Assembly (NCBI RefSeq): GCF_025397915.1
Contig: NZ_JALIDZ010000004.1
Coordinates: 248,001 to 312,000 of the forward strand
Reading direction: 5' to 3'
DNA length: 64,000 nt
Source: Microbaculum marinisediminis
GTDB taxonomy: Bacteria > Pseudomonadota > Alphaproteobacteria > Rhizobiales > Tepidamorphaceae
Part shown: piece by piece, positions 1 through 64,000 of the stretch
How positions within the stretch are numbered: position 1 is the stretch's first letter
Layout: every line of letters starts with the position of its first letter
Position numbers and translations under genes: made by a program
The notes under the pieces: generated by a model
Databases searched by the model: none
The model's input: only the letters and a program-made list of their open reading frames with translations
Told to the model about the DNA's origin: nothing

Positions 1-752
1 GCATGATCAATCTCGGCGACATGCTGGGCAAGGCCTTCGGCGGCCAGACCAAATCGCGCAAGGTGAACGTGAAGGATTCCTACGAACTGCTGATCGCCGA
101 GGAATCCGACAAGCTGCTCGACGACGACCAGATCGTCCAGGAGGCGATCCACATTACCGAGAACAACGGCATCGTCTTCCTCGACGAGATCGACAAGATC
201 ACCGGCCGCTCCGAGCGCGTCGGCGGCGCCGACGTCTCCCGCGAGGGCGTGCAGCGCGACCTGCTGCCGCTGATCGAGGGCACGACCGTGTCGACCAAGC
301 ACGGGCCGGTGAAGACCGACCACGTGCTGTTCATCGCCTCGGGCGCGTTCCATGTGGCCAAGCCGTCGGACCTGTTGCCGGAGCTGCAGGGCCGCCTGCC
401 GATCCGCGTCGAGCTGCGCGCGCTGACCGAAGAGGATTTCCGCCGGATCCTGACCGAGACCGAGGCGAGCCTGATCAAGCAGTATATCGCGCTGATGGGC
501 ACCGAAGGCGTCGATCTCGACATCACCGACGACGCCATCGCCGAAATCGCCAGGATCGCGGTGGAGGTGAACGGGTCGGTGGAGAATATCGGCGCGCGGC
601 GTCTGCAGACCGTAATGGAACGGGTGCTCGACGAGATCAGCTTCGAGGCCCCCGGCAAGTCCGGGCAGACCGTGACGGTGGACGCGAAATATGTGCGCAA
701 GCACATCGGCGACCTCGCCAAGAACGCCGATCTCAGCCGCTACGTGCTGTAG
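1..752 (+). CDS. hslU: ATP-dependent protease ATPase subunit HslU (5' end outside window)
   Basis: C-terminal 249 or so residues of HslU, the AAA+ unfoldase that feeds proteins into the HslV peptidase in the cytoplasm. The window starts inside the gene, so the Walker A region is missing; the family is usually about 435 residues. What is visible: a Walker B ([10 protein letters not shown]), a sensor/arginine-finger region ([14 protein letters not shown]), the sensor-II helix ([20 protein letters not shown]) and the C-terminal tail DLSRYVL, which in this family inserts into HslV to activate it. The first in-frame ATG at base 3 is internal and should not be taken as the start. hslV would be expected just upstream, outside the window. 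Confidence 0.97.
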
Positions 753-826
753 CGCGCCTGCAATTCCCCGGGCGTCCTGTCCGCGAGATGTCCGCAAGAC
801 CAGGACCGACGCCCGGGCGCGCGCGC

Positions 827-1195
827 CTACCGCTTGTCGCCGGTCGCGTGTTTCAGCCGCTGCACCAGGTCGGCGGCGTCCTCGCGGCTGAGCTTGCCGA
901 TGTCGCGGGCGATCCGGTTGGCGAGCTCCGTCGCCTCCGGCGCGAGCCCCGAGGTATCGACGGTAATGCGCGGATGCGACAGCTCGGCGAGGCGCGTGAG
1001 CTCCTCGGCTTCGTCCCAGATCACGTTGAAATAGGCGATGACGCCCTGGACCAGATACCAGGACGGGCGGCCGCGCTTGCCGTGCTCCAGGGCCGAGAGA
1101 TAGGCCGACGAGACGCCGAGTGCGCCGGCCATCTGAGACAGGGTTATGCCGCGCGCCTTGCGCATCGCGCGCAGTCTTGCCCCGAACGGCGTCAT
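827..1195 (-). CDS. XRE-family helix-turn-helix transcriptional regulator
   Basis: 122-residue protein with an N-terminal HTH_XRE domain (about residues 4-62: an LRAMRKARGITLSQMAGALG helix-turn-helix followed by VSSAYLSALEHGKRG) and a C-terminal helical region of unknown role (ARDIGKLSREDAADLVQRL). It probably binds DNA as a dimer; the target is not evident. The start at 1195 is chosen because its ATG overlaps the TGA of the Smr gene upstream (ATGA, 4 bases), pointing to translational coupling, and because the HTH begins immediately after. It is the last gene of a leftward run with Smr, mltA and the Tim44-like gene and converges on hslU. An open frame upstream of 1195 is only overlap with the Smr gene. 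Confidence 0.85.
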   Translation of the reverse strand: MTPFGARLRAMRKARGITLSQMAGALGVSSAYLSALEHGKRGRPSWYLVQGVIAYFNVIWDEAEELTRLAELSHPRITVDTSGLAPEATELANRIARDIGKLSREDAADLVQRLKHATGDKR

Positions 1196-1797
1196 CGCTC
1201 GCCCGCGCCCGGCTTGTCGGCGCGGCGCAGCTGCACGTAGAGCGCGCCGTCGCCGCCCTTGCGCGCATGCGCCCGCTCGTACCCGACCACCATCGCCCGG
1301 AACGGCGGCGTCGCCAGCCATTCGGGCACCGAGCGGCGCAATACCCCGCGCGTGCCCTCCTCCCACCATTCGGCCGCGCCCTCGCTCTTGCCCTTGCCGG
1401 TCACCACCAGCACCAGCCGGTGGCCGCGGGCGCGCGCGGTCTGCAGGAAGGACAGGAGACGCGCGTGTGCCTCGCGCTGGTTGAGGCCGTGCAGATCGAT
1501 CTTGGCGTCGACGGATCGCGATCCCCTGGCGATGCGGCGGGTGAGCTTTCTGTCGATTGGAGAGAGCGTTGGAACCGGCGGTGGCGGCGGTGGTTTCGCG
1601 ACGGCGGGGGCGCGGGATCGCGGCGCCGGCGAGACTGCCTTCGCCGGTGCGGTGGGTTCGGTCCCCGGCTCATCGGGTGGGACAACGGTACTTTTGCCGG
1701 ACTTGACGGTCTTGCGGAGCGGACTGACGGTTTCGGTGACGCTGCGCCACAACGCCCGGTCCTCCGCGTTCAGGTCCCTCGTTTTCCGCGACGCCAT
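1192..1797 (-). CDS. Smr/MutS2-like domain protein
   Basis: 201-residue protein with a basic, proline-rich N-terminal half (a run of six prolines near residues 70-75) and a C-terminal Smr domain. The Smr hallmarks are present: the DLHG motif (KIDLHGL, about residues 99-105) and the TGKG motif (about 133-136). Smr domains are small nucleases or nucleic-acid-binding modules first seen at the C terminus of MutS2; free-standing versions such as SmrA/SmrB in Escherichia coli act on nucleic acids, SmrB on mRNA at collided ribosomes. Whether this one cuts RNA or DNA cannot be told from sequence. The start MASRKTRDL at 1797 lies 10 bases after the mltA stop, so it is probably cotranscribed with mltA. 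Confidence 0.88.
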   Translation of the reverse strand: MASRKTRDLNAEDRALWRSVTETVSPLRKTVKSGKSTVVPPDEPGTEPTAPAKAVSPAPRSRAPAVAKPPPPPPVPTLSPIDRKLTRRIARGSRSVDAKIDLHGLNQREAHARLLSFLQTARARGHRLVLVVTGKGKSEGAAEWWEEGTRGVLRRSVPEWLATPPFRAMVVGYERAHARKGGDGALYVQLRRADKPGAGER

Positions 1798-1807
1798 CGA
1801 TCCGGCC

Positions 1808-3025
1808 TCACGGCTTCGGCACGAAGACGAAGAAACTCCCGTCGGCCTTGATGCCGCCGGCCATCGAGCCTGCCTCACGGCCGGTGCCCCAGAACAGGTC
1901 GGCGCGCGCGGGGCCCTTGATCGCCGAGCCGGTATCCTGGGCGATCATCAGGCGGCGGAACGGTTCGCGGGCGCGGTCCTTGCCGATTGGCAGCTCGGCG
2001 TCGACGAAGACCGGGGTGCCGTAGCGATGATAGGCGGTGTCGACGGCGATCGACCGCCCCGCGGTCAGGGGCACGCCCTCGCCGCCGATCGGCCCGAGGT
2101 CCGGGGCGAGGCCGGCGATCTCGCGGAAGAAGATATAGGAGCGGTTTTCCTGCAGCAGAGACGGCGTGATGTCCGGATTGGCACGGAAGTAGGCGCGCAT
2201 CGCATCCATCGAGAAGCCGCCGTCCGGCACGATGCCCTTGGCCTGCATCGCCTTGCCGACCGACGAATAGGGATGGCCGTTCTTGCCGGCGAAGCCGACG
2301 CGCATCAGCGCGCCGTCGGGCAGCGCGATGCGGGTCGAGCCCTGGATGTGGATATAGAAGGCCTCGACGGAATCCTCGACATAGACGAGCGGCTTCACCG
2401 CGCCGTCGAGGGCGCCGCCGTCGATCTCGGCGCGGGTATAGAAGGGCTCGAAGCCGCGTTCGGTCCTGCGGCCCCAGGTCAGGGTCTCGTCCCAGCCTTC
2501 GGGACGAGTCTTGCCGGTGACCGGCTCGAGACCGGCGGGCAGCGGATAGAGCGGTGTCGCGAAACGTCCGGTCTTTACGCGCGAGCCGGGAACGACGGGC
2601 TCGTAATAAGCGGTATAGACCGCCGCGCCGTCCTTCGGCTCGACGCGGTAGGGGCGGAAGTTCCCGACGAAGAAGGCGCGAACGGCGTCGGCGTCCGGGT
2701 CGGACAGCGCCTCCGCCTTGAGACAGACATCGGCGAGCCGGCTTTCGTCGCGGCCATGGCCGCAGGAGCGCAGGAACGCCGCGAAGGCCTCGGACGGATC
2801 GTCGGCGGAAAAGCCGGGCAGATCCTCGAAGCCTACGGCCACCAGACGGTGACCGGCCTTGACGGCGGGATGGTCGGCGATCGACCGGTCGCGGCCGGGC
2901 AGCGCGAACACGAGCGCCACCACGGCCGCGAGCGCGACAGCGCCGGCCACGCAGGCCAGCTCGCGGCGCCAGCGCGGACGCGCGGTGAAGCGGGCGATCA
3001 GCTCAGTCGGCAGACTCGGTGGCAA
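1808..3025 (-). CDS. mltA: Membrane-bound lytic murein transglycosylase A
   Basis: 405-residue lytic transglycosylase of the MltA family, which cleaves the glycan strand of peptidoglycan to give 1,6-anhydro-muropeptides. An N-terminal hydrophobic segment (about residues 24-43) serves as signal/anchor; there is no lipobox, unlike E. coli MltA. The MltA core contains TAYYEP and the ATPLYPLP stretch, and the C-terminal 3D domain has DTGSAIKGPARADLFWGTG, whose aspartates include the catalytic acid of the family. The start at 3025 overlaps the end of the Tim44-like gene by 23 bases; a start further inside would remove the signal segment, so 3025 is preferred. Position next to the Tim44-like gene is a conserved arrangement in Hyphomicrobiales. 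Confidence 0.93.
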   Translation of the reverse strand: MPPSLPTELIARFTARPRWRRELACVAGAVALAAVVALVFALPGRDRSIADHPAVKAGHRLVAVGFEDLPGFSADDPSEAFAAFLRSCGHGRDESRLADVCLKAEALSDPDADAVRAFFVGNFRPYRVEPKDGAAVYTAYYEPVVPGSRVKTGRFATPLYPLPAGLEPVTGKTRPEGWDETLTWGRRTERGFEPFYTRAEIDGGALDGAVKPLVYVEDSVEAFYIHIQGSTRIALPDGALMRVGFAGKNGHPYSSVGKAMQAKGIVPDGGFSMDAMRAYFRANPDITPSLLQENRSYIFFREIAGLAPDLGPIGGEGVPLTAGRSIAVDTAYHRYGTPVFVDAELPIGKDRAREPFRRLMIAQDTGSAIKGPARADLFWGTGREAGSMAGGIKADGSFFVFVPKP

Positions 3026-3707
3026 CGAGCTTCCAGTTCGGATCGCGCGATCCGAGGTCCCGGGCGAAGGTCCAGATGTCCGTCACCTCGGTGACCGCGT
3101 TGGGATCGCCCTGGATCACCGCGCCGTCCTTGTCGCGTGTGGCGGTGATGAGCTGCGAGACGAACCGCACGGTGACGTGGGCCGTGCGCCCGCGCAGCTG
3201 CGCCTCGGTGATGTCGGCCTTGTCGATCGAGACGAAGTTCGACATCGCGGTCTCGCCGCGGCTCTCGCGATCGGCGATGGCGCCGACGAAGCCGTCATAG
3301 ACCTCCCGGGACAGAAGGTTCTTCAGCATCTTGCGGTCGCCATCGGCGAAGCCGGTGACGATCATCTCGTAGGCCATCCTGGCGCCGTCGACGAATCCTT
3401 TCGGATCGAAGGCCGGATCGGTCTGCCTGATCGCGGACAGGCCCTGGGCGAGATCGGAGCCGCGCGGGGCGATATCGCCGAAATCGTCGTTGGCGGCGTT
3501 CGCGCGCGGCGCACCCGATTCGGCGCGCGGCGGCAGGTTGACGACCTTGTCGGATGCAGCCGACCCGCTTTCCTTCGGTGCCGAGAAAGGATCATACGGC
3601 TGGCGCTCGTTGCCGGTGCGCCGGCCGAGCACGCTCCGCAGCCGCAGGAAAATCACCACGGCGAGGACCAGGAAGAGGATCGTGTAGATATCGAATATGC
3701 CGTTCAT
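3003..3707 (-). CDS. Tim44-like domain membrane protein
   Basis: 234-residue protein with one N-terminal membrane segment (IYTILFLVLAVVIFLRLRSV), a polar linker (about residues 25-90) and a C-terminal Tim44/TimA domain (FDPKGFVDGARMAYEMIV through LVATES). In mitochondria Tim44 tethers Hsp70 to the import channel; the alphaproteobacterial relatives are inner-membrane proteins of poorly defined function with the domain in the cytoplasm or periplasm. The start at 3707 (MNGIFDIYT) is chosen because it begins directly before the membrane segment; the in-frame extension to 3806 has no coding character. It is divergent from fxsA with a shared upstream region at 3708-3854. Confidence 0.88.
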   Translation of the reverse strand: MNGIFDIYTILFLVLAVVIFLRLRSVLGRRTGNERQPYDPFSAPKESGSAASDKVVNLPPRAESGAPRANAANDDFGDIAPRGSDLAQGLSAIRQTDPAFDPKGFVDGARMAYEMIVTGFADGDRKMLKNLLSREVYDGFVGAIADRESRGETAMSNFVSIDKADITEAQLRGRTAHVTVRFVSQLITATRDKDGAVIQGDPNAVTEVTDIWTFARDLGSRDPNWKLVATESAD

Positions 3708-3854
3708 CAGCACCCGTTTACCGGGATTTGCCCGGTGCGCCAAGAAAGAAGGCGGGATTGGCCAGTGCTTACTATGTAAGGATTGATCCGGCGCGGTCCA
3801 GTGCATCGCGCCCGGATCGACCGTAAAACACCAACGGGGTTAAAACGACAGACG

Positions 3855-4448
3855 ATGGGTTTGGTTCTCTTCGCCCTGTTTCTGGGCATTCCGATCGCCG
3901 AAATCGCGCTGTTCGTCGTCATCGGCGAGCAAATCGGCGTGCTGGCCACCATCGCGATCGTGATCCTGACCGCGATCGCGGGCGCCTGGCTGGTCCGCCG
4001 GCAGGGGCTGGAAACGCTCGCCAAGGCGCGTGCCGACATCGACCGCAACGTCTTGCCGACGGACGCGATGAGCGAGGGCCTGGCGATTCTCGTCGCCGGC
4101 GCGCTGCTGCTGACGCCCGGCTTCCTGACCGATGCGATCGGCTTCACGCTGCTGGTCCCGCCGGCCCGGCGCGTGATCGTCTCGGCAATCGCCGGCTGGC
4201 TCGCCGGCCGCGTCACCGTCGTCGAGATGGGCGGCGGGGGACCGGGTGGGCGGCCGGGCGGACACCCCCGCGGCCGACACGGACGGCGGGACGACGTCAT
4301 CGATGTCGAGGCCTACGAGATAGAGATCGACACCGACGGGGCCGAAGACTCCGGGCCGGGCGATGCCGGAACTGGCGATACCAAGTCCGGCGACTCGTCT
4401 GGCGGCACGTCCTCGCGCGGCGGGCCGTCGCCATGGCGCAATCCGTGA
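3855..4448 (+). CDS. fxsA: FxsA family membrane protein
   Basis: 197-residue FxsA-family cytoplasmic-membrane protein. It starts at 3855 (MGLVLFALFLGIPIAEIALF), which matches the family N terminus; a TTG upstream at 3783 would add residues with no family counterpart. Two to three membrane segments are visible (residues about 2-45 and 80-115), followed by a long hydrophilic tail rich in Gly, Asp and Ser (from about residue 135). Overexpression of fxsA in E. coli relieves exclusion of phage T7 by the F plasmid, which gave the name; the native role is not known. The gene faces secB in the same direction with a 183-base gap. Confidence 0.88.
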   Translation: MGLVLFALFLGIPIAEIALFVVIGEQIGVLATIAIVILTAIAGAWLVRRQGLETLAKARADIDRNVLPTDAMSEGLAILVAGALLLTPGFLTDAIGFTLLVPPARRVIVSAIAGWLAGRVTVVEMGGGGPGGRPGGHPRGRHGRRDDVIDVEAYEIEIDTDGAEDSGPGDAGTGDTKSGDSSGGTSSRGGPSPWRNP

Positions 4449-4631
4449 GGGTGCGCCGAGCGGTGTCGGTTCCGCGCCGCTTGCCCGCCTCGGGGGTGAC
4501 GTGTTAGCCAGCGGCCCGACACGCTAAAGAGCCACCGGGAGAGCCCGCAAGACTGCGAAGACCGGCTCGACATCCTTTAGCGCCCCTTGAAACCGATCTG
4601 TGGATCAACGCAAGCTCCGGAGCGACATTCC

Positions 4632-5141
4632 ATGACCAATGAACCCACCAATGGCGGCGGCGCGGCCGGAAGCGAGGGCGGTGCGGCCGCGACTGGCCAG
4701 CAGGCCGGCCCGAGCATCGAGGTGCTTGCCCAGTACATCAAGGACCTGTCTTTCGAGAACCCGCGCGCACCGGCCTCGATGACCGAGCAGCGCACCGGCC
4801 AGCCGCCGATCAACTTCAACATCCAGGTCAACGCCAATCCGGCCGGCGACGACCAGATCGAGGTCGAACTCAAGCTGGAAGCGCGCGCGGGTGACGAGAC
4901 GACCGTGATCTTCGCGCTGGAACTCGTTTATTGCGGCCTGTTCCGGGTCCGCAACATCCCGCAGGAACATTTCCAGCCGTTCGTCATGATCGAGTGCCCG
5001 CGCCTGTTGTTCCCGTTCGCGCGGCAGATCGTCGCCGACACGATCGGCGCCGGCGGATTCCCGCCGGTCATGCTCGGCCTCATCGACTTCGCCGCACTCT
5101 ACCAGCAGCGCATGGCGCAGCAGCCGGCGGCTCAGGCCTGA
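4632..5141 (+). CDS. secB: Protein-export chaperone SecB
   Basis: 169-residue SecB, the cytosolic tetrameric chaperone that keeps preproteins unfolded and hands them to SecA. The core starts at about residue 27 (PSIEVLAQYIKDLSFENP) and includes LELVYCGLFRVRNIP and CPRLLFPFARQIVADTI, all typical of the family. The N-terminal 25 residues are a low-complexity Gly/Ala stretch (NGGGAAGSEGGAAATG) that is longer than in E. coli (155 residues) but common in alphaproteobacteria. The start at 4632 gives this form; an upstream in-frame ATG at 4587 is less likely because it adds unrelated residues. It converges on dnaQ. Confidence 0.95.
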   Translation: MTNEPTNGGGAAGSEGGAAATGQQAGPSIEVLAQYIKDLSFENPRAPASMTEQRTGQPPINFNIQVNANPAGDDQIEVELKLEARAGDETTVIFALELVYCGLFRVRNIPQEHFQPFVMIECPRLLFPFARQIVADTIGAGGFPPVMLGLIDFAALYQQRMAQQPAAQA

Positions 5142-5213
5142 GATCCCGGCCAGCCTCGCGCTTATCCGGAACTCCGATGGCCGGTCCCCAGGGGCCGGCT
5201 AATCCGGGACCGG

Positions 5214-5912
5214 CTATTCCTCTGGAAGGGTGCGGTATTTGCGCCAGATGGAGTCGGGTCCGAGTTTGGCGATAAAGGCGGCGTGAGCCGCCTTTTCCGT
5301 TTCGCTGATCAGCGGGGCCAGCGGAACCGGGCGGGCTGCGCGCGTTTCGTCGGCGCCGCCGCCCGAGCCGGAGACGGTCTCGACCAGGGAAAGCGCGGCC
5401 TGCCGGCCACCGATCAACTCGATATAGACTTCGGCGAGCAATTCGGCGTCGAGCAGTGCGCCGTGCTTGTCGCGGCGCGAATTGTCGATGCCGTAGCGAC
5501 CGCACAGGGCGTCGAGATTGTTCGGACCGCCGGGATGGCGGCGGCGGGCCAGCATCAGCGTGTCGACCGCCTGGGTATAGGGGATCGGCGCGCGACCGAG
5601 CGTCTCGAGCTCGTGGTTGAGGAAGCCCATGTCGAACGAGGCGTTGTGGATGATGAGCTTCGAATCGGCGACGAACTCGACGAACTGGTCGGCGATGTCG
5701 GCGAAGACGGGATAGTTGGCCAGGAACTCGATCGACAGCCCATGCACGGCGAAGGCCTCGGCGGGCATGTCGCGTTCGGGATTTATGTAAAGGTGCAGGT
5801 TCCGGCCCGTCGGGATGTGATTGAGCAGCTCGACGCCGCCGATCTCCACCACCCGGTCGCCGCCGGCCGGATTCAGTCCGGTGGTCTCGGTGTCGAGCAC
5901 AATCTCGCGCAT
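5214..5912 (-). CDS. dnaQ: DNA polymerase III epsilon subunit (3'-5' proofreading exonuclease)
   Basis: 232-residue epsilon subunit, the DEDDh 3'-5' exonuclease that proofreads for DNA polymerase III. All catalytic motifs are present: ExoI VLDTETTGLNP (Asp and Glu of DxE, residues 7-9), ExoII HNASFDMGF (Asp about 94) and ExoIII HGALLDAE (His and Asp, about residues 150-155). The C-terminal tail from about residue 180 would be the segment that contacts the alpha subunit. It lies downstream of coaE in the leftward series PPSR-maf-aroE-coaE-dnaQ, the order also described beside the Caulobacter origin. Confidence 0.96.
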   Translation of the reverse strand: MREIVLDTETTGLNPAGGDRVVEIGGVELLNHIPTGRNLHLYINPERDMPAEAFAVHGLSIEFLANYPVFADIADQFVEFVADSKLIIHNASFDMGFLNHELETLGRAPIPYTQAVDTLMLARRRHPGGPNNLDALCGRYGIDNSRRDKHGALLDAELLAEVYIELIGGRQAALSLVETVSGSGGGADETRAARPVPLAPLISETEKAAHAAFIAKLGPDSIWRKYRTLPEE

Positions 5913-5990
5913 CGGCGCGCCGATCCTCCCCTCTGGCTCCCGGACCGCGCCGCCCGGCAGGTCCCTGGACTGGTCATGCCGGGTCCGGGC

Positions 5991-6608
5991 TCAGCCCCAG
6001 CGTCTTCGTGCATAGGCCGCGCCCGGTGAGGCGGCAAGGGCCCGCATGATATCGTCCACCTGTTTCTCCGCGAAGCCGAAGCCGCGGCTGGTGTCGACGA
6101 CGAAGTGGGCGCGCCTGCGTTTTTCGGCGTCGGGCATCTGCCGGGCGAGGATCTTCTCGAACTTCTCCGCGCTCATGCCGCCGCGCTTCAGCACGCGTTC
6201 GCGCTGCACCGCGGCGGGAGCGGAGGCGAGAACCACCGCGTCGACACGCGCATCGCCGCCGACCTCGAGCAAAAGCGGCACCTCGGCGACGGCGAAGCGA
6301 CGGCCTCCGGCGAACGCCGCGTCGAGAAAGGCCGTTTCCCGCGCCTGCACCAGCGGATGGACGATCTTCTCCAGCCGTTTGATCGCCTGATCGTCGCCGA
6401 GCACCAGTTTCGACAGCCGGTCGCGGTCGACCCTGCCGTCCACGATCGCATCGGGGAAGACGTCGCCGATCGGACCGACGGCCTCGTTCGCATAGAGGCG
6501 ATGGACCTCCGCATCCGCATCGTGCACCGGCGCGCCGCGGGCGGCGAACATGCGCCCGGTCGCCGACTTGCCCATGCCGATCGATCCGGTCAGGCCGATT
6601 ATGAACAT
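5991..6608 (-). CDS. coaE: Dephospho-CoA kinase
   Basis: 205-residue kinase for the last step of coenzyme A synthesis, phosphorylating the 3'-hydroxyl of dephospho-CoA with ATP. The P-loop GLTGSIGMGKS lies at residues 5-15, followed by the family motifs HDADAEVHRLY, KIVHPLV and VVLASAP. The start at 6608 is fixed by the P-loop position and by the one-base overlap with the aroE stop (TGATG), which implies coupled translation. The frame is open far upstream across aroE, but that part is a shadow of aroE. Confidence 0.96.
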   Translation of the reverse strand: MFIIGLTGSIGMGKSATGRMFAARGAPVHDADAEVHRLYANEAVGPIGDVFPDAIVDGRVDRDRLSKLVLGDDQAIKRLEKIVHPLVQARETAFLDAAFAGGRRFAVAEVPLLLEVGGDARVDAVVLASAPAAVQRERVLKRGGMSAEKFEKILARQMPDAEKRRRAHFVVDTSRGFGFAEKQVDDIMRALAASPGAAYARRRWG

Positions 6609-7447
6609 CAGGTCCCCTCGATATCCTTGACGAGAACGGCGCGCAGGTCGGAAGTCACATCCGGGCGCACGCCGAACCATTTCTCGAAGCCCGGCACCGC
6701 CTGATAGAGCAGCATGCCGAGACCGTCGACGGCGTTCAGATCGCGCGCGCGCGCCGCTTTCAGGAGATTGGTCTCGAGCGGCACGTAGACGATGTCGTTG
6801 ACGATGGCCTCGGCGGCGAGCGGTGCGAGATCGATCTCGAGCGGCGGATTGCCCTGCATGCCGAGCGACGTCGTGTTGACGAGGAGGCGCGCATCCTCGA
6901 GCACCGTATCGATCTCGTCCCAGCCGCGGGCGATCACCGCCGGGCCGAAAGCGTCGGCCAGGGCCGCGGCCCGATCGAGGGAGCGGTTGACGACATCGAT
7001 GCGGCCGACACCGCGGGTCAGCAGTCCGTGGACGATGCCGCGCGCCGCACCGCCGGCGCCAAGCACCACGGCGCGGTCGAGGCCCGCGTCCCATCGCGGC
7101 GCGCCGGCATCGAGATTGGCGAGGAAGCCGTAGACGTCGGTATTGGCGCCGACGAGGTCTCCGTCCTGGTACCAGACCGTGTTCACCGCACCGAGGCGCG
7201 CCGCGGTCTCGTCACGCCGGGCGACGAGACGGGCGGCCGCTTCCTTGTGCGGCAGCGTGACGTTGCAGCCGACATAACCGTGCGCGGAAAGATCGGACAG
7301 GAAGGCCTCGAAATCCTCCGGCTCGATTTCCTCGATGACGTAGTCGCCGGCGATGCCGTAGCGCCGAAGCCAATGACGGTGGATAAGCGGCGAGCGTGAA
7401 TGCCTGGCCGGCCAGCCGATGACGCAGGCCTTTGGTATATCGTTCAT
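6608..7447 (-). CDS. aroE: Shikimate dehydrogenase (NADP+)
   Basis: 279-residue shikimate dehydrogenase, reducing 3-dehydroshikimate to shikimate in aromatic amino acid synthesis. The N-terminal substrate domain has the SRSPLIH motif (about residues 17-23) and the catalytic lysine in NVTLPHKEA; the nucleotide domain has the GAGGAARG dinucleotide-binding loop and the NTTSLGM motif. Length matches the family. It overlaps maf by four bases (ATGA) at its start and coaE by one base at its end, so maf-aroE-coaE are translationally coupled. Confidence 0.96.
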   Translation of the reverse strand: MNDIPKACVIGWPARHSRSPLIHRHWLRRYGIAGDYVIEEIEPEDFEAFLSDLSAHGYVGCNVTLPHKEAAARLVARRDETAARLGAVNTVWYQDGDLVGANTDVYGFLANLDAGAPRWDAGLDRAVVLGAGGAARGIVHGLLTRGVGRIDVVNRSLDRAAALADAFGPAVIARGWDEIDTVLEDARLLVNTTSLGMQGNPPLEIDLAPLAAEAIVNDIVYVPLETNLLKAARARDLNAVDGLGMLLYQAVPGFEKWFGVRPDVTSDLRAVLVKDIEGT

Positions 7448-8073
7448 TTTTCGACGACGCCGAGCTTTCTCAATTCAGCCAGAACGGGCAGGAGGGGCAG
7501 GCCGAGGATGGTGGCGTGATCGCCGTCGATGTGCTCGAAGAGCTGCAGGCCGAGACCCTCGACCCGGTAGGAGCCGACACTGTCGAGCATGTCTTCACCG
7601 GCGGCGACCGAATAGCGGCCGAGGAACTGCGGGGTGAAGTCGCGCATGGTCAGCGCCGCGGTCTCGAGCGTCGACCACAGCTGCTCGCCATCGCGCACGA
7701 TCGCGACGGCGGCATGAAGCAGATGGGTCTTGCCGCGCAGACGCAGGAGGTTCGAACGGGCCTGTTCGATGCTCTCGGGCTTGACGAAGAGTTCGCCGTC
7801 GAGCTCGAGCGTCTGGTCGGCGCCGATGACGATGGCACCGGGACGGTTGGCGCTTACGGCATCGGCCTTGGCGGCGGCCAGGACCGAGGCGACATCGGCG
7901 GGCGGCAGATCCTCCTCGGTGTCCTGAACTATCGCGTCGATCATCGCGCGCTCGTCGAGACCCGACGGAACGGCCTCGACGTCGAGGCCAACGGCCTCGA
8001 GCAGGCTGCGGCGGGTACGGCTGGCGGATGCCAGAACCACCGGTTTCAGGGCAAGCGGACGGTCATGCGTCAT
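7444..8073 (-). CDS. maf: Maf-family nucleotide pyrophosphatase
   Basis: 209-residue Maf/YhdE/YceF-type house-cleaning enzyme that hydrolyses non-canonical or modified nucleoside triphosphates to monophosphates. Seen: the N-terminal [12 protein letters not shown] motif, the central [10 protein letters not shown] segment with the acidic metal-binding residues, and the substrate-contact region [11 protein letters not shown] near the C terminus. The E in SVGSYRVEG and the D in GADQTL are family-conserved. Substrate preference (dTTP/UTP versus 7-methyl-GTP) cannot be decided safely; the sequence resembles the Maf proteins found next to aroE in other alphaproteobacteria. It overlaps the PPSR gene by 11 bases. 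Confidence 0.94.
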
Positions 8074-8893
8074 TGGCGTGCTCCTTATAGTGGGCGAGGA
8101 TCGCCGCGGCCGTTTCCTCGATGGAACGGCGGGTCACATCGATCAGCGGCCAGCCCTGGCGGGCGCAGAGCTTGCGGGTAAAGGCGATCTCGGCTGCCAC
8201 GCTCGACTTGTCCACATAGGCGGTGTTGTCGTCGGCGTTCAGCGACAACAGGCGATTCTGGCGGATCTGGACGATACGCTCGGGGCTGGCGATCAGGCCG
8301 ACGATCAGCGGCTTCGTCACCTCGTCGAGCTGCGGTGGCAGGGGGATGCCGGGCACCACGGGGATATTGGCTGTCTTTATGCCGCGGTTGGCGAGATAGA
8401 TGCTGGTCGGTGTTTTCGACGTGCGCGAGATGCCGACGAGGACGACGTCCGCCTCGTTCAGATCCTCCGGCATCTGCCCGTCGTCGTGCAGCAGCGTGTA
8501 GTTCAATGCGTCGATGCGGCGGAAATATTCCGTGTTGAGTACGTGCTGTCCGCCGATACGCGGCGTCGACTCGGTGCCGAGATAGGAGCGGAACACGCCG
8601 AGCACCGGTGCGAGCACCGATACGCAGGGCGTGCCGATCTCCTTACAGCGCTTTTCCAGCCGCTCGCTGAGCTCGGCCCCGATCAGCGTATAGAGGACGA
8701 TGCCCGGCGCGTCCTCGATGTCGGTAATGACGCGCTCGAGCTGCTTTTGCGAACGCACCAGCGGATAGACGTGTTCGATCGCGCGCACCGAAGCGTATTG
8801 CGCGGCCACCGCGCGCGCCACCGCGATCAGCGTCTCGCCCGTCGCATCGGAGACCAGGTGCAGGTGAACGTAGCTATGAATGCGATCCGGCAT
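8063..8893 (-). CDS. Pyruvate, phosphate dikinase regulatory protein (kinase/pyrophosphorylase, DUF299)
   Basis: 276-residue DUF299/PPSR protein. In characterised members this single enzyme uses ADP to phosphorylate and inactivate pyruvate phosphate dikinase or PEP synthetase, and phosphate to reverse it. The P-loop-like motif [11 protein letters not shown] (about residues 154-164) and the N-terminal [10 protein letters not shown] are diagnostic. It is the first gene of the leftward block and starts 344 bases from hemE across the putative replication origin. A homologue in this position is the origin-flanking gene in Caulobacter and Rickettsia, which supports the origin assignment. Confidence 0.94.
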
Positions 8894-9044
8894 CGGCTTG
8901 TTGAGACCTGTGGAGAACCTGGTCGTTATCCCACGCTCTGGGGCGCGGTCGGGAATCCTATCCGCTGACTTAGCGTTTGACCCGCTCGGTCATCAACAGG
9001 TTCTTCCGTTCGAGGAGGGGATCGGGGATGTCCGGTTGATTTCG

Positions 9045-9060
9045 TTAATAATGGGTAAAC
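9045..9060 (+). promoter_or_regulatory. CtrA-type binding site (one mismatch)
   Basis: TTAA, seven bases, TAAAC. This is one mismatch from the CtrA full site TTAA-N7-TTAAC. It lies 61 bases left of the exact site at 9106. Confidence 0.55.
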
Positions 9061-9105
9061 ATGCTGAGCCGGTTTTCGGACCGAGCCGGTGGGGCCTTGA
9101 AATTA

Positions 9106-9121
9106 TTAATGAAATCTTAAC
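9106..9121 (+). promoter_or_regulatory. CtrA-type binding site (exact full consensus)
   Basis: TTAA-TGAAATC-TTAAC is an exact match to the TTAA-N7-TTAAC consensus of the cell-cycle regulator CtrA. In Caulobacter such sites in the origin repress replication initiation and control the hemE promoter. Here it lies 117 bases upstream of the proposed hemE start. Confidence 0.7.
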
Positions 9122-9237
9122 GGGCCGGGCCGCGACGAAATGCGGCTTGTCAGATCATTCTGGGACCGGTGTTGTGGACAGAGTTTAATCCCGCTAGTTG
9201 GCTCTCTAAGAATCGGAATCGAAGGAATCCTCTCTCT

Positions 9238-10299
9238 TTGACTCTATTGAAAGAAGACCATCGGCCTGTTGATCGTCGCGTGGCGAAGGTTCTGGCAGGC
9301 GAGCGATACGACGTGCCGCCCGTCTGGATGATGCGGCAGGCAGGACGGTATCTGCCGGAGTACCGGGACGTGCGGGCGCGCTATCCCAGTTTCCTGGACC
9401 TGTGCTACACGCCGGAGGCTGCGACCGAGGTGACGCTGCAGCCGATACGGCGGTTCGGGTTCGATGCGGCGATCCTGTTCTCCGACATCTTGGTCGTGCC
9501 GGATGCACTCGGACAGCCGGTGCGGTTCGAGCAGGGCGAAGGGCCCAGGCTCGCGCCGCTATCGGGAGGCGCGGCGATCGCGGCGCTGACGCCGGAGAGG
9601 ATCGCCAGCCATCTTGCCCCGGTGTTCGAGACGGTGGAACGGGTGCGGGCGGGATTACCCGACGAGGTGACGCTGCTGGGCTTCTGCGGGGCGCCGTGGA
9701 CGGTCGCCACGTATATGATCGCCGGTCAGGGCACGCCGGATCAGAGACCGGCGCGGATGATGGCCTATGGCGAGCCGGAGCTGTTCCAGCAGCTGATCGA
9801 TATTCTGGTCGAGGCGTCGGCCGACTATCTGATCCGCCAGCTCAGGGCCGGCGCGGACGCCATCCAGATCTTCGATACCTGGGCGGGGGTGCTCGACGAA
9901 GACGGCTTCAGGCGCTGGGCGATCGAGCCGACGCGGCGGATCGTCGATGCGGTGCGGGCCGAGATCCCGGGGACGCGGGTAATCGGTTTCCCGCGCGGGG
10001 CCGGCGCGCGTGCCAAGGCCTATGTCGAGGGTACGGGGATCGACGCCATCGGTCTCGACTGGACGATGCCGCTGGCGTTCGCCCGCGACAGCCTGCAGCC
10101 GGTGACGGCGGTTCAGGGCAATGTCGATCCGCTGGCGCTTCTGTCCGGCGGCAGGGCGCTGGACGAAAGCGTCGACCGGATCCTGGAAACGCTGTCGGCG
10201 GGGCGGCTGATCTTCAACCTGGGCCACGGGATTCTGCCGGAGACGCCGATAGCCCACGTCGAATCGATGCTGAAGCGGGTGCGGAAGGGGACGGGGTGA
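9238..10299 (+). CDS. hemE: Uroporphyrinogen decarboxylase
   Basis: About 353 residues; decarboxylates the four acetate side chains of uroporphyrinogen III to coproporphyrinogen III in haem synthesis. The active-site segment [14 protein letters not shown], the catalytic Asp region [12 protein letters not shown], and [13 protein letters not shown] and FNLGHGI motifs are all present. The start is uncertain because no ATG precedes the conserved core: TTG 9238 has AAGGA 12-16 bases upstream and is preferred; TTG 9247, GTG 9280 and GTG 9169 are alternatives. Its stop overlaps the GTG of hemJ (GTGA), so hemE-hemJ form a coupled pair. It is the first gene to the right of the putative origin. Confidence 0.93.
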
Positions 10300-10820
10300 G
10301 CGACAGTCCGCGCCGCACGCTTGTTCTGAGGGCCGTCGTCGGCGTCGCCGTCGCGGCGGCGCTGTTCGGCGGACTGGCGCTCTGGCAGCCGTCGGGGCTG
10401 TATCTGTGGCTGAAGGCGTTTCACCTGATCGCGGTGATCTCGTGGATGGCCGGCATGCTCTATCTGCCGCGGCTGTTCGTCTATCATTGCGAGGCGGCGC
10501 CGGGATCGGCGCAGTCCGAGACGTTCAAGGTGATGGAGCGCAGGCTTCTGCGGTTCATCATCAACCCGGCCATGGTTGTGACCTGGGCGCTCGGATTGTG
10601 GCTTGCCTGGGACGGGGGCTGGTGGACGTCCGGCTGGTTCCATGCCAAGTTCGCGCTGGTAATAGCGCTTTCGGCGGTGCACGGCATGTTTTCGGGCTAC
10701 GTTCGTGCCTTCGCCGAGGACCGGAACCGGCATTCGGCACGATTCTTCCGGATCATGAACGAGGTGCCGACCGTATTGATGGTCATCATCGTCATTCTCG
10801 TGATCGTGAAGCCGTTCTGA
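10296..10820 (+). CDS. hemJ: Protoporphyrinogen oxidase HemJ
   Basis: 174-residue integral membrane protein of the HemJ family, which oxidises protoporphyrinogen IX to protoporphyrin IX in many alphaproteobacteria and cyanobacteria. Four hydrophobic segments are seen (about residues 12-30, 38-60, 85-105 and 150-172). Conserved family residues appear in [22 protein letters not shown], including the His used for haem binding, and in the second conserved His (VYH). Start is GTG 10296, overlapping the hemE stop by four bases. The genetic link to hemE supports a shared haem pathway. Confidence 0.93.
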
Positions 10821-10840
10821 GCGAAACCGAAGCGGAATAC

Positions 10841-10869
10841 TTGTGGCGTCTTGTGACGCGGTATATATA
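10841..10869 (+). promoter_or_regulatory. Likely sigma-70-type promoter of rho
   Basis: TTGTGG (10841-10846), 17 bases, TATATA (10864-10869; TATAAT follows two bases later at 10866). It would give rho an untranslated leader of about 150 bases, consistent with the leader-mediated autoregulation known for rho in other bacteria. A small hairpin (GCGTC-TTGT-GACGC, 10846-10859) overlaps the spacer. Confidence 0.5.
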
Positions 10870-11029
10870 ATCGCCCGACTCACCTAATCGAGCGTAGGAC
10901 ATCGATCCGCCCGTCTCGGGTGCGAGTTCCAGCCTCGTTAATCTCCACAAAAACGATGGACCCGATCTTTTCGCCGGTCCACACCCCCCGAACCACTCAG
11001 GCGTATACCGCCACAGGAGTTTACCGCCG

Positions 11030-12295
11030 ATGCGGGAAATGAAGCTTCAGGAGCTCAAGGCGAAGTCGCCTCCGGAGCTGCTCGCCTTTGCCGAAAGCCT
11101 GGAAGTCGAAAACGCGAGCGGCCTGCGCAAGCAGGAGCTGATGTTCGCGATCCTCAAGCAGCTCGCGGCCCAGGACGTCGAAATCGTCGGCGAAGGCGTC
11201 GTTGAGGTGCTGCAGGACGGATTCGGCTTCCTGCGCTCGCCCGACGCGAACTATCTGCCGGGTCCGGACGACATCTATGTGAGCCCGAGCCAGATCCGCC
11301 GGTTCAGCCTGCGCACCGGCGATACGGTGGAAGGCATGATCCGCAGCCCCAAGGAGGGCGAACGGTATTTCGCGCTGCTCAAGGTCAACACGATCAATTT
11401 CGAGGACCCGGAGAAGGCGCGCCACAAGATCAATTTCGACAACCTGACGCCGCTTTACCCTGAAGAACGCTTCAACATGGAGCTCGAGGTTCCGACGGGA
11501 AAGGACATGTCGGCGCGGGTGATCGACCTGGTCGCGCCGCTCGGCAAGGGCCAGCGCGGCCTGATCGTCGCGCCGCCGCGGACCGGCAAGACGGTTCTGC
11601 TTCAGAACATCGCCCATTCGATCACGACCAATCATCCCGAGTGCTATCTGATCGTTCTTCTGATCGACGAGCGGCCGGAAGAAGTGACCGACATGCAGCG
11701 GTCGGTGAAGGGCGAGGTGATTTCCTCGACCTTCGACGAGCCGGCGGCGCGCCACGTTCAGGTGGCGGAAATGGTGATCGAGAAGGCCAAGCGCCTGGTG
11801 GAGCACGGTCGCGACGTCGTGATCCTGCTGGATTCGATCACGCGCCTCGGCCGCGCCTACAACACCGTGGTGCCGTCCTCGGGCAAGGTTTTGACCGGTG
11901 GTGTCGACGCCAATGCCCTGCAGCGGCCGAAGCGGTTCTTCGGCGCGGCGCGCAACATCGAGGAGGGCGGCTCGCTGACGATCATCGCGACCGCGCTGAT
12001 CGATACGGGCAGCCGCATGGACGAAGTGATCTTCGAAGAGTTCAAGGGTACGGGCAATTCGGAAATCATCCTCGACCGCAAGGTGGCCGACAAGCGCGTG
12101 TTCCCGTCCATGGACATCACCCGGTCGGGCACCCGCAAGGAAGAGCTTCTGGTCCCGCCGGACAAGCTCAAGAAGATGTACGTGCTGCGCCGCATTCTCA
12201 ATCCGATGGGGACGGTGGACGCCATCGAGTTCCTGCTCGACAAGCTCAGGCAGACGAAGAGCAACGACGAGTTCTTCGATTCGATGAACACCTGA
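11030..12295 (+). CDS. rho: Transcription termination factor Rho
   Basis: 421-residue hexameric RNA helicase that ends transcription at Rho-dependent sites. Seen: the N-terminal Rho_N helix bundle ([19 protein letters not shown]), the cold-shock-type RNA-binding domain ([20 protein letters not shown]), Walker A APPRTGKT (about residues 182-189), Walker [17 protein letters not shown] and the Q/R-loop region [20 protein letters not shown]. Length is normal for the family. The start ATG 11030 follows an ACAGGAG Shine-Dalgarno; ATG 11039 (MKLQEL) is possible. A strong intrinsic terminator follows at 12325. Confidence 0.98.
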
Positions 12296-12324
12296 ACACC
12301 GGTTTGCTTACGGTGAGATATGGA

Positions 12325-12357
12325 GGCCGGGCCCCGCGGGGTCCGGCCTTTTCGTTT
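12325..12357 (+). terminator. Intrinsic terminator of rho
   Basis: An 11-base GC-rich inverted repeat (12325-12335 against 12338-12348, one wobble) followed by TTTTCGTTT, 30 bases after the rho stop codon. Confidence 0.85.
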
Positions 12358-12422
12358 GAGCGGCCGATCGGTGATGCGGGCGGTGTCGTTTGGCCGGAGT
12401 TACTTAAGGGAATGTTTGGTAA

Positions 12423-12896
12423 TTGTTTAGGTTTCCCCGTAGCAATGGATCTAGATGGGAGAACCTGTATGTCTTTCGGGGGGAGGGCGTTTCGGCGCCC
12501 GCAGGACTTTTCTGCCTTGTAATGGCGGTGGCTGCGATGATGATTTCCAGTTCGCCTGCGTCCGCCAAAAGGGTGTCCTTTTCGGTTCCCATCAGCAGCA
12601 CCGCCATGTTCGGTGCCGTGGAATACGAGGCGGGTGGATACACGCGCGTCCGCGTCGGTGAAATGGGCGGCTACGACGGCGATCCGACATTCCTGCGTCC
12701 GCGCGGCGGGCCGTTTGTAAGTGTGGCGCATCCTTGGGTTGGCGTTCGCAAGGTGTTCATTCTCGGTTCGGATGGGATCCTGAGCGATCGGAAGCCCGGC
12801 GACATGATTGGGCTGGAAATGGAGCGGTATAACTCCGACGCTGCCGATACCTGCGGCAACGTGCTCCTCTCGGGATTACGATTAAGTACAAGGTGA
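12423..12896 (+). CDS. Putative secreted hypothetical protein, possibly frameshifted at its 3' end
   Basis: 157 residues if read from TTG 12423, which has AAGGGA nine bases upstream; the exact start is unclear (ATG 12522 would leave a very short leader). A hydrophobic stretch ending in SSPASA-K near residues 29-49 looks like a signal peptide with a cleavage site. The rest (VPISSTAMFGAVEYEAGGY, FLRPRGGPFVSVAHPWVG, DTCGNV) matches no family I recognise. The final residues read LRLSTR, but the adjacent frame just there reads GITIKYKVKKK and stops at 12907, which looks like a more natural end; a one-base deletion near 12868-12872 would explain it. It stands alone between rho and a convergent DUF255 gene. 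Confidence 0.5.
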   Translation: MFRFPRSNGSRWENLYVFRGEGVSAPAGLFCLVMAVAAMMISSSPASAKRVSFSVPISSTAMFGAVEYEAGGYTRVRVGEMGGYDGDPTFLRPRGGPFVSVAHPWVGVRKVFILGSDGILSDRKPGDMIGLEMERYNSDAADTCGNVLLSGLRLSTR

Positions 12897-12912
12897 AGAA
12901 GAAGTAGCGCGC

Positions 12913-14922
<2,010 letters not shown>

Positions 14923-14969
14923 GCCGGTTCTGCGGTTTCCATGAAGGTATCTAAGGCGGTGGTGGAGAA

Positions 14970-16325
14970 GTGACAGGGCGGTGTGATCGGGTGGAGACCG
15001 ACACGATCTTCGCGGTCTCGAGCGGCGCGGGCAAGGCCGGTGTCGCGGTGGTGCGGGTGTCGGGTCCGGCGTCGGCTCGGTCGGTTGAAAGTCTGGCCGG
15101 GTCGGTTCCGGCTGCGCGCATGGCGTCGTTGCGGTCGATTCGGGGGCGGAACGGCGAGGCGATCGACAAGGGGCTCGTGCTGTGGATGCCGGGTCCGGCG
15201 AGTTTCACCGGCGAGGATTGCGTCGAGTTCCATGTCCATGGCGGCCGGGCGGTCGTGGCGGGATTGATCGAGGCGCTGTCCGGGCTCGACGGTCTGCGCG
15301 TGGCCGAGGCGGGTGAGTTCGCCAGGCGGGCGTTCGGCAACGGCAAGCTCGATCTGACCGAGGTCGAGGGTCTTGCCGATCTGATCGACGCGGAGACCGA
15401 GGCGCAACGGCGCCAGGCCCTGCGCCAGCTCGAGGGCCGGGCCGGGCGGGTGTACGACACCTGGCGGGAGCGGCTGATAGGCATCCTGGCGTTGTGCGAA
15501 GCGGGCATCGATTTCGCCGACGAGGACGATGTGCCGGCAGGGGTGAGCCAGCAGGTTGGGCCGGAGATCGCGGAGCTCACCGCGGAGATGGGGCGGGAAC
15601 TCGCCGATGGCGGGCGAGGCGAGATGATTCGCGACGGCCTTACCGTGGTCATCGCCGGTGAACCGAATGTCGGAAAGTCGAGCCTGATCAACGCTTTGGC
15701 GCGCCGCGACGTGGCGATCGTCTCGGAGGTGCCGGGGACGACGCGCGATGCGATCGCGGTGCGGCTCGATCTCGCCGGGGTTCCGGTAACGGTGGTGGAT
15801 ACGGCGGGAATTCGGGAAACGGCGGATGCGATCGAGACGGAAGGGGTACGGCGCGCGCGCGATCACGCGTCGCGGGCCGATCTGGTGTTGTGGCTGGTCG
15901 AGCGGGGCACGGATCCGATGGCGGGTCCGGGGCTTGATGGATCGGGGGGTGCGACGGCCTGGATCGTGGAGACCAAGGTTGACGTAAAGGGCGGAGACGC
16001 GGGGCGGCTGGCGGATAATCGGTTCGGTATCTCGGCGAAGACGGGCGCCGGCATTTCTGCCCTGATCGAGGCGTTGACGGATTGGATTCAGGATCGAGTC
16101 GGATCCGGAACGGAATCCGTGATCACGCGGGCGCGGCATCGCAGCGAAACGATGGCGGCGCTTGCCGCGTTGGAGCGGGCGGGGCGGCTCGACTATGTGG
16201 CGGACGGCGATCTGGTTGCCGAGGAGTTGCGGGCGGCGGCGAACGCGCTTGGGCGCATAACCGGCCGGATCGATGTGGAGGATGTGCTCGACGCGATCTT
16301 CGGGCAGTTCTGCATCGGCAAGTAA
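14970..16325 (+). CDS. mnmE: tRNA uridine-5-carboxymethylaminomethyl(34) synthesis GTPase MnmE
   Basis: 451-residue GTPase that, with MnmG, makes the cmnm5 modification at wobble U34 of certain tRNAs. N-terminal tetrahydrofolate-binding domain ([21 protein letters not shown]), central helical domain, inserted G domain with G1 GEPNVGKSS (about 230-238), G2 PGTTRD, G3 DTAG, and the invariant C-terminal CIGK, whose cysteine is essential. Start is taken as GTG 14970; GTG 14991 ([11 protein letters not shown]) fits the usual N terminus better and is a real alternative. mnmG follows after 149 bases that hold two parS sites. Confidence 0.96.
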
Positions 16326-16350
16326 GAATAAGCGGTGATGCGAATTGGAA

Positions 16351-16366
16351 TGTTTCACGTGAATCA
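16351..16366. promoter_or_regulatory. parS: parS-like centromere site 1
   Basis: TGTTTCACGTGAATCA differs at one position from the 16-base parS consensus TGTTTCACGTGAAACA bound by ParB. It lies in the mnmE-mnmG gap, 3.5 kb from parB. Confidence 0.85.
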
Positions 16367-16395
16367 CGGTTAACGCCTCGGCAGACCGCAGCCGG

Positions 16396-16411
16396 GGATT
16401 CACGTGAAACA
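16396..16411. promoter_or_regulatory. parS: parS-like centromere site 2
   Basis: GGATTCACGTGAAACA, two mismatches to the parS consensus, with the right half exact. It starts exactly 45 bases after site 1, on nearly the same helical face. Confidence 0.75.
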
Positions 16412-16474
16412 GGTTCGGCGCGCAATCGGACCTTGGCAGCGGCGGGGCAATCACTGTAATCAGCGCGTCTCGGG

Positions 16475-18358
16475 ATGCGGACAATGACGCAGATAAAGAT
16501 ATACGACGTCGTGGTGATCGGCGGTGGCCATGCGGGGTGCGAGGCTGCGGCTGCGGCGGCACGCGCCGGCGCGACCGTGGCAATGATTACCCAGGACCCG
16601 GCCAAGATCGGCGAGATGTCCTGCAATCCGGCGATCGGCGGGGTCGGCAAGGGCCATCTCGTCCGCGAGATCGATGCGCTGGACGGGGTGATGGGCCGGG
16701 TCGCAGATCGCGCCGGCATCCAGTTCCGTCTCCTGAACCGGCGGAAAGGCCCTGCCGTGCGCGGACCCCGCGCGCAGGCAGACAGGAAACTGTATCGCGT
16801 GGCGATGCAGGCCGAGCTCGGGGGCATCGTTAATCTCGATATCATAAGCGGCGAGGTGGCCGATCTGATTGTCGAGTGGAATCGAGTCGGTGGCGTAACG
16901 ACCGTGGATGGCCGGCATTACCGGTCCGGCGCCGTGGTGGTGACGACCGGAACCTTCCTGCGCGGTCTGATCCATCTGGGCGAGAAGACCTGGCCGGCGG
17001 GTCGGGTGGGGGACAAGCCGGCGGTAAAGCTGGCCGAGCGAATCGAGGCTTTCGGCTTCCGGCTCGGGCGGCTGAAGACGGGAACGCCGCCGCGGCTCGA
17101 CGGGCGGACGATCGACTGGGCGGCTCTGCAGCGCCAGCCGGGCGATGCCGAGCCTGTCCCGTTTTCCTTCCTGACCAACAAGATCGAGACACCGCAGATC
17201 GACTGCCACATAACCCGGACGGTCGCGCGGACGCATGCGATCATAGAGGCTAATCTCGGCCGATCAGCGATGTATTCCGGGCGGATTGAAAGTCGGGGTC
17301 CGCGTTATTGTCCCTCGATAGAGGACAAGGTCGTCCGCTTCGCCGATCGCGACAGCCACCAGATCTTCCTGGAGCCGGAGGGCCTGGACGACGACACGGT
17401 CTACCCGAACGGGATATCGACGTCGCTTCCCGAGGATGTACAGACGGCGATCGTCGCATCCATGCCGGGTCTGGAGCGGGCGGTGATCCTGCGGCCTGGT
17501 TATGCGATCGAGTACGATTTTGTCGATCCGCGCGAACTCGAGCCGACGCTGCAGACGAAACGGGTGGCGGGTCTGTTCCTTGCCGGCCAGATAAACGGCA
17601 CAACCGGATATGAAGAGGCGGCCGCGCAGGGGCTCGTGGCCGGGCTCAATGCGACTCGATTCGCATCCGGAACGGATGGGATCGTGATCGATCGGTCCGA
17701 TGCCTATATCGGGGTCATGATCGACGACCTGGTCATGCGCGGGGTTAGTGAACCCTATCGCATGTTTACCTCGCGGGCTGAGTATCGGCTGACCCTGCGC
17801 GCGGACAATGCGGATCAGCGGTTGACCGCGCGGGGGATTTCGCTGGGCTGTGTCGGTACCGAGCGGGCGCTGGCCTTCGAAAGGAAGATGACGGCCCTGG
17901 ACGAGGCCAAGGCGCTGGCGGGTTCGCTCAACCTGACTCCGCAGGAGGCGGCGCGCCGGGGACTGGCGCTCAACCATGACGGACAGCGTCGGTCCGCTCT
18001 GGATCTGCTGGCCTATACGGATATCGACCTGACCCGGCTGAAAGCGATCTGGCCGGAGCTCGGTGCGCTTCCGAAACAAATTGGCGAGCAACTCGAGATC
18101 GAGGCGCGCTACGCGGTCTATCTGGAGAGGCAGAAGGCGGATATCGACCGGTTCCGGCGCGACGAGACCTTGGAGATTCCCGCGGATATGGATTTCGCGG
18201 CGCTTGCCGGGTTGACGAACGAGATCCGGGAGAAACTGTCGACGGTCCGTCCGCATTCGGTCGGGCAGGCCGCCCGGATCGAGGGCATGACCCCGGCGGC
18301 GCTGCTCCTGCTTGCCGCGCATCTGCGCCGGCGCAGCGAAGGCCGCAAGAGTGCGTAG
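16475..18358 (+). CDS. mnmG: tRNA uridine-5-carboxymethylaminomethyl(34) synthesis enzyme MnmG (GidA)
   Basis: 627-residue FAD-dependent partner of MnmE in wobble-uridine modification. Seen: the FAD-binding loop [13 protein letters not shown] near residues 12-24, [22 protein letters not shown], the conserved Cys of the family (RYCPSIEDK), [19 protein letters not shown] and the C-terminal MnmE-binding helical domain ending [17 protein letters not shown]. Start could be ATG 16475 or ATG 16484 (MTQIKIYDV); both leave the FAD loop intact. The stop overlaps the GTG start of rsmG by eight bases. Confidence 0.97.
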
Positions 18359-19022
18359 CGGGGACAAAGTCGATTCGGATGCGGATCGGGCTGCGGGCCT
18401 GGCCCTCGTGCGCGATCTCGTCGACGTTTCACGTGAAACAGAGACGAGACTGGATAACTACGTGGACGAGCTCAGAAAGTGGAGCAAAGCCAAAAACCTG
18501 GTCGGACCGGACACGCTTTCCCGCCTGTGGACAAGGCATATAGCGGACTGTGCACAGGCTGTGGCTTGTGCGCCTGAGGCCCGGCGCTGGGTCGATCTCG
18601 GCTCCGGCGCGGGTCTTCCGGGCATGGTCGTCGCCGTCGTCATGGCCGAGAAGCCAGGCGCTGAGGTGCATCTGGTCGAATCGCTTTCGGGCAAATGCGC
18701 CTTCTTGCGCGCGGCCGCCCGGCGCACCGCCGCACCGGCGACCGTGCACTGTGAACGCATAGAAACGTTCGTCGAGGCGTGGGACGAGCCGGTCGACGTG
18801 GTGACTGCAAGGGCGCTGGCGCCCTTGGAAAAGCTGTTGAAAATGGCCGCTCCGATGATCGCGCGCGGCGCGATCGCGGTTTTCCACAAGGGTCAAGATG
18901 TAGAGCGTGAATTGACCCAGGCCTCAACATGTTGGACATTCAGCTACAGACTCGTACCGAGCCGGACGCAAGCGGGCAGCGCCCTGGTCATCGTTGATGA
19001 CTGTGTCCGCAAAAGCGCCTAA
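18351..19022 (+). CDS. rsmG: 16S rRNA (guanine527-N7)-methyltransferase RsmG (GidB)
   Basis: 223-residue SAM-dependent methyltransferase that makes m7G527 in 16S rRNA; loss gives low-level streptomycin resistance in many bacteria. The SAM-binding motif [12 protein letters not shown] (about residues 80-91) and [14 protein letters not shown] are present. Start is GTG 18351, inside the end of mnmG. The N-terminal VSRET stretch, conserved in alphaproteobacterial RsmG, is encoded by the parS site at 18425-18440, a case of coding and centromere function sharing the same bases. parA follows after 32 bases. Confidence 0.95.
18425..18440. promoter_or_regulatory. parS: parS centromere site 3, inside rsmG
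   Basis: CGTTTCACGTGAAACA, a perfect 14-base palindrome (18426-18439) and 15 of 16 matches to the parS consensus. It lies inside the rsmG coding sequence, about 630 bases before parA. Confidence 0.92.
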
Positions 19023-19054
19023 AGACCTGTAGATCGTTTCCGGAGGCCTGCCGC

Positions 19055-19867
19055 ATGACACCGCGCGTCATCACCATCGCCAACCAGAAGGGCGGGGTCG
19101 GCAAGACGACCACGACCATCAATCTGGGGACCGCGCTTGCCGCCATCGGCGAGCGCGTTCTCGTCGTCGATCTCGATCCGCAGGGCAACGCCTCGACGGG
19201 CCTCGGCATCGACCGCAACATGCGAGACCGCTCCGTCTACGATGTGCTGTCCGGCGAGAGAAGCCTGGTCGACGCGATCATGGATACCGCGGTGCCGCGG
19301 CTGTCGGTGGTGCCATCGACGCTGGATCTGCTGGGCTTCGAGCAGGAAGTGATGGGCGCGCACGACCGCTCCTTCCGGCTGCGCAACGCGATCCGGCAAC
19401 CGTTCGGGGCGAGGGCGCCCCACGACGACGACGATTTCGGCATCGATTACGTGTTGATCGATTGTCCGCCGTCGCTGAACCTCCTGACCATCAATGCGCT
19501 GAGCGCGGCCAACTCGGTGCTCGTGCCGCTGCAATGCGAGTTCTTCGCGCTGGAGGGCCTGAGCCAACTCCTGCAGACGGTCGAGCACGTCAAGACGGCC
19601 CTGAACCCGTCCCTGTCGATCCACGGCATCGTGCTGACTATGTTCGACCGCCGCAACAACCTGTCGGGACAGGTGGTCGACGACGTGCGGCGGCACATGG
19701 GCAAGAACGTCTACGACACGGTGATCCCGCGGAATGTGCGGGTGTCCGAGGCGCCGTCGTTCGGAAAGCCGGTGCTGCTCTATGATATGCACTGCGCCGG
19801 AAGCCAGGCGTATATTCGACTCGCATCCGAAATAATCCAGCGTGAACGCCGCCTACGGGCTGCTTGA
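19055..19867 (+). CDS. parA: Chromosome-partitioning ATPase ParA
   Basis: 270-residue ParA/Soj ATPase that binds DNA non-specifically and moves ParB-parS complexes toward the pole. The deviant Walker A KGGVGKTT (residues 12-19), Walker A' DLDPQGN and Walker B VLIDCPPSL are intact, with the signature lysine of the MinD/ParA group. There is no N-terminal HTH, as expected for chromosomal ParA. Its 3' end overlaps any ParB frame starting upstream of 19905; the pair parAB follows rsmG as in Caulobacter. Confidence 0.97.
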   Translation: MTPRVITIANQKGGVGKTTTTINLGTALAAIGERVLVVDLDPQGNASTGLGIDRNMRDRSVYDVLSGERSLVDAIMDTAVPRLSVVPSTLDLLGFEQEVMGAHDRSFRLRNAIRQPFGARAPHDDDDFGIDYVLIDCPPSLNLLTINALSAANSVLVPLQCEFFALEGLSQLLQTVEHVKTALNPSLSIHGIVLTMFDRRNNLSGQVVDDVRRHMGKNVYDTVIPRNVRVSEAPSFGKPVLLYDMHCAGSQAYIRLASEIIQRERRLRAA

Positions 19868-19904
19868 TCTCGACCCAACCGTGACTCGATTCGGATCCGC
19901 AACA

Positions 19905-20831
19905 ATGACCATGGCGAAACCCGCAGCGACGACAGCGACGACGATGGCGAAAAAGGAAGACGGCGGCCAAGGCGCGCCCTCGCGGCTCGGGCGCGGCCTC
20001 GCCGCGCTGATCGGCGATGTCGATACCGAGAAATCCGCCCTGGACCGCGCCCGCGGCCAGCGGCGGGTCCCGATCGAGTTCTTGCGCCCCAATCCGCGCA
20101 ACCCGCGCAAGCGCTTCGGCGACGAGGACCTGGCCGATCTCGCCGCGTCGATCCGCGAAAAGGGCATCGTTCAGCCGATTCTGGTGCGCGCCACGCCGGA
20201 AGATGCCGACCGGTTCGAGATCATCGCCGGCGAACGGCGCTGGCGCGCGGCCCAGCGCGCCGGCCTGCACGAGGTGCCGGTCGTCGTGCACAAGGTCGGC
20301 GACCGCGAGGCGCTCGAGATCGCGATCATCGAGAACGTCCAGCGCGCCGATCTCAATCCGCTCGAGGAGGCCGAGGGCTACCAGCGCCTCATCGACGAGT
20401 TCGCCTACACCCAGGCGGAGCTTGGCGACGTCATAGGAAAGAGTCGAAGTCACGTCGCTAACACGTTGAGATTGTTGAAACTTCCCAATCCTGTCCAGGA
20501 CATGATCGCCGACGGAAGCCTGAGTGCCGGCCATGCCCGCACGCTCGTCACCCATGACGATCCCGAGAACCTGGCGCGGGAGATCATCGAAAGCGGCCTC
20601 AATGTGCGCGAGGCCGAGGCGCTGATGAAGCGGCCGGAGAAGACCGCGCACGAGTCCGCCGGGGCGCCCGACAAGGACGCCGACACCCGGGCGATCGAGA
20701 AGCGTCTGTCCGACGCGCTCGGCCTGGCCGTCGACCTGAGGCACAAGTCGTCTGGCGCCGGCGAGCTCCGGATCCGCTACAAGACGCTGGAACAGCTCGA
20801 CGGCGTCATCGAGCGCCTCGTCGACAAGTAG
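19905..20831 (+). CDS. parB: Chromosome-partitioning protein ParB
   Basis: 308-residue ParB/Spo0J, the CTPase clamp that loads at parS and spreads. Domains: a low-complexity start, ParA-contacting SRLGRGLAALIGD, the N-terminal CTP-binding domain (PIEFLRPNPRNPRKRF, then GERRWRA, the CTP-binding box), ENVQRADLNPLEEA, an HTH (YTQAELGDVIGKSRSHVANTLRLLKL) and a C-terminal dimer domain. ATG 19905 is chosen; ATG 19911 and 19947 (MAKKEDGG) are possible and GTG 19842 would overlap parA. Three parS-like sites lie 1.5-3.6 kb upstream. Confidence 0.96.
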   Translation: MTMAKPAATTATTMAKKEDGGQGAPSRLGRGLAALIGDVDTEKSALDRARGQRRVPIEFLRPNPRNPRKRFGDEDLADLAASIREKGIVQPILVRATPEDADRFEIIAGERRWRAAQRAGLHEVPVVVHKVGDREALEIAIIENVQRADLNPLEEAEGYQRLIDEFAYTQAELGDVIGKSRSHVANTLRLLKLPNPVQDMIADGSLSAGHARTLVTHDDPENLAREIIESGLNVREAEALMKRPEKTAHESAGAPDKDADTRAIEKRLSDALGLAVDLRHKSSGAGELRIRYKTLEQLDGVIERLVDK

Positions 20832-20837
20832 GATTTG

Positions 20838-20933
20838 GGATTAGGGGGCCTATCGCCCCCTAAAATCTAGGAATCAGGGGCTAGCGCCCGCCTAAAGTTC
20901 AGGATTCGGGGGCTATCGCCCCTGCCGCGGGCC
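20838..20933. repeat. Three tandem 32-base hairpin repeats between parB and holA
   Basis: Units start at 20838, 20870 and 20902, exactly 32 bases apart. Each begins GGATT or GGAAT and holds a short hairpin (GGGGGCCTATCGCCCCC in unit 1, GGGGCTAGCGCCC in unit 2, GGGGGCTATCGCCCC in unit 3). Unit 3 enters the last codons of the convergent holA. Together they probably form a bidirectional transcription stop for parB and holA; there is no U-tract. Confidence 0.8.
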
Positions 20934-21944
20934 GCGCGCAGCGCCCGCAAGCGTGATCAGCGCCCGGCTGGTCATCGCGTCGGCGAGGTCGGGCTCGAGA
21001 CGGACGCTTGCTTCCGTCGCCGCGATCAGCTCCAGGGCACGGCCCAGCGCCTCCGGCGACCACAGCCCGAGCTGCCGGCGGAACCCGTTCTGGCGCTTGA
21101 AGAACACCGGCGGCCGCAGCTCGCGCATGGCGGCGTCGGCGGTGGCGCCGCGATCGATCTTCAGCCTTGCCTCCGACAATTGCATGAAATGGCGCGACAG
21201 CGCGGAGACGATGCTGCCCGGCGCGGTGCCGGCGGCAAGGCAGCGGCGCAGCACGAGATCGGCCTGGCCGGCGTCGCCGAGCGCGGTGGAATCGATCAGA
21301 ACGTCGAGCTCTAGCGCAGAGGCGTCGCCGACGACGGCGCCGACATCCTCGATCTCGACGCGCTCACCGCCGTGGCAATAGGTGGCGAGCTTGCGCAATT
21401 CGCCGCGCGAGGCGAGGCGGTCGCCGCCGAGAAGGCGCAGGAGCGCGGCCCGCGCGTCGGGGCTGACCTGCAGCCCGGCGGCTGTCATTTCTTCGGTAAT
21501 CAGGGTCTCGACTGCGCGGGCGTCGTCGACATAGCAGGGGATGGCGACGGCCTGGTCGGACTTCTCGATCGCCTTGCGCAGCGGCGAGGACGGCTTCAGG
21601 TCGCCGCCTTCGATGACGACGATGGCCTCGCGCGGCGGATCGGACAGGAGCGGCTGCACGGCGGGCAGGATGTTCTTCGATCCGGCCGGCACGCGGATCG
21701 CCCGGCGGCCACCGAACATCGGCACCGAATGGGCTTCCTCGGCCAGGCGTTCCGGCGCGCCGGGCAGGCCGTCGCCTTCGATCACGGCGCGGGCCATGGG
21801 GTCGGCGTCCGGCCCCAGGAAGCCGTCGATGATCGCCCGGGCCCGCTCGCCGACCAGACCCGTGTCGGGGCCGTAGACGAGGGCGACCGGCTTGTCGGGT
21901 CGTTTGAGGAAACGGCCGACGGCGTCGCCCTTCAGCGCGGTCAT
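20913..21944 (-). CDS. holA: DNA polymerase III delta subunit
   Basis: 343-residue delta subunit of the clamp loader, which opens the beta sliding clamp. The N-terminal delta domain has VALVYGPDTGLVGERARAI (a non-functional P-loop relic, as usual in delta) and the central region VVIEGGDLKPSSPLRKAIE; the C-terminal collar domain ends near LADAMTSRALITLAG. Length fits the family (about 340). It shares a four-base overlap (ATGA) with lptE and is the last gene of the leuS-lptE-holA leftward unit, converging on parB. Confidence 0.92.
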   Translation of the reverse strand: MTALKGDAVGRFLKRPDKPVALVYGPDTGLVGERARAIIDGFLGPDADPMARAVIEGDGLPGAPERLAEEAHSVPMFGGRRAIRVPAGSKNILPAVQPLLSDPPREAIVVIEGGDLKPSSPLRKAIEKSDQAVAIPCYVDDARAVETLITEEMTAAGLQVSPDARAALLRLLGGDRLASRGELRKLATYCHGGERVEIEDVGAVVGDASALELDVLIDSTALGDAGQADLVLRRCLAAGTAPGSIVSALSRHFMQLSEARLKIDRGATADAAMRELRPPVFFKRQNGFRRQLGLWSPEALGRALELIAATEASVRLEPDLADAMTSRALITLAGAARGPRQGR

Positions 21945-22579
21945 AGCTGCGGCGCGCCGTAGGTCTGTTCCTGATCGTCGAAGATGGTGTCGCCCGTGGT
22001 CGTCAGCGCGTCGTCGTCGGGCTCTTCCGTATCGACCACCTTGTAGCTCTTGCCCGTGGCGAAGAAGGAGGCGAGGCGCAGGTGGATGTCGGCGGCGGCT
22101 TCCTTGGCGGCCCGGTTCTCCGCGTCGATCATGGCGCGATCATTGGCAAAACGCTGGTTGAAATAGTCCAACGAGGCGATCCGCGTGACCGTTCCGGTGG
22201 TCAGCGTGCCTTCCTCGCCCACCTTCTTGAGCGTATAGCGCACCTGGAGCCGCAGGTTGCGGCCGCCAGGAAGGCCGGAAATAGAGCGCGTCAGCACGTT
22301 GGTGTAGCGCGCCTGGACGTTGAGATCGACGATGTAGCTGCCGCCGGATTCAGCGCCGCCGTTCATGTAGAACAACAGATCGTTGCGGACCTGCTGGCCG
22401 ACGCGGCCCTCGACCGGCGCCACGTCGACATCGGCGAGCGCCGTGGTGGTCATGCCGCCGGTGCCGGTCGCCGCCGGGCCGTACAGGGGCTTCACCTGGC
22501 AGCCGCCGACAAGCGTCGCGGCGAGGAGGCCGAGCGCGAGGGCGGCTTTGCGCGGCAATGCGAAATCAGGCGACCACAT
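21941..22579 (-). CDS. lptE: LPS-assembly lipoprotein LptE
   Basis: 212-residue outer-membrane lipoprotein that plugs the LptD barrel and helps place lipopolysaccharide on the cell surface. The signal peptide ends in a lipobox, LVGGC, with the acylated Cys at about residue 27; it is followed by QVKPLYGP, typical of alphaproteobacterial LptE/RlpB. The start at 22579 lies inside the 3' end of leuS (14-base overlap). The order leuS-lptE-holA is conserved across proteobacteria, which supports the call despite low sequence conservation in this family. Confidence 0.9.
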
Positions 22580-25184
22580 TCACGATCCTCTGGGGCACGA
22601 CGATGATCTTGCGCACCGGCTTGTCGCCGATGGCGCGCTGGACGCCGGTCAGCGCCAGCGCGGCGGCCTCGATCGCAGACTGATCCGCATCGCGCGAAAT
22701 GACAAGCTCATCCCGGCGCTTGCCGTTCACCTGGACCGGCAGCGTCACCGTATCCTCGACCAGAAGCGCCGGATCGACCTGCGGCCAGTCGGCCAGCGCC
22801 AGCAGGCTGTCGTGGCCCAGCACGCGCCAGGATTCCTCGGCCAGATGCGGTACCATCGGCGCGGAAATCCGCACGATGACCTCGGCGGCCTCGCGCAGGG
22901 CCCAGCCGAGATCGGCCGCGGTCGCGCCGTTGGAGGCCGAGCCGAGCACGGCCGTCACCGCGTTGACGACCTCGTAGACATGGGCGATGGCGCGGTTGAA
23001 GCGCAGCTCCTCGATATCCTTGGACACCGCCGCGAGCGCCTTGTGCGTCACCCGGCGCAGCGCCTCGGCCTCGGACCCGAACGCCTGCGGCAGGGCGGTC
23101 CCGACCGGCGGGGCGAGTTCCGCGACCTGGCCGACCAGCCGCCACAGCCGCTGGACGAAGCGCCAGGCGCCCTCGACGCCGGATTCGGTCCATTCGCTGT
23201 CGCGCTCCGGCGGAGTGTCGGAGAGCATGAACCAGCGCGCCGCGTCGACGCCGTAGGTCTCGACGATTGCCTCCGGCGAGACGACGTTCTTGCGCGACTT
23301 CGACATCTTCTCCGGCGCGCCGACCGTGACCGCAGACCCATCGGCGCGGGCGACGACGGAGCCGTCCTCGCGGTGCTCCACCTCTTCGGGGAACATCCAC
23401 TGCCCCTGCGTGCCGCGATAGGTCTCGTGGGTGATCATGCCCTGCGTGAACAGGCCCCGGAACGGCTCTTCCAGGGTGGTGTGGCCGGTCTTCTTCATGG
23501 CGCGCAGGAAGAAGCGCGAATAGAGCAGATGCAGGACGGCGTGCTCGATGCCGCCGATATACTGGTTGACGGGCAGCCAGTCGTCGACGGCTTTGCGGTC
23601 GACGACATCGGTGTCGCGCGGCGAGCAGAAGCGGGCGAAGTACCACGAGGAATCGACGAACGTGTCCATCGTGTCGGTTTCGCGCCGCGCCGCCTTGCCG
23701 CAGGACGGGCAGTCGACATGCTTCCAGGTCGGATGGTGGTCGAGCGGATTGCCCGGCTTGTCGAAGGTCGCGTCGTCGGGCAGCAGGACCGGCAGGTCGG
23801 CCTCCGGCACGGGGACGATTCCGCAGGAATCGCAATGGATTACCGGTATCGGGCAGCCCCAGTAGCGCTGCCGCGAGATGCCCCAGTCGCGCAGGCGGAA
23901 ATTCACCTTCCGCGCGCCGGTGCCGGCGGCTTCCATGCGGTCGGCGATCTCCTCCTTCGCCTGCGGCACGCTCATGCCGTTCAGGAATTCGGAGTTGATC
24001 AGCACCACCGCCTCGCCGTCCTTCTCGACGAAGGCCTCGTCGCCAACCTCGAAGGTCGCCGGATCGGCATCGGCCGGGGCAACGACGGGAATGACCGGCA
24101 GGTCGTACTTGCGGGCGAAGTCGAGGTCGCGCTGGTCGTGCGCCGGGCAGCCGAAGACGGCGCCTTCGCCGTAGCCCATCAGCACGAAGTTGGCGACGTA
24201 GACCGGTAGCCTCACGTCGGGCCGGAACGGATGAACCGCATAGAGCCCCGTGGCAAAGCCCTTCTTCTCGGCCCGCTCGATGGCCTCCTCGCTGGTGCCG
24301 AGCGCGGCGCATTCGCGCCGGAAGGCCTCCAGCTCCGGATTGGTTTCGGCAAGCCGCTTGGCCAGCGGATGATCCGGCGAGACGGCGCAGAAGCTCGCCC
24401 CGAAGATGGTGTCGTGGCGGGTGGTGTAGACGACGAGCGGCTCGTCGACGGCCTTGCCGTCGCCGTCGACCATGTCGAAGGAAAAGCGCAGGCCCTCGGA
24501 CCGGCCGATCCAGTTGCGCTGCATCAGGCGCACCTTGTCGGGCCAGTTGTCGAGCGTGTCGATGGCGTCGAGCAGCTCCTGGGCGTAGTCGGTGATCTTG
24601 AAGAACCACTGCGCCAGCTCGCGCTTCTCGACCGGCGCGCCGGAGCGCCAGCCGCGCCCGTCGATAACCTGCTCGTTGGCGAGCACGGTCTGGTCGACCG
24701 GATCCCAGTTGACCAGCGAGGTGTGGCGCTCGACCAGGCCCGCCTTCAGGAACTCGACGAACAGCAGCTGCTGCTTGGAATAATATTCCGGATCGCAGGT
24801 CGCCAGTTCGCGGTTCCAGTCGATCGACAGGCCGAGCAGCTTGAGCTGCGCCTTCATCGTCTCGATGTTCTCGTAGGTCCATTCCTTGGGATGGACCTTC
24901 TTCTCGATCGCGGCGTTCTCGGCGGGCAGGCCGAAGGCGTCCCAGCCCATGGGATGCAGGACGTTGAAGCCCTTGGCGCGCTTGTAGCGCGCGACCACGT
25001 CGCCCATCACATAGTTGCGGCCGTGGCCGATATGGATCTTGCCCGACGGATACGGGAACATCTCGAGCACGTAGTACTTCGGCCGCGGGTCGTCGTTGTC
25101 GGTCGTGAAGACCTTCTCGTCGTCCCAGACTTTCTGCCAGCGTGCTTCGGATTCGCGGGGATTGTAGCGTTCGTTCGCCATCAC
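22566..25184 (-). CDS. leuS: Leucyl-tRNA synthetase
   Basis: 872-residue class I aminoacyl-tRNA synthetase. The HIGH motif appears as [10 protein letters not shown] (about residues 49-58) and the KMSKS loop as [10 protein letters not shown] (about residue 635). The CP1 editing domain with [11 protein letters not shown], which clears mischarged norvaline/isoleucine, is intact, as are two CxxC zinc motifs (CDSCG and CPSCG). Two ATGs are adjacent (25184 and 25181); the second gives [10 protein letters not shown], the usual N terminus. It heads the leuS-lptE-holA operon. Confidence 0.97.
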
Positions 25185-25358
25185 GTGAGCCGGATTTCAG
25201 GGGTCGACGGGTAGATGGACTGAAACCGGGGGCGGGGTCAACTGGGGACTGGAAACGAAGCGGTATCGGGCATCCGCTTGGCGTCTGCTACGGTTGTTGT
25301 AGTTTTGTATCCCACATTTGCCCGTGCTCCTGCCTCGCGTATTCGACAAAGGGATTTC

Positions 25359-26261
25359 ATGGCTTTCGGCGTCTTCATTCACCGGTTCGATTCAATCTAC
25401 GACGATAGCCCAGCGGAGCGATATCAGTTCCCAAAGCAGTATCTTAGTCGCGTCAATTCCTGTGTCGGCGATTGGATCGTCTACTATGAGCCCCGCAAAG
25501 TTCCCGACACGCGTGGATACTTCGCTATCGCGAGGGTGCTCCAAGTAATACCTGACCCCGGCGTCGATGGAATGTTTATAGCCGTAATCGAGCCCGGGAG
25601 TTACCTGGAGTTTCCTAATCCAGTACCGTTTTCCGATGTTGAGGGTGTTGTCGAACGTGGACTCCTTAACAACGAGGGGCGTGTTTCGGGGCGCGCGCAA
25701 TCGGCCGTACGCGACCTCTCGCCAGACGATTTCGCCAGAATCGTCACGATTGGCTTAAACGACGATTCTCCCGTTCTCCCTAGAGGTATCGAAGAAGAAC
25801 TCAATGTTCCTGGCTTCGAAGAAGCGCAGGCGCCCTTCGAGTATGAAATCGAACGGAACCGTACGACGTTTCTTTCATCGAGGATCGTTCGGGACCGAAT
25901 ATTCAGGCGAATTGTTCTGCGCGCCTATGACGAACGGTGCGCGATCGCAGGGTTGAAATTCATCAATGGTGGCGGGCGGGCCGAAGTTGCCGCAGCTCAT
26001 ATCCGGCCAGTAGAGGCCAACGGGCCGGATACCGTTAGTAATGGCATTGCTCTTTCCGGAACGGCACATTGGATGTTCGATCGCGGTTTAATAAGTCTAT
26101 CCGATGACCTCGAGATCCTCATTTCTCGGCAGGTCAATGATCAGGAGTCCATTCGGACATTTATTAACAAGAGCGGTCGTGCACTTTCCCCTTCCCGACC
26201 TTCCGACCGGCCCCATCCCGCGTTCCTCAAATGGCACCGCGAAAACTGCTTCAAGCACTGA
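25359..26261 (+). CDS. Solitary HNH endonuclease with N-terminal beta-rich domain
   Basis: 300-residue protein starting at ATG 25359 (AAAGGG six bases upstream). The C-terminal HNH_2-type nuclease domain (about residues 190-275) shows AAHIRPVEANG (first His), SNGIALSG (Asn) and AHWMFDRGLIS (last His). The N-terminal region (about 1-110: GDWIVYYEPRK, RGYFAIARVLQV, GMFIAVIEPGSYLEF) has the look of an EVE/PUA-like ligand or modified-base reader domain, though that is inference. No methylase gene is nearby. Base use is visibly AT-richer than neighbours and codons such as TTA, ATA and AGA occur, suggesting horizontal transfer. It may be a modification-dependent restriction enzyme. Confidence 0.8.
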   Translation: MAFGVFIHRFDSIYDDSPAERYQFPKQYLSRVNSCVGDWIVYYEPRKVPDTRGYFAIARVLQVIPDPGVDGMFIAVIEPGSYLEFPNPVPFSDVEGVVERGLLNNEGRVSGRAQSAVRDLSPDDFARIVTIGLNDDSPVLPRGIEEELNVPGFEEAQAPFEYEIERNRTTFLSSRIVRDRIFRRIVLRAYDERCAIAGLKFINGGGRAEVAAAHIRPVEANGPDTVSNGIALSGTAHWMFDRGLISLSDDLEILISRQVNDQESIRTFINKSGRALSPSRPSDRPHPAFLKWHRENCFKH

Positions 26262-26359
26262 CGCGTGACATCTTCATAGATTGATGCCGGATGGCACCAC
26301 CACCTGTCGTCCTTAGACCGGTAGACCTTTATGTAGCTTTCTGCGCACGCCCCACGGTT

Positions 26360-26421
26360 GTCATCCCGGCCGACAAGGGCGCCCTGATCCCGGATAGATT
26401 CTCTGCAGCTTCCGGGATGAC
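26360..26421. repeat. Palindromic element GTCATCCCGG...CCGGGATGAC
   Basis: A ten-base inverted repeat (26360-26369 and 26412-26421) around 42 bases, in the gap between the HNH gene and the YggS gene. It resembles the dispersed extragenic palindromes common in alphaproteobacteria. The rest of the 242-base gap shows nothing else I can name. Confidence 0.7.
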
Positions 26422-26503
26422 GAAGGAGAGGCTGATTGGGGGTTGCACAAGCAGGCACCGGGAACGCATCGTGTGGCGCGCACAATCGAATCGACCTCAA
26501 ACC

Positions 26504-27175
26504 ATGACAGCCACCGATCGCCTCACCGAAGTTCTCTCCAATATCCGTGCGGCGGAGGCCGAGGCCGGGCGTCCGGACGGGTCGGTGACGCTCGTCGCCG
26601 TCTCCAAGACCTTCGAGGCCGATGCCATCGAACCGGTCATCGCGGCCGGTCAGCGCACCTTCGGCGAGAACCGCGTGCAGGAATCCCAGGCCAAGTGGCC
26701 GGCGCTGAAGGCCGCGCATCCGGATATCGAGCTGCACCTGATCGGCCCGCTGCAGACCAACAAGGTGAAGGAGGCCGTCGCGCTGTTCGACGTGATCGAG
26801 ACCGTCGACCGCGACAAGCTGGCCCGCGCGCTGAAGACGGAAATGGACGCGCAGGGCAGGACCTTGCGGCTCTTCGTCCAGGTCAACACCGGGGCGGAGC
26901 CGCAGAAGGCCGGCGTCCTGCCGGAGGACGCGGCCGCGTTCGTCCGGCGCTGCCGCGAGGAGCACGGGCTTGCGATCGAGGGGCTGATGGCGATCCCGCC
27001 CTTCGACGAACCGCCGGCGCCGCATTTCGCGCTGCTCGCCAAGCTTGCCGGGGAAATCGGCCTGAAGACGGTTTCGATGGGCATGAGCGCCGACTACGAG
27101 ATCGCGGTGGCGCACGGGGCGACGCATGTGCGGGTGGGCAGCGCGATCTTCGGAACGCGGCCGAAGCCGGCGTGA
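26504..27175 (+). CDS. YggS-family pyridoxal phosphate homeostasis protein
   Basis: 223-residue PLP-binding protein of the YggS/PROSC family, a fold-type III barrel without known catalysis that buffers PLP. Family motifs: LVAVSKTFEAD (Lys that binds PLP), FGENRVQE, LHLIGPLQTNK, and near the end MGMSADYEIAVAHGATHVRVGSAIFG, the phosphate-binding stretch. The start ATG 26504 (MTATDRLTEVL) fits the family; the frame is open to 26291 but that part crosses a palindromic repeat. The last 60 bases of the gene are duplicated at 27337-27396. Confidence 0.94.
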   Translation: MTATDRLTEVLSNIRAAEAEAGRPDGSVTLVAVSKTFEADAIEPVIAAGQRTFGENRVQESQAKWPALKAAHPDIELHLIGPLQTNKVKEAVALFDVIETVDRDKLARALKTEMDAQGRTLRLFVQVNTGAEPQKAGVLPEDAAAFVRRCREEHGLAIEGLMAIPPFDEPPAPHFALLAKLAGEIGLKTVSMGMSADYEIAVAHGATHVRVGSAIFGTRPKPA

Positions 27176-27200
27176 GCGCGCCTGGGGGCTGATTACCCGC

Positions 27201-27680
27201 GTCCGTGCCTGATGCGCGGCATCGTGGGCCCTGGATCAAGTCCAGGGCACCGGTTTGTTCAAGTGGCACGGCCGTGCTCCGCATCGCAGAAACGATTACT
27301 GGTGCCGGGCGTCTTTGCAGCGCGCTTTCGCGAAAGGCGACGCATGTGCGGGTGGGTAGCGCGATCTTCGGAACGCGGCCGAAGCCGGCGTGAGCGTCGC
27401 GATCTGACATGTAGCGTCCGTGCCTGATGCGCGGCATCATGGGCCCTGGATCAAGTCCAGGGCACGGGTTTGTTCGTGTGGTACGGCCGTGCTCCGCATC
27501 GCAGAAACGATTGCTGGCATGGGCGTCTTTGCACCGCGCTTTTGCGGAAGGCGACGCATGTCCGTGCCCGTTGCGCGGTTTCCTGGACCCCGGACCACGT
27601 CCGGGGCGCGGGTTTGTTCAAGTGGCACGGTCGTGCTCCACATCGCAGCGGCGTGCCCTGGACTTGATCCAGGGCCCATG
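27201..27680. repeat. Tandem repeat block with embedded palindromes downstream of the yggS-like gene
   Basis: Three related units begin with GTCCGTGCC at 27201, 27416 and 27560. Units 1 and 2 (period 215) share long stretches including TGATGCGCGGCATC and GCTCCGCATCGCAGAAACGATT. Unit 3 is shorter in spacing (144), because only unit 1 carries the copied yggS tail (27337-27396). Each unit holds a palindrome of the type GCCCTGGA-TCAAG-TCCAGGGC: 27228-27248, 27443-27463, a diverged CCCCGGACCACGTCCGGGG at 27588-27606, and a reversed copy at 27655-27675. No protein-coding signal is seen in 27176-27853. Confidence 0.85.
27337..27396 (+). pseudogene. Duplicated 3' end of the yggS-like gene
   Basis: Sixty bases nearly identical to 27119-27178 (one difference, GGGCAGC versus GGGTAGC), encoding ATHVRVGSAIFGTRPKPA and a stop. 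It has no start of its own and lies 218 bases downstream of the original. It marks a duplication that formed together with the repeat unit. Confidence 0.85.
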
Positions 27681-27768
27681 GCGGTACCGCCGGAAACGAG
27701 CCTGGATATCCGTCCTACCCATCCGTCACGTCCGGGCCTGTTTCAGGCAACGCGTGTCCATGCCCGAG

Positions 27769-27791
27769 ATTGCCGGGTCACGCCCGGCAAT
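27769..27791. repeat. Palindrome ATTGCCGGG-TCACG-CCCGGCAAT
   Basis: A nine-base inverted repeat that recurs with one changed base at 62852-62874, and as a variant at 42638-42660. It belongs to a dispersed extragenic family. Confidence 0.75.
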
Positions 27792-27853
27792 GACGTAAGG
27801 GCGGGCTCGGTTGGAAGGCGAGCGCTGGGGCGTTGCCACTGCGGCAACCGCCG

Positions 27854-28435
27854 CTAGCCGATCGCGATCACCGTTTCCGGCCCGAGTCGCGGCAGCAGGC
27901 GAATCATGTCGGCGCGCCGGAGCGCGACGCAGCCCTCGGTGGGCCGGAAGCCCGGTTTCGCCAGATGCATGAAAATCGCGCTGCCGAAGCCTTTTCGCGG
28001 CGGGGCGTCGTTGTGGCCGATCACAATGACGAGATCATAGAGGTGATCGTCGCGCCACATGCGTTCGTGCCGGGCGGCGAACGGCAGGAGCACGGGCCTG
28101 TTGTAGAACCCGCTCTGCGGGTCGTCGCACCAGCCGAGATCCGGGGTAATCGTCTCGATATCGAGCCCGGTTGGCGGAACCGGACCCCGATCGGGGCGGA
28201 AATAAAGCTTTCTCAAGGGAAATTCGCCGCGCGGACTGGCGCCGTCGCCCTCGCGCTTGGTGGTCGTGATGCCGCCGCGGCCGAGCGCGCAGGGGATCGC
28301 GAGGCCATCGGTGGAGAGCAGGCCGGCGTGCCGATCGGGGCCGGTCTTGTGGACCCGCAGCCGTCTCAGGTATCGCCTTGCCACCACTATCCCTCTCCCG
28401 CCCCGGAGTTGAGCCGCCTTGCGGTCCGTAACCAA
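27854..28435 (-). CDS. L,D-transpeptidase (YkuD domain) family protein
   Basis: 193-residue protein made almost entirely of a YkuD-type catalytic domain. The active-site pattern is visible: GHNDAPP (about residues 140-146), FMHLAK (His157) and TEGCVAL with the catalytic Cys169. L,D-transpeptidases crosslink peptidoglycan or attach lipoproteins to it; this short variety, also annotated ErfK/YbiS-like, lacks an obvious signal peptide and LysM or PG-binding domains. A GTG at 28384 (VVARRYLRR) is an alternative start. It is divergent from the response regulator gene with a 48-base gap, a neighbourhood also seen in other Hyphomicrobiales. Confidence 0.88.
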   Translation of the reverse strand: MVTDRKAAQLRGGRGIVVARRYLRRLRVHKTGPDRHAGLLSTDGLAIPCALGRGGITTTKREGDGASPRGEFPLRKLYFRPDRGPVPPTGLDIETITPDLGWCDDPQSGFYNRPVLLPFAARHERMWRDDHLYDLVIVIGHNDAPPRKGFGSAIFMHLAKPGFRPTEGCVALRRADMIRLLPRLGPETVIAIG

Positions 28436-28483
28436 CGTGTTCTACACCGGTGACGGGGCCGGTGCGACATTTCGGAGAACGCA

Positions 28484-29200
28484 TTGATGAGCACGGCGAA
28501 GCATATCCTGATCGTCGACGACGACGCGGATCTGCGCGAGGCGCTGGTCGAGCAGCTGGCGCTGCACGACGAATTCTCGACCGCCACGGCGCAGTGCGCC
28601 AAGGACGGCATGGCCATGGCCAAGGCCGACCGGGTCGACCTGATGATCCTCGATGTCGGCCTGCCCGACATGGACGGGCGCGAGGCCTGCAAGATCCTGC
28701 GCAAGCACGGCTTCAAGGCGCCGATCATCATGCTGACCGGCCAGGCGTCGGATTCCGACACGATCCTGGGGCTCGAATCCGGCGCCAACGACTATGTCGC
28801 CAAGCCGTTCCGCTTCGCGGTGCTGCTGGCGCGCATCCGCGCGCAGCTGCGCCAGCACGAGCAGAGCGAGGACGCCGTGTTCTCGATCGGGCCCTATACC
28901 TTCAAGCCGGCCCTGAAGATTATGGTCGACGAGACGGGCTCCAAGGTCCGCCTGACCGAGAAGGAGACCTCGATCCTCAAGTTCCTGTACCGGGCCGGGG
29001 AAAAGGTCGTGACCCGCGACGTGCTGCTGCACGAGGTGTGGGGCTACAATTCCGGCGTCACCACCCACACGCTGGAAACGCATATCTATCGGCTGCGGCA
29101 GAAGATCGAGCGCGATCCCTCCAATGCCGAGCTGCTCGTCACCGAGGCCGGCGGCTACAAGCTGGTGCCCCGGGGGGCTGTCGGGAGCGCACAGGCGTGA
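28484..29200 (+). CDS. OmpR/PhoB-type response regulator
   Basis: 238-residue response regulator. The receiver domain (about residues 7-118) has the acidic pair DDD at 12-14, the phospho-acceptor Asp57 in LMILDVGLPDMDG, Thr85 and Lys107 (AKPFRF). The C-terminal winged helix (about 135-232) contains RLTEKETSILKFLYRAGEKV, EVWGYNSGVTTHTLETHIYR and TEAGGYKLVP. No sensor kinase is adjacent. It could be a CenR-like envelope regulator, in line with the neighbouring L,D-transpeptidase, but I cannot prove this. The second codon is also ATG (28487). Its stop overlaps the GTG start of the next gene. Confidence 0.93.
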   Translation: MMSTAKHILIVDDDADLREALVEQLALHDEFSTATAQCAKDGMAMAKADRVDLMILDVGLPDMDGREACKILRKHGFKAPIIMLTGQASDSDTILGLESGANDYVAKPFRFAVLLARIRAQLRQHEQSEDAVFSIGPYTFKPALKIMVDETGSKVRLTEKETSILKFLYRAGEKVVTRDVLLHEVWGYNSGVTTHTLETHIYRLRQKIERDPSNAELLVTEAGGYKLVPRGAVGSAQA

Positions 29201-29682
29201 CTCTCGATCAGGACGTCGATTTCCTGCAATCCATCCCGATTTTCGCGGATTTTTCGTCCGAACAGCTTCGCCTGATCGCGTTTTCCGCCGAACCGCTGCG
29301 TCTGCCCGAGGGAACGACGCTGTTTCGCGAGGGCGCGGAGGCCGACGGCGGCTATGTGGTCGTCTCCGGCGCGGTGGCGCTGTCGAGCGAGCGCGCGGGC
29401 GGGCGGCGCGAGGAGGCGATCGTCGGGCCCGGCGCGCTGATCGGCGAGCTGGCGCTGCTGTGCTCCACGACCCGGCCGGTCACCGCCGTCACGGTGGAGC
29501 CGACCGACCTGATGGCGGTGTCGCGGCGCCTGCTGCGGCGGGTGCTGGAGGAGTATCCCGACATGGCCGCGCGGATGCGCATGTCGCTGTCGGAGCGGCT
29601 GGCGCAGCTGACCACCGAGCTCGGCCACACCCGCGAGCGGATCCTGGCGCTGGACGGGCCGGAGCCGGACGAGCCGGCGTAA
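29197..29682 (+). CDS. Cyclic-nucleotide-binding domain protein
   Basis: 161-residue protein starting at GTG 29197, overlapping the response regulator stop by four bases (GTGA). A single cNMP-binding fold covers about residues 5-125 (FLQSIPIFADFSSEQLRLIA, LFREGAEADGGYVVVSGAV, GPGALIGELALLCSTTRPVT). The phosphate-binding cassette GELALL...RPVTAV is present. There is no DNA-binding wing, so it is not a complete CRP-type regulator; a C-terminal helix (SLSERLAQLTTELGHTRERI) may dimerise or contact a partner. Coupling with the response regulator suggests both act in one pathway. Confidence 0.88.
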   Translation: MTLDQDVDFLQSIPIFADFSSEQLRLIAFSAEPLRLPEGTTLFREGAEADGGYVVVSGAVALSSERAGGRREEAIVGPGALIGELALLCSTTRPVTAVTVEPTDLMAVSRRLLRRVLEEYPDMAARMRMSLSERLAQLTTELGHTRERILALDGPEPDEPA

Positions 29683-29763
29683 AAGACTCCTCGGAATCAG
29701 ATCGCTGCCGCCGTGCCCTCAAATTCGGACTACGCCGCGCGGCGGTGACCGGCCCGTGATCAT

Positions 29764-30621
29764 TTAGTCCCGCGCGGCGCTTCGGAACGCCGCCGAAAGC
29801 TCGCCGAGGATCGCCGCCGACCGGCCGTCGCGGACGCGCGAATGCAGAACGATCGGCAGGCGCGGCAGGTCGGGAAGGCCAAGCGCCGGCCCGACGTCGA
29901 CGACACCGAACGGCAGCATCCGGGGGGCCAGCGCCGCGACGCCGAGTTTCGCCGTGACGGCGGCGGACACCGCCGCGACGCCGCCACCGATGAAGATCTC
30001 GGTCCAGTCGATACCGGCGTCATCGAGACGCCGGGAGGCCAGGCTGCGGACGCCGCACGGCTCCGGCATCGTCGCCACCGGGATCGGCTCGCCGTGCCGG
30101 TGGCGCCAGTCGGAGGCCGCGAACCAGCCGAATTTCTCCTCGGCGACGACCTTTCCGTCGTCGCGGTCGTCGTGAAAGCGGACGATGGCCGCGTTCAACT
30201 CCCGCCGATCGAAGGCCTGCAGAAGCTCGCCGGTGGACCCGATCCTGATTTCGATCAGCACGCCGGTATCGCGGGCATTCATGCGGGAAATCAGGGTCGG
30301 CAGCTCCGGCCCCGCGACATGGTCGCTGATGCCGATCGCAAGCCGCTGCCGCGACGCCCCGAACGCGCCGAGCACGCGGTCATGCGCCGCAACGAGGTCG
30401 CGGGCCCGTTCGAGGAAGATCGCGCCTGGCGCCGAGAGCCGCACCGAGCGCGGTGTGCGTTCGAGCAGGCGATGGCCGAGCCGGGTCTCGAGGCGCTGGA
30501 TCTTGAGACTGATCGCGGATTGCGATGTCCCCATGATCTCGGCGCAGCGTGTAAAGCTACCGGTGTCGGCGACATGGACGAATGCCCGCACGGCATCAAC
30601 GTCCAGGGAGCGTTCAATCAT
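29764..30621 (-). CDS. LysR-family transcriptional regulator
   Basis: 285-residue LysR protein. The N-terminal winged HTH (about residues 7-65: AVRAFVHVADTGSFTRCAEI, GTSQSAISLKIQRLETRLGH) is followed by an effector-binding domain (about 90-280). It is divergently transcribed from the tautomerase gene with 106 bases between, the standard layout in which the regulator controls its neighbour and itself. The effector is not evident. Confidence 0.92.
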   Translation of the reverse strand: MIERSLDVDAVRAFVHVADTGSFTRCAEIMGTSQSAISLKIQRLETRLGHRLLERTPRSVRLSAPGAIFLERARDLVAAHDRVLGAFGASRQRLAIGISDHVAGPELPTLISRMNARDTGVLIEIRIGSTGELLQAFDRRELNAAIVRFHDDRDDGKVVAEEKFGWFAASDWRHRHGEPIPVATMPEPCGVRSLASRRLDDAGIDWTEIFIGGGVAAVSAAVTAKLGVAALAPRMLPFGVVDVGPALGLPDLPRLPIVLHSRVRDGRSAAILGELSAAFRSAARD

Positions 30622-30634
30622 TACAATCCGTCAT

Positions 30635-30665
30635 TATTGATATATCGACCGATAGCATACCAATA
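30635..30665. promoter_or_regulatory. Candidate LysR operator in the divergent promoter region
   Basis: Inverted repeat TATTG (30635-30639) and CAATA (30661-30665) flanking ATATCGACCGATAG in the AT-rich gap between the LysR and tautomerase genes. This is a candidate only; LysR sites are usually T-N11-A pairs. Confidence 0.35.
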
Positions 30666-30727
30666 TCGCCTGCCGGTCCATACCCTGAAAATCCGTTTTG
30701 GCCCAAGACACCATGAAAGGATCAGGG

Positions 30728-31126
30728 ATGCCGATCTCGCACGTTTCGATGCGCGCCGGAAAACCGGAGAGCTACCGTGAGGCGATCCTGGACAGCCTCT
30801 ATCAGGCGCTGCGCGACACCCTGGATGTGCCCGAGGGGGACCGCTTCATGACCCTCACGGAACACGACGCGGCGAACTTCCGCCATGGCGACGCCTTCGG
30901 AATCGCGCGCACCGACGACCTCGTCTATATCGCGATAACGCTGTTCAACACGCGGACCGTCGCCCACAAGGCCGCGCTGTTTCGCCGGATCGCGGAGCTG
31001 CTGGCCGAACGCCCGGGCATCAGCCCGGAGAACATCTTCGTGACCATCTACGACACCCCGAAGGAGAACTGGTCGGTCGGCAACGGCGAGATGCAGTTCG
31101 GGCCGGGAAAGCCATCGCATGGCTGA
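30728..31126 (+). CDS. Tautomerase-family protein
   Basis: 132-residue protein of the tautomerase superfamily (Tautomerase_2 type). The start ATG 30728 is chosen because it gives MPISHVSM: after Met removal Pro1 becomes the N-terminal catalytic base of this family. It is preceded by AAGGATCAGGG. Conserved features: REAILDSLYQALRDTL, PEGDRFMTLTEHD and the C-terminal PENIFVTIYDTPKENWSVGNGE. Substrate is unknown; members include malonate-semialdehyde decarboxylases and ketonization catalysts. The LysR neighbour presumably regulates it. Confidence 0.88.
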   Translation: MPISHVSMRAGKPESYREAILDSLYQALRDTLDVPEGDRFMTLTEHDAANFRHGDAFGIARTDDLVYIAITLFNTRTVAHKAALFRRIAELLAERPGISPENIFVTIYDTPKENWSVGNGEMQFGPGKPSHG

Positions 31127-31178
31127 GCAGCCCCGCCTGAGGTGCCCCGGCTGAGGCGCCCCGGCTGAGGCGCCACGG
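31123..31178. repeat. Four tandem 14-base repeats overlapping the tautomerase stop
   Basis: Units of the form CTGAGGCGCCCCGG start at 31123, 31137, 31151 and 31165. The first is diverged (CTGAGCAGCCCCGC) and contains the stop codon of the tautomerase gene; the last three differ at one or two positions. A GGGAC...GTCCC hairpin follows at 31177-31196. The gap lies between convergent genes. Confidence 0.85.
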
Positions 31179-31214
31179 GACTGGCGCGCCGGTCCCGGCG
31201 GGCGATCGGGCGGG

Positions 31215-32033
31215 CTAGACGTCGAGCCTGACGATGATCGGTACGTGATCCGACGGGCGTTCCCAGCCACGGGCCTCGCGCAGTACCTCGACGCGGTCGC
31301 AGGCGTCCGAAAATCCGTTCGACAGCCAGACGTGATCGAGCCGGCGGCCCTTGTCGGCGGCGGCCCAGTCCTTCGCCCGGTAGCTCCACCAGGTATAGAG
31401 CTTCTCGGGCGGGGGAATGTCGCGGCGCACCACGTCGACCCAGTCGAGGGCGCGGCGCACCTGCTCCAGCCTCTCCGTCTCCACCGGCGTGTGGCTCACC
31501 ACTCTCAGAAGCTGCTTGTGCGACCAGACGTCGTCCTCCAGCGGGGCGATGTTGAGATCCCCAAGGACGATGGCGCCGTCCGCCGGGGCGACGGCTTCCG
31601 TTTCGGTGCCGAACCAATCGGTCATCTCGTCCAGGAACGCAAGCTTGTGGGCGAACTTGGGGTTAACCTCGGGATCGGGCTCGTCGCCGCCGGCGGGGAC
31701 GTAGAAATTGTGAATCCGGACGCTGCGGCCGCCCCTGGCCTCGACGTCGACGGCGATGTGGCGGGAATCGCCCATGTCGCAGAACGGCCGCGCCACCACT
31801 TCCCGCATCGGCCGGCGCGACAGCACGGCGACGCCGTGATAGCCCTTCTGGCCGTTCACGGCGATGTGCGTGTAGCCGAGCTTCTCGAACGCCTTGGAGG
31901 GGAAACTGGCGTTCGGGCACTTGGTTTCCTGCAGGCAGATTACGTCCGGGGCCTTTTCGGCCGCCAGACGGGCGACCAGGTCCTGGCGCAGACGCACGGA
32001 ATTGATGTTCCAGGTGGCGATGGTCAGCGGCAC
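31215..32033 (-). CDS. xth: Exodeoxyribonuclease III
   Basis: 272-residue AP endonuclease/3'-5' exonuclease for base-excision repair. Catalytic residues of the family are seen: WNINSVR (Asn), LQETK (Glu), HNFYVPAGGDEPD, LGDLNIAP (Asp and Asn), LDHVWLS (Asp) and SDHVP (the final His). Start is GTG 32033 (VPLTIATWNIN) with AGGA about nine bases upstream; upstream ATG 32093 would add an unrelated tail. In relatives xth follows lolA and ftsK; here hicB separates them. Confidence 0.93.
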   Translation of the reverse strand: MPLTIATWNINSVRLRQDLVARLAAEKAPDVICLQETKCPNASFPSKAFEKLGYTHIAVNGQKGYHGVAVLSRRPMREVVARPFCDMGDSRHIAVDVEARGGRSVRIHNFYVPAGGDEPDPEVNPKFAHKLAFLDEMTDWFGTETEAVAPADGAIVLGDLNIAPLEDDVWSHKQLLRVVSHTPVETERLEQVRRALDWVDVVRRDIPPPEKLYTWWSYRAKDWAAADKGRRLDHVWLSNGFSDACDRVEVLREARGWERPSDHVPIIVRLDV

Positions 32034-32060
32034 GAATATCGATCCTGCGGGCGTGGCTGG

Positions 32061-32105
32061 GTTCGCTCTAACGCGTGCCGGCCGCAACGGCAACCGGGGA
32101 GCAAA
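32061..32105. repeat. Direct repeat, copy A (flank of the hicB insertion)
   Basis: About 45 bases beginning GTTCGCTCTA and containing CGGCAACCGG; a similar stretch occurs at 32708-32753 in the same orientation, on the other side of hicB. Differences are about eight positions and two one-base gaps. Confidence 0.6.
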
Positions 32106-32181
32106 CTACAGAGTGCGGGACGTCGCAATGGTGCTCACCCGCGATGGCTTCAAGGAAGCTTCGGCACCTCCCCAATTGGTC

Positions 32182-32595
32182 CTAATCGGCGTCACTAAGT
32201 CTGGCCCGCGCGGCGTCGGCAAGGAATGTGGCGCGCGACTGCCCGGCCAAGGACGCGGCCTTGTCTACCTGCCTGAGCAAACGATTCTCGATCGAGAGCT
32301 CCACCCACCTGGAATCGCGCGGCAGGTCGACATCCACCAACATGGCGATCCCGCCGTTCGCCAGGTCCTCTTTCACCTCTTCCGTCGCAAGCCATTCATC
32401 GGGGGTCCGTGGTTCAGGAATGGCCTCGCCATCTTCTACCATGCCCTGCACATGAAAATTGAGGCCGACGGCGCCGCGATACACAACCTCGGCCAGTGTC
32501 GATCCGCCGGAAATGCATCCCGGGTAATCGGGATAGTGGATGCCGTAGTTGCCGGCTTCAGTGTGGACGATGGCAAAGACATATTCTCTCGGCAT
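32182..32595 (-). CDS. HicB-family antitoxin-like protein (orphan)
   Basis: 137-residue protein with a HicB-type N-terminal domain (YVFAIVHTEAGNYGIHYPDY, then PGCISGGSTLAEV, GLNFHVQGMVEDGE) and a C-terminal segment resembling a ribbon-helix-helix DNA-binding unit (WVELSIENRLLRQVDKAASL, AGQSRATFLADAA). HicB normally neutralises the HicA mRNA interferase from an adjacent gene. I find no HicA-like frame on either side, so this is a solitary antitoxin or regulator. Start ATG 32595 (MPREYVF) is chosen over 32637. Direct repeats flank the gene. Confidence 0.82.
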   Translation of the reverse strand: MPREYVFAIVHTEAGNYGIHYPDYPGCISGGSTLAEVVYRGAVGLNFHVQGMVEDGEAIPEPRTPDEWLATEEVKEDLANGGIAMLVDVDLPRDSRWVELSIENRLLRQVDKAASLAGQSRATFLADAARARLSDAD

Positions 32596-32707
32596 TTCTG
32601 AAGTCCTCGAAGCGGCATCATACGGGGCCGCGATCATCGGTCCCGGCCCGCATGCGGGACACCGGATTCGATCGGTTTGAATGGGGGGCGTACCGGACGC
32701 GGTGCTC

Positions 32708-32753
32708 GTTCGGCTCTAGCGTGTTGTTGCCGCGACGGCAACCGGAGCGCAAA
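32708..32753. repeat. Direct repeat, copy B (flank of the hicB insertion)
   Basis: Second copy of the 32061-32105 element, GTTCGGCTCTA ... CGGCAACCGG ... GCAAAAA. The 377-base gap 32596-32972 holds this copy and the lolA terminator; nothing else is recognised there. Confidence 0.6.
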
Positions 32754-32792
32754 AACAAAGCGCCCGGCTCTCGGGGGGAGAAAGCCGGGCGC
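32751..32792 (-). terminator. Intrinsic terminator downstream of lolA
   Basis: Ten-base inverted repeat GCGCCCGGCT (32760-32769) and AGCCGGGCGC (32783-32792). On the minus strand it is followed by CTTTGTTTTT. It would stop transcripts from ftsK-lolA. Confidence 0.8.
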
Positions 32793-32972
32793 CGTCCGCG
32801 TTTCAGGCGGAACGCCGGGAGGGAACGCCGGCGTCAACGGCAAGGTCATTTCGGCGAGACGGGGGCGTTACCGAAACACTTGCCTTGCCGCTACTATGTA
32901 GAAAGATGGGATCGACTCCGGGGTGCTTCAAGGCTTTTGGCGGAAAACACGGATTCGTGAAGTAACGCTAAG

Positions 32973-33626
32973 TCAGCGCGCGTTACTGCCGCCGACGTCG
33001 AGGATGCGATGCTCGATGATCCGGAACTTCGACGGGTCGATCGGCTCGCCCGCCACCGTGTTCTCCAGCGACACCGAGGTGTCGAGGCCCTGGACGTCGG
33101 TCACCGTCCAGCGCGTCAACTTGTTCTCCGCGGTATCGAACATCAGCGTCAGCGTGCCGGGCGCCTCGCCGGTGGTCTCCTCGATCGAGAGGGTGACGAG
33201 ATCGGTCTCGGGAAATACCGCGAGGATCTTGGCGTCGCGCATCAGGTCGACATTGTCGGACAGGATCATGCGCAGCGGCGTGGTGACGAGCGGATACTTC
33301 TCGGTCGTCTTCAGCTTCTTGTCCTGAACCGCGACCCACAGGCCGTCGGAAACGATCTGCAGCTGCGCCGGCGGGGCGTATTCGAAACGCAGCCGGCCGG
33401 GCTTCTCGATGAAGAAGCGGCCCTGGGTGACGCCGCCGTCCGGCGCGGTCTGGACGAAATCGCCGGTCAACGTGGTGATGGTGTTGAGATAGGCGCTGAC
33501 CTGGTCGATGGCGGCGATCTGCTCGATCGAGAACTGCGAGGCGTCGGTCTTCGCCGCATGGGCCGCCGGCGCCAGGCTCAGGGCGGCGGCGAAGGTCGCG
33601 ATCATCAAATTTCTGGCCAAAGCCAT
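32973..33626 (-). CDS. lolA: Outer-membrane lipoprotein carrier protein LolA-like
   Basis: 217-residue periplasmic carrier that takes lipoproteins from LolCDE to the outer membrane. The signal peptide (residues about 1-23, MIATFAAALSLAPAAHAA) ends with an AHA-A site. The LolA fold follows: LNTITTLTGDFVQTAPDGGV, GRFFIEKPGRLRFEYAPPAQ, VQDKKLKTTEKYPL. Start ATG 33626 is chosen because it begins the signal peptide. It lies 163 bases after ftsK, as in other alphaproteobacteria. Confidence 0.92.
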   Translation of the reverse strand: MALARNLMIATFAAALSLAPAAHAAKTDASQFSIEQIAAIDQVSAYLNTITTLTGDFVQTAPDGGVTQGRFFIEKPGRLRFEYAPPAQLQIVSDGLWVAVQDKKLKTTEKYPLVTTPLRMILSDNVDLMRDAKILAVFPETDLVTLSIEETTGEAPGTLTLMFDTAENKLTRWTVTDVQGLDTSVSLENTVAGEPIDPSKFRIIEHRILDVGGSNAR

Positions 33627-33789
33627 GTTCCAGTCTTCCTGTATCCGGGGATGTTTCCCACAGTTTCCGGTCGTGGCGGCATCCACTGCCATCGCCATGT
33701 GGCGAAACCGCGACCGGGGCTTCCGGCGGGTCGATCGGGCGTACGCGAGCGGGCGGTCCCGACCCGTTCGGCGATTACCCGCCCGGCGA

Positions 33790-36480
33790 TTATCCGTCCG
33801 CGCCCTCGCCGATCAGGATTTCGCGCTGGCCCTTTGAATTGGGCCTGGAAATGATGCCTTCCTCTTCCATCCGCTCGATCAGGGTGGCGGCGCGGTTGTA
33901 ACCGATCGACAGGCGGCGCTGGACGTAGCTGGTCGAGGCCTTGCCGTCGCGCAGAACCACCTCCACCGCCTTCCTGAACAGATCGTCCGCCTCGCCCCCG
34001 GATACAAGACCCGGGATCTCGACACCGCCGTCGTCGGTCTCCTCGGTGATCTCCTCGAGATAGTCGGGCGTGCCCTGCTGCTTCAGGAAGGCGATGACGT
34101 CCTCGACCTCCTCGTCGGAGCAGAACGGCCCGTGCACGCGGGTGATGCGGCCGCCGCCCATCATGTAGAGCATGTCGCCCTGGCCGAGCAGCTGTTCGGC
34201 GCCCTGCTCGCCGAGGATGGTGCGGCTGTCGATCTTGGAGGTGACCTGGAAGGAGATGCGGGTCGGGAAGTTGGCCTTGATCGTGCCGGTGATGACGTCG
34301 ACCGAGGGGCGCTGGGTGGCGGTGATCAGGTGGATGCCGGCGGCGCGCGCCATCTGGGCGAGGCGCTGGACGGCGCCCTCGATGTCCTTGCCGGCGACCA
34401 TCATCAGGTCGGCCATCTCGTCGATGATGACGACGATGAAGGGCATCGGCGAAAGGTCCATCTCCTCCTGCTCGTAGACGGGCTCGCCGGTCTCCCGGTC
34501 GAAGCCTGTCTGCACGGTGCGCACCATGGTCTCGCCCTTGCGGCTCGCCTCGGCGACGCGGGCGTTGAAGCCGTCGATGTTGCGCACGCCCATCTTCGAC
34601 ATCTTGCGGTAGCGGTCCTCCATCTCGCGGACCGTCCACTTGAGCGCGACGACGGCCTTGCGCGGATCGGTGACGACCGGCGACAGCAGGTGCGGGATAC
34701 CGTCATAGACCGACAGTTCCAGCATCTTCGGGTCGATCATGATCAGCTTGCAGGCGTCGGGGCCGAGCCGGTACAGCAGCGACAGGATCATGGTGTTGAC
34801 GGCGACCGACTTGCCCGAGCCGGTGGTGCCGGCGATCAGCAGGTGCGGCATGCGGGCGAGGTCGGCCAGCACCGGCTCGCCGCCGATGGTCTTGCCCAGA
34901 CACAGCGGCAGCTTGGCCTTCGACTTCTCGAACACCTCGGAAGCGAGGATCTCGCGCAGATAGACCGTCTCGCGGAAGGAATTCGGCAGCTCGATGCCGA
35001 TGACGTTGCGGCCCGGCACCACGGCGACGCGCGCGGAAATCGCGCTCATCGAGCGGGCGATGTCGTCGGCGAGGCCGATGACCCGCGAGGACTTGGTGCC
35101 CGGCGCCGGTTCCAGCTCGTACAGCGTCACCACCGGGCCCGGGCGCACGTTGATGATCTCGCCCTTGACGCCGAAATCCTCGAGCACGGTCTCGAGCAGC
35201 CGGGCGTTCTGCTCCAGCGCCTCCGTGTCGTTGGCGGTCTTGTTGCGCACCTTCTTGGGCTCGGCGAGCAGGCGCAGCGGCGGGAACTCGTAGCCCTGGC
35301 CGAAGAAGGAGGGCTGGGCTTCCTTGGAGGCGCGGCGGCCCTGCTTGAGGCGCTGCTTGGCCGGCGTGACGCGCTGGGCCGCCACCTCTCCATCCTCGCC
35401 GTCGTCCTCGCCCCAGCCGCCGTCGTCCCAACCGCTGTCGGTCTGGCCGCCCTCGTCCTGGCCGCTATCGTCCCAGCCGCCGTCGTCCCAGCCGTCCGCG
35501 GGCTCCTGCGCCGGCGGCGCCCAGGGATCGTCGCCGCCGAACCGCGGCTCGACACGGCCGGTCACGGGTACGGCCTCCAGCGGTTCGTCCTCGACGAGAC
35601 GTCGCCACAGGCTTGTCAGGGTGCCGCCCGCGGCCTTGGAGCGCGTTGCCCGGGCACTGCCCGGGGCGGGCTTCAGACCGACCGTGCGACGCAGGCGCGC
35701 CTTGAAGCTCAGCCAGCCGTGCTGGACCAGGCCGAGCGGGACGAGGCCGGCCGGGTCGTGCTCATCGCCCTCGTCCTCATGGCTCTCGTCGTGGCCGGCG
35801 CGGCGTCCGCCATCGCGGCGCGTCCGCCAATCGCGTTCGTCAACGCGTTCGTCGCTATGCTCGTCGTCGTACCCGTCGTGGTCGTCGGCGCCGCGGCGAC
35901 GCAGGCGCGGCAGGGCGATGTCGCCGGCATAGGCGAGCAGGACCGTGGCGCCGACGCCGGCGGCCAGGCCAGCGGGCACCGCGGCGAGCCCGCCGAAGAT
36001 CGGCGACAGCAGGAACCCGGTGACGTAGAGCTGCGCATCGCCGACGAGCCCGCCGAGGCCGGACGGCAGCGCCCAGCCGGCGGGGGCGGGAATGGCGGCG
36101 AAGAACGCGCAGGCGAAGGCCGAGCCGAGCAGCCAGGCGACCAGGCGGCGGGCGACCGACCCGACCGGATTGTCGGCGATCAGCCGTACCGCCCAGGCGG
36201 CCACGGGAATCAGCATCGCGCCGGAGGCGAGCCCGAGCATCTGCATCATCAGGTCGGCGATCGCGGCGCCGGGAAAGCCGAGCAGGTTGACCGGCGCGGT
36301 CTCGGTGGCGTGGGACAGCGAGGGATCCTGCACCGACCAGGTGGCGAGCGCGAGCACGATCGCGCCGACAAGCGCAAGCACGGCCAGGCCGGTCGCCTGG
36401 GTCGACAGGCGTTCGGCGGCGTCGCGCAAGCGCTCGGCAAGACTGACTTCGTCGCTGAACGGCGATCCGGTCGCGCTCAT
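33790..36480 (-). CDS. ftsK: DNA translocase FtsK
   Basis: 896-residue septal DNA pump that clears chromosome ends from the closing septum and activates XerCD. N-terminal membrane domain with about four segments (residues about 30-180), an acidic linker (about 180-390) including [16 protein letters not shown]-type repeats, then the motor: Walker [14 protein letters not shown], Walker [15 protein letters not shown], and the C-terminal gamma winged helix ([38 protein letters not shown]) that reads KOPS. The start at 36480 ([12 protein letters not shown]) is preferred to the frame extension to 36525. Confidence 0.96.
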
Positions 36481-36646
36481 GGGTCCTGGTTTCCATCCCG
36501 TCCGGGCTGCCGGACGACGTTCCACCAGACGCTATTCGGCGCGGGTAAAGAGGTCATTAACCTTGAAGGTCGGGCCGGCTCTCCTCGGGCGCGACAAAAC
36601 GCCCGCGCGGGGGGCCGCGCGGGCCGAAACGGCAGGACGACCGCGG

Positions 36647-37948
36647 TCAGTGCACGACTTCGCCGTGCAGATTGACGTCGAGGCCCTCGATCTCGACGTC
36701 CTTGGAGACGCGAATGCCGATGGCGAGGTCGATCACCTTGAGGATGACGAAGGCGCCGAGCCCGGACCAGATGACCGTCGCGGCGATGCCGACGATCTGC
36801 GTCCAGACCTGGCCGGCATTGCCGTAGAGCAGGCCCGCGGCGCCGCCGATCTCCGGCGCGGCGAACACGCCCGTCAGCACGGCGCCGACGATGCCGCCCA
36901 CGCCGTGGATGCCGAAGACGTCGAGCGAATCATCGTAGCCGAGCCGGCCCTTCACCCAGGTCACCATCCAGAAGCAGACGAGGCCGGCGATCAGGCCGAT
37001 CCACAGCGCGCCGGAGGGGGTGACGAAGCCCGAGGCCGGGGTAATGGCGACGAGGCCGGCGACGGCGCCGGAGATGATGCCGAGCACGCTCGGCTTGCCG
37101 CGGGTGACCCATTCGATGACCATCCAGGCGAGCGCGGCGGCGGCGGTGGCGACCTGGGTGACGGCCATCGCCATGCCGGCAAGGCCGTTGGCGGCGACCG
37201 CCGAGCCGGCGTTGAAGCCGAACCAGCCAACCCAGAGCAGCGACGCGCCGATCACCGACAGGACCAGATTGTGCGGGGCCATGTTCTCGGTGCCGAAGCC
37301 GACCCGCCTGCCGATAACCAGGGCGGCGACGAGGCCGGCGATACCGGAATTGATGTGCACGACCGTGCCGCCGGCGAAATCGAGGACGCCGTCGTCGGCG
37401 AGGAAGCCGCCGCCCCACACCCAGTGGGCGACCGGGCAATAGACCACCAGCAGCCAGGCGCCGACGAACCAGAGCAGCGCCGAGAACTTCATGCGGTCGG
37501 CGAACGCGCCGCAGATCAGCGCCGGCGTGATGATCGCGAAGGTGAGCTGGAACATCGCGAACACGGTCTCGGGGACGGTGCCCGACACCGACTCGACGCC
37601 GAGGCCGGCGAGCATCAGCCGGTCGGAGCCGCCGATCCAGGCGTTGAGGACGCCGCCGTCGGTGAAGGCGATCGAATAGCCCGCCACCATCCACAGGACG
37701 GTGGCGAGGCAGGCGACCGCGAAGCTCTGCACGATCGTGGCCAGCACGTTCTTGCGCCGGACCATGCCGCCGTAGAACAGGGCGAGGCCGGGAATGGTCA
37801 TCATCAGGACCAGCGCGGTCGCGGTGAGCATCCAGGCGGTGTCGCCCGAATCGATCGGTGATCCGGTCGTGTCCTGGGCAGCGGCCTGGCCGAGCGTGGC
37901 CAGCCAGATCGCGGCGGCGCCAAGTCCGCCGCGGTGGAATCGCTTCAT
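36647..37948 (-). CDS. amtB: Ammonium transporter AmtB (second copy)
   Basis: 433-residue Amt/Rh-family ammonium channel with a signal-like N terminus (cut near QAAAQ) and eleven membrane segments. The twin pore histidines are present in VVHINSGIAGL and FGIHGVGGIVG, and the cytoplasmic tail with GLDVNLHGE is the usual GlnK-contact region. It has its own sigma-54-like promoter at 38020-38035 and is separated from the glnK-amtB pair by a terminator. It is not a close duplicate of the other copy (different loops and N terminus). Confidence 0.95.
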   Translation of the reverse strand: MKRFHRGGLGAAAIWLATLGQAAAQDTTGSPIDSGDTAWMLTATALVLMMTIPGLALFYGGMVRRKNVLATIVQSFAVACLATVLWMVAGYSIAFTDGGVLNAWIGGSDRLMLAGLGVESVSGTVPETVFAMFQLTFAIITPALICGAFADRMKFSALLWFVGAWLLVVYCPVAHWVWGGGFLADDGVLDFAGGTVVHINSGIAGLVAALVIGRRVGFGTENMAPHNLVLSVIGASLLWVGWFGFNAGSAVAANGLAGMAMAVTQVATAAAALAWMVIEWVTRGKPSVLGIISGAVAGLVAITPASGFVTPSGALWIGLIAGLVCFWMVTWVKGRLGYDDSLDVFGIHGVGGIVGAVLTGVFAAPEIGGAAGLLYGNAGQVWTQIVGIAATVIWSGLGAFVILKVIDLAIGIRVSKDVEIEGLDVNLHGEVVH

Positions 37949-38019
37949 GATCGCAGTCCTCCGCACACTCGCGCCGGCAGGGGTCGACGGTCGGGCCGGC
38001 AGTATCCCGCCGGCTTCAT

Positions 38020-38035
38020 TTCAAGCCGTGTGCCA
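38020..38035 (-). promoter_or_regulatory. Sigma-54-type promoter of the second amtB
   Basis: On the minus strand TGGCACA-CGGC-TTGAA. It matches the -24 box fully in TGGCAC and the -12 box in TTG, with A in place of the usual C. It lies about 70 bases before the ATG at 37948. The 304-base gap 37949-38252 otherwise holds only the terminator of the next gene. Confidence 0.6.
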
Positions 38036-38177
38036 ACAGTTTCGGCAGATGCATCGTATTGATTCACATAGCGAATCCACGAATCTGGCGATTCGCGGAG
38101 CTGCCGCGCAACTGGGCACATGCCCGGTTTTTGGGCTGTGTCCGGATCCGGGCACGCGGGCACCCGGGCACGCAGGC

Positions 38178-38207
38178 AAAAAAACGGCCCGGGGAGGACC
38201 GGGCCGT
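38178..38207 (-). terminator. Intrinsic terminator of glnK-amtB
   Basis: Minus strand ACGGCCCGG, a six-base loop, CCGGGCCGT, then a run of seven T. It lies 45 bases after the stop of the first amtB. Confidence 0.88.
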
Positions 38208-38252
38208 TCAGGAGGACGCCTTGGCCAGGCGCCGGGAGGATACTCGCGGGTC

Positions 38253-39605
38253 CTACAGCCGCTGGCTGCCGGTCCCGAACTCGGGATAGGCCTCGACGCC
38301 GATCTCGGCCAGGTCGAGGCCGTTGGCCTCTTCCTCCTCGCCGACCCGGATGCCGACGGTGGCCTTGAGGATCGTCCACACGATCGCCGAGGCGACGAAG
38401 GTGAAGGCGCCGATGGCGACGATGCCGATGATCTGGGTGCCGAAGCCGGTCTCGGCGTTGGTGATCGGCACCGCCAGCGTGCCCCAGATGCCGGCGACCA
38501 GGTGCACCGGAATGGCGCCGACGACATCGTCGATCTTCAGCCGGTCGAGCAGCGGGACGACGATGACGACGATGATGCCGCCGATGCCGCCGATGATCAG
38601 CGCCATGAACAGGCTGGGCGCCAGCGGCTCGGCGGTGATCGAGACCAGTCCGGCGAGCGCGCCGTTGACGGCCATGGTGACGTCGACCTTCTTGTAGATC
38701 AGCTGGGTGAGCAGCATCGCGGCGATGACGCCGGCGGCGGCGGCCATGTTGGTGTTGACGAAGATGCGCGACACCGCCGAGGCGTCGGCCGCGGAGCCCA
38801 GGGCGAGCTGCGAGCCGCCGTTGAAGCCGAACCAGCCGAGCCACAGGATCATCGCGCCGAGCATGACGAGCGGCATCGACGAGCCGGGGATCGGGTGGAC
38901 CTTGCCGTCGGCGCCGAACTTGCCCTTGCGCGCGCCGAGCAGGATGGCGCCGGAGAGCGCCGCCCAGCCGCCGACCGAATGCACGATCGTCGAGCCGGCG
39001 AAATCGGAGAAGCCGAGCTCGCTGAGCCAGCCGCCGCCCCACTGCCAGGAGCCCGTGATCGGGTAGAAGATGCCGGTCAGGATCACGGTGAAGATGAGGA
39101 ACGGCCACAGCTTGATGCGCTCGGCCAGCGTGCCGGAGACGATCGAGGCGGTGGTGGCGCAGAACACCAGCTGGAAGAAGAAGTCCGAGGCCGCCGAATA
39201 GTCGCCGGGATCGGCGTCCGGGGCCGGGATCATCTTCGGCAGGAAGGAGCCAATATAGCCGCCGTCGACGCCGTCGTACATCAGGTTGTAGCCGACGATC
39301 CAGAACATGATGGTGGCCACCGAGTACAGCGCGATGTTCTTCACGAGCTGCATCGAGACATTCTTGGTGCGCACCATGCCGGCTTCGAGCATCGTGAAGC
39401 CGGCCGCCATGAACATCACCAGGAAGCCGGTGACCAGGAACAGGAAGGTGTTGAAGATGTAGGCCGTCTCGGCGGATACGCCGGTGGCGGCCACCTCGGT
39501 CACCTCGACGGCGGTTTCCGTCGTCTGGGCGAGGCTCGGCTCGATCACGAGGGCGCTCAGTGTCGCGCCCCCGGCGAGAATGTAGAGTAGCTTACGCAGA
39601 TTCAT
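38253..39605 (-). CDS. amtB: Ammonium transporter AmtB (glnK-linked copy)
   Basis: 450-residue ammonium channel with an N-terminal signal (LYILAGGATLSALVIEPSLA), a longer periplasmic lead and eleven predicted membrane segments. Pore histidines occur in IVHSVGGWAALSG and AIPVHLVAGIWG. The loop FFFQLVFCATTASIVSGTLA is typical of the alphaproteobacterial glnK-linked Amt type. C-terminal EEEEANGLDLAEIGVEAYPE is the regulatory tail bound by GlnK. Start ATG 39605 lies 59 bases after glnK, so the two form an operon. Confidence 0.95.
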   Translation of the reverse strand: MNLRKLLYILAGGATLSALVIEPSLAQTTETAVEVTEVAATGVSAETAYIFNTFLFLVTGFLVMFMAAGFTMLEAGMVRTKNVSMQLVKNIALYSVATIMFWIVGYNLMYDGVDGGYIGSFLPKMIPAPDADPGDYSAASDFFFQLVFCATTASIVSGTLAERIKLWPFLIFTVILTGIFYPITGSWQWGGGWLSELGFSDFAGSTIVHSVGGWAALSGAILLGARKGKFGADGKVHPIPGSSMPLVMLGAMILWLGWFGFNGGSQLALGSAADASAVSRIFVNTNMAAAAGVIAAMLLTQLIYKKVDVTMAVNGALAGLVSITAEPLAPSLFMALIIGGIGGIIVVIVVPLLDRLKIDDVVGAIPVHLVAGIWGTLAVPITNAETGFGTQIIGIVAIGAFTFVASAIVWTILKATVGIRVGEEEEANGLDLAEIGVEAYPEFGTGSQRL

Positions 39606-39664
39606 CGGATCTGATCCCCTGAACAATCTGTTTCGCGGGTTTTTCGACGCCCTGGGGCCGCGCC

Positions 39665-40243
<579 letters not shown>

Positions 40244-40315
40244 TTAGGCGCGATATAAGGTGTGTATAAAATATAGGCAGAGCGTTTGCGGGGCGGGAAA
40301 GCGCCGAATTCTGAA

Positions 40316-41185
40316 TCACGTGTCCCGCGTCACCTGGCGAATCAGGCCTTCCTGAACGGTGGAGGCGACGAGGGTGCCGTCGCGGGTGAAGATCAGGCCG
40401 CGATTGAAACCGCGCGCGCCCTGGCTCGACGGGCTGTCCTCGGCGTAGAGCAGCCAGTCGTCGAACTTGCAGGGGCGGTGGAACCACATGGCGTGGTCCA
40501 GGCTGGCGACCATCATGTCGGGCTCGAAGACGCTGCGGCCATGGGCCACCAGCGAGGTGTCGAGCAGCGTCATGTCGGAGGCGTAGGCGAGCGCGCAGCG
40601 CTGGATCTCCGGCGAATCGGGCAGCGGTGCGGTGGCGCGGAACCAGAGCTGCTGATACGGCTCCTTCTTCGGCGCGCCGAGATAGCGCGACAGATCGACC
40701 GGCCGGAACTCGATCGGTCGCTCGCGCTGCCAGTATTTCAGGATCGGCTCGGGAATCATGTCGGGGAACTTGGAGACGAGTTCGGCTTCGCCGGGCAGGG
40801 TCTCGGGCTGCGGCACGTCGGGCATCTCGAACTGATGGTCGAGGCCGGGCTCGTCGAGGTGAAAGGAACAGGACATGGAGAAGATGGCGCGGCCGTGCTG
40901 GATCGCGACGACGCGCCGGGTGGTGAAGCTGCCGCCGTCGCGGATGCGCTCGACCTCGTAGATGATCGGCACCTTGGGATCGCCGCCGAGCATGAAATAG
41001 CCGTGCAGCGAATGGGCGAGCCGGCTCGCGTCCACCGTCCGGGAGGCGGCGACGAGCGCCTGGCCGATCACCTGGCCGCCATAGACGCGCTGCCAGCCGT
41101 CCTGCGGGCTGCGACCGCGAAACAGGTTGTCCTCGAGCCGTTCAAGGTCGAGGATCGAAATCAGGTTCTTGACCGCAGTCGACAT
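40316..41185 (-). CDS. tesB: Acyl-CoA thioesterase II
   Basis: 289-residue double-hotdog thioesterase that hydrolyses medium- and long-chain acyl-CoAs. Seen: N-terminal FRGRSPQDGWQRVYGGQVIGQAL, FTTRRVVAIQHGRAIFSMS, and in the second hotdog SLDHAMWFHRP (catalytic Asp region) and FTRDGTLVASTVQEGLIR (Thr and Gln region). Start ATG 41185 fits the family length (about 286). Divergent from ubiH with a 100-base gap. Confidence 0.93.
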   Translation of the reverse strand: MSTAVKNLISILDLERLEDNLFRGRSPQDGWQRVYGGQVIGQALVAASRTVDASRLAHSLHGYFMLGGDPKVPIIYEVERIRDGGSFTTRRVVAIQHGRAIFSMSCSFHLDEPGLDHQFEMPDVPQPETLPGEAELVSKFPDMIPEPILKYWQRERPIEFRPVDLSRYLGAPKKEPYQQLWFRATAPLPDSPEIQRCALAYASDMTLLDTSLVAHGRSVFEPDMMVASLDHAMWFHRPCKFDDWLLYAEDSPSSQGARGFNRGLIFTRDGTLVASTVQEGLIRQVTRDT

Positions 41186-41285
41186 GCGCTTACACCCTCC
41201 GGACGATGCGCGAAGGTGCCGGGGGTGCCGCCGCCAAGTCAAGTGAGCGCGCGCTGAACACGGGTCCATTCGGGGCAGAGCTGCC

Positions 41286-42497
41286 ATGAGCGAATTCGAT
41301 ATCACCATCGCCGGGGCCGGATACGCGGGCCGCGTGCTGGCGCTGGCGCTGCAACGGACAAGCGGGGTCGACCTCGAAATCGGCCTGGTCGACGCCGCCC
41401 CGGCGCATATCGCGCCTAACGACACCCGCGCCTACGCGATGGCCGCGAGCACGGTGCGGATGCTGGAGGAGCTCGGCATCTGGCAGCGGCTCGACGGCAG
41501 GACGCAGGTCTGCACCGCCATGCCGATCACCGACAGCCGCGCCGCCGAACTGGTGCGCCCGGTATTCCTGACGATCGCCGGCACGGTCGGCGAGGGCGAG
41601 CCGTTTGCCCATTTCGTCGATGGCCGCGACCTGCAGCGGGCGATCCTGGAGGCGAGCGACGAGGCCGGGCTGGCGGTCGAGAACGACTTTTCCGTTGATG
41701 GCGTCTCGGTCGACACCTATGGCGTGCGGATCGCCGGCGAAGCGGTGTCCTCGCGGCTTCTGGTCGGCGCCGACGGGGCCCGGTCCGCGGTGCGCAAGGC
41801 GGCCGGCATCCGCACCGTTGGCTGGTCCTACGGCCAGGCCGCCATCATCACCATCATCGAGACGGAAGTCCCGCATGACGGCGAGGCGATCCAGCACTTC
41901 CTGCCCGGGGGGCCGTTCGCCATGCTGCCGCTGCCCGGCAACCGGCGCGGCATCGTCTGGACCGAGGCGTCGGACGAGGCAGCCCGGCTCGCCCGCCTGG
42001 ATCCCGACGGCTTCCTCGCGGAACTGGAACAGCGCGCGGGGCCGGAGGTCGGCGACATCGCCGTCGTCGAGGCGCCGCGCGTTCATCCGCTCGACCTGAT
42101 CCTGGCCCGCGCCTTCGTCGCCCCGCGCATCGCGCTCGTGGGCGATGCCGCCCACCGGCTGCATCCGCTGGCGGGTCTCGGCCTCAACATGGGGCTGCGC
42201 GACGTCGCGGCGCTGGCGCAGGTCGTTGCCGAGGCGGCGCGGCGCGGCGAGGACATCGGCGCGCTGACGGTGCTGGAGCGCTACCAGCGCTGGCGGCGGT
42301 TCGACACGGTGCAGCTTGCGGTCGCCACCGACGCCATCAACCGGCTGTTCTCGAACGATCTCGGGCCCCTGAGGGCGCTGCGTGACGTTGGCCTCGGCCT
42401 CGTCGACCGGATCGCGCCGCTGAAAAAGCTGTTCGTGACGGAAGCCGCTGGCGACTCCGGCAGCGCGCCGCGCCTCATGCGCGGCGAACCGGTGTAA
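41286..42497 (+). CDS. ubiH: UbiH/UbiF/VisC/COQ6-family FAD-dependent hydroxylase
   Basis: 403-residue flavoprotein monooxygenase of ubiquinone synthesis. The FAD loop is near the start (ITIAGAGYAGR), with the DG motif (LLVGADGARS) and the GD motif (ALVGDAAHRLHPLAGLGLNMG) later in order. Which ring position it hydroxylates (C5, C6 or C1; UbiH, UbiI, UbiF, UbiL types) cannot be told here; alphaproteobacteria often use broad-specificity members. The tesB-ubiH pair is next to the nitrogen genes, as in Brucella and Rhizobium. Confidence 0.9.
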   Translation: MSEFDITIAGAGYAGRVLALALQRTSGVDLEIGLVDAAPAHIAPNDTRAYAMAASTVRMLEELGIWQRLDGRTQVCTAMPITDSRAAELVRPVFLTIAGTVGEGEPFAHFVDGRDLQRAILEASDEAGLAVENDFSVDGVSVDTYGVRIAGEAVSSRLLVGADGARSAVRKAAGIRTVGWSYGQAAIITIIETEVPHDGEAIQHFLPGGPFAMLPLPGNRRGIVWTEASDEAARLARLDPDGFLAELEQRAGPEVGDIAVVEAPRVHPLDLILARAFVAPRIALVGDAAHRLHPLAGLGLNMGLRDVAALAQVVAEAARRGEDIGALTVLERYQRWRRFDTVQLAVATDAINRLFSNDLGPLRALRDVGLGLVDRIAPLKKLFVTEAAGDSGSAPRLMRGEPV

Positions 42498-42523
42498 GGC
42501 TTCAAGCCCGTCTCACGCCGCTC

Positions 42524-42543
42524 ATCCCCGCGCAGGCGGGGAT
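42524..42543. repeat. Palindrome ATCCCCGC-GCAG-GCGGGGAT
   Basis: Perfect eight-base inverted repeat, first of four extragenic palindromes in the 442-base gap 42498-42939. This gap shows no gene. Confidence 0.75.
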
Positions 42544-42637
42544 CGGCCTGATTGCGGCACGGCCGGACCCCATCGCCCCCCGATTCCTCCCTTCGCGGGA
42601 CTGACCGGGGACAGCGCAGCGTCACACTCCGGCTGTC

Positions 42638-42660
42638 ATTGCCGGACTTGTTCCGGCAAT
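42638..42660. repeat. Palindrome ATTGCCGGA-CTTGT-TCCGGCAAT
   Basis: Perfect nine-base inverted repeat with a five-base loop. Same family as 27769 and 62852. Confidence 0.75.
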
Positions 42661-42696
42661 CCATGAACCCGAACGGTGACGAATGCAGTCATGGGT

Positions 42697-42715
42697 GCCC
42701 GGAACAAGTCCGGCC
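42697..42715. repeat. Imperfect palindrome GCCCGGA-ACAAG-TCCGGCC
   Basis: Variant of the previous element in reverse orientation, 37 bases after it; the pair could fold into one longer structure. Confidence 0.65.
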
Positions 42716-42760
42716 ATGACGGTCGTCGCTCGTGGCGCTGCTTCCGCTCGTGTTCGCGGC

Positions 42761-42783
42761 ATCACCCCGGCGAAGGCGGGGAT
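42761..42783. repeat. Palindrome with ATCACCCCGGCGAAGGCGGGGAT
   Basis: Related to the 42524 element; typical of GTCATCCCCGCGAAAGCGGGGA repeats in alphaproteobacteria. Confidence 0.65.
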
Positions 42784-42939
42784 CCAGTATCCGCCGGCCA
42801 GTATCCACTGGGCTGTCGGCCCCGGCACACGATACGCTGTGCGCCATCGGCTCAGACCAGCGGCCGCTTGCCGAGATCGGAATAGAAGCGGAACAGATAG
42901 CCGCCCGGGCCCTAAACCCGGAGCTGGCGATCGCGAGTT

Positions 42940-43146
42940 CTATGGCTTCCGCCTGAGCTCGTCCTCGTCGAGCTGCCGGGCTTCCTCCGCCAGCATGATC
43001 GGGATGCCGTCGCGGATCGGGTAGGCGAGCTTGGCGGCGCGGCTGATCAGTTCCTGGCGCTCCGCATCGTATTCGAGCACCGTCTTGGTCAGCGGGCAGA
43101 CGAGGATTTCCAGGAGCTTGGGGTCGATCGAGGTGCGCGCGGTCAT
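42940..43146 (-). CDS. Trm112/UPF0434-family small protein
   Basis: 68-residue protein of the Trm112p/UPF0434 (YcaR-like) family: [20 protein letters not shown] and [18 protein letters not shown]. Trm112 in eukaryotes activates methyltransferases; bacterial members are small partners of unknown clients. Only one of the zinc-binding cysteines is present (VCP). Start ATG 43146 ([10 protein letters not shown]) gives the usual length. It follows the LON-domain gene 10 bases downstream, so probably cotranscribed. Confidence 0.9.
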
Positions 43147-43156
43147 TTCAACGTCT

Positions 43157-43834
43157 CTATTGCAGGGAGGGGCCGGGCTCGTCGCCGGCACGCGCCAGCG
43201 CCATCTCGGTGACCGCGATCAGCACCTCGGCGCGGGTGTTGAGATCGGCGGCCTCCAGCAGCGCCTGCTTTTCGCGCGGGCCGTAGGGGCTGAGCATGGA
43301 CAGGGCGTTGACTAGCGTCTCGTTGGAGGCGCGGTTGATCGATTCCCAGTCGGTCTCCATCTCGTTGGCCTCGAGGAAATCACGCAGGGTGGCCAGCAGC
43401 TTGTCGCGGTCGACGGCCTCCTCGCCCTGATGGGCGGCGAAATCGGCGGCGAACGGCTCCGCGGTAACGCGGCACTGGCGATACGGCGTGTCGACGTCGG
43501 CCTCCTCGACCACGCGGAAGCGCACGATCCCGGTTAGGGTGACGAGGTAGCGGCCGTCGCCGGTTTCCTGAAACGCCGTCAGCCGGCCGGCGCAGCCGAT
43601 CTGCGACAGCGCCGGAGGATCGGACTCGTCGACGCCGTCGGGCCCGATATACGGCTGGATCATGCCGATCAGCCGGTCGCCGGCCAAAACGTCGTCGATC
43701 ATGGCGAGATAGCGCGGCTCGAAGATGTTGAGCGGCAACTCGCCGCGCGGCAGCAGCAGCGCCCCGGCAAGCGGAAACACCGGGATCACCGGCGGCAGGT
43801 CGCCGGGGGCATGGTAGCCTTTGCTGATCGCCAT
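43157..43834 (-). CDS. LON peptidase N-terminal (substrate-binding) domain protein
   Basis: 225-residue free-standing Lon N-domain protein (PF02190 type), without ATPase or protease parts. Motifs: [64 protein letters not shown]. Function is unknown; the domain binds unfolded segments in Lon. It sits between the thioredoxin-TPR gene and the Trm112-like gene, all leftward with short gaps, which is a common order in Hyphomicrobiales. Confidence 0.92.
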
Positions 43835-43856
43835 CCGCCGGCCTCCCGACCGGGCT

Positions 43857-44792
43857 CTACGAGAACAGCACCGAGGACAGCTTACGCCGCGCCTCGATCG
43901 TCATCGGGTCCATCGGCCCCCAGGCCTCGAAGAACTGCAGCAGCTGCTTGCGGGCGGCCTCGTCGTTCCAGTCGCGCTTGCGGCGGATGATCTCGATGAG
44001 GTGGTTGACCGCGTCCTCGCGGTCGCCGCGCGCATTCAGCGCCAGGGCCAGGTCGAAGCGGGCCTGGTGGTCGTTGCCGTCGGCCTCGAGCCGCTGGGCC
44101 AACTCGCCGAGATCGCCGATGTCGGCTGTCTGCTCGGCCAGGTCGAGCGCCGCCTTGGCGCCGGCCACCAGCGGGTCGGCCTCCTTGCCGGGCGGCACCA
44201 GCGCCAGCGTCTGGCGGGCGCGGTCGAGCTCGCCGGAGGCGATCAGGCACCGGGTGAGGCCGGAAATCGCGGCGAGGTTCTCGCGGTCCTCCTGGAGCAC
44301 GGCGGCGTAGATCTCGGCGGCGCCGGCGACGTCGCCCTCGTCGAAGGCAGCCTGCGCCGAAGCGAGCACGTCCTCGAGCCCGGCTTCCTCCGGCGTCGGC
44401 CCGGCGATGCGGGCGATGAACTCCTTGATCTGGCTTTCCGGCAGCGCGCCCATGAAGCCGTCGACCGGGCGGCCGTCGACGAAGGCGAACACGGCGGGAA
44501 TCGACTGGACGCCCATCTGCTGGGCGATGGCGGGATGCTCGTCGATGTTCATCTTGACGAGCTTCACCTGGCCCTTGGCCTCGGTGACGACCTTCTCGAT
44601 CATCGGGCCGAGTTGCTTGCAGGGGCCGCACCAGGGCGCCCAGAAATCGACGAGAACCGGCTGGTTCCGCGATTCCTCCACGACGTCCTTCATGAAGTCC
44701 TGGGTGGTGGTGTCCTTGATGAGGCCGCCGGGCGCGCCGCCATTGGGGCCGCCGCCGTTGCCACCGCCGGGTGCGAGCGATGAAAGATCCAT
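43857..44792 (-). CDS. CnoX-type thioredoxin with TPR domain (YbbN-like)
   Basis: 311-residue protein: a Gly/Pro-rich start, a thioredoxin domain with active site WCGPC (residues 54-58), and a C-terminal tetratricopeptide region (about 150-310: LASAQAAFDEGDVAGAAEI, ARFDLALALNARGDREDAVN). E. coli CnoX is a chaperone-redox protein that protects GroEL substrates from oxidation and lacks redox activity; this one keeps both cysteines, so it can be redox-active. Start ATG 44792 is chosen as the frame upstream is Arg-rich shadow. Confidence 0.92.
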   Translation of the reverse strand: MDLSSLAPGGGNGGGPNGGAPGGLIKDTTTQDFMKDVVEESRNQPVLVDFWAPWCGPCKQLGPMIEKVVTEAKGQVKLVKMNIDEHPAIAQQMGVQSIPAVFAFVDGRPVDGFMGALPESQIKEFIARIAGPTPEEAGLEDVLASAQAAFDEGDVAGAAEIYAAVLQEDRENLAAISGLTRCLIASGELDRARQTLALVPPGKEADPLVAGAKAALDLAEQTADIGDLGELAQRLEADGNDHQARFDLALALNARGDREDAVNHLIEIIRRKRDWNDEAARKQLLQFFEAWGPMDPMTIEARRKLSSVLFS

Positions 44793-44917
44793 GTCTGAGC
44801 CGTCCTGTTGTTCGGTTTCCGAGGCCACGACACCGGCCGAGGCCGGTCCGGTCCGATTGGCGCCTAAGATGGGGCGTGACGCCGCCAAGTGCAAATCCGC
44901 CGCGCGGGCACGATCGG

Positions 44918-45427
44918 TCAGTCCGCCGCGTCTGCGCCCGAGACCGCGACGATGCGGGGCTCGTGGCCGCAATCCTTCAGGAAGGCGACCAGGTCGTCCC
45001 GGCGGATCGTTGTCGTCGCTTCGTTGGTGAGCGGGTGGAAATTGAGGAGGTCGTGCGCCATCAGCGCTTCGTCGAGGACGACGATGACGCGGCCGTCGCG
45101 ATCGTTGATCGCGCCGAACGGCGTCACCGAGCCGGGCTTCACGCCGAGCAGCGCCTCGAGCAGGTCGGGCTTGCCGAAGGACAGCCGCGCCGATCCGATG
45201 CGCGCATGCAGGCGCTTCAGGTCGATGTCCGCGTCCTCCTCCGCGACGACCAGCCAGACCTGGTCCTTCTTGTCCTTCAGGAACAGGTTCTTGGAATGCC
45301 CGCCGGCGATCCTGCCGCGCAGCGCCTGCGATTCGGCGACGGTGAACAGCGGCGGGTGCTCGACGGTGGTCGTCTCGATCCCGAGCGCGTCCAGGCGGGC
45401 GAAGAGATCGTCGGGGGAAAACGGCAT
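44918..45427 (-). CDS. Prolyl-tRNA editing protein (ProX/YbaK family)
   Basis: 169-residue free-standing trans-editing protein of the INS/YbaK superfamily, of the PrdX/ProXp-ala type that hydrolyses Ala-tRNA(Pro). Characteristic motifs: GGHSKNLFLKDKK (catalytic Lys region), FGKPDLLEALLGVKPGSVTP and GAINDRDGRVIVVLDEAL, and HPLTNEATTTI. Full length for the family. Start ATG 45427. It is upstream of tRNA-Gly on the opposite strand. Confidence 0.9.
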   Translation of the reverse strand: MPFSPDDLFARLDALGIETTTVEHPPLFTVAESQALRGRIAGGHSKNLFLKDKKDQVWLVVAEEDADIDLKRLHARIGSARLSFGKPDLLEALLGVKPGSVTPFGAINDRDGRVIVVLDEALMAHDLLNFHPLTNEATTTIRRDDLVAFLKDCGHEPRIVAVSGADAAD

Positions 45428-45530
45428 GAAATGCGGCGTCCTGGGCTGAGAAGTCGTCGTTCGACCGCTTCTAGAGACCGTGACGGATTATCACAATCCC
45501 ACCATTGCCCGCATTCGAACGCGAAGGCCA

Positions 45531-45559
45531 TTGCAATCGGTCCGGCTGTTGTGCATATA
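45531..45559 (+). promoter_or_regulatory. Likely promoter of tRNA-Gly
   Basis: TTGCAA (45531-45536), 17 bases, CATATA (45554-45559), followed by a GC-rich discriminator GGCGCCCG, as expected for stringently controlled stable-RNA promoters. Confidence 0.5.
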
Positions 45560-45592
45560 AGGCGCCCGAACGCCGGAAACGGCGACGCCAGA

Positions 45593-45667
45593 GCGGGCGT
45601 AGCTCAGGGGTAGAGCACAACCTTGCCAAGGTTGGGGTCGTGAGTTCGAATCTCATCGCCCGCTCCA
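45593..45667 (+). tRNA. tRNA-Gly (anticodon GCC)
   Basis: Acceptor stem GCGGGCG (45593-45599) pairs with CGCCCGC (45657-45663). The D-arm GCTCAGGGGTAGAGC, anticodon stem CAACC/GGTTG with loop TTGCCAA (anticodon GCC), and T-arm GTGAGTTCGAATCTCAT are complete. The discriminator is T (45664) and CCA is encoded (45665-45667). A stem-loop GGTGCGT-CGGAA-ACGCACC follows at 45702-45720 and may be part of a stop signal. Confidence 0.97.
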
Positions 45668-45838
45668 AATTTTCTCCAAAAATCTCGATTTCGGTATCGC
45701 GGGTGCGTCGGAAACGCACCTGAAACGCGTTTTCCGCCGCTGAAACGGTCCGGAAACAGCGCCGACATGCGACCGGAACCGGCCGCCGTTACGTCTTCGT
45801 TCCACAATCACGATTGCTGGATCACGGAGCGACACGCG

Positions 45839-46792
45839 ATGGCCAAGTACCGTAATGCCCTGCCGCAGATGTCGGGCGAGATGTTTCTGACCGACGGCGG
45901 GATCGAAACCTGCCTGATCTTCCACGACGGGCTGGAACTGCCCTATTTCGCCGCGTTCACGCTGCTCGACGGCGCCGCGGGCCGGCAGGCCCTGCGCGAC
46001 TATTTCGGCCGATACGCGCAGCTCGCCGTGGACGGCGGCCACGGGTTCATTCTCGAAAGCCCGACCTGGCGGGCCAGCGCCGACTGGGGCGAGAAGCTCG
46101 GCTACGACGCCGAGGCGATGGCGCGGGTGAACCGGGACGCGATCGCCCTGATGGCGGAGCTGCGCGATCGCCACGAGACGCCGGCGTCGAAATTCGTCGT
46201 CAGCGGCTGCATCGGTCCGCGCGGCGACGGCTACGATCCCGGCGCGCCGATGGATGCCGGGGAGGCGCGCGCCTATCACGGCGCCCAGATCGCGGCGTTC
46301 GCCGAGGCCGGGGCCGACATGGTCACCGCGATCACCATGACGAACGTTCCGGAAGCCACCGGACTGGCGCTTGCCGCGCGCGACGCCCGGATGCCCTGCG
46401 CGATCTCGTTCACGACCGAGACCGACGGGCGGCTGCCGTCGGGCGAGGCCCTCGGCGCGGCGGTGGCCGCCGTCGACGCGGCCACCGGCGACGGGCCGGC
46501 CTACTACATGATCAACTGCGCGCATCCGAGCCATTTCGAGGACGCGGTGACGGCCGGCGGGGCGTGGCGCGAGCGAGTGCGCGGCGTGCGCGCCAACGCC
46601 TCAACCAAAAGCCATGCCGAGCTCGACGAATCGGAGACCCTCGACGAGGGCGATCCGGATGATCTCGGCCGGCGCCTGCGCGCGCTCGCCCGGATCATGC
46701 CCAATCTCACCGTGTTCGGCGGCTGCTGCGGCACCGACCACCGGCACGTGGCGACAATCCGCGACGCCTGCGTGCAAGCGCGGGCGGCCTAG
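45839..46792 (+). CDS. Homocysteine S-methyltransferase family protein
   Basis: 317-residue barrel enzyme of the betaine-/homocysteine S-methyltransferase family. Zinc ligands are visible: Cys in MINCAHP and the CC pair in FGGCCGTDHRH. The N-terminal FLTDGGIETCLIF and LESPTWRASADW motifs are those of the subfamily that includes MmuM-like and YitJ-like proteins. The methyl donor could be S-methylmethionine, betaine or SAM; it cannot be told from sequence. Start ATG 45839 follows CGGAG; the upstream frame has no conservation. Confidence 0.9.
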   Translation: MAKYRNALPQMSGEMFLTDGGIETCLIFHDGLELPYFAAFTLLDGAAGRQALRDYFGRYAQLAVDGGHGFILESPTWRASADWGEKLGYDAEAMARVNRDAIALMAELRDRHETPASKFVVSGCIGPRGDGYDPGAPMDAGEARAYHGAQIAAFAEAGADMVTAITMTNVPEATGLALAARDARMPCAISFTTETDGRLPSGEALGAAVAAVDAATGDGPAYYMINCAHPSHFEDAVTAGGAWRERVRGVRANASTKSHAELDESETLDEGDPDDLGRRLRALARIMPNLTVFGGCCGTDHRHVATIRDACVQARAA

Positions 46793-46918
46793 CGGCCCGG
46801 TGGCCATCCGTCGGCGGCCGCTCTCCGGCGGCGGTCCCGGGGCTATTCGTAAGCATTTTGTTAACTCTAGAAGAGAAGCCGCTCTTTTCGCAGCACTAAA
46901 TGTATACGTTCCGCCATC

Positions 46919-49900
46919 ATGGTGTGCGCCGTTACGCCGAAGAAGAATGAGCCTTTCGGTGGCGGGCGGGCGCAAATGGAACAGACATCGATATCGGAAG
47001 CCGATGGCTATCGGCTCGGCGCGGTTCTCGACAGCCTATTCTCGTTCATAGGCATCTTCGCCGTCGACGGGACGTTTCTCGAGGTGAACAGGCGACCGCT
47101 CGACCTCGCCGGCCTGCGCCGGGAGGATGCCATCGGCAAGCGGATCTGGGACAGCTTCTGGCTGTCGCACTCGCCGGACCAGCAAGACGTGCTACGCGCG
47201 GCGTTCAGGCGGGCCGCCAAAGGCGACACGGTCCGCCTGGACCTAACGATCAGGGCCGACGCGGACCAGATCGTCGCGATCGACGGCACCCTGGTGCCGC
47301 TTCTGGACGAAAGCGGACAGGTGACCGCGATCATCGGATCGGCGGCGGACGTGTCGGACCGGGAGACAATTCTCAAGCAGCTCGAACAGGAAAAGGACTT
47401 CGCGGAAAACCTGGTCGAAATGGCGCCCGTCATCGTGCTTGTCCTCGACAAGGACGGCAAAATCACCCACGCAAATCCCCATTTCGAGCAGTTGACGGGC
47501 TATTCGATCGCCGAGATACACGGCAAGGACTGGTTCACGACCTTCCTGCCGGAGCGCGAGCGGGAGCGCGTCGAGCGGGTGTTCCGACAGGCCCTGTCCG
47601 GCAGACCTTCCCGCGGCAACACCAACGCCATCCTGACGCGCGACGGCCGCGAGATCGAGGTCGAGTGGCACGACCAGGCCATCCGCGACGAGACCGGCCG
47701 GCCGGTCTCGCTGCTCGCCGTCGGCCAGGACGTCAGCGAGCGCCTCGCCGCGCAGGCGGCGATGGCCGCCAGCGAGGCGCGGCTGAAGGAGGCGCAGAGG
47801 ATCGCCGGCCTGGGGAACTGGGAACTCGACCTGCGTACCGGTGCGCTGCACTGGTCCGAGGAAATCTTCCGGCTCTTCGAGCTCGACGCCTCGGTGTTCA
47901 CCCCGTCGTACGAAGCGTTCCTCGACGTCGTCCATGAAGACGATCGCGCGCTGGTTGACGCGGCCTACAACCGATCGCTGACGGATCGCATGCCCTACGA
48001 GGTCATCCATCGGCTGCGAATGCCCGATGGTCGCATCAAGTACGTCCACGAGCGCGGCGTGACGGACTTTTCAGACGACGGGACGCCGCTCAGATCCGCG
48101 GGCACCGTGCTGGACATCACCGAGCAGCGGCTTGCTGAAAACGCCCTGAAGGAGGCCGAGCGGCGATCGGCCGACCTGGTCGCCGAGCTCAAGACGACGG
48201 TCGCGACGATGGCGCGCCGTGATCGCGAGCGGGTGCTGCTCAACCAGATGCTAGAGATGCTGATGTCGTGCGTTCGGGGCGAGGACGCCCTGGATGTCGT
48301 GCACGCGTTTTCGAAGCGGATCTTCAGGGGGCGCTACGGCGCCATCTCGATCCACGGCGATCCGGGAAGCGGAGAGCTGAGAGGCGTCCGCTGGTGGGGC
48401 AGGGACACGCTCGACGTCGACATGCGCGCGGCGCTGGCGGACTCGTCGCACGCCGCCTGTCCCGCGAACGAGGCCACCGCGCCGTCCGGATTCCACGAAC
48501 GCTGCCGCGGCTGCAACCCGAAGAACCTCGTCTGTGTCCCGCTGGTCTGCGACGGTGACACGTTCGGGGCGCTGGTGGTCGAGCCGAGTCCGGGCGATCG
48601 GGACGACGGCCCCCGGAGCGTCGGGGCCAGGAACGACGGGGCCAGGAACGACGAGGCCAGAAACGACCGGGAGCTGGCGGTGGCGGTCGCCGAAGCCTTG
48701 TCGCTGGCGCTCTCGAACGTGGAGATGCGCCGCCGGCTGGAGCGGGAGTCGACCAAGGACCCGCTGACCCAGGTCTACAACCGGCGCTTCTTCCTGGATA
48801 CCGTCGCCGAGGCGATGGCGCAGAACGCGAAGGACGGCACCCGGTTCGCGGTGCATGTCCTGGATCTCGATGATTTCAAGGCGGTCAACGACCGGTTCGG
48901 ACATCCTTGTGGCGATACGCTGATCGAAATGGTCGCCCAGCGCCTGACGGCCACGATCCGCAGCGGCGACACGGTCGCCCGGCTCGGCGGCGACGAATTC
49001 GCCATCCTGGAGCGCCTGGGCAGCGGCCTTCGCGACGACGCCGCCAGCCTGGCCAAGCGGATCCTGCGTCAGGTCGGCCAGCCCTTCCACCTGTCCGGCC
49101 ATCAGGTCCGTGTCGGGGCAAGCATCGGCATCGCGCTCGCGCCCGAGCATGGCGTCGACGCCGACGTGCTGCTGCGCAGCGCCGACCTGGCGCTCTACAA
49201 GGTGAAATCGGAAGGCCGGCGCGGATTCCGCTTCTTCGAGTCCGAGATGGACGAGGAGGTGCGTTCGCGCCGGGCGTTCGAGGCGGATCTCATGGCGGCG
49301 CTGTCGAGGGGCGAACTCGAACTGCACTACCAGCCGATCGTCGCCGCATCGACGCGCGAGCCGGTGAGCTTCGAGGCGCTGGTGCGCTGGAACCACCCCG
49401 GCGCAGGCCTGCTGTCTCCGGACCGCTTCATCCCCATCGCCGAGGACACGGGGCTGATCGTCCCGATCGGCCGGTGGATCCTGCGAAAGGCCTGCAGCGA
49501 CGCGATGTCGTGGCCCGCGCACATCAAGGTGGCGGTGAACATCTCGCCGGTCCAGTTCCGCACCGGCGACATCGTCGATGTCGTCGCCTCGGCGCTGCGC
49601 GAGACCGGTCTGGAACCCGGACGGCTCGAGCTGGAGATCACCGAATCCGTCCTGCTGCAGAAATACGATTGGGATTTCAGCCTGCTGCACAGACTCCGCG
49701 ATCTCGGCGTCGCCGTCGTCCTGGACGATTTCGGCACCGGCTACAGCTCGCTGGGCTACCTCAAGGAATTCCGCTTCTCCAAGATCAAGATCGACCGATC
49801 GTTCGTCGCCGAGGTCTCCGGAGCAGGCGACAGCGGCGCGATCGTCTGCGCCGTCGCGGGGCTCGCCAGGACCATGGGCATCGACACCACCGCAGAAGGC

Positions 49901-50044
49901 ATCGAGACCGAGGAGCAGCTCCAGCTGCTGCGCGTGGCGGGATGCACGCAGATGCAGGGCTATCTGTTCGCGAAGCCGCGGCCCGTCGGCGCGCTCGATT
50001 TCAAAACCACCGGAATCCGCCGGCGCCACCGCGCCACCGCTTGA
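46919..50044 (+). CDS. PAS-PAS-PAS-GAF-GGDEF-EAL cyclic-di-GMP signalling protein
   Basis: 1041-residue cytoplasmic sensor; no membrane segment is seen. Order (approximate residues): PAS1 35-155, PAS2 165-280 (VIVLVLDKDGKITHANPHFE), PAS3 295-410 (NWELDLRTGALHWSEEIFRL), GAF 430-590 with a five-cysteine cluster near 512-545 (C-X14-C-X2-C-X6-C-X4-C), GGDEF 605-770 with intact RLGGDEFAIL, EAL 785-1030 with intact SFEALVRWNHP, ITESVLL and DDFGTGYSSLGYL. Both catalytic sites look functional, so it can make and degrade c-di-GMP. Start is 46919 or ATG 46976 (MEQTSISEA); neither has a clear RBS. The linker holds a 15-base tandem repeat. Confidence 0.93.
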   Translation: MVCAVTPKKNEPFGGGRAQMEQTSISEADGYRLGAVLDSLFSFIGIFAVDGTFLEVNRRPLDLAGLRREDAIGKRIWDSFWLSHSPDQQDVLRAAFRRAAKGDTVRLDLTIRADADQIVAIDGTLVPLLDESGQVTAIIGSAADVSDRETILKQLEQEKDFAENLVEMAPVIVLVLDKDGKITHANPHFEQLTGYSIAEIHGKDWFTTFLPERERERVERVFRQALSGRPSRGNTNAILTRDGREIEVEWHDQAIRDETGRPVSLLAVGQDVSERLAAQAAMAASEARLKEAQRIAGLGNWELDLRTGALHWSEEIFRLFELDASVFTPSYEAFLDVVHEDDRALVDAAYNRSLTDRMPYEVIHRLRMPDGRIKYVHERGVTDFSDDGTPLRSAGTVLDITEQRLAENALKEAERRSADLVAELKTTVATMARRDRERVLLNQMLEMLMSCVRGEDALDVVHAFSKRIFRGRYGAISIHGDPGSGELRGVRWWGRDTLDVDMRAALADSSHAACPANEATAPSGFHERCRGCNPKNLVCVPLVCDGDTFGALVVEPSPGDRDDGPRSVGARNDGARNDEARNDRELAVAVAEALSLALSNVEMRRRLERESTKDPLTQVYNRRFFLDTVAEAMAQNAKDGTRFAVHVLDLDDFKAVNDRFGHPCGDTLIEMVAQRLTATIRSGDTVARLGGDEFAILERLGSGLRDDAASLAKRILRQVGQPFHLSGHQVRVGASIGIALAPEHGVDADVLLRSADLALYKVKSEGRRGFRFFESEMDEEVRSRRAFEADLMAALSRGELELHYQPIVAASTREPVSFEALVRWNHPGAGLLSPDRFIPIAEDTGLIVPIGRWILRKACSDAMSWPAHIKVAVNISPVQFRTGDIVDVVASALRETGLEPGRLELEITESVLLQKYDWDFSLLHRLRDLGVAVVLDDFGTGYSSLGYLKEFRFSKIKIDRSFVAEVSGAGDSGAIVCAVAGLARTMGIDTTAEGIETEEQLQLLRVAGCTQMQGYLFAKPRPVGALDFKTTGIRRRHRATA
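48623..48667 (+). repeat. Three tandem 15-base repeats in the GGDEF/EAL gene
   Basis: Units GGGGCCAGGAACGAC, repeated at 48623, 48638 and 48653 (last unit two changes). They encode GARND-GARND-EARND between the GAF and GGDEF domains; in-frame, so length could vary without breaking the protein. Confidence 0.85.
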
Positions 50045-50130
50045 GCCGTATCCAACTAGCCGGCGGAGCCCGAATCCGGCCCTTAGGCGCGGGGCGATGC
50101 GACCAGGGCGCTACCGGGGCGGCGGTGCCG

Positions 50131-51618
50131 TCAACGGCTGAGGGTGCGGCGCACCGCGTCGTTCCATCGGGCGATCCGCGCCGCGCGCACATCCGGGTCC
50201 ATCGCCGGCTCGAAGCGCCGGTCGCGGCGCCAGGACGCGGAAAACCCCTCCATGTCCGGCCACACGCCGGCGCCCCGGCCGGCGAGCCAGGCCGCGCCCA
50301 GCGCCGTCGTCTCGAGCACCACGGGCCGATCGACCGGCGCGTCGAGGATGTCGGCGAGGCGCTGCATGGTCCAGTCGCTCGCGACCATGCCGCCGTCGAC
50401 GCGCAGCACGGTGTCGGCGTCGTGGCCGGGCAGATCGCGATGCATCGCCTCGATCAGGTCGAGGGTCTGGAAGCAGACCGATTCGAGCGCGGCATGGGCA
50501 AGCTCGCGCGGCCCGGTCGCCCTGGTGATCCCGTAGAGGGCACCGCGCGCATCCGCGTCCCAGTGCGGTGCGCCGAGCCCTGTGAAGGCCGGCACCAGCA
50601 CGACGTCGTGGCTGGGATCGGCCTCGGCGGCGAATTCGCCGGACTGGTCGGCATGGGCGATGACGCCGAGCCCGTCGCGCAGCCACTGGACGGCGGCGCC
50701 GGCGATGAAGATCGAGCCTTCCAGCGCGTAGGTGGTCCGGCCGTCGAGCCGGTAGGCGATGGTGGTCAGCAGCCGGTTCTGCGAGGCGACCGCCTCCGGT
50801 CCGGTGTTGAGCACGGCGAAGCAGCCGGTGCCGTAGGTGGACTTGACCATGCCCGGGGTGAAGCAGGCCTGGCCGACGGTCGCCGCCTGCTGGTCGCCGG
50901 CGATGCCGCGAATCGCGATCGCCCCGCCGAACAGGTTCGGCACGGTCTCGCCGAAATCGGCGGAGGAATCGCGAACCTCCGGCAGGAGCACGCGCGGAAC
51001 GTCGAGGGCGGCCAGCAGCTCATCGTCCCAGTCGCCCTTGTGGATGTCGAACAGCAGCGTGCGCGACGCGTTGGTGGCGTCGGTCGCGTGCACCGTGCCG
51101 CCGGTCAGCCGCCACAGCAGGAAGCTGTCGATGGTGCCGAAGGCGAGATGGCCGGCCTCGGCGGCGGCGCGCGCGCCGTCGACGTGATCGAGGATCCAGC
51201 CGATCTTGGTGCCGGAGAAATAGGGATCGAGCAGTAGGCCGGTCCTGGCCGCGACCGTCGGCTCGAGGCCGTCGGCCTTCAGCCGCGCGCACCGGTCGGC
51301 GGTGCGCCGGTCCTGCCAGACGATGGCGCGGTGGATCGCCTTGCCGGTGCGCCGGTCCCAGATCACGGTGGTCTCGCGCTGGTTGGTGATGCCGAGCGCA
51401 GCGATGGCGCCGGGCCCCCCGACCTCGGCGACAACGGCCTTCGCGGTGCGCAAGGTCGTGTCCCAGATGTCCTCGGGCTCGTGCTCGACCCAGCCGGAAG
51501 CGGGGAAGTGCTGGGCGAATTCCTCCTGCGCGACGGCGATGTTGCGATAGTCGCCGTCGAACACGATGGCGCGCGACGACGTGGTGCCCTGATCGATCGC
51601 CAGAACGTTTGCGCTCAT
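50131..51618 (-). CDS. glpK: Glycerol kinase
   Basis: 495-residue FGGY-family kinase, phosphorylating glycerol to glycerol-3-phosphate with ATP. The N-terminal ATP-binding [15 protein letters not shown], the substrate segment [12 protein letters not shown], and the KSTYGTGCF motif with [20 protein letters not shown] are present. Start ATG 51618 ([11 protein letters not shown]) fits the family. It is third in glpR-glpD-glpK, 62 bases after glpD. Confidence 0.97.
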
Positions 51619-51680
51619 GCCTTGCCTCCCCCAATGGCCGTGCCGCGTCCGGGCCGGCCTCAATTACGGCCCGGCACCCG

Positions 51681-53234
51681 TCACGGCTTGGCCCCTGTCA
51701 TAGGCTGTCCGGCTTCCGATTGCACCCGCGCCATCCAGGATTGCAGGCGGGCCGCCTCGTCGGCGCTCAGGCGCAGGCCGAGCTTGGAGCGCCGCCACAG
51801 AACGTCGTCGGCGGTGCGCGCCCATTCCCGGTCGATCAGGAACCGGACCTCGGCCTCGTACAGATCGGCGCCGAAACAGGTGCCGAGCGCGTCGAGCGAC
51901 TTGGCGTCGGCGAGAATGCGCCGGGCCTCGGTGCCGTAGTTGCGGACGAGGCGATGGATCAGCGGCCGCGGCAGGGCAGGATGACGGGCGCCGATATCGT
52001 CGACCAGCCGGTCGAAGGTCATCGCCCGGAAATCACCCCCAGGCAGGGCGGCCGACGATGTCCAGGCGGGCCCGCGCGTGCCCAGGATTCCCTCGATATC
52101 GGCCATGACGGCCTCGGCGAGACGGCGATAGGTGGTGATCTTGCCGCCGAAGACGTTGACGAGCGCGCCGGTCTCGGCGTCGCCATCAATCTTCAATACG
52201 TAGTCGCGCGTCGCCTCCTGGGCCTTCGAGGCGCCGTCGTCATAGAGCGGGCGGACGGCGGAATAGGTCCACACCACCTGGTCGGGCGTCACCGGGTTGG
52301 CGAAGTACTCGCTGGCGGCCGCGCACAGATAGGCGACCTCGTCGCCGGCGATCGCCACGTGGTCTAGATCGCCGTCGAAGTCGCGGTCGGTGGTGCCGAT
52401 CAGCGTGAAGTCGTTCTCGTAGGGGATGGCGAACATCACCCGGCCGTCGGCGTTCTGGAAGATGTAGCAGCGGTCATGGTCGAACAGGCGCGGCACGACG
52501 ATATGGCTGCCCTGGACGAGGCGGATGTTGTGCACCCGGTTCAGGCCCGCGACCCGGGTCAGCACCGCGTCGACCCAGGGGCCGGCGGCGTTGACGACGA
52601 GGCGGGCGGTGACCTGGCGGGTCGCGCCGGTTCGGCGGTCCTTGAGGGTGATGCGCCAGCCGCCGTCCTCGCGCTGCAGCCCGGTGCATTCGGTGCGGGT
52701 CATGATGTCGGCGCCGCGCGCGGCCGCGTCGCGGGCGTTGAGGGCGACGAGGCGGGCATCCTGCACCCAGCAGTCGGAGTATTCGAAGGCCTTCGAGAAG
52801 CCGGGCTTGAGCGGCTTGCCGGCCGGATCCGTGCGCAGGTCGATGGTGCGCGCCGGCGGCAGGCACCTGCGGCCGCCGATGTAATCGTAGAGGTACAGGC
52901 CGAGGCGCAGCATCCAGGCGGGCCGCAGGCCGGCCTGATGCGGCAGCACGAAGCGCAGCGGCCAGATGATGTGCGGGGCGTTCAGCCACAGGACCTCGCG
53001 TTCCACCAGCGCCTCGCGGACGAGGCGGAACTCGTAGAACTCGAGATAGCGCAGGCCGCCGTGGATCAGCTTGGTCGAGCCGGACGAGGTGCCGCTGGCC
53101 AGATCGTCCTTTTCGGCGAGCCCCACGGAGAAGCCGCGGCCGGCGGCGTCGCGGGCCACGCCGGCGCCGTTGATGCCGCCGCCGATGACGAAGACGTCGT
53201 AGTCGAGATCGGAGGTGAAGTCGGAAGCCGCCAT
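51681..53234 (-). CDS. glpD: Glycerol-3-phosphate dehydrogenase (aerobic, FAD)
   Basis: 517-residue FAD enzyme on the inner membrane face, oxidising glycerol-3-phosphate to dihydroxyacetone phosphate and passing electrons to ubiquinone. FAD loop DVFVIGGGINGAGVARDAAGR; DDLASGTSSGSTKLIHGGLRY; VVNAAGPWVD; NVFGGKITTYRRLAE. Length normal (about 500-520). Starts four bases after the glpR stop, so the two are cotranscribed. Confidence 0.97.
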   Translation of the reverse strand: MAASDFTSDLDYDVFVIGGGINGAGVARDAAGRGFSVGLAEKDDLASGTSSGSTKLIHGGLRYLEFYEFRLVREALVEREVLWLNAPHIIWPLRFVLPHQAGLRPAWMLRLGLYLYDYIGGRRCLPPARTIDLRTDPAGKPLKPGFSKAFEYSDCWVQDARLVALNARDAAARGADIMTRTECTGLQREDGGWRITLKDRRTGATRQVTARLVVNAAGPWVDAVLTRVAGLNRVHNIRLVQGSHIVVPRLFDHDRCYIFQNADGRVMFAIPYENDFTLIGTTDRDFDGDLDHVAIAGDEVAYLCAAASEYFANPVTPDQVVWTYSAVRPLYDDGASKAQEATRDYVLKIDGDAETGALVNVFGGKITTYRRLAEAVMADIEGILGTRGPAWTSSAALPGGDFRAMTFDRLVDDIGARHPALPRPLIHRLVRNYGTEARRILADAKSLDALGTCFGADLYEAEVRFLIDREWARTADDVLWRRSKLGLRLSADEAARLQSWMARVQSEAGQPMTGAKP

Positions 53235-53238
53235 GTGC

Positions 53239-54042
53239 TCAGGCCGCCTCGCCGGTGTCTTCCACGGTGTCGACCCCGGCGACCTCGATGCGGACCTGCG
53301 CCTCGCGGCAGATCTCGGCGATCGGCTCGGGCGGCGCCTGGTCGGTTACCAGCACGTCGATGTCGGAGAGATGGGCGATCCTGACCGGCGCGTTGCGCTC
53401 GAACTTCATGGCGTCGGCGACGAGAATGGTCTGGCGGGCGTGCCGGACGATCTCGCGGGCGACCCGCACCTCGCGGTAGTCGTAGTCGAGTATGGTGCCG
53501 TCGAGATCGATCGCCGAGGCGCCGATCACCGCGTAGTCGACCTTGAACTGCCGGATGAAGTCGACGGTGGCCTCGCCGACGATGCCGCCGTCGGACTTGC
53601 GCACCAGGCCGCCGGCGATGACCACCTCGCCGGACGGCGCCTCGCGCAGGATATGGGCGACGTTGATGTTGTTGGTGATCGCCATGATGCCTTCGCGAAG
53701 GCGCAGTGCGCGGGCGACCTGCTCCGTCGTGGTGCCGATGTTGAGCATGATCGAGACGTTGTCGGGAATGAGCGATGCGGCGCGTATGCCGATGCGCCGT
53801 TTCTCCTCGGCGGCCAGCATGCGGCGCGAGTCATAAGCGTAGTTCGACGCGCCCGACGGATAGATGGCGCCGCCGTGGATCCGCTGCAGGAGCCGGCGCT
53901 CGCACAGCTCGTTCAGATCCTTGCGGATGGTTTGCGGGGTGACGTCGAACTGAAGCGAAAGCCCCTCGACCTCGACGCGCCCGACCTGCCGTGCGCGGCC
54001 CAGGATGTCGGCCTGACGCGGCGTAAGTGGCTGCATTTCCAT
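53239..54042 (-). CDS. glpR: DeoR-family glycerol regulon repressor
   Basis: 267-residue DeoR/GlpR repressor. N-terminal HTH (about residues 6-60: LTPRQADILGRARQVGRVEV, LQFDVTPQTIRKDLNELCER) and a C-terminal DeoR sugar-phosphate sensor (NIGTTTEQVARAL, NNINVAHIL, GASAIDLDGTILDYDYREV, ADAMKFER). Likely senses glycerol-3-phosphate. Divergent from the transporter arm across the operator-bearing gap 54043-54191. Confidence 0.93.
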   Translation of the reverse strand: MEMQPLTPRQADILGRARQVGRVEVEGLSLQFDVTPQTIRKDLNELCERRLLQRIHGGAIYPSGASNYAYDSRRMLAAEEKRRIGIRAASLIPDNVSIMLNIGTTTEQVARALRLREGIMAITNNINVAHILREAPSGEVVIAGGLVRKSDGGIVGEATVDFIRQFKVDYAVIGASAIDLDGTILDYDYREVRVAREIVRHARQTILVADAMKFERNAPVRIAHLSDIDVLVTDQAPPEPIAEICREAQVRIEVAGVDTVEDTGEAA

Positions 54043-54055
54043 TCCTTTCGGTTAT

Positions 54056-54071
54056 TTTCGCATGTGCGAAA
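54056..54071. promoter_or_regulatory. Likely GlpR operator
   Basis: Inverted repeat TTTCGCA-TG-TGCGAAA between glpR and the binding-protein gene. Additional TTTCG or TTCG copies occur at 54094-54099, 54127-54131, 54140-54144 and 54149-54153, overlapping the predicted promoter. TTTCG repeats are the pattern bound by DeoR/GlpR-type repressors. Confidence 0.6.
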
Positions 54072-54133
54072 TTGCCGGTTAGCGCCTCAATATTTTTCGC
54101 TAAACCAGCCAATAAAACAACGATATTTTCGTA

Positions 54134-54162
54134 TTGACGTTCGGTTTCTTTCGTTTGATAGT
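54134..54162 (+). promoter_or_regulatory. Likely promoter of the glycerol transport operon
   Basis: TTGACG (54134-54139), 17 bases, GATAGT (54157-54162). Interleaved with TTCG repeats. A strong Shine-Dalgarno GGGAGGAA precedes the ATG at 54192. Confidence 0.55.
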
Positions 54163-54191
54163 TTTTTGGCATTCCACATGGGAGGAAGCCA

Positions 54192-55931
<1,740 letters not shown>

Positions 55932-55933
55932 CA

Positions 55934-55980
55934 GGGCCCCGATAAAACCGGGCCAGCGGCCGGCGCATCGGCCGGTCGCC
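55934..55980 (+). other. GC-rich stem-loops between the binding-protein and ATPase genes
   Basis: GGGCCCC...GGGCC-type hairpin (55934-55954) then GGCCG...CGGCC (55958-55973) just after the glpV stop, without a T run. Such structures often stabilise the upstream message and lower expression of transporter subunits relative to the binding protein. Confidence 0.5.
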
Positions 55981-56124
55981 GGACCGGAACGGCGATCCTC
56001 CCGACGGCCAGACGCCGTCGACCGGACGGGACGTATCTCCGGGACGCATCCCGGCATGCGTCCCGTCCCCACCGCCCTACGGGGTTGCGCCCTAGCGCTT
56101 CCTCAAGCAACGCTGTCGACGGCC

Positions 56125-57192
56125 ATGACACTTGAACTCAGGAACGTGACCAAGCGCGTCGGCGCGGACGTTCACATCCATCCGACGGACCTCACGCTCG
56201 AGCCGGGCAGCTTCAACATCCTGCTCGGCACGACGCTGGCAGGCAAGACGACCCTGATGCAGCTGATGGCGGGGCTCGACCGGCCGACCAGCGGCTCGGT
56301 CTGGTTCAACGGCGTCGATACGACCGGCATGCCCGTGCAGAAGCGCAACGTGGCGATGGTCTATCAGCAGTTCATCAACTACCCGAACCTCACGGTCTAC
56401 GAGAACATCGCCTCGCCGCTGCGGGTGGCCCGCGTCGGCAAGGCCGACATCGACGCGCGGGTGCGCGAGATGGCGGCGCTTCTGAAGCTGACGCCGATGC
56501 TGGACCGGCGCCCCGGCGCGCTGTCGGGCGGCCAGCAGCAGCGCACCGCGCTCGCCCGCGCGCTGGTCAAGGACGCCGACCTGGTGCTGCTCGACGAGCC
56601 GCTCGCCAATCTCGACTTCAAGCTGCGCGAGGAGCTGCGCGACGAACTGCCGAGGCTGTTTTCGAACCGCGCGGCGATCGTCGTCTACGCGACGACCGAG
56701 CCGACCGAGGCGCTCCTGTTCGGCGGGCACACGGCGACGCTGTTCGAGGGCCGTGTCACCGAATTCGGGCCGACCGCCGCGCTCTATCGCCATCCCCGCG
56801 ACCTGACCACGGCGAAGGTATTCTCCGACCCGCCGATCAACGTGGCGCCGGTGAGCAAGGCGGGACACACGTTCACACTGGGAGATGCGGCGACCTGGCA
56901 GGCCACGGGACCGCAGGCGGACCTGACGGACGGGGACTACGTGCTGGGCGTCAGGCCCCACCAGGTCACCCCGGCGGAGCGGGGGGATCATCCGGTGCCG
57001 ATCGAGGGCCGGGTGCTGGTGACCGAACTGAGCGGATCGGAGAGCGTCATCCATTTCCGCGTCGGCGAGGCGACCTGGGTGTCGGAATCGCACGGCATCC
57101 ATCCCTTCGAGGTCGGTTCGCGCGCGCCGCTGTTCATCGACGTCTCCCGGGCGATGCTGTTCGCGGCCGACGGCCGCCTCGTGGCGTCATGA
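56125..57192 (+). CDS. glpS: Glycerol ABC transporter ATP-binding protein 1
   Basis: 355-residue ABC ATPase (MalK/UgpC group) with a C-terminal TOBE-like regulatory domain. The Q-loop (MVYQQFINYP), signature LSGGQQQR (residues 133-140) and Walker B VLLDEP (catalytic Glu158) are canonical. Walker A is atypical, GTTLAGKT (35-42), lacking the central Gly, and the H-loop His is replaced by Thr191 (ATTEPTEA). The same LAGKT form is seen in rhizobial GlpS, as I recall. Start ATG 56125. It pairs with the next gene. Confidence 0.9.
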   Translation: MTLELRNVTKRVGADVHIHPTDLTLEPGSFNILLGTTLAGKTTLMQLMAGLDRPTSGSVWFNGVDTTGMPVQKRNVAMVYQQFINYPNLTVYENIASPLRVARVGKADIDARVREMAALLKLTPMLDRRPGALSGGQQQRTALARALVKDADLVLLDEPLANLDFKLREELRDELPRLFSNRAAIVVYATTEPTEALLFGGHTATLFEGRVTEFGPTAALYRHPRDLTTAKVFSDPPINVAPVSKAGHTFTLGDAATWQATGPQADLTDGDYVLGVRPHQVTPAERGDHPVPIEGRVLVTELSGSESVIHFRVGEATWVSESHGIHPFEVGSRAPLFIDVSRAMLFAADGRLVAS

Positions 57193-57207
57193 GGGGCTAG
57201 CGGAGCG

Positions 57208-58275
57208 ATGGCCAAGATCACGCTGAAGGGGCTGCGCCACAGCTACCTCGCCAATCCGGCGAGCGAGGCGGACTGGGCGCTCAAGCGCCTCGACGTCGAC
57301 TGGCAGGACGGCGGTGCCTACGCTCTGCTCGGGCCGTCGGGGTGCGGCAAGACGACGTTGCTCAACATCATCTCGGGACTGTTGCAGCCGACCGAGGGCC
57401 AGGTGCTGTTCGACGGCACCGACGTGACCGCGCTGCCGCCGGACAAGCGCCACATCGCCCAGGTGTTCCAGTTCCCGGTCGTCTACGACACCATGAGCGT
57501 TTACGACAATCTGGCCTTTCCGCTGCGCAACCGCGGCGTCGCGGAAGCCGACGTCGATGCCCGCGTGCGCGAGATCGCCGGCATGCTCGACCTGACCGAC
57601 ACGCTCGATCGGCGCGCGGCGGGCCTGACCGCGGACGGCAAGCAGAAGATCTCGCTGGGGCGCGGGCTGGTGCGCTCCGACGTCAACGTCATCATGTTCG
57701 ACGAACCGCTGACGGTGATCGATCCGCATCTGAAGTGGCAGCTGCGCTCCAAGCTCAAGGAGCTGCACCAGCGGGTGCGGGTGACGATGATCTACGTCAC
57801 CCACGACCAGACCGAGGCGCTGACGTTTGCCGACCAGGTGGTGGTGATGAACGAGGGCGAGGTGGTGCAGATCGGCGCGCCGCAGGACCTGTTCGAGCGG
57901 CCGCGCCACACCTTCGTCGGCCATTTCATCGGCTCGCCCGGCATGAACGTGCTGCCCTGCGAGGTCCGGGACGGAACGGCCTATCTCGACGGGCTGGCGG
58001 TGGAGACGAACAACGCGCGGGCCTGGACGGGCGGCGCGGGGCGGCTGGAACTCGGCGTCCGCCCGGAATTCGTCAGCCTTTCCGACAGCGGCATCCCGGT
58101 GCGGATCACCAAGGTCAGCGACGCCGGCCGCTACCGCATCGTCGACACCGTGCACGCCGACACGAAGATCAAGCTGCTGATCGGCGAGGGCGTCGAGGTT
58201 CCCGGCGAGGCGGCGCATCTGCGTTTCGACCCCGCGCACACGCAGGTCTACGCCGACGGCTGGATCGTGGAATGA
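57208..58275 (+). CDS. glpT: Glycerol ABC transporter ATP-binding protein 2
   Basis: 355-residue ABC ATPase, partner of the preceding one. Walker A GPSGCGKT (42-49), Q-loop (VFQFPVVYD), Walker B VIMFDEP (Glu166) and H-loop VTHDQTEA (His199) are canonical. The signature is degenerate: LTADGKQK (140-147) in place of LSGGQQQR. Note that the name is that of the rhizobial ABC gene, not the E. coli GlpT antiporter. Start 15 bases after the previous stop. Confidence 0.9.
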   Translation: MAKITLKGLRHSYLANPASEADWALKRLDVDWQDGGAYALLGPSGCGKTTLLNIISGLLQPTEGQVLFDGTDVTALPPDKRHIAQVFQFPVVYDTMSVYDNLAFPLRNRGVAEADVDARVREIAGMLDLTDTLDRRAAGLTADGKQKISLGRGLVRSDVNVIMFDEPLTVIDPHLKWQLRSKLKELHQRVRVTMIYVTHDQTEALTFADQVVVMNEGEVVQIGAPQDLFERPRHTFVGHFIGSPGMNVLPCEVRDGTAYLDGLAVETNNARAWTGGAGRLELGVRPEFVSLSDSGIPVRITKVSDAGRYRIVDTVHADTKIKLLIGEGVEVPGEAAHLRFDPAHTQVYADGWIVE

Positions 58276-58285
58276 GGCTGGAGCG

Positions 58286-59152
58286 ATGAACAAGACCGAG
58301 AACCAGAAGGCCTGGCTGTTCGTGCTGCCGGTGGTGGCGCTCGTCGCCTTCAACGCCATCATCCCGCTGATGACGGTGGTCAACTACTCGGTGCAGGAGA
58401 CCTTCGGCGACAACACCTTCTTCTGGTCGGGCATCATCTGGTTCGAGCAGGTGCTGACATCCGAGCGCTTCCACGACGCGCTGGGCCGGCAGATGCTGTT
58501 CACCTTCCTGATCCTGGTCATCGAGGTGCCGCTGGGCGTGGCGATCGCGCTGGCGATGCCGCGCAAGGGGCCGTGGGTGTCGGTCTGCCTGGTGCTGATG
58601 GCGCTGCCGCTGCTGATCCCGTGGAACGTGGTCGGGGCGATCTGGAACATCTTCGCGCTGCCCGACATCGGCCTGCTCGGCCGCATGCTCAATGGCCTGG
58701 GCTTCGACTACAACTATACCCGCCAGCCCCTTTCGGCCTGGTTCACGCTGATCCTGATGGACGTGTGGCACTGGACGTCGCTGGTGGTGCTGCTCACCTA
58801 CGCCGGCCTGGTCTCCATTCCCGACGCCTACTATCAGGCCGCCAAGATCGACGGCGCGCGCGGCTGGGCGATCCTGCGCTATATCCAGCTGCCCAAGCTG
58901 AAGCGCGTGCTGACCATCGCGATCCTGCTGCGCTTCATGGACTCCTTCAACATCTACACCGAGCCGTTCGTGCTGACCGGCGGCGGGCCCGGCAACGCGA
59001 CGACGCTGCTGTCGATCGACCTCGTCAAGATCGCGCTCGGCCAGTTCGATCTCGGGCCGGCGGCGGCGATGTCGCTGATCTACTTCCTGATCATCCTGCT
59101 TCTGAGCTGGGTGTTCTACACCCTGATGATGCGCAACGAGCCGCAGCAGTGA
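58286..59152 (+). CDS. glpP: Glycerol ABC transporter permease 1
   Basis: 288-residue permease with six membrane segments (MalF/UgpA type). The EAA loop that docks with the ATPase is AAKIDGARGWAILRYIQLPK (about residues 190-209). N-terminal KAWLFVLPVVALVAFNAIIP is the first segment. Starts 10 bases after the previous gene. Confidence 0.92.
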   Translation: MNKTENQKAWLFVLPVVALVAFNAIIPLMTVVNYSVQETFGDNTFFWSGIIWFEQVLTSERFHDALGRQMLFTFLILVIEVPLGVAIALAMPRKGPWVSVCLVLMALPLLIPWNVVGAIWNIFALPDIGLLGRMLNGLGFDYNYTRQPLSAWFTLILMDVWHWTSLVVLLTYAGLVSIPDAYYQAAKIDGARGWAILRYIQLPKLKRVLTIAILLRFMDSFNIYTEPFVLTGGGPGNATTLLSIDLVKIALGQFDLGPAAAMSLIYFLIILLLSWVFYTLMMRNEPQQ

Positions 59153-59165
59153 GGGAGGTTTGGCA

Positions 59166-59966
59166 ATGAGACAGATGCGCTTCCTCGTCCCGACCCTCTA
59201 CATCCTGTTCCTGATGCTGCCGATCTACTGGCTCGTGAACATGTCGTTCAAGACGACCAACGAGATCCTCGGCTCGTTCACGCTGTGGCCCGCGGACTTC
59301 ACCCTGGAGAACTACGAGAAGATCCTGACCGACCCGACCTGGTACATGGGCTACGTCAACTCGCTGATCTACGTCACCATCAATACGGTGCTGTCGGTCG
59401 GCGCGGCGCTGCCGGCGGCCTACGCGTTCTCGCGCTATCGCTTCATCGGCGACAAGCACCTGTTCTTCTGGCTCCTGACCAACCGCATGGCGCCGGCGGC
59501 GGTGTTCGCGCTGCCGTTCTTCCAGCTCTATTCGGCGGTCGGCCTGTTCGACACCCACCTGGCGGTGGCGCTGGCGCACACGCTGTTCAACATTCCGCTG
59601 GCGGTGTGGATCCTCGAAGGCTTCATGTCGGGCGTACCCAAGGAGCTCGACGAGACCGCCTATGTGGACGGCTATTCGTTCGGCCGCTTCTTCACCCGCA
59701 TCTTCATTCCGACGATCGCCGCGGGCATCGGCGTGGCCGCGTTCTTCTGCTTCATGTTCTCCTGGGTCGAGCTGCTGCTCGCCAAGACGCTGACGGCGGT
59801 GGACGCCAAGCCGATCGCGGCGACGATGACACGCACGGCCTCGACATCGGGCTACGAGCTCGGCCTCCTGGCCGCCGCGGGAACGCTGACCATCATTCCC
59901 GGCGCGTTCGTCATCTATTTCGTGCGCAACTATATCGCCAAGGGCTTCGCCCTCGGGCGGGTTTGA
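59166..59966 (+). CDS. glpQ: Glycerol ABC transporter permease 2
   Basis: 266-residue permease (MalG/UgpE type) with six membrane segments; EAA loop ETAYVDGYSFGRFFTRIFIP. ATG 59166 is preferred, with GAGGGAGG seven bases upstream; TTG 59160 is in frame. Partner of the previous permease. Confidence 0.92.
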   Translation: MRQMRFLVPTLYILFLMLPIYWLVNMSFKTTNEILGSFTLWPADFTLENYEKILTDPTWYMGYVNSLIYVTINTVLSVGAALPAAYAFSRYRFIGDKHLFFWLLTNRMAPAAVFALPFFQLYSAVGLFDTHLAVALAHTLFNIPLAVWILEGFMSGVPKELDETAYVDGYSFGRFFTRIFIPTIAAGIGVAAFFCFMFSWVELLLAKTLTAVDAKPIAATMTRTASTSGYELGLLAAAGTLTIIPGAFVIYFVRNYIAKGFALGRV

Positions 59967-59979
59967 GCGGGAGGCGACG

Positions 59980-60261
59980 ATGGGCCTGAGCTGGATGGCG
60001 TGGACGTGGCCGACGGCGGCGTTCTTCGGCTTCATCGCGCTGTGCCTGGTGACGATGACGGTGTGGGAGCTGAAGTCGCCGGGCGGGGCGCCGCGGCACG
60101 GCATTCTCGGCCTCGATACCACCCGTGGCGACCGGCTGTTCATCTCGCTGCTCGGCTCGGCCTTCATCTTCCTGGCCTGGCTCGGGCTGATGGGGCCGCC
60201 GCTGTGGGCGCCGCTCGCCATCGCCATCGTCTGGGCGGTCCTGGTGTTTCGATACGTCTGA
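59980..60261 (+). CDS. glpU: Small membrane protein of the glycerol ABC operon (DUF2160)
   Basis: 93-residue protein with two to three membrane segments (TAAFFGFIALCLVTMTVWEL; LFISLLGSAFIFLAWLGL; LWAPLAIAIVWAVLVF). It matches the DUF2160 family, found almost only in this operon. The connecting loop HGILGLDTTRGDRLF is conserved. Role unknown, probably an accessory transporter subunit. Start 13 bases after the previous stop, with GGGAGGCG upstream. Confidence 0.88.
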   Translation: MGLSWMAWTWPTAAFFGFIALCLVTMTVWELKSPGGAPRHGILGLDTTRGDRLFISLLGSAFIFLAWLGLMGPPLWAPLAIAIVWAVLVFRYV

Positions 60262-60386
60262 ACGTGAACCTATGAAAGTTCCGGCGCGCCTCGGGTTGCC
60301 CGATAGTACGCCGGCGGTGTTGCCGTGAACCCGGCCCGGCGCTAGCCTCTGGGTCATCGGCTCCCACGAGCGGGACAGGATATCCC

Positions 60387-62684
60387 ATGAAATTCGGTAT
60401 TGGCGCCTCGCTGCGACGCAAGGAAGATTCCGCGTTCATCACCGGAAAGGGCAGCTATCTGGCCGACAGGGTTCCAGACGGCAGCGCCTGGGCGCAGCTG
60501 GTGCGCAGCCCGATCGGCCATGCACGCTTCCGGATCGAGAACCTCGACGACGTCAAGGCCATGCCCGGCGTCGATGCCGTGCTGACCGCCGCCGACATCG
60601 CCCACCTCAACCCCAGCCCCTGCGTCGGCCAGGCGCCGAATTCCGACGGCTCCAAGCTCGAGGTGCCGCCGTTCCCGATCCTGGCGATCGACACGGTGCG
60701 CTATGTCGGCGACGCGGTGGCAATGGTCGTCGCGCGCACGCCGGCGGAGGCGCGGGACGCCGCCGAGGCGCTGATGGTCGACTACGAGGAGCTGCCCGCG
60801 GTGGCCGACATGGCCGCGGCGCTGAAGGACGGCGCGCCGCAGATCTGGCCGACGCGCAAGAACAACATCGCCTACGACGCCCATGTCGGCGACAAGGACG
60901 CGACCGACGCCGCCTTCGCCAAGGCGGACAGGATCGTCACGCTGGAGCTGGTCAACAACCGGCTCGTCACCAACTACATGGAGCCGCGCGGGGCGATCGG
61001 CAGCTACGATCCGCAGAGCGAACGCTACACACTGATCTGCGGCTCGCAGGGCGTCGGCTTGGTCAAGACCGTCCTCGCCGGGATGATCTTCAAGGCCGAC
61101 AAGGAACGGTTCCACATCATCACGCCGGATACCGGCGGCGGCTTCGGCACCAAGCTGTTCGTCTACCGGGAATATCCGCTGGTGCTGGTGGCCGCCGAGA
61201 TGATCGGCCGGCCGGTGACCTGGATCAGCGACCGCAGCGAGCATTTCCTCGCCGACAGCCACGGCCGCGACAACCTCACCAGGGCGGAGCTGGCGCTCGA
61301 CGCCAAGGGCCGGTTCCTGGGCCTGCGGGTCGACACGCTGGCCAACATGGGCGGCTATCTCGCCCAGTTCGGGCCGTTCGTTCCCTATGTCGGCGCAGGC
61401 ATGATCCCCGGCCTCTACCGGTTCAAGGCCGTCCACGGGCGGGTGCGCGGCGTCTACACCAACACGGTGCCGACCGACGCCTATCGCGGCGCGGGCCGGC
61501 CGGAGGCCGCCTACATGATCGAGCGGCTGGTCGACAAGGCTGCGCGCGAGCTCGGCATCAAGCCGGACGCCCTGCGCCGCAAGAACTTCGTCACGCCCTC
61601 GGCGATGCCGTGGAAGACGCCGACCGGCAAGGTCTACGATTCCGGCGAATTCGACGGCCACCTGCGCCAGGCGATGGCGCAGGCCGACTGGACTGGCTTC
61701 AACGCGCGCCTGCGGACGAGCCGGAAGGCCGGCAAGCTGCGCGGCATCGGCCTTGCCACCTATATCGAGGCCTGCTCGGGCGGCGCGGCGGAAACCGCCC
61801 GCGTCGCGCTCAACGGGGACGGCGGCGTCACGGTCTTCGTCGGCACCCAGTCGACGGGCCAGGGCCACGTCACCGCCTATGCCCAGATCGTCGCCGAACG
61901 CCTCGGCCTCGATCCGCAGAACATCTCCGTGGTGCAGGGCGACTCGGATGCCTATGAGCACGGCTCGTTCACCGGCGGGTCGCGGTCGATCCCGGTCGGC
62001 GGCGCGGCGGTCTCGGTGGCCGCCGTCAATCTCGGCGAGCGGATCAAGGCGAAGGCGGCCGACATGCTGGAAAGCGCGGTCGGCGACCTGGAATTCCTCG
62101 ACGGCACGATCCGCATCGCCGGCACCGACCGGGCGGTGGGCTTCGCCGAGGTCGCGGAAAAGGCGGCGGCGGACGGCGACGACATGAAGGAGACCGACAG
62201 CTGGGCGCCGCCGGAGGCAACCTATCCGAACGGCACCCATGTGGTCGAGGTCGAGGTCGATCCGGACACCGGCCATATCGACATCGTCTCCTACACGGTG
62301 GTCGACGATTTCGGCGTGCTGCTCAATCCGATGCTGCTCGCCGGCCAGGTGCATGGCGGCATCGCCCAGGGGATCGGCCAGGCGATGCTGGAGCGCACGG
62401 TCTTCGACGAGAGCGGCCAGCTTCTGTCGGCGACCCTGCAGGACTACGCCCTGCCGCGCGCCGACGTGATCCCGGACATCGGCTTCGAGACCCGCAACGT
62501 GCCGTGCAAGACCAACCTTCTGGGCATGAAGGGCGCGGGCGAGGCAGGCACCATCGGTGCCTGCCCGGCGGTGGTCAATGCCGTCGTCGACGCGCTGCAC
62601 CGCGCCGCCGGCATCACGCATATCGATATGCCGATGACGCCGGAACGGGTCTGGCAGGCGCTCAAGGCGGCGCAGGCGGCATAG
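60387..62684 (+). CDS. Xanthine dehydrogenase family, molybdopterin-binding subunit (orphan large subunit)
   Basis: 765-residue large subunit of the molybdenum hydroxylase family (CoxL/XdhB/AOR type). Seen: N-terminal a/b hammerhead (ASLRRKEDSAFITGKGSYLAD), MEPRGAIGSYDP, PDTGGGFGTK, TDAYRGAGRPEA, QGHVTAYAQI, GGSRSIPVGG and the catalytic GAGEAGTIG (Glu). The active-site loop AYRGAGR lacks the Cys of true CO dehydrogenases (AYRCSFR), so it is a CoxL form II or other oxidoreductase. The FAD and 2Fe-2S subunits are not adjacent in this window, and no molybdenum chaperone is seen. Substrate unknown. Confidence 0.9.
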   Translation: MKFGIGASLRRKEDSAFITGKGSYLADRVPDGSAWAQLVRSPIGHARFRIENLDDVKAMPGVDAVLTAADIAHLNPSPCVGQAPNSDGSKLEVPPFPILAIDTVRYVGDAVAMVVARTPAEARDAAEALMVDYEELPAVADMAAALKDGAPQIWPTRKNNIAYDAHVGDKDATDAAFAKADRIVTLELVNNRLVTNYMEPRGAIGSYDPQSERYTLICGSQGVGLVKTVLAGMIFKADKERFHIITPDTGGGFGTKLFVYREYPLVLVAAEMIGRPVTWISDRSEHFLADSHGRDNLTRAELALDAKGRFLGLRVDTLANMGGYLAQFGPFVPYVGAGMIPGLYRFKAVHGRVRGVYTNTVPTDAYRGAGRPEAAYMIERLVDKAARELGIKPDALRRKNFVTPSAMPWKTPTGKVYDSGEFDGHLRQAMAQADWTGFNARLRTSRKAGKLRGIGLATYIEACSGGAAETARVALNGDGGVTVFVGTQSTGQGHVTAYAQIVAERLGLDPQNISVVQGDSDAYEHGSFTGGSRSIPVGGAAVSVAAVNLGERIKAKAADMLESAVGDLEFLDGTIRIAGTDRAVGFAEVAEKAAADGDDMKETDSWAPPEATYPNGTHVVEVEVDPDTGHIDIVSYTVVDDFGVLLNPMLLAGQVHGGIAQGIGQAMLERTVFDESGQLLSATLQDYALPRADVIPDIGFETRNVPCKTNLLGMKGAGEAGTIGACPAVVNAVVDALHRAAGITHIDMPMTPERVWQALKAAQAA

Positions 62685-62730
62685 GGACGGGCCTGTATCA
62701 AGGGGAGAGTTGCGCGGCACGGTCGCCTGG

Positions 62731-62751
62731 GCCCTGGATCAAGTCCAGGGC
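62731..62751. repeat. Palindrome GCCCTGGA-TCAAG-TCCAGGGC
   Basis: Identical to 27228-27248 and 27443-27463, which lie 35 kb away. First of three palindromes in the 268-base gap 62685-62952, in which I see no gene. Confidence 0.8.
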
Positions 62752-62851
62752 ACGCGGTCCGTGGCGCCGGGGGCGCCGTGCCACAGGACCGGCCGCGTGT
62801 GGTTCGCGTAGAGGCCGAATTCCACGGCGAAGGCGCGTGATACGGCCCGAG

Positions 62852-62874
62852 ATTGCCGGGTCATGCCCGGCAAT
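62852..62874. repeat. Palindrome ATTGCCGGG-TCATG-CCCGGCAAT
   Basis: Same element as 27769-27791, with one base changed in the loop. Confidence 0.78.
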
Positions 62875-62916
62875 GACGTGGGGGATGGCTAGGCGCTCGC
62901 GCCCTTTGCACGTCAT

Positions 62917-62935
62917 GCCCGGACTTGATCCGGGC
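62917..62935. repeat. Palindrome GCCCGGA-CTTGA-TCCGGGC
   Basis: Same layout as 62731 in reverse orientation; the ends flank CGTCATG. Confidence 0.75.
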
Positions 62936-62952
62936 ACCTCCATGCCGTTCGT

Positions 62953-63924
62953 CTAAAGCGAAAATTCCGCGACCATCGGGGCGTGCAGCGATTCCGGCGG
63001 TTGCGCGATGCGGCCGAAGGCGACGAGCTCGTCCGCCAGCATCTCGTTGTGGATCCGGACCTCGTCGAGATGGCCGAACAGGGCGCGGCTGGCCAGGATG
63101 TGGTCGAGGACCTGCGGCCGGCCGTGATGGAGCACGGTGAAGCGGCGATCGGCGGCAAGCCCGCGCTCCACCGGCGTCAGCACCCGGCTCGCCAGGCGGC
63201 CCGAGCCGGTATCGTCCTCCGCCGCGCAGGCGATGCGCAGGGCGGTGTCGTGATCCTCGGCGTTGAAGTCGCCGCAGACCGCGATCAGGGCGTCGGGATC
63301 GGCATCGAAGATCCGCTCGACCGCCAGCCGCAGCTCCAGCGCCTGGCCGCTGCGTTTCATGGCCGCCAGGAAGAAGCCCTCGGCCCAGCCGGATATCGAT
63401 TTCCAGGCGAAGGGGCCGGATTTCTGCCCCGGCACCGCGGCGGCCAGCGGCGCGCGCAGGTGGAGGTTGAAGACCGTGAGTGGCGTGCCGCCCGGCAGTT
63501 CCACGACGAGGCGCTGGATCGGCCGGTCCCAGCCGACCGGGAAGGGCGCGGTGTCACACGGCTCGGCGGTGGTGCGGATCCAGGTCGGCGGCGTCACCAG
63601 CGACTGGCGGATCTCCTCGCGCTCCAGCACGGGGTAGCGCGAGAGGATCGCCAGATTGTGGACGTCGGCCGGCCCCTTGCCCTTGAGCCCGGCGGTGATG
63701 TCGAGCGTGTAGTCGGCGTAGGCGGTGCCCTCGATCAGGCGGACCAGGTCGACCGGCCGGCGCACGCCGGCGACCTTCTTCTTGGCGTTGATCTCCTGCA
63801 GGCAGAGGATGTCGGCGCGCAGCCGCTCGAGCTGGGGCCTCAGCACCGCGATGCGCTCCTCGATCGGGGCGGCATCGTCGTCGTCGCTGCCGAGGTTCTC
63901 GATGTTGAAGGTGGCAAGGCGCAT
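62953..63924 (-). CDS. Endonuclease/exonuclease/phosphatase family protein
   Basis: 323-residue protein of the exonuclease III/DNase I/sphingomyelinase fold. Conserved parts: MRLATFNIENLGSDDD (Asn), LCLQEINAK (Glu), LTVFNLHLRAP (His), VCGDFNAEDHD (Asp and Asn) and VLDHILASR (Asp). It lacks the full AP-endonuclease pattern of the xth gene at 31215, so it may act on other phosphodiesters or be a general nuclease. No signal peptide. It converges on the orphan molybdopterin-subunit gene. Bases 63925-64000 hold nothing assignable. Confidence 0.88.
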   Translation of the reverse strand: MRLATFNIENLGSDDDDAAPIEERIAVLRPQLERLRADILCLQEINAKKKVAGVRRPVDLVRLIEGTAYADYTLDITAGLKGKGPADVHNLAILSRYPVLEREEIRQSLVTPPTWIRTTAEPCDTAPFPVGWDRPIQRLVVELPGGTPLTVFNLHLRAPLAAAVPGQKSGPFAWKSISGWAEGFFLAAMKRSGQALELRLAVERIFDADPDALIAVCGDFNAEDHDTALRIACAAEDDTGSGRLASRVLTPVERGLAADRRFTVLHHGRPQVLDHILASRALFGHLDEVRIHNEMLADELVAFGRIAQPPESLHAPMVAEFSL

Positions 63925-64000
63925 GCGGGCGGTCCGGATTTGTGGCGGCTGGCAGCCTAGTCCGAGTTGGCGACGGATTGAATCTCGGCTTCAGTGGAAA

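Follow-up and report, generated by a model that had tools for sequence, protein, structure and literature searches.

Few EVE-HNH enzymes are known biochemically, three being named in the sections of PMC7897488 drawn on here, where VcaM4I is described as a proven modification-dependent enzyme of this kind that binds and cuts 5mC DNA and cuts 5hmC faster than 5mC. The same sections give the sensor of TagI, a related nuclease, as an SRA domain. EVE-HNH proteins as a group are treated as predicted type IV enzymes in section 9 of PMC7641849. VcaM4I (6yex), with TspA15I and CmeDI, has the order EVE domain, linker and HNH domain within about 300 residues, and the same order was found in the protein described here. 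No experimental test of the rhizobial EVE-HNH clade was found in the literature searched, with most subscription journals and supplements out of reach.

The window (the whole stretch of 64,000 nucleotides of Microbaculum marinisediminis DNA that was analyzed) carries a gene that we consider, with a probability of roughly 0.8, to encode an EVE-HNH modified-DNA restriction enzyme, in which an HNH nuclease cuts near a modified base read by an EVE-type domain. Sensor, linker and nuclease are arranged on one polypeptide, and no cognate methylase adjoins the gene. By its modeled structure the protein joins the EVE-HNH type IV restriction enzymes as a new member that is divergent in sequence, with a predicted activity. 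From the fold, motif and architecture, as given by a predicted model and the sequence, we infer a mode of action by which the N-terminal EVE-type domain would bind DNA with a modified base and would receive this base flipped into its pocket; the base would most likely be a phage-type substituted cytosine. The C-terminal McrA-type HNH domain would then be brought to cut the DNA nearby, and phage restriction would follow. The host would be spared, its own DNA being without that modification, and for this reason a cognate methylase would be unneeded. The features of the locus are listed below, with conservation given for alignments A2 (39 sequences) and A3 (51 sequences).

22566..25184, minus strand: leuS (leucyl-tRNA synthetase), left flank of the insertion site; adjoins yggS in relatives
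25348..25354, plus strand: candidate Shine-Dalgarno-like AAAGGGA before the ATG, found by eye
25359..26261, plus strand: predicted EVE-like-HNH endonuclease gene, intact, 300 amino acids, start backed by relatives
25359..25763, plus strand: predicted EVE/PUA-type modified-base sensor domain, residues 1-135 (AlphaFold2, Foldseek, VIA-align)
25764..25853, plus strand: linker, residues 136-165, modeled with low confidence; fastest evolving part of the protein (median dN/dS 0.192)
25938..26099, plus strand: HNH_2 nuclease core, residues 194-247 (PF13391, E 1.6e-8, 34.7 bits, cut-off 21)
25998..26000, plus strand: codon of H214, predicted catalytic; invariant in A2, aligned to AHIRP of TagI
26040..26042, plus strand: codon of N228, predicted catalytic; invariant in A2
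26067..26069, plus strand: codon of H237, predicted catalytic; at least 90% conserved in A2, invariant in A3
26504..27175, plus strand: yggS-type gene with an Ala_racemase_N fold, which we take to be yggS; flanks the insertion site on the right and adjoins leuS in relatives

The open reading frame (ORF) of 903 nt runs unbroken from ATG to TGA over 300 codons, and its product contains both peptides, GDWIVYYEPRK and RGYFAIARV, by which a sequence-only reading of the window had picked out the N-terminal domain. A genome scan (tblastn, E up to 1e-3) revealed at least 571 stretches that encode relatives, the best 80 of which align from residue 1 with a methionine at this position in support of the start codon. 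Among relatives (named-genome copies), the median dN/dS was 0.085 for 188 pairs with dS restricted to 0.15-1.0, the window copy itself being too distant from the three relatives tried. When calculated by part, the median was 0.078 for the sensor and 0.064 for the nuclease, compared to the higher value of the linker (172 pairs). Thus, the gene family is under purifying selection in relatives, and the number of relatives together with the low median dN/dS indicates that the ORF is not due to chance.

The gene has a GC content of 0.539 and a GC3 of 0.568, compared to a GC3 of 0.905 for leuS and 0.897 for yggS, and when the window was divided into 64 one-kb bins, the lowest GC (0.558) was found at 25001-26000. 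These results agree with the earlier description of a solitary HNH nuclease gene with a composition unlike its neighbors, as the intact ORF stands between leuS and the yggS-type gene. Within the gene family, GC was below that of the flanks in 66 of 81 loci (own locus counted); thus, the window copy shares its low GC with most of the family.

The C-terminal half of the protein is, as judged from sequence, an McrA-type HNH_2 nuclease with conserved H, N and H residues. The HNH domain proposed earlier was borne out by a PF13391 match above the cut-off and by H214, N228 and H237, all three of which are invariant in A3. The nearest solved proteins by sequence were TagI and VcaM4I, each matched through its HNH half. 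TagI (6ghs) was the best PDB sequence match of this half (E 2e-4; 5e-10 by profile), with a structural match confined to model residues 142-300.

Two other families share this type of nuclease. The phosphorothioate-dependent SBD-HNH family NF045808 matched the HNH half (residues 171-299) with 104.1 bits against a cut-off of 180; only model positions 154-284 were matched, and membership was rejected. The unmatched N-terminal half of the NF045808 model is presumably the sulfur-binding domain. The HNH_2 half of HHPV4I (SRA-wH-HNH, m6A) was similarly alike (32% identity over 107 residues), and membership in this wH-HNH type was also rejected, as no match to the DpnI_C winged helix was found in the window protein (Pfam, E up to 1) while the DpnI_C-type domain of HHPV4I was found by the same Pfam library with 60 bits.

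The sensor half was examined by structure prediction and fold search. For the full-length protein, the best AlphaFold2 model had a pLDDT of 76.7 (58.9-65.1 for the remaining four) and was unreliable at residues 137-166 (pLDDT under 50). Residues 1-135 modeled alone gave a pLDDT of 90.5 and a pTM of 0.85, the other models ranging from 84.8 to 87.3. When the full model was searched with Foldseek, four matches had E up to 0.001, and VcaM4I was at the top with an E of 2.5e-9 across both domains, followed by TagI and then by EVE-type, YTH, DrmAB and THYN1 chains. The VcaM4I match had a TM of 0.31 and an rmsd of 18 Å, which indicates that the domains match but their mutual placement does not. That VcaM4I is the best whole-model match is in line with the view, taken from the sequence before any search, that the protein is a sensor-HNH fusion of the type used in modification-dependent restriction.

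For residues 1-135, the first Foldseek match was MJECL36 (2p5d; E 1.3e-4, TM of about 0.6), the sole match under 0.001, with YTH domains next and then SmaMcrB-N, PH1033, DrmAB and Lon N-domains. VIA-align, in which no entry titled as SRA, SBD or winged-helix was present among the 50 matches listed, gave Z scores of 12.7 for PH1033, 11.9 for MJECL36, 11.0 for Rpa0253 and 10.8 for Atu2648, compared to 10.0 for SmaMcrB-N, 9.9 for THYN1 (solved with 5mC DNA), up to 9.7 for YTH, 9.7 for ASCH and 9.4 for VcaM4I. PH1033, MJECL36 and Atu2648, which we take to be EVE-family proteins, are thus among the nearest folds, and their solved chains (143-146 residues) are without a nuclease. By this approach, the EVE/PUA-like fold foreseen for about residues 1-130 was recovered, albeit in a predicted model (pLDDT 90.5, Z 12.7 to PH1033). 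The results support the assignment of residues 1-135 as an EVE/PUA-type domain with a predicted role as modified-base sensor. The fold alone cannot name the ligand, since the PUA-type YTH and ASCH domains scored only about 3 Z units lower.

At the level of sequence, the link of the sensor to bacterial EVE proteins was weak. An EVE profile, built from the 27 of 30 fetched EVE proteins that passed a motif filter, aligned with the sensor by hhalign over a partial stretch (columns 60-132) with a P of 1.2e-4 and a probability of 55%, and a more diverse set gave a P of 0.0016 and a probability of 16%; the lowest P among 37 control families was 0.043. To the sensors of four VcaM4I-type proteins no profile link was detected (hhalign P 0.2), such that the likeness to the VcaM4I sensor is structural only, with 8% identity. 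Searches of Pfam, NCBIfam and PADLOC gave the sensor domain no name. The Pfam EVE model matched neither the sensor nor a VcaM4I relative (L174), and for this reason its miss of the window protein is uninformative; both misses accord with the remark in section 9 of PMC7641849 that many defense EVE domains are visible to sensitive methods only.

In the relevant sections of PMC7897488, the contacts of VcaM4I with the flipped base include Q10, T11, E15, W22, P24, W82 and Y130, with the gap being filled by Q128. An ungapped alignment made by eye with a shift of one residue places S12, D16 and P25 of the window protein over T11, E15 and P24 of VcaM4I, hhalign having given no reliable N-terminal alignment. 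Of the three residues, D16 and P25 show conservation of at least 90% in A2 and do not vary in A3; Y14, Y22 and F24 close by are conserved as well. S12, D16 and P25 as counterparts of the VcaM4I pocket residues are put forward as a hypothesis, since the register was not confirmed by hhalign.

We next considered which modification may be read. Generic cutting of 5mC DNA by the EVE-HNH enzyme, as a guard against methylated foreign DNA, would be in keeping with the activity of VcaM4I, with the THYN1 structure and with the finding that the genome of the window has no match to PF00145. Carriers of the gene would, however, be expected to avoid m5C methylases, and no such avoidance was detected among the genomes of the order. 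Among close carriers, 11 of 25 had PF00145, as did 129 of the 272 remaining genomes (Fisher p 0.84); for close and intermediate carriers together, the counts were 21 of 47 compared to 119 of 250 (p 0.75). Both comparisons are of low power and take no account of sequence context. As carriers do not avoid m5C methylases, generic 5mC cutting is unlikely.

The presence of m5C methylases in close carriers is also of relevance to a type II-like arrangement, in which the EVE-like domain would read an unmodified sequence and a methylase, located elsewhere or formerly adjacent, would protect the host. The claim that no methylase is adjacent held for the window copy, the neighbors of which are leuS and the yggS-type gene, but not for some of its relatives. 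Flanks of up to 6 kb were scanned (complete to the left and right in 62 of 80 named-genome loci), and the methylases found were of type IIG or type I in the close clade and m5C in the distant clade. By a crude motif, an m5C methylase was detected in 0 of 87 close loci, while 6 of 87 had a DPPY-type motif match. Close copies beside or near such enzymes were few: L058 has an MmeI-type IIG restriction-modification (R-M) enzyme 64 bp away; L072 has a protein 60 bp away that by eye is similar to this enzyme; a DNA methyltransferase adjoins L184; and HsdM is 1.7 kb from L049. Four further plasmid neighborhoods were read: in one, a type I R-M system adjoins a 43%-identical copy (L172), and in the other three, around close copies, the gene table, which is incomplete, lists no methylase within 8 kb. 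A partner gene common to all copies was not found.

In the distant clade, an m5C methylase lies about 0.3-0.5 kb from the gene in L118 and L119 (L131 repeats the L119 protein). The methylase of L118 is already paired with its own nuclease in an adjoining Eco29kI-type R-M pair, and that of L119 is DrmMII-like and adjoins the gene together with Vsr and a DrmD/DrmA-like helicase in a DISARM-type setting; thus, both methylases look like island neighbors. With these two methylases read as island neighbors, and with no m5C methylase motif in the 87 close loci, a type II-like system is quite improbable. That some copies of the gene lie among defense genes is in keeping with the restriction role proposed here. 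Membership in type II R-M was likewise rejected for the window gene, which is flanked by leuS and yggS with no cognate methylase beside it and no PF00145 match in its genome. The island of L119 (4110-11931) also holds a recombinase-like gene, named by eye, and the L131 copy of the L119 HNH protein is on a viral contig. At another locus (L124, 6001-7802), two HNH_2 proteins with unlike N-terminal parts are encoded tail to tail.

The domain may instead act as a YTH reader, or the protein in the manner of HHPV4I, in an m6A-dependent enzyme. The YTH Z scores and the resemblance of the HNH half to that of HHPV4I are consistent with this possibility, but EVE folds scored above YTH, and HHPV4I, according to the part of PMC10101028 used here, requires both wH and HNH for m6A-dependent cutting, whereas the window protein gave no DpnI_C match. 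In addition, a gene adjacent to a MutY-like one in the genome of the window was identified by eye as a CcrM-like m6A methylase. General m6A cutting would therefore be self-destructive, and while a context-limited cutter is still compatible with this host, m6A dependence is very unlikely. Two PF01555 matches were found in this genome, at C1:87700 and C4:551732, compared to a position of C4:273359 for the EVE-HNH gene. The second of these (C4:551732-552709, L183) is an N6/N4 methylase gene, Mod-like by eye, beside a phage-integrase-type gene.

With generic 5mC and m6A both unlikely, the modifications left to the proposed EVE-HNH restriction enzyme are 5hmC, glycosylated or other phage cytosines, and 5mC in a limited context. 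A doubtful but specific extension is that the base read by the alphaproteobacterial clade is not plain 5mC or 5hmC but a phage cytosine that is bulky or hypermodified, and that the plasmid copies of this clade are part of a rhizobial plasmid-linked resistance to phages like RL38JI. In this phage of Rhizobium leguminosarum, deoxycytidine is replaced by three modified residues, as stated in the sections of PMC7067960 consulted, and the reference list of that paper includes a 1993 work whose title concerns RL38 resistance carried by the sym plasmid pRP2JI. The reading of a bulky base is somewhat disfavored by the EVE-HNH enzyme TspA15I, which is reported in the cited sections of PMC7897488 to prefer 5hmC over glucosylated 5hmC. 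RL38JI provides a natural test phage for modified-cytosine restriction. If active, the enzyme would allow one gene to block both modified phages and DNA transfer in rhizobia, and it could perhaps serve as a reagent with which to study modified cytosines.

The leuS-yggS gap of the window is 1.3 kb and contains the EVE-HNH gene. Seven other genomes of the family were compared, in five of which a gap of about 0.16-0.23 kb separates divergent leuS and yggS genes. G007 has both genes on one strand with about 0.24 kb between them, and G006 has a gap of about 0.76 kb with no match to the EVE-HNH protein in it. Only one of the seven (G003) has a relative, at 46%, and the two from the same genus (both 85-86% complete) have no match. 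The gene thus appears to have arrived as a single gene, since leuS and yggS are adjacent without it in family relatives. These sites, together with the low GC3, substantiate the earlier suggestion of transfer, and the gene was probably brought in horizontally. In a tree of 86 rows, the window copy formed a long branch (0.5) with a placement that was not settled, and for this reason no donor can be named. A search around the insertion for repeats and for promoter-like and terminator-like sites gave nothing convincing, with no promoter or terminator match.

Matches were found in 54 of 297 genomes of the order at an E of up to 1e-10, a count that takes in fragments and matches to the nuclease alone. 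Of these genomes, 25 were close (E below 1e-100, with the own genome among them), 22 were intermediate and 7 were weak. The A2 profile matched 28 of 398 genomes of the phylum and 20 of 289 of the class, when no more than five or eight candidates were scored in each genome and the own genome and nuclease-only matches were counted. The matches from beyond the class comprised one of full length (G378) and two to the nuclease only. Plasmids contributed 105 matching records, 43 of which cover at least 80% of the query, and the rest, among those listed, were fragments or nuclease-only relatives. The family is thus patchy and often plasmid-borne, and forms a clade that is large and well conserved among nitrogen-fixing bacteria and their relatives. 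Conjugation-like genes were near five Ancylobacter and Aquabacter loci, and a TraG-type domain was found in L001. Relatives were few among viral contigs (5 loci when scanned with A1, 6 with A2 and 1 with L105), and none were found with L106 or the VcaM4I relative, while phage records gave nuclease-half matches only (3 records).

The gene guaA (GMP synthase) was present in 16 loci and ends 17-105 bp before the gene on the same strand in 15 of these, the sixteenth having guaA 1.1 kb before the gene. The 15 linked loci are from Bradyrhizobium, Pseudolabrys and kin (e.g., L012, L013, L028 and L032). An insertion hotspot or an old shared insertion is apparent at this site. A selfish homing-type HNH element with no role in defense could account for this constant site, the patchy spread and the single-gene insertion at leuS-yggS, but is extremely unlikely given that the insertion is intergenic, that insertion sites vary among lineages and that the nuclease is of the McrA/HNH_2 type with a base-reader fold.

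Short remnants of the gene were observed on Sinorhizobium and Rhizobium plasmids (e.g., H57, H59, H65 and H72-H80), which suggests repeated gain and decay. On the Sinorhizobium plasmid NZ_CP140902.1, a close copy and a short VcaM4I-like HNH gene are about 9 kb apart, at positions of about 94 and 103.6 kb (L170 and L177), and AFSD01000008.1 similarly has matches to both a close copy and a VcaM4I-like HNH gene. Within the window, the region behind yggS (27103-27680) looks like a palindromic repeat cluster, with a 104-nt direct repeat in three copies (100, 94 and 78%), a 76-nt stretch from the end of yggS that recurs once (89%), and a 29-nt inverted pair that is perfectly complementary.
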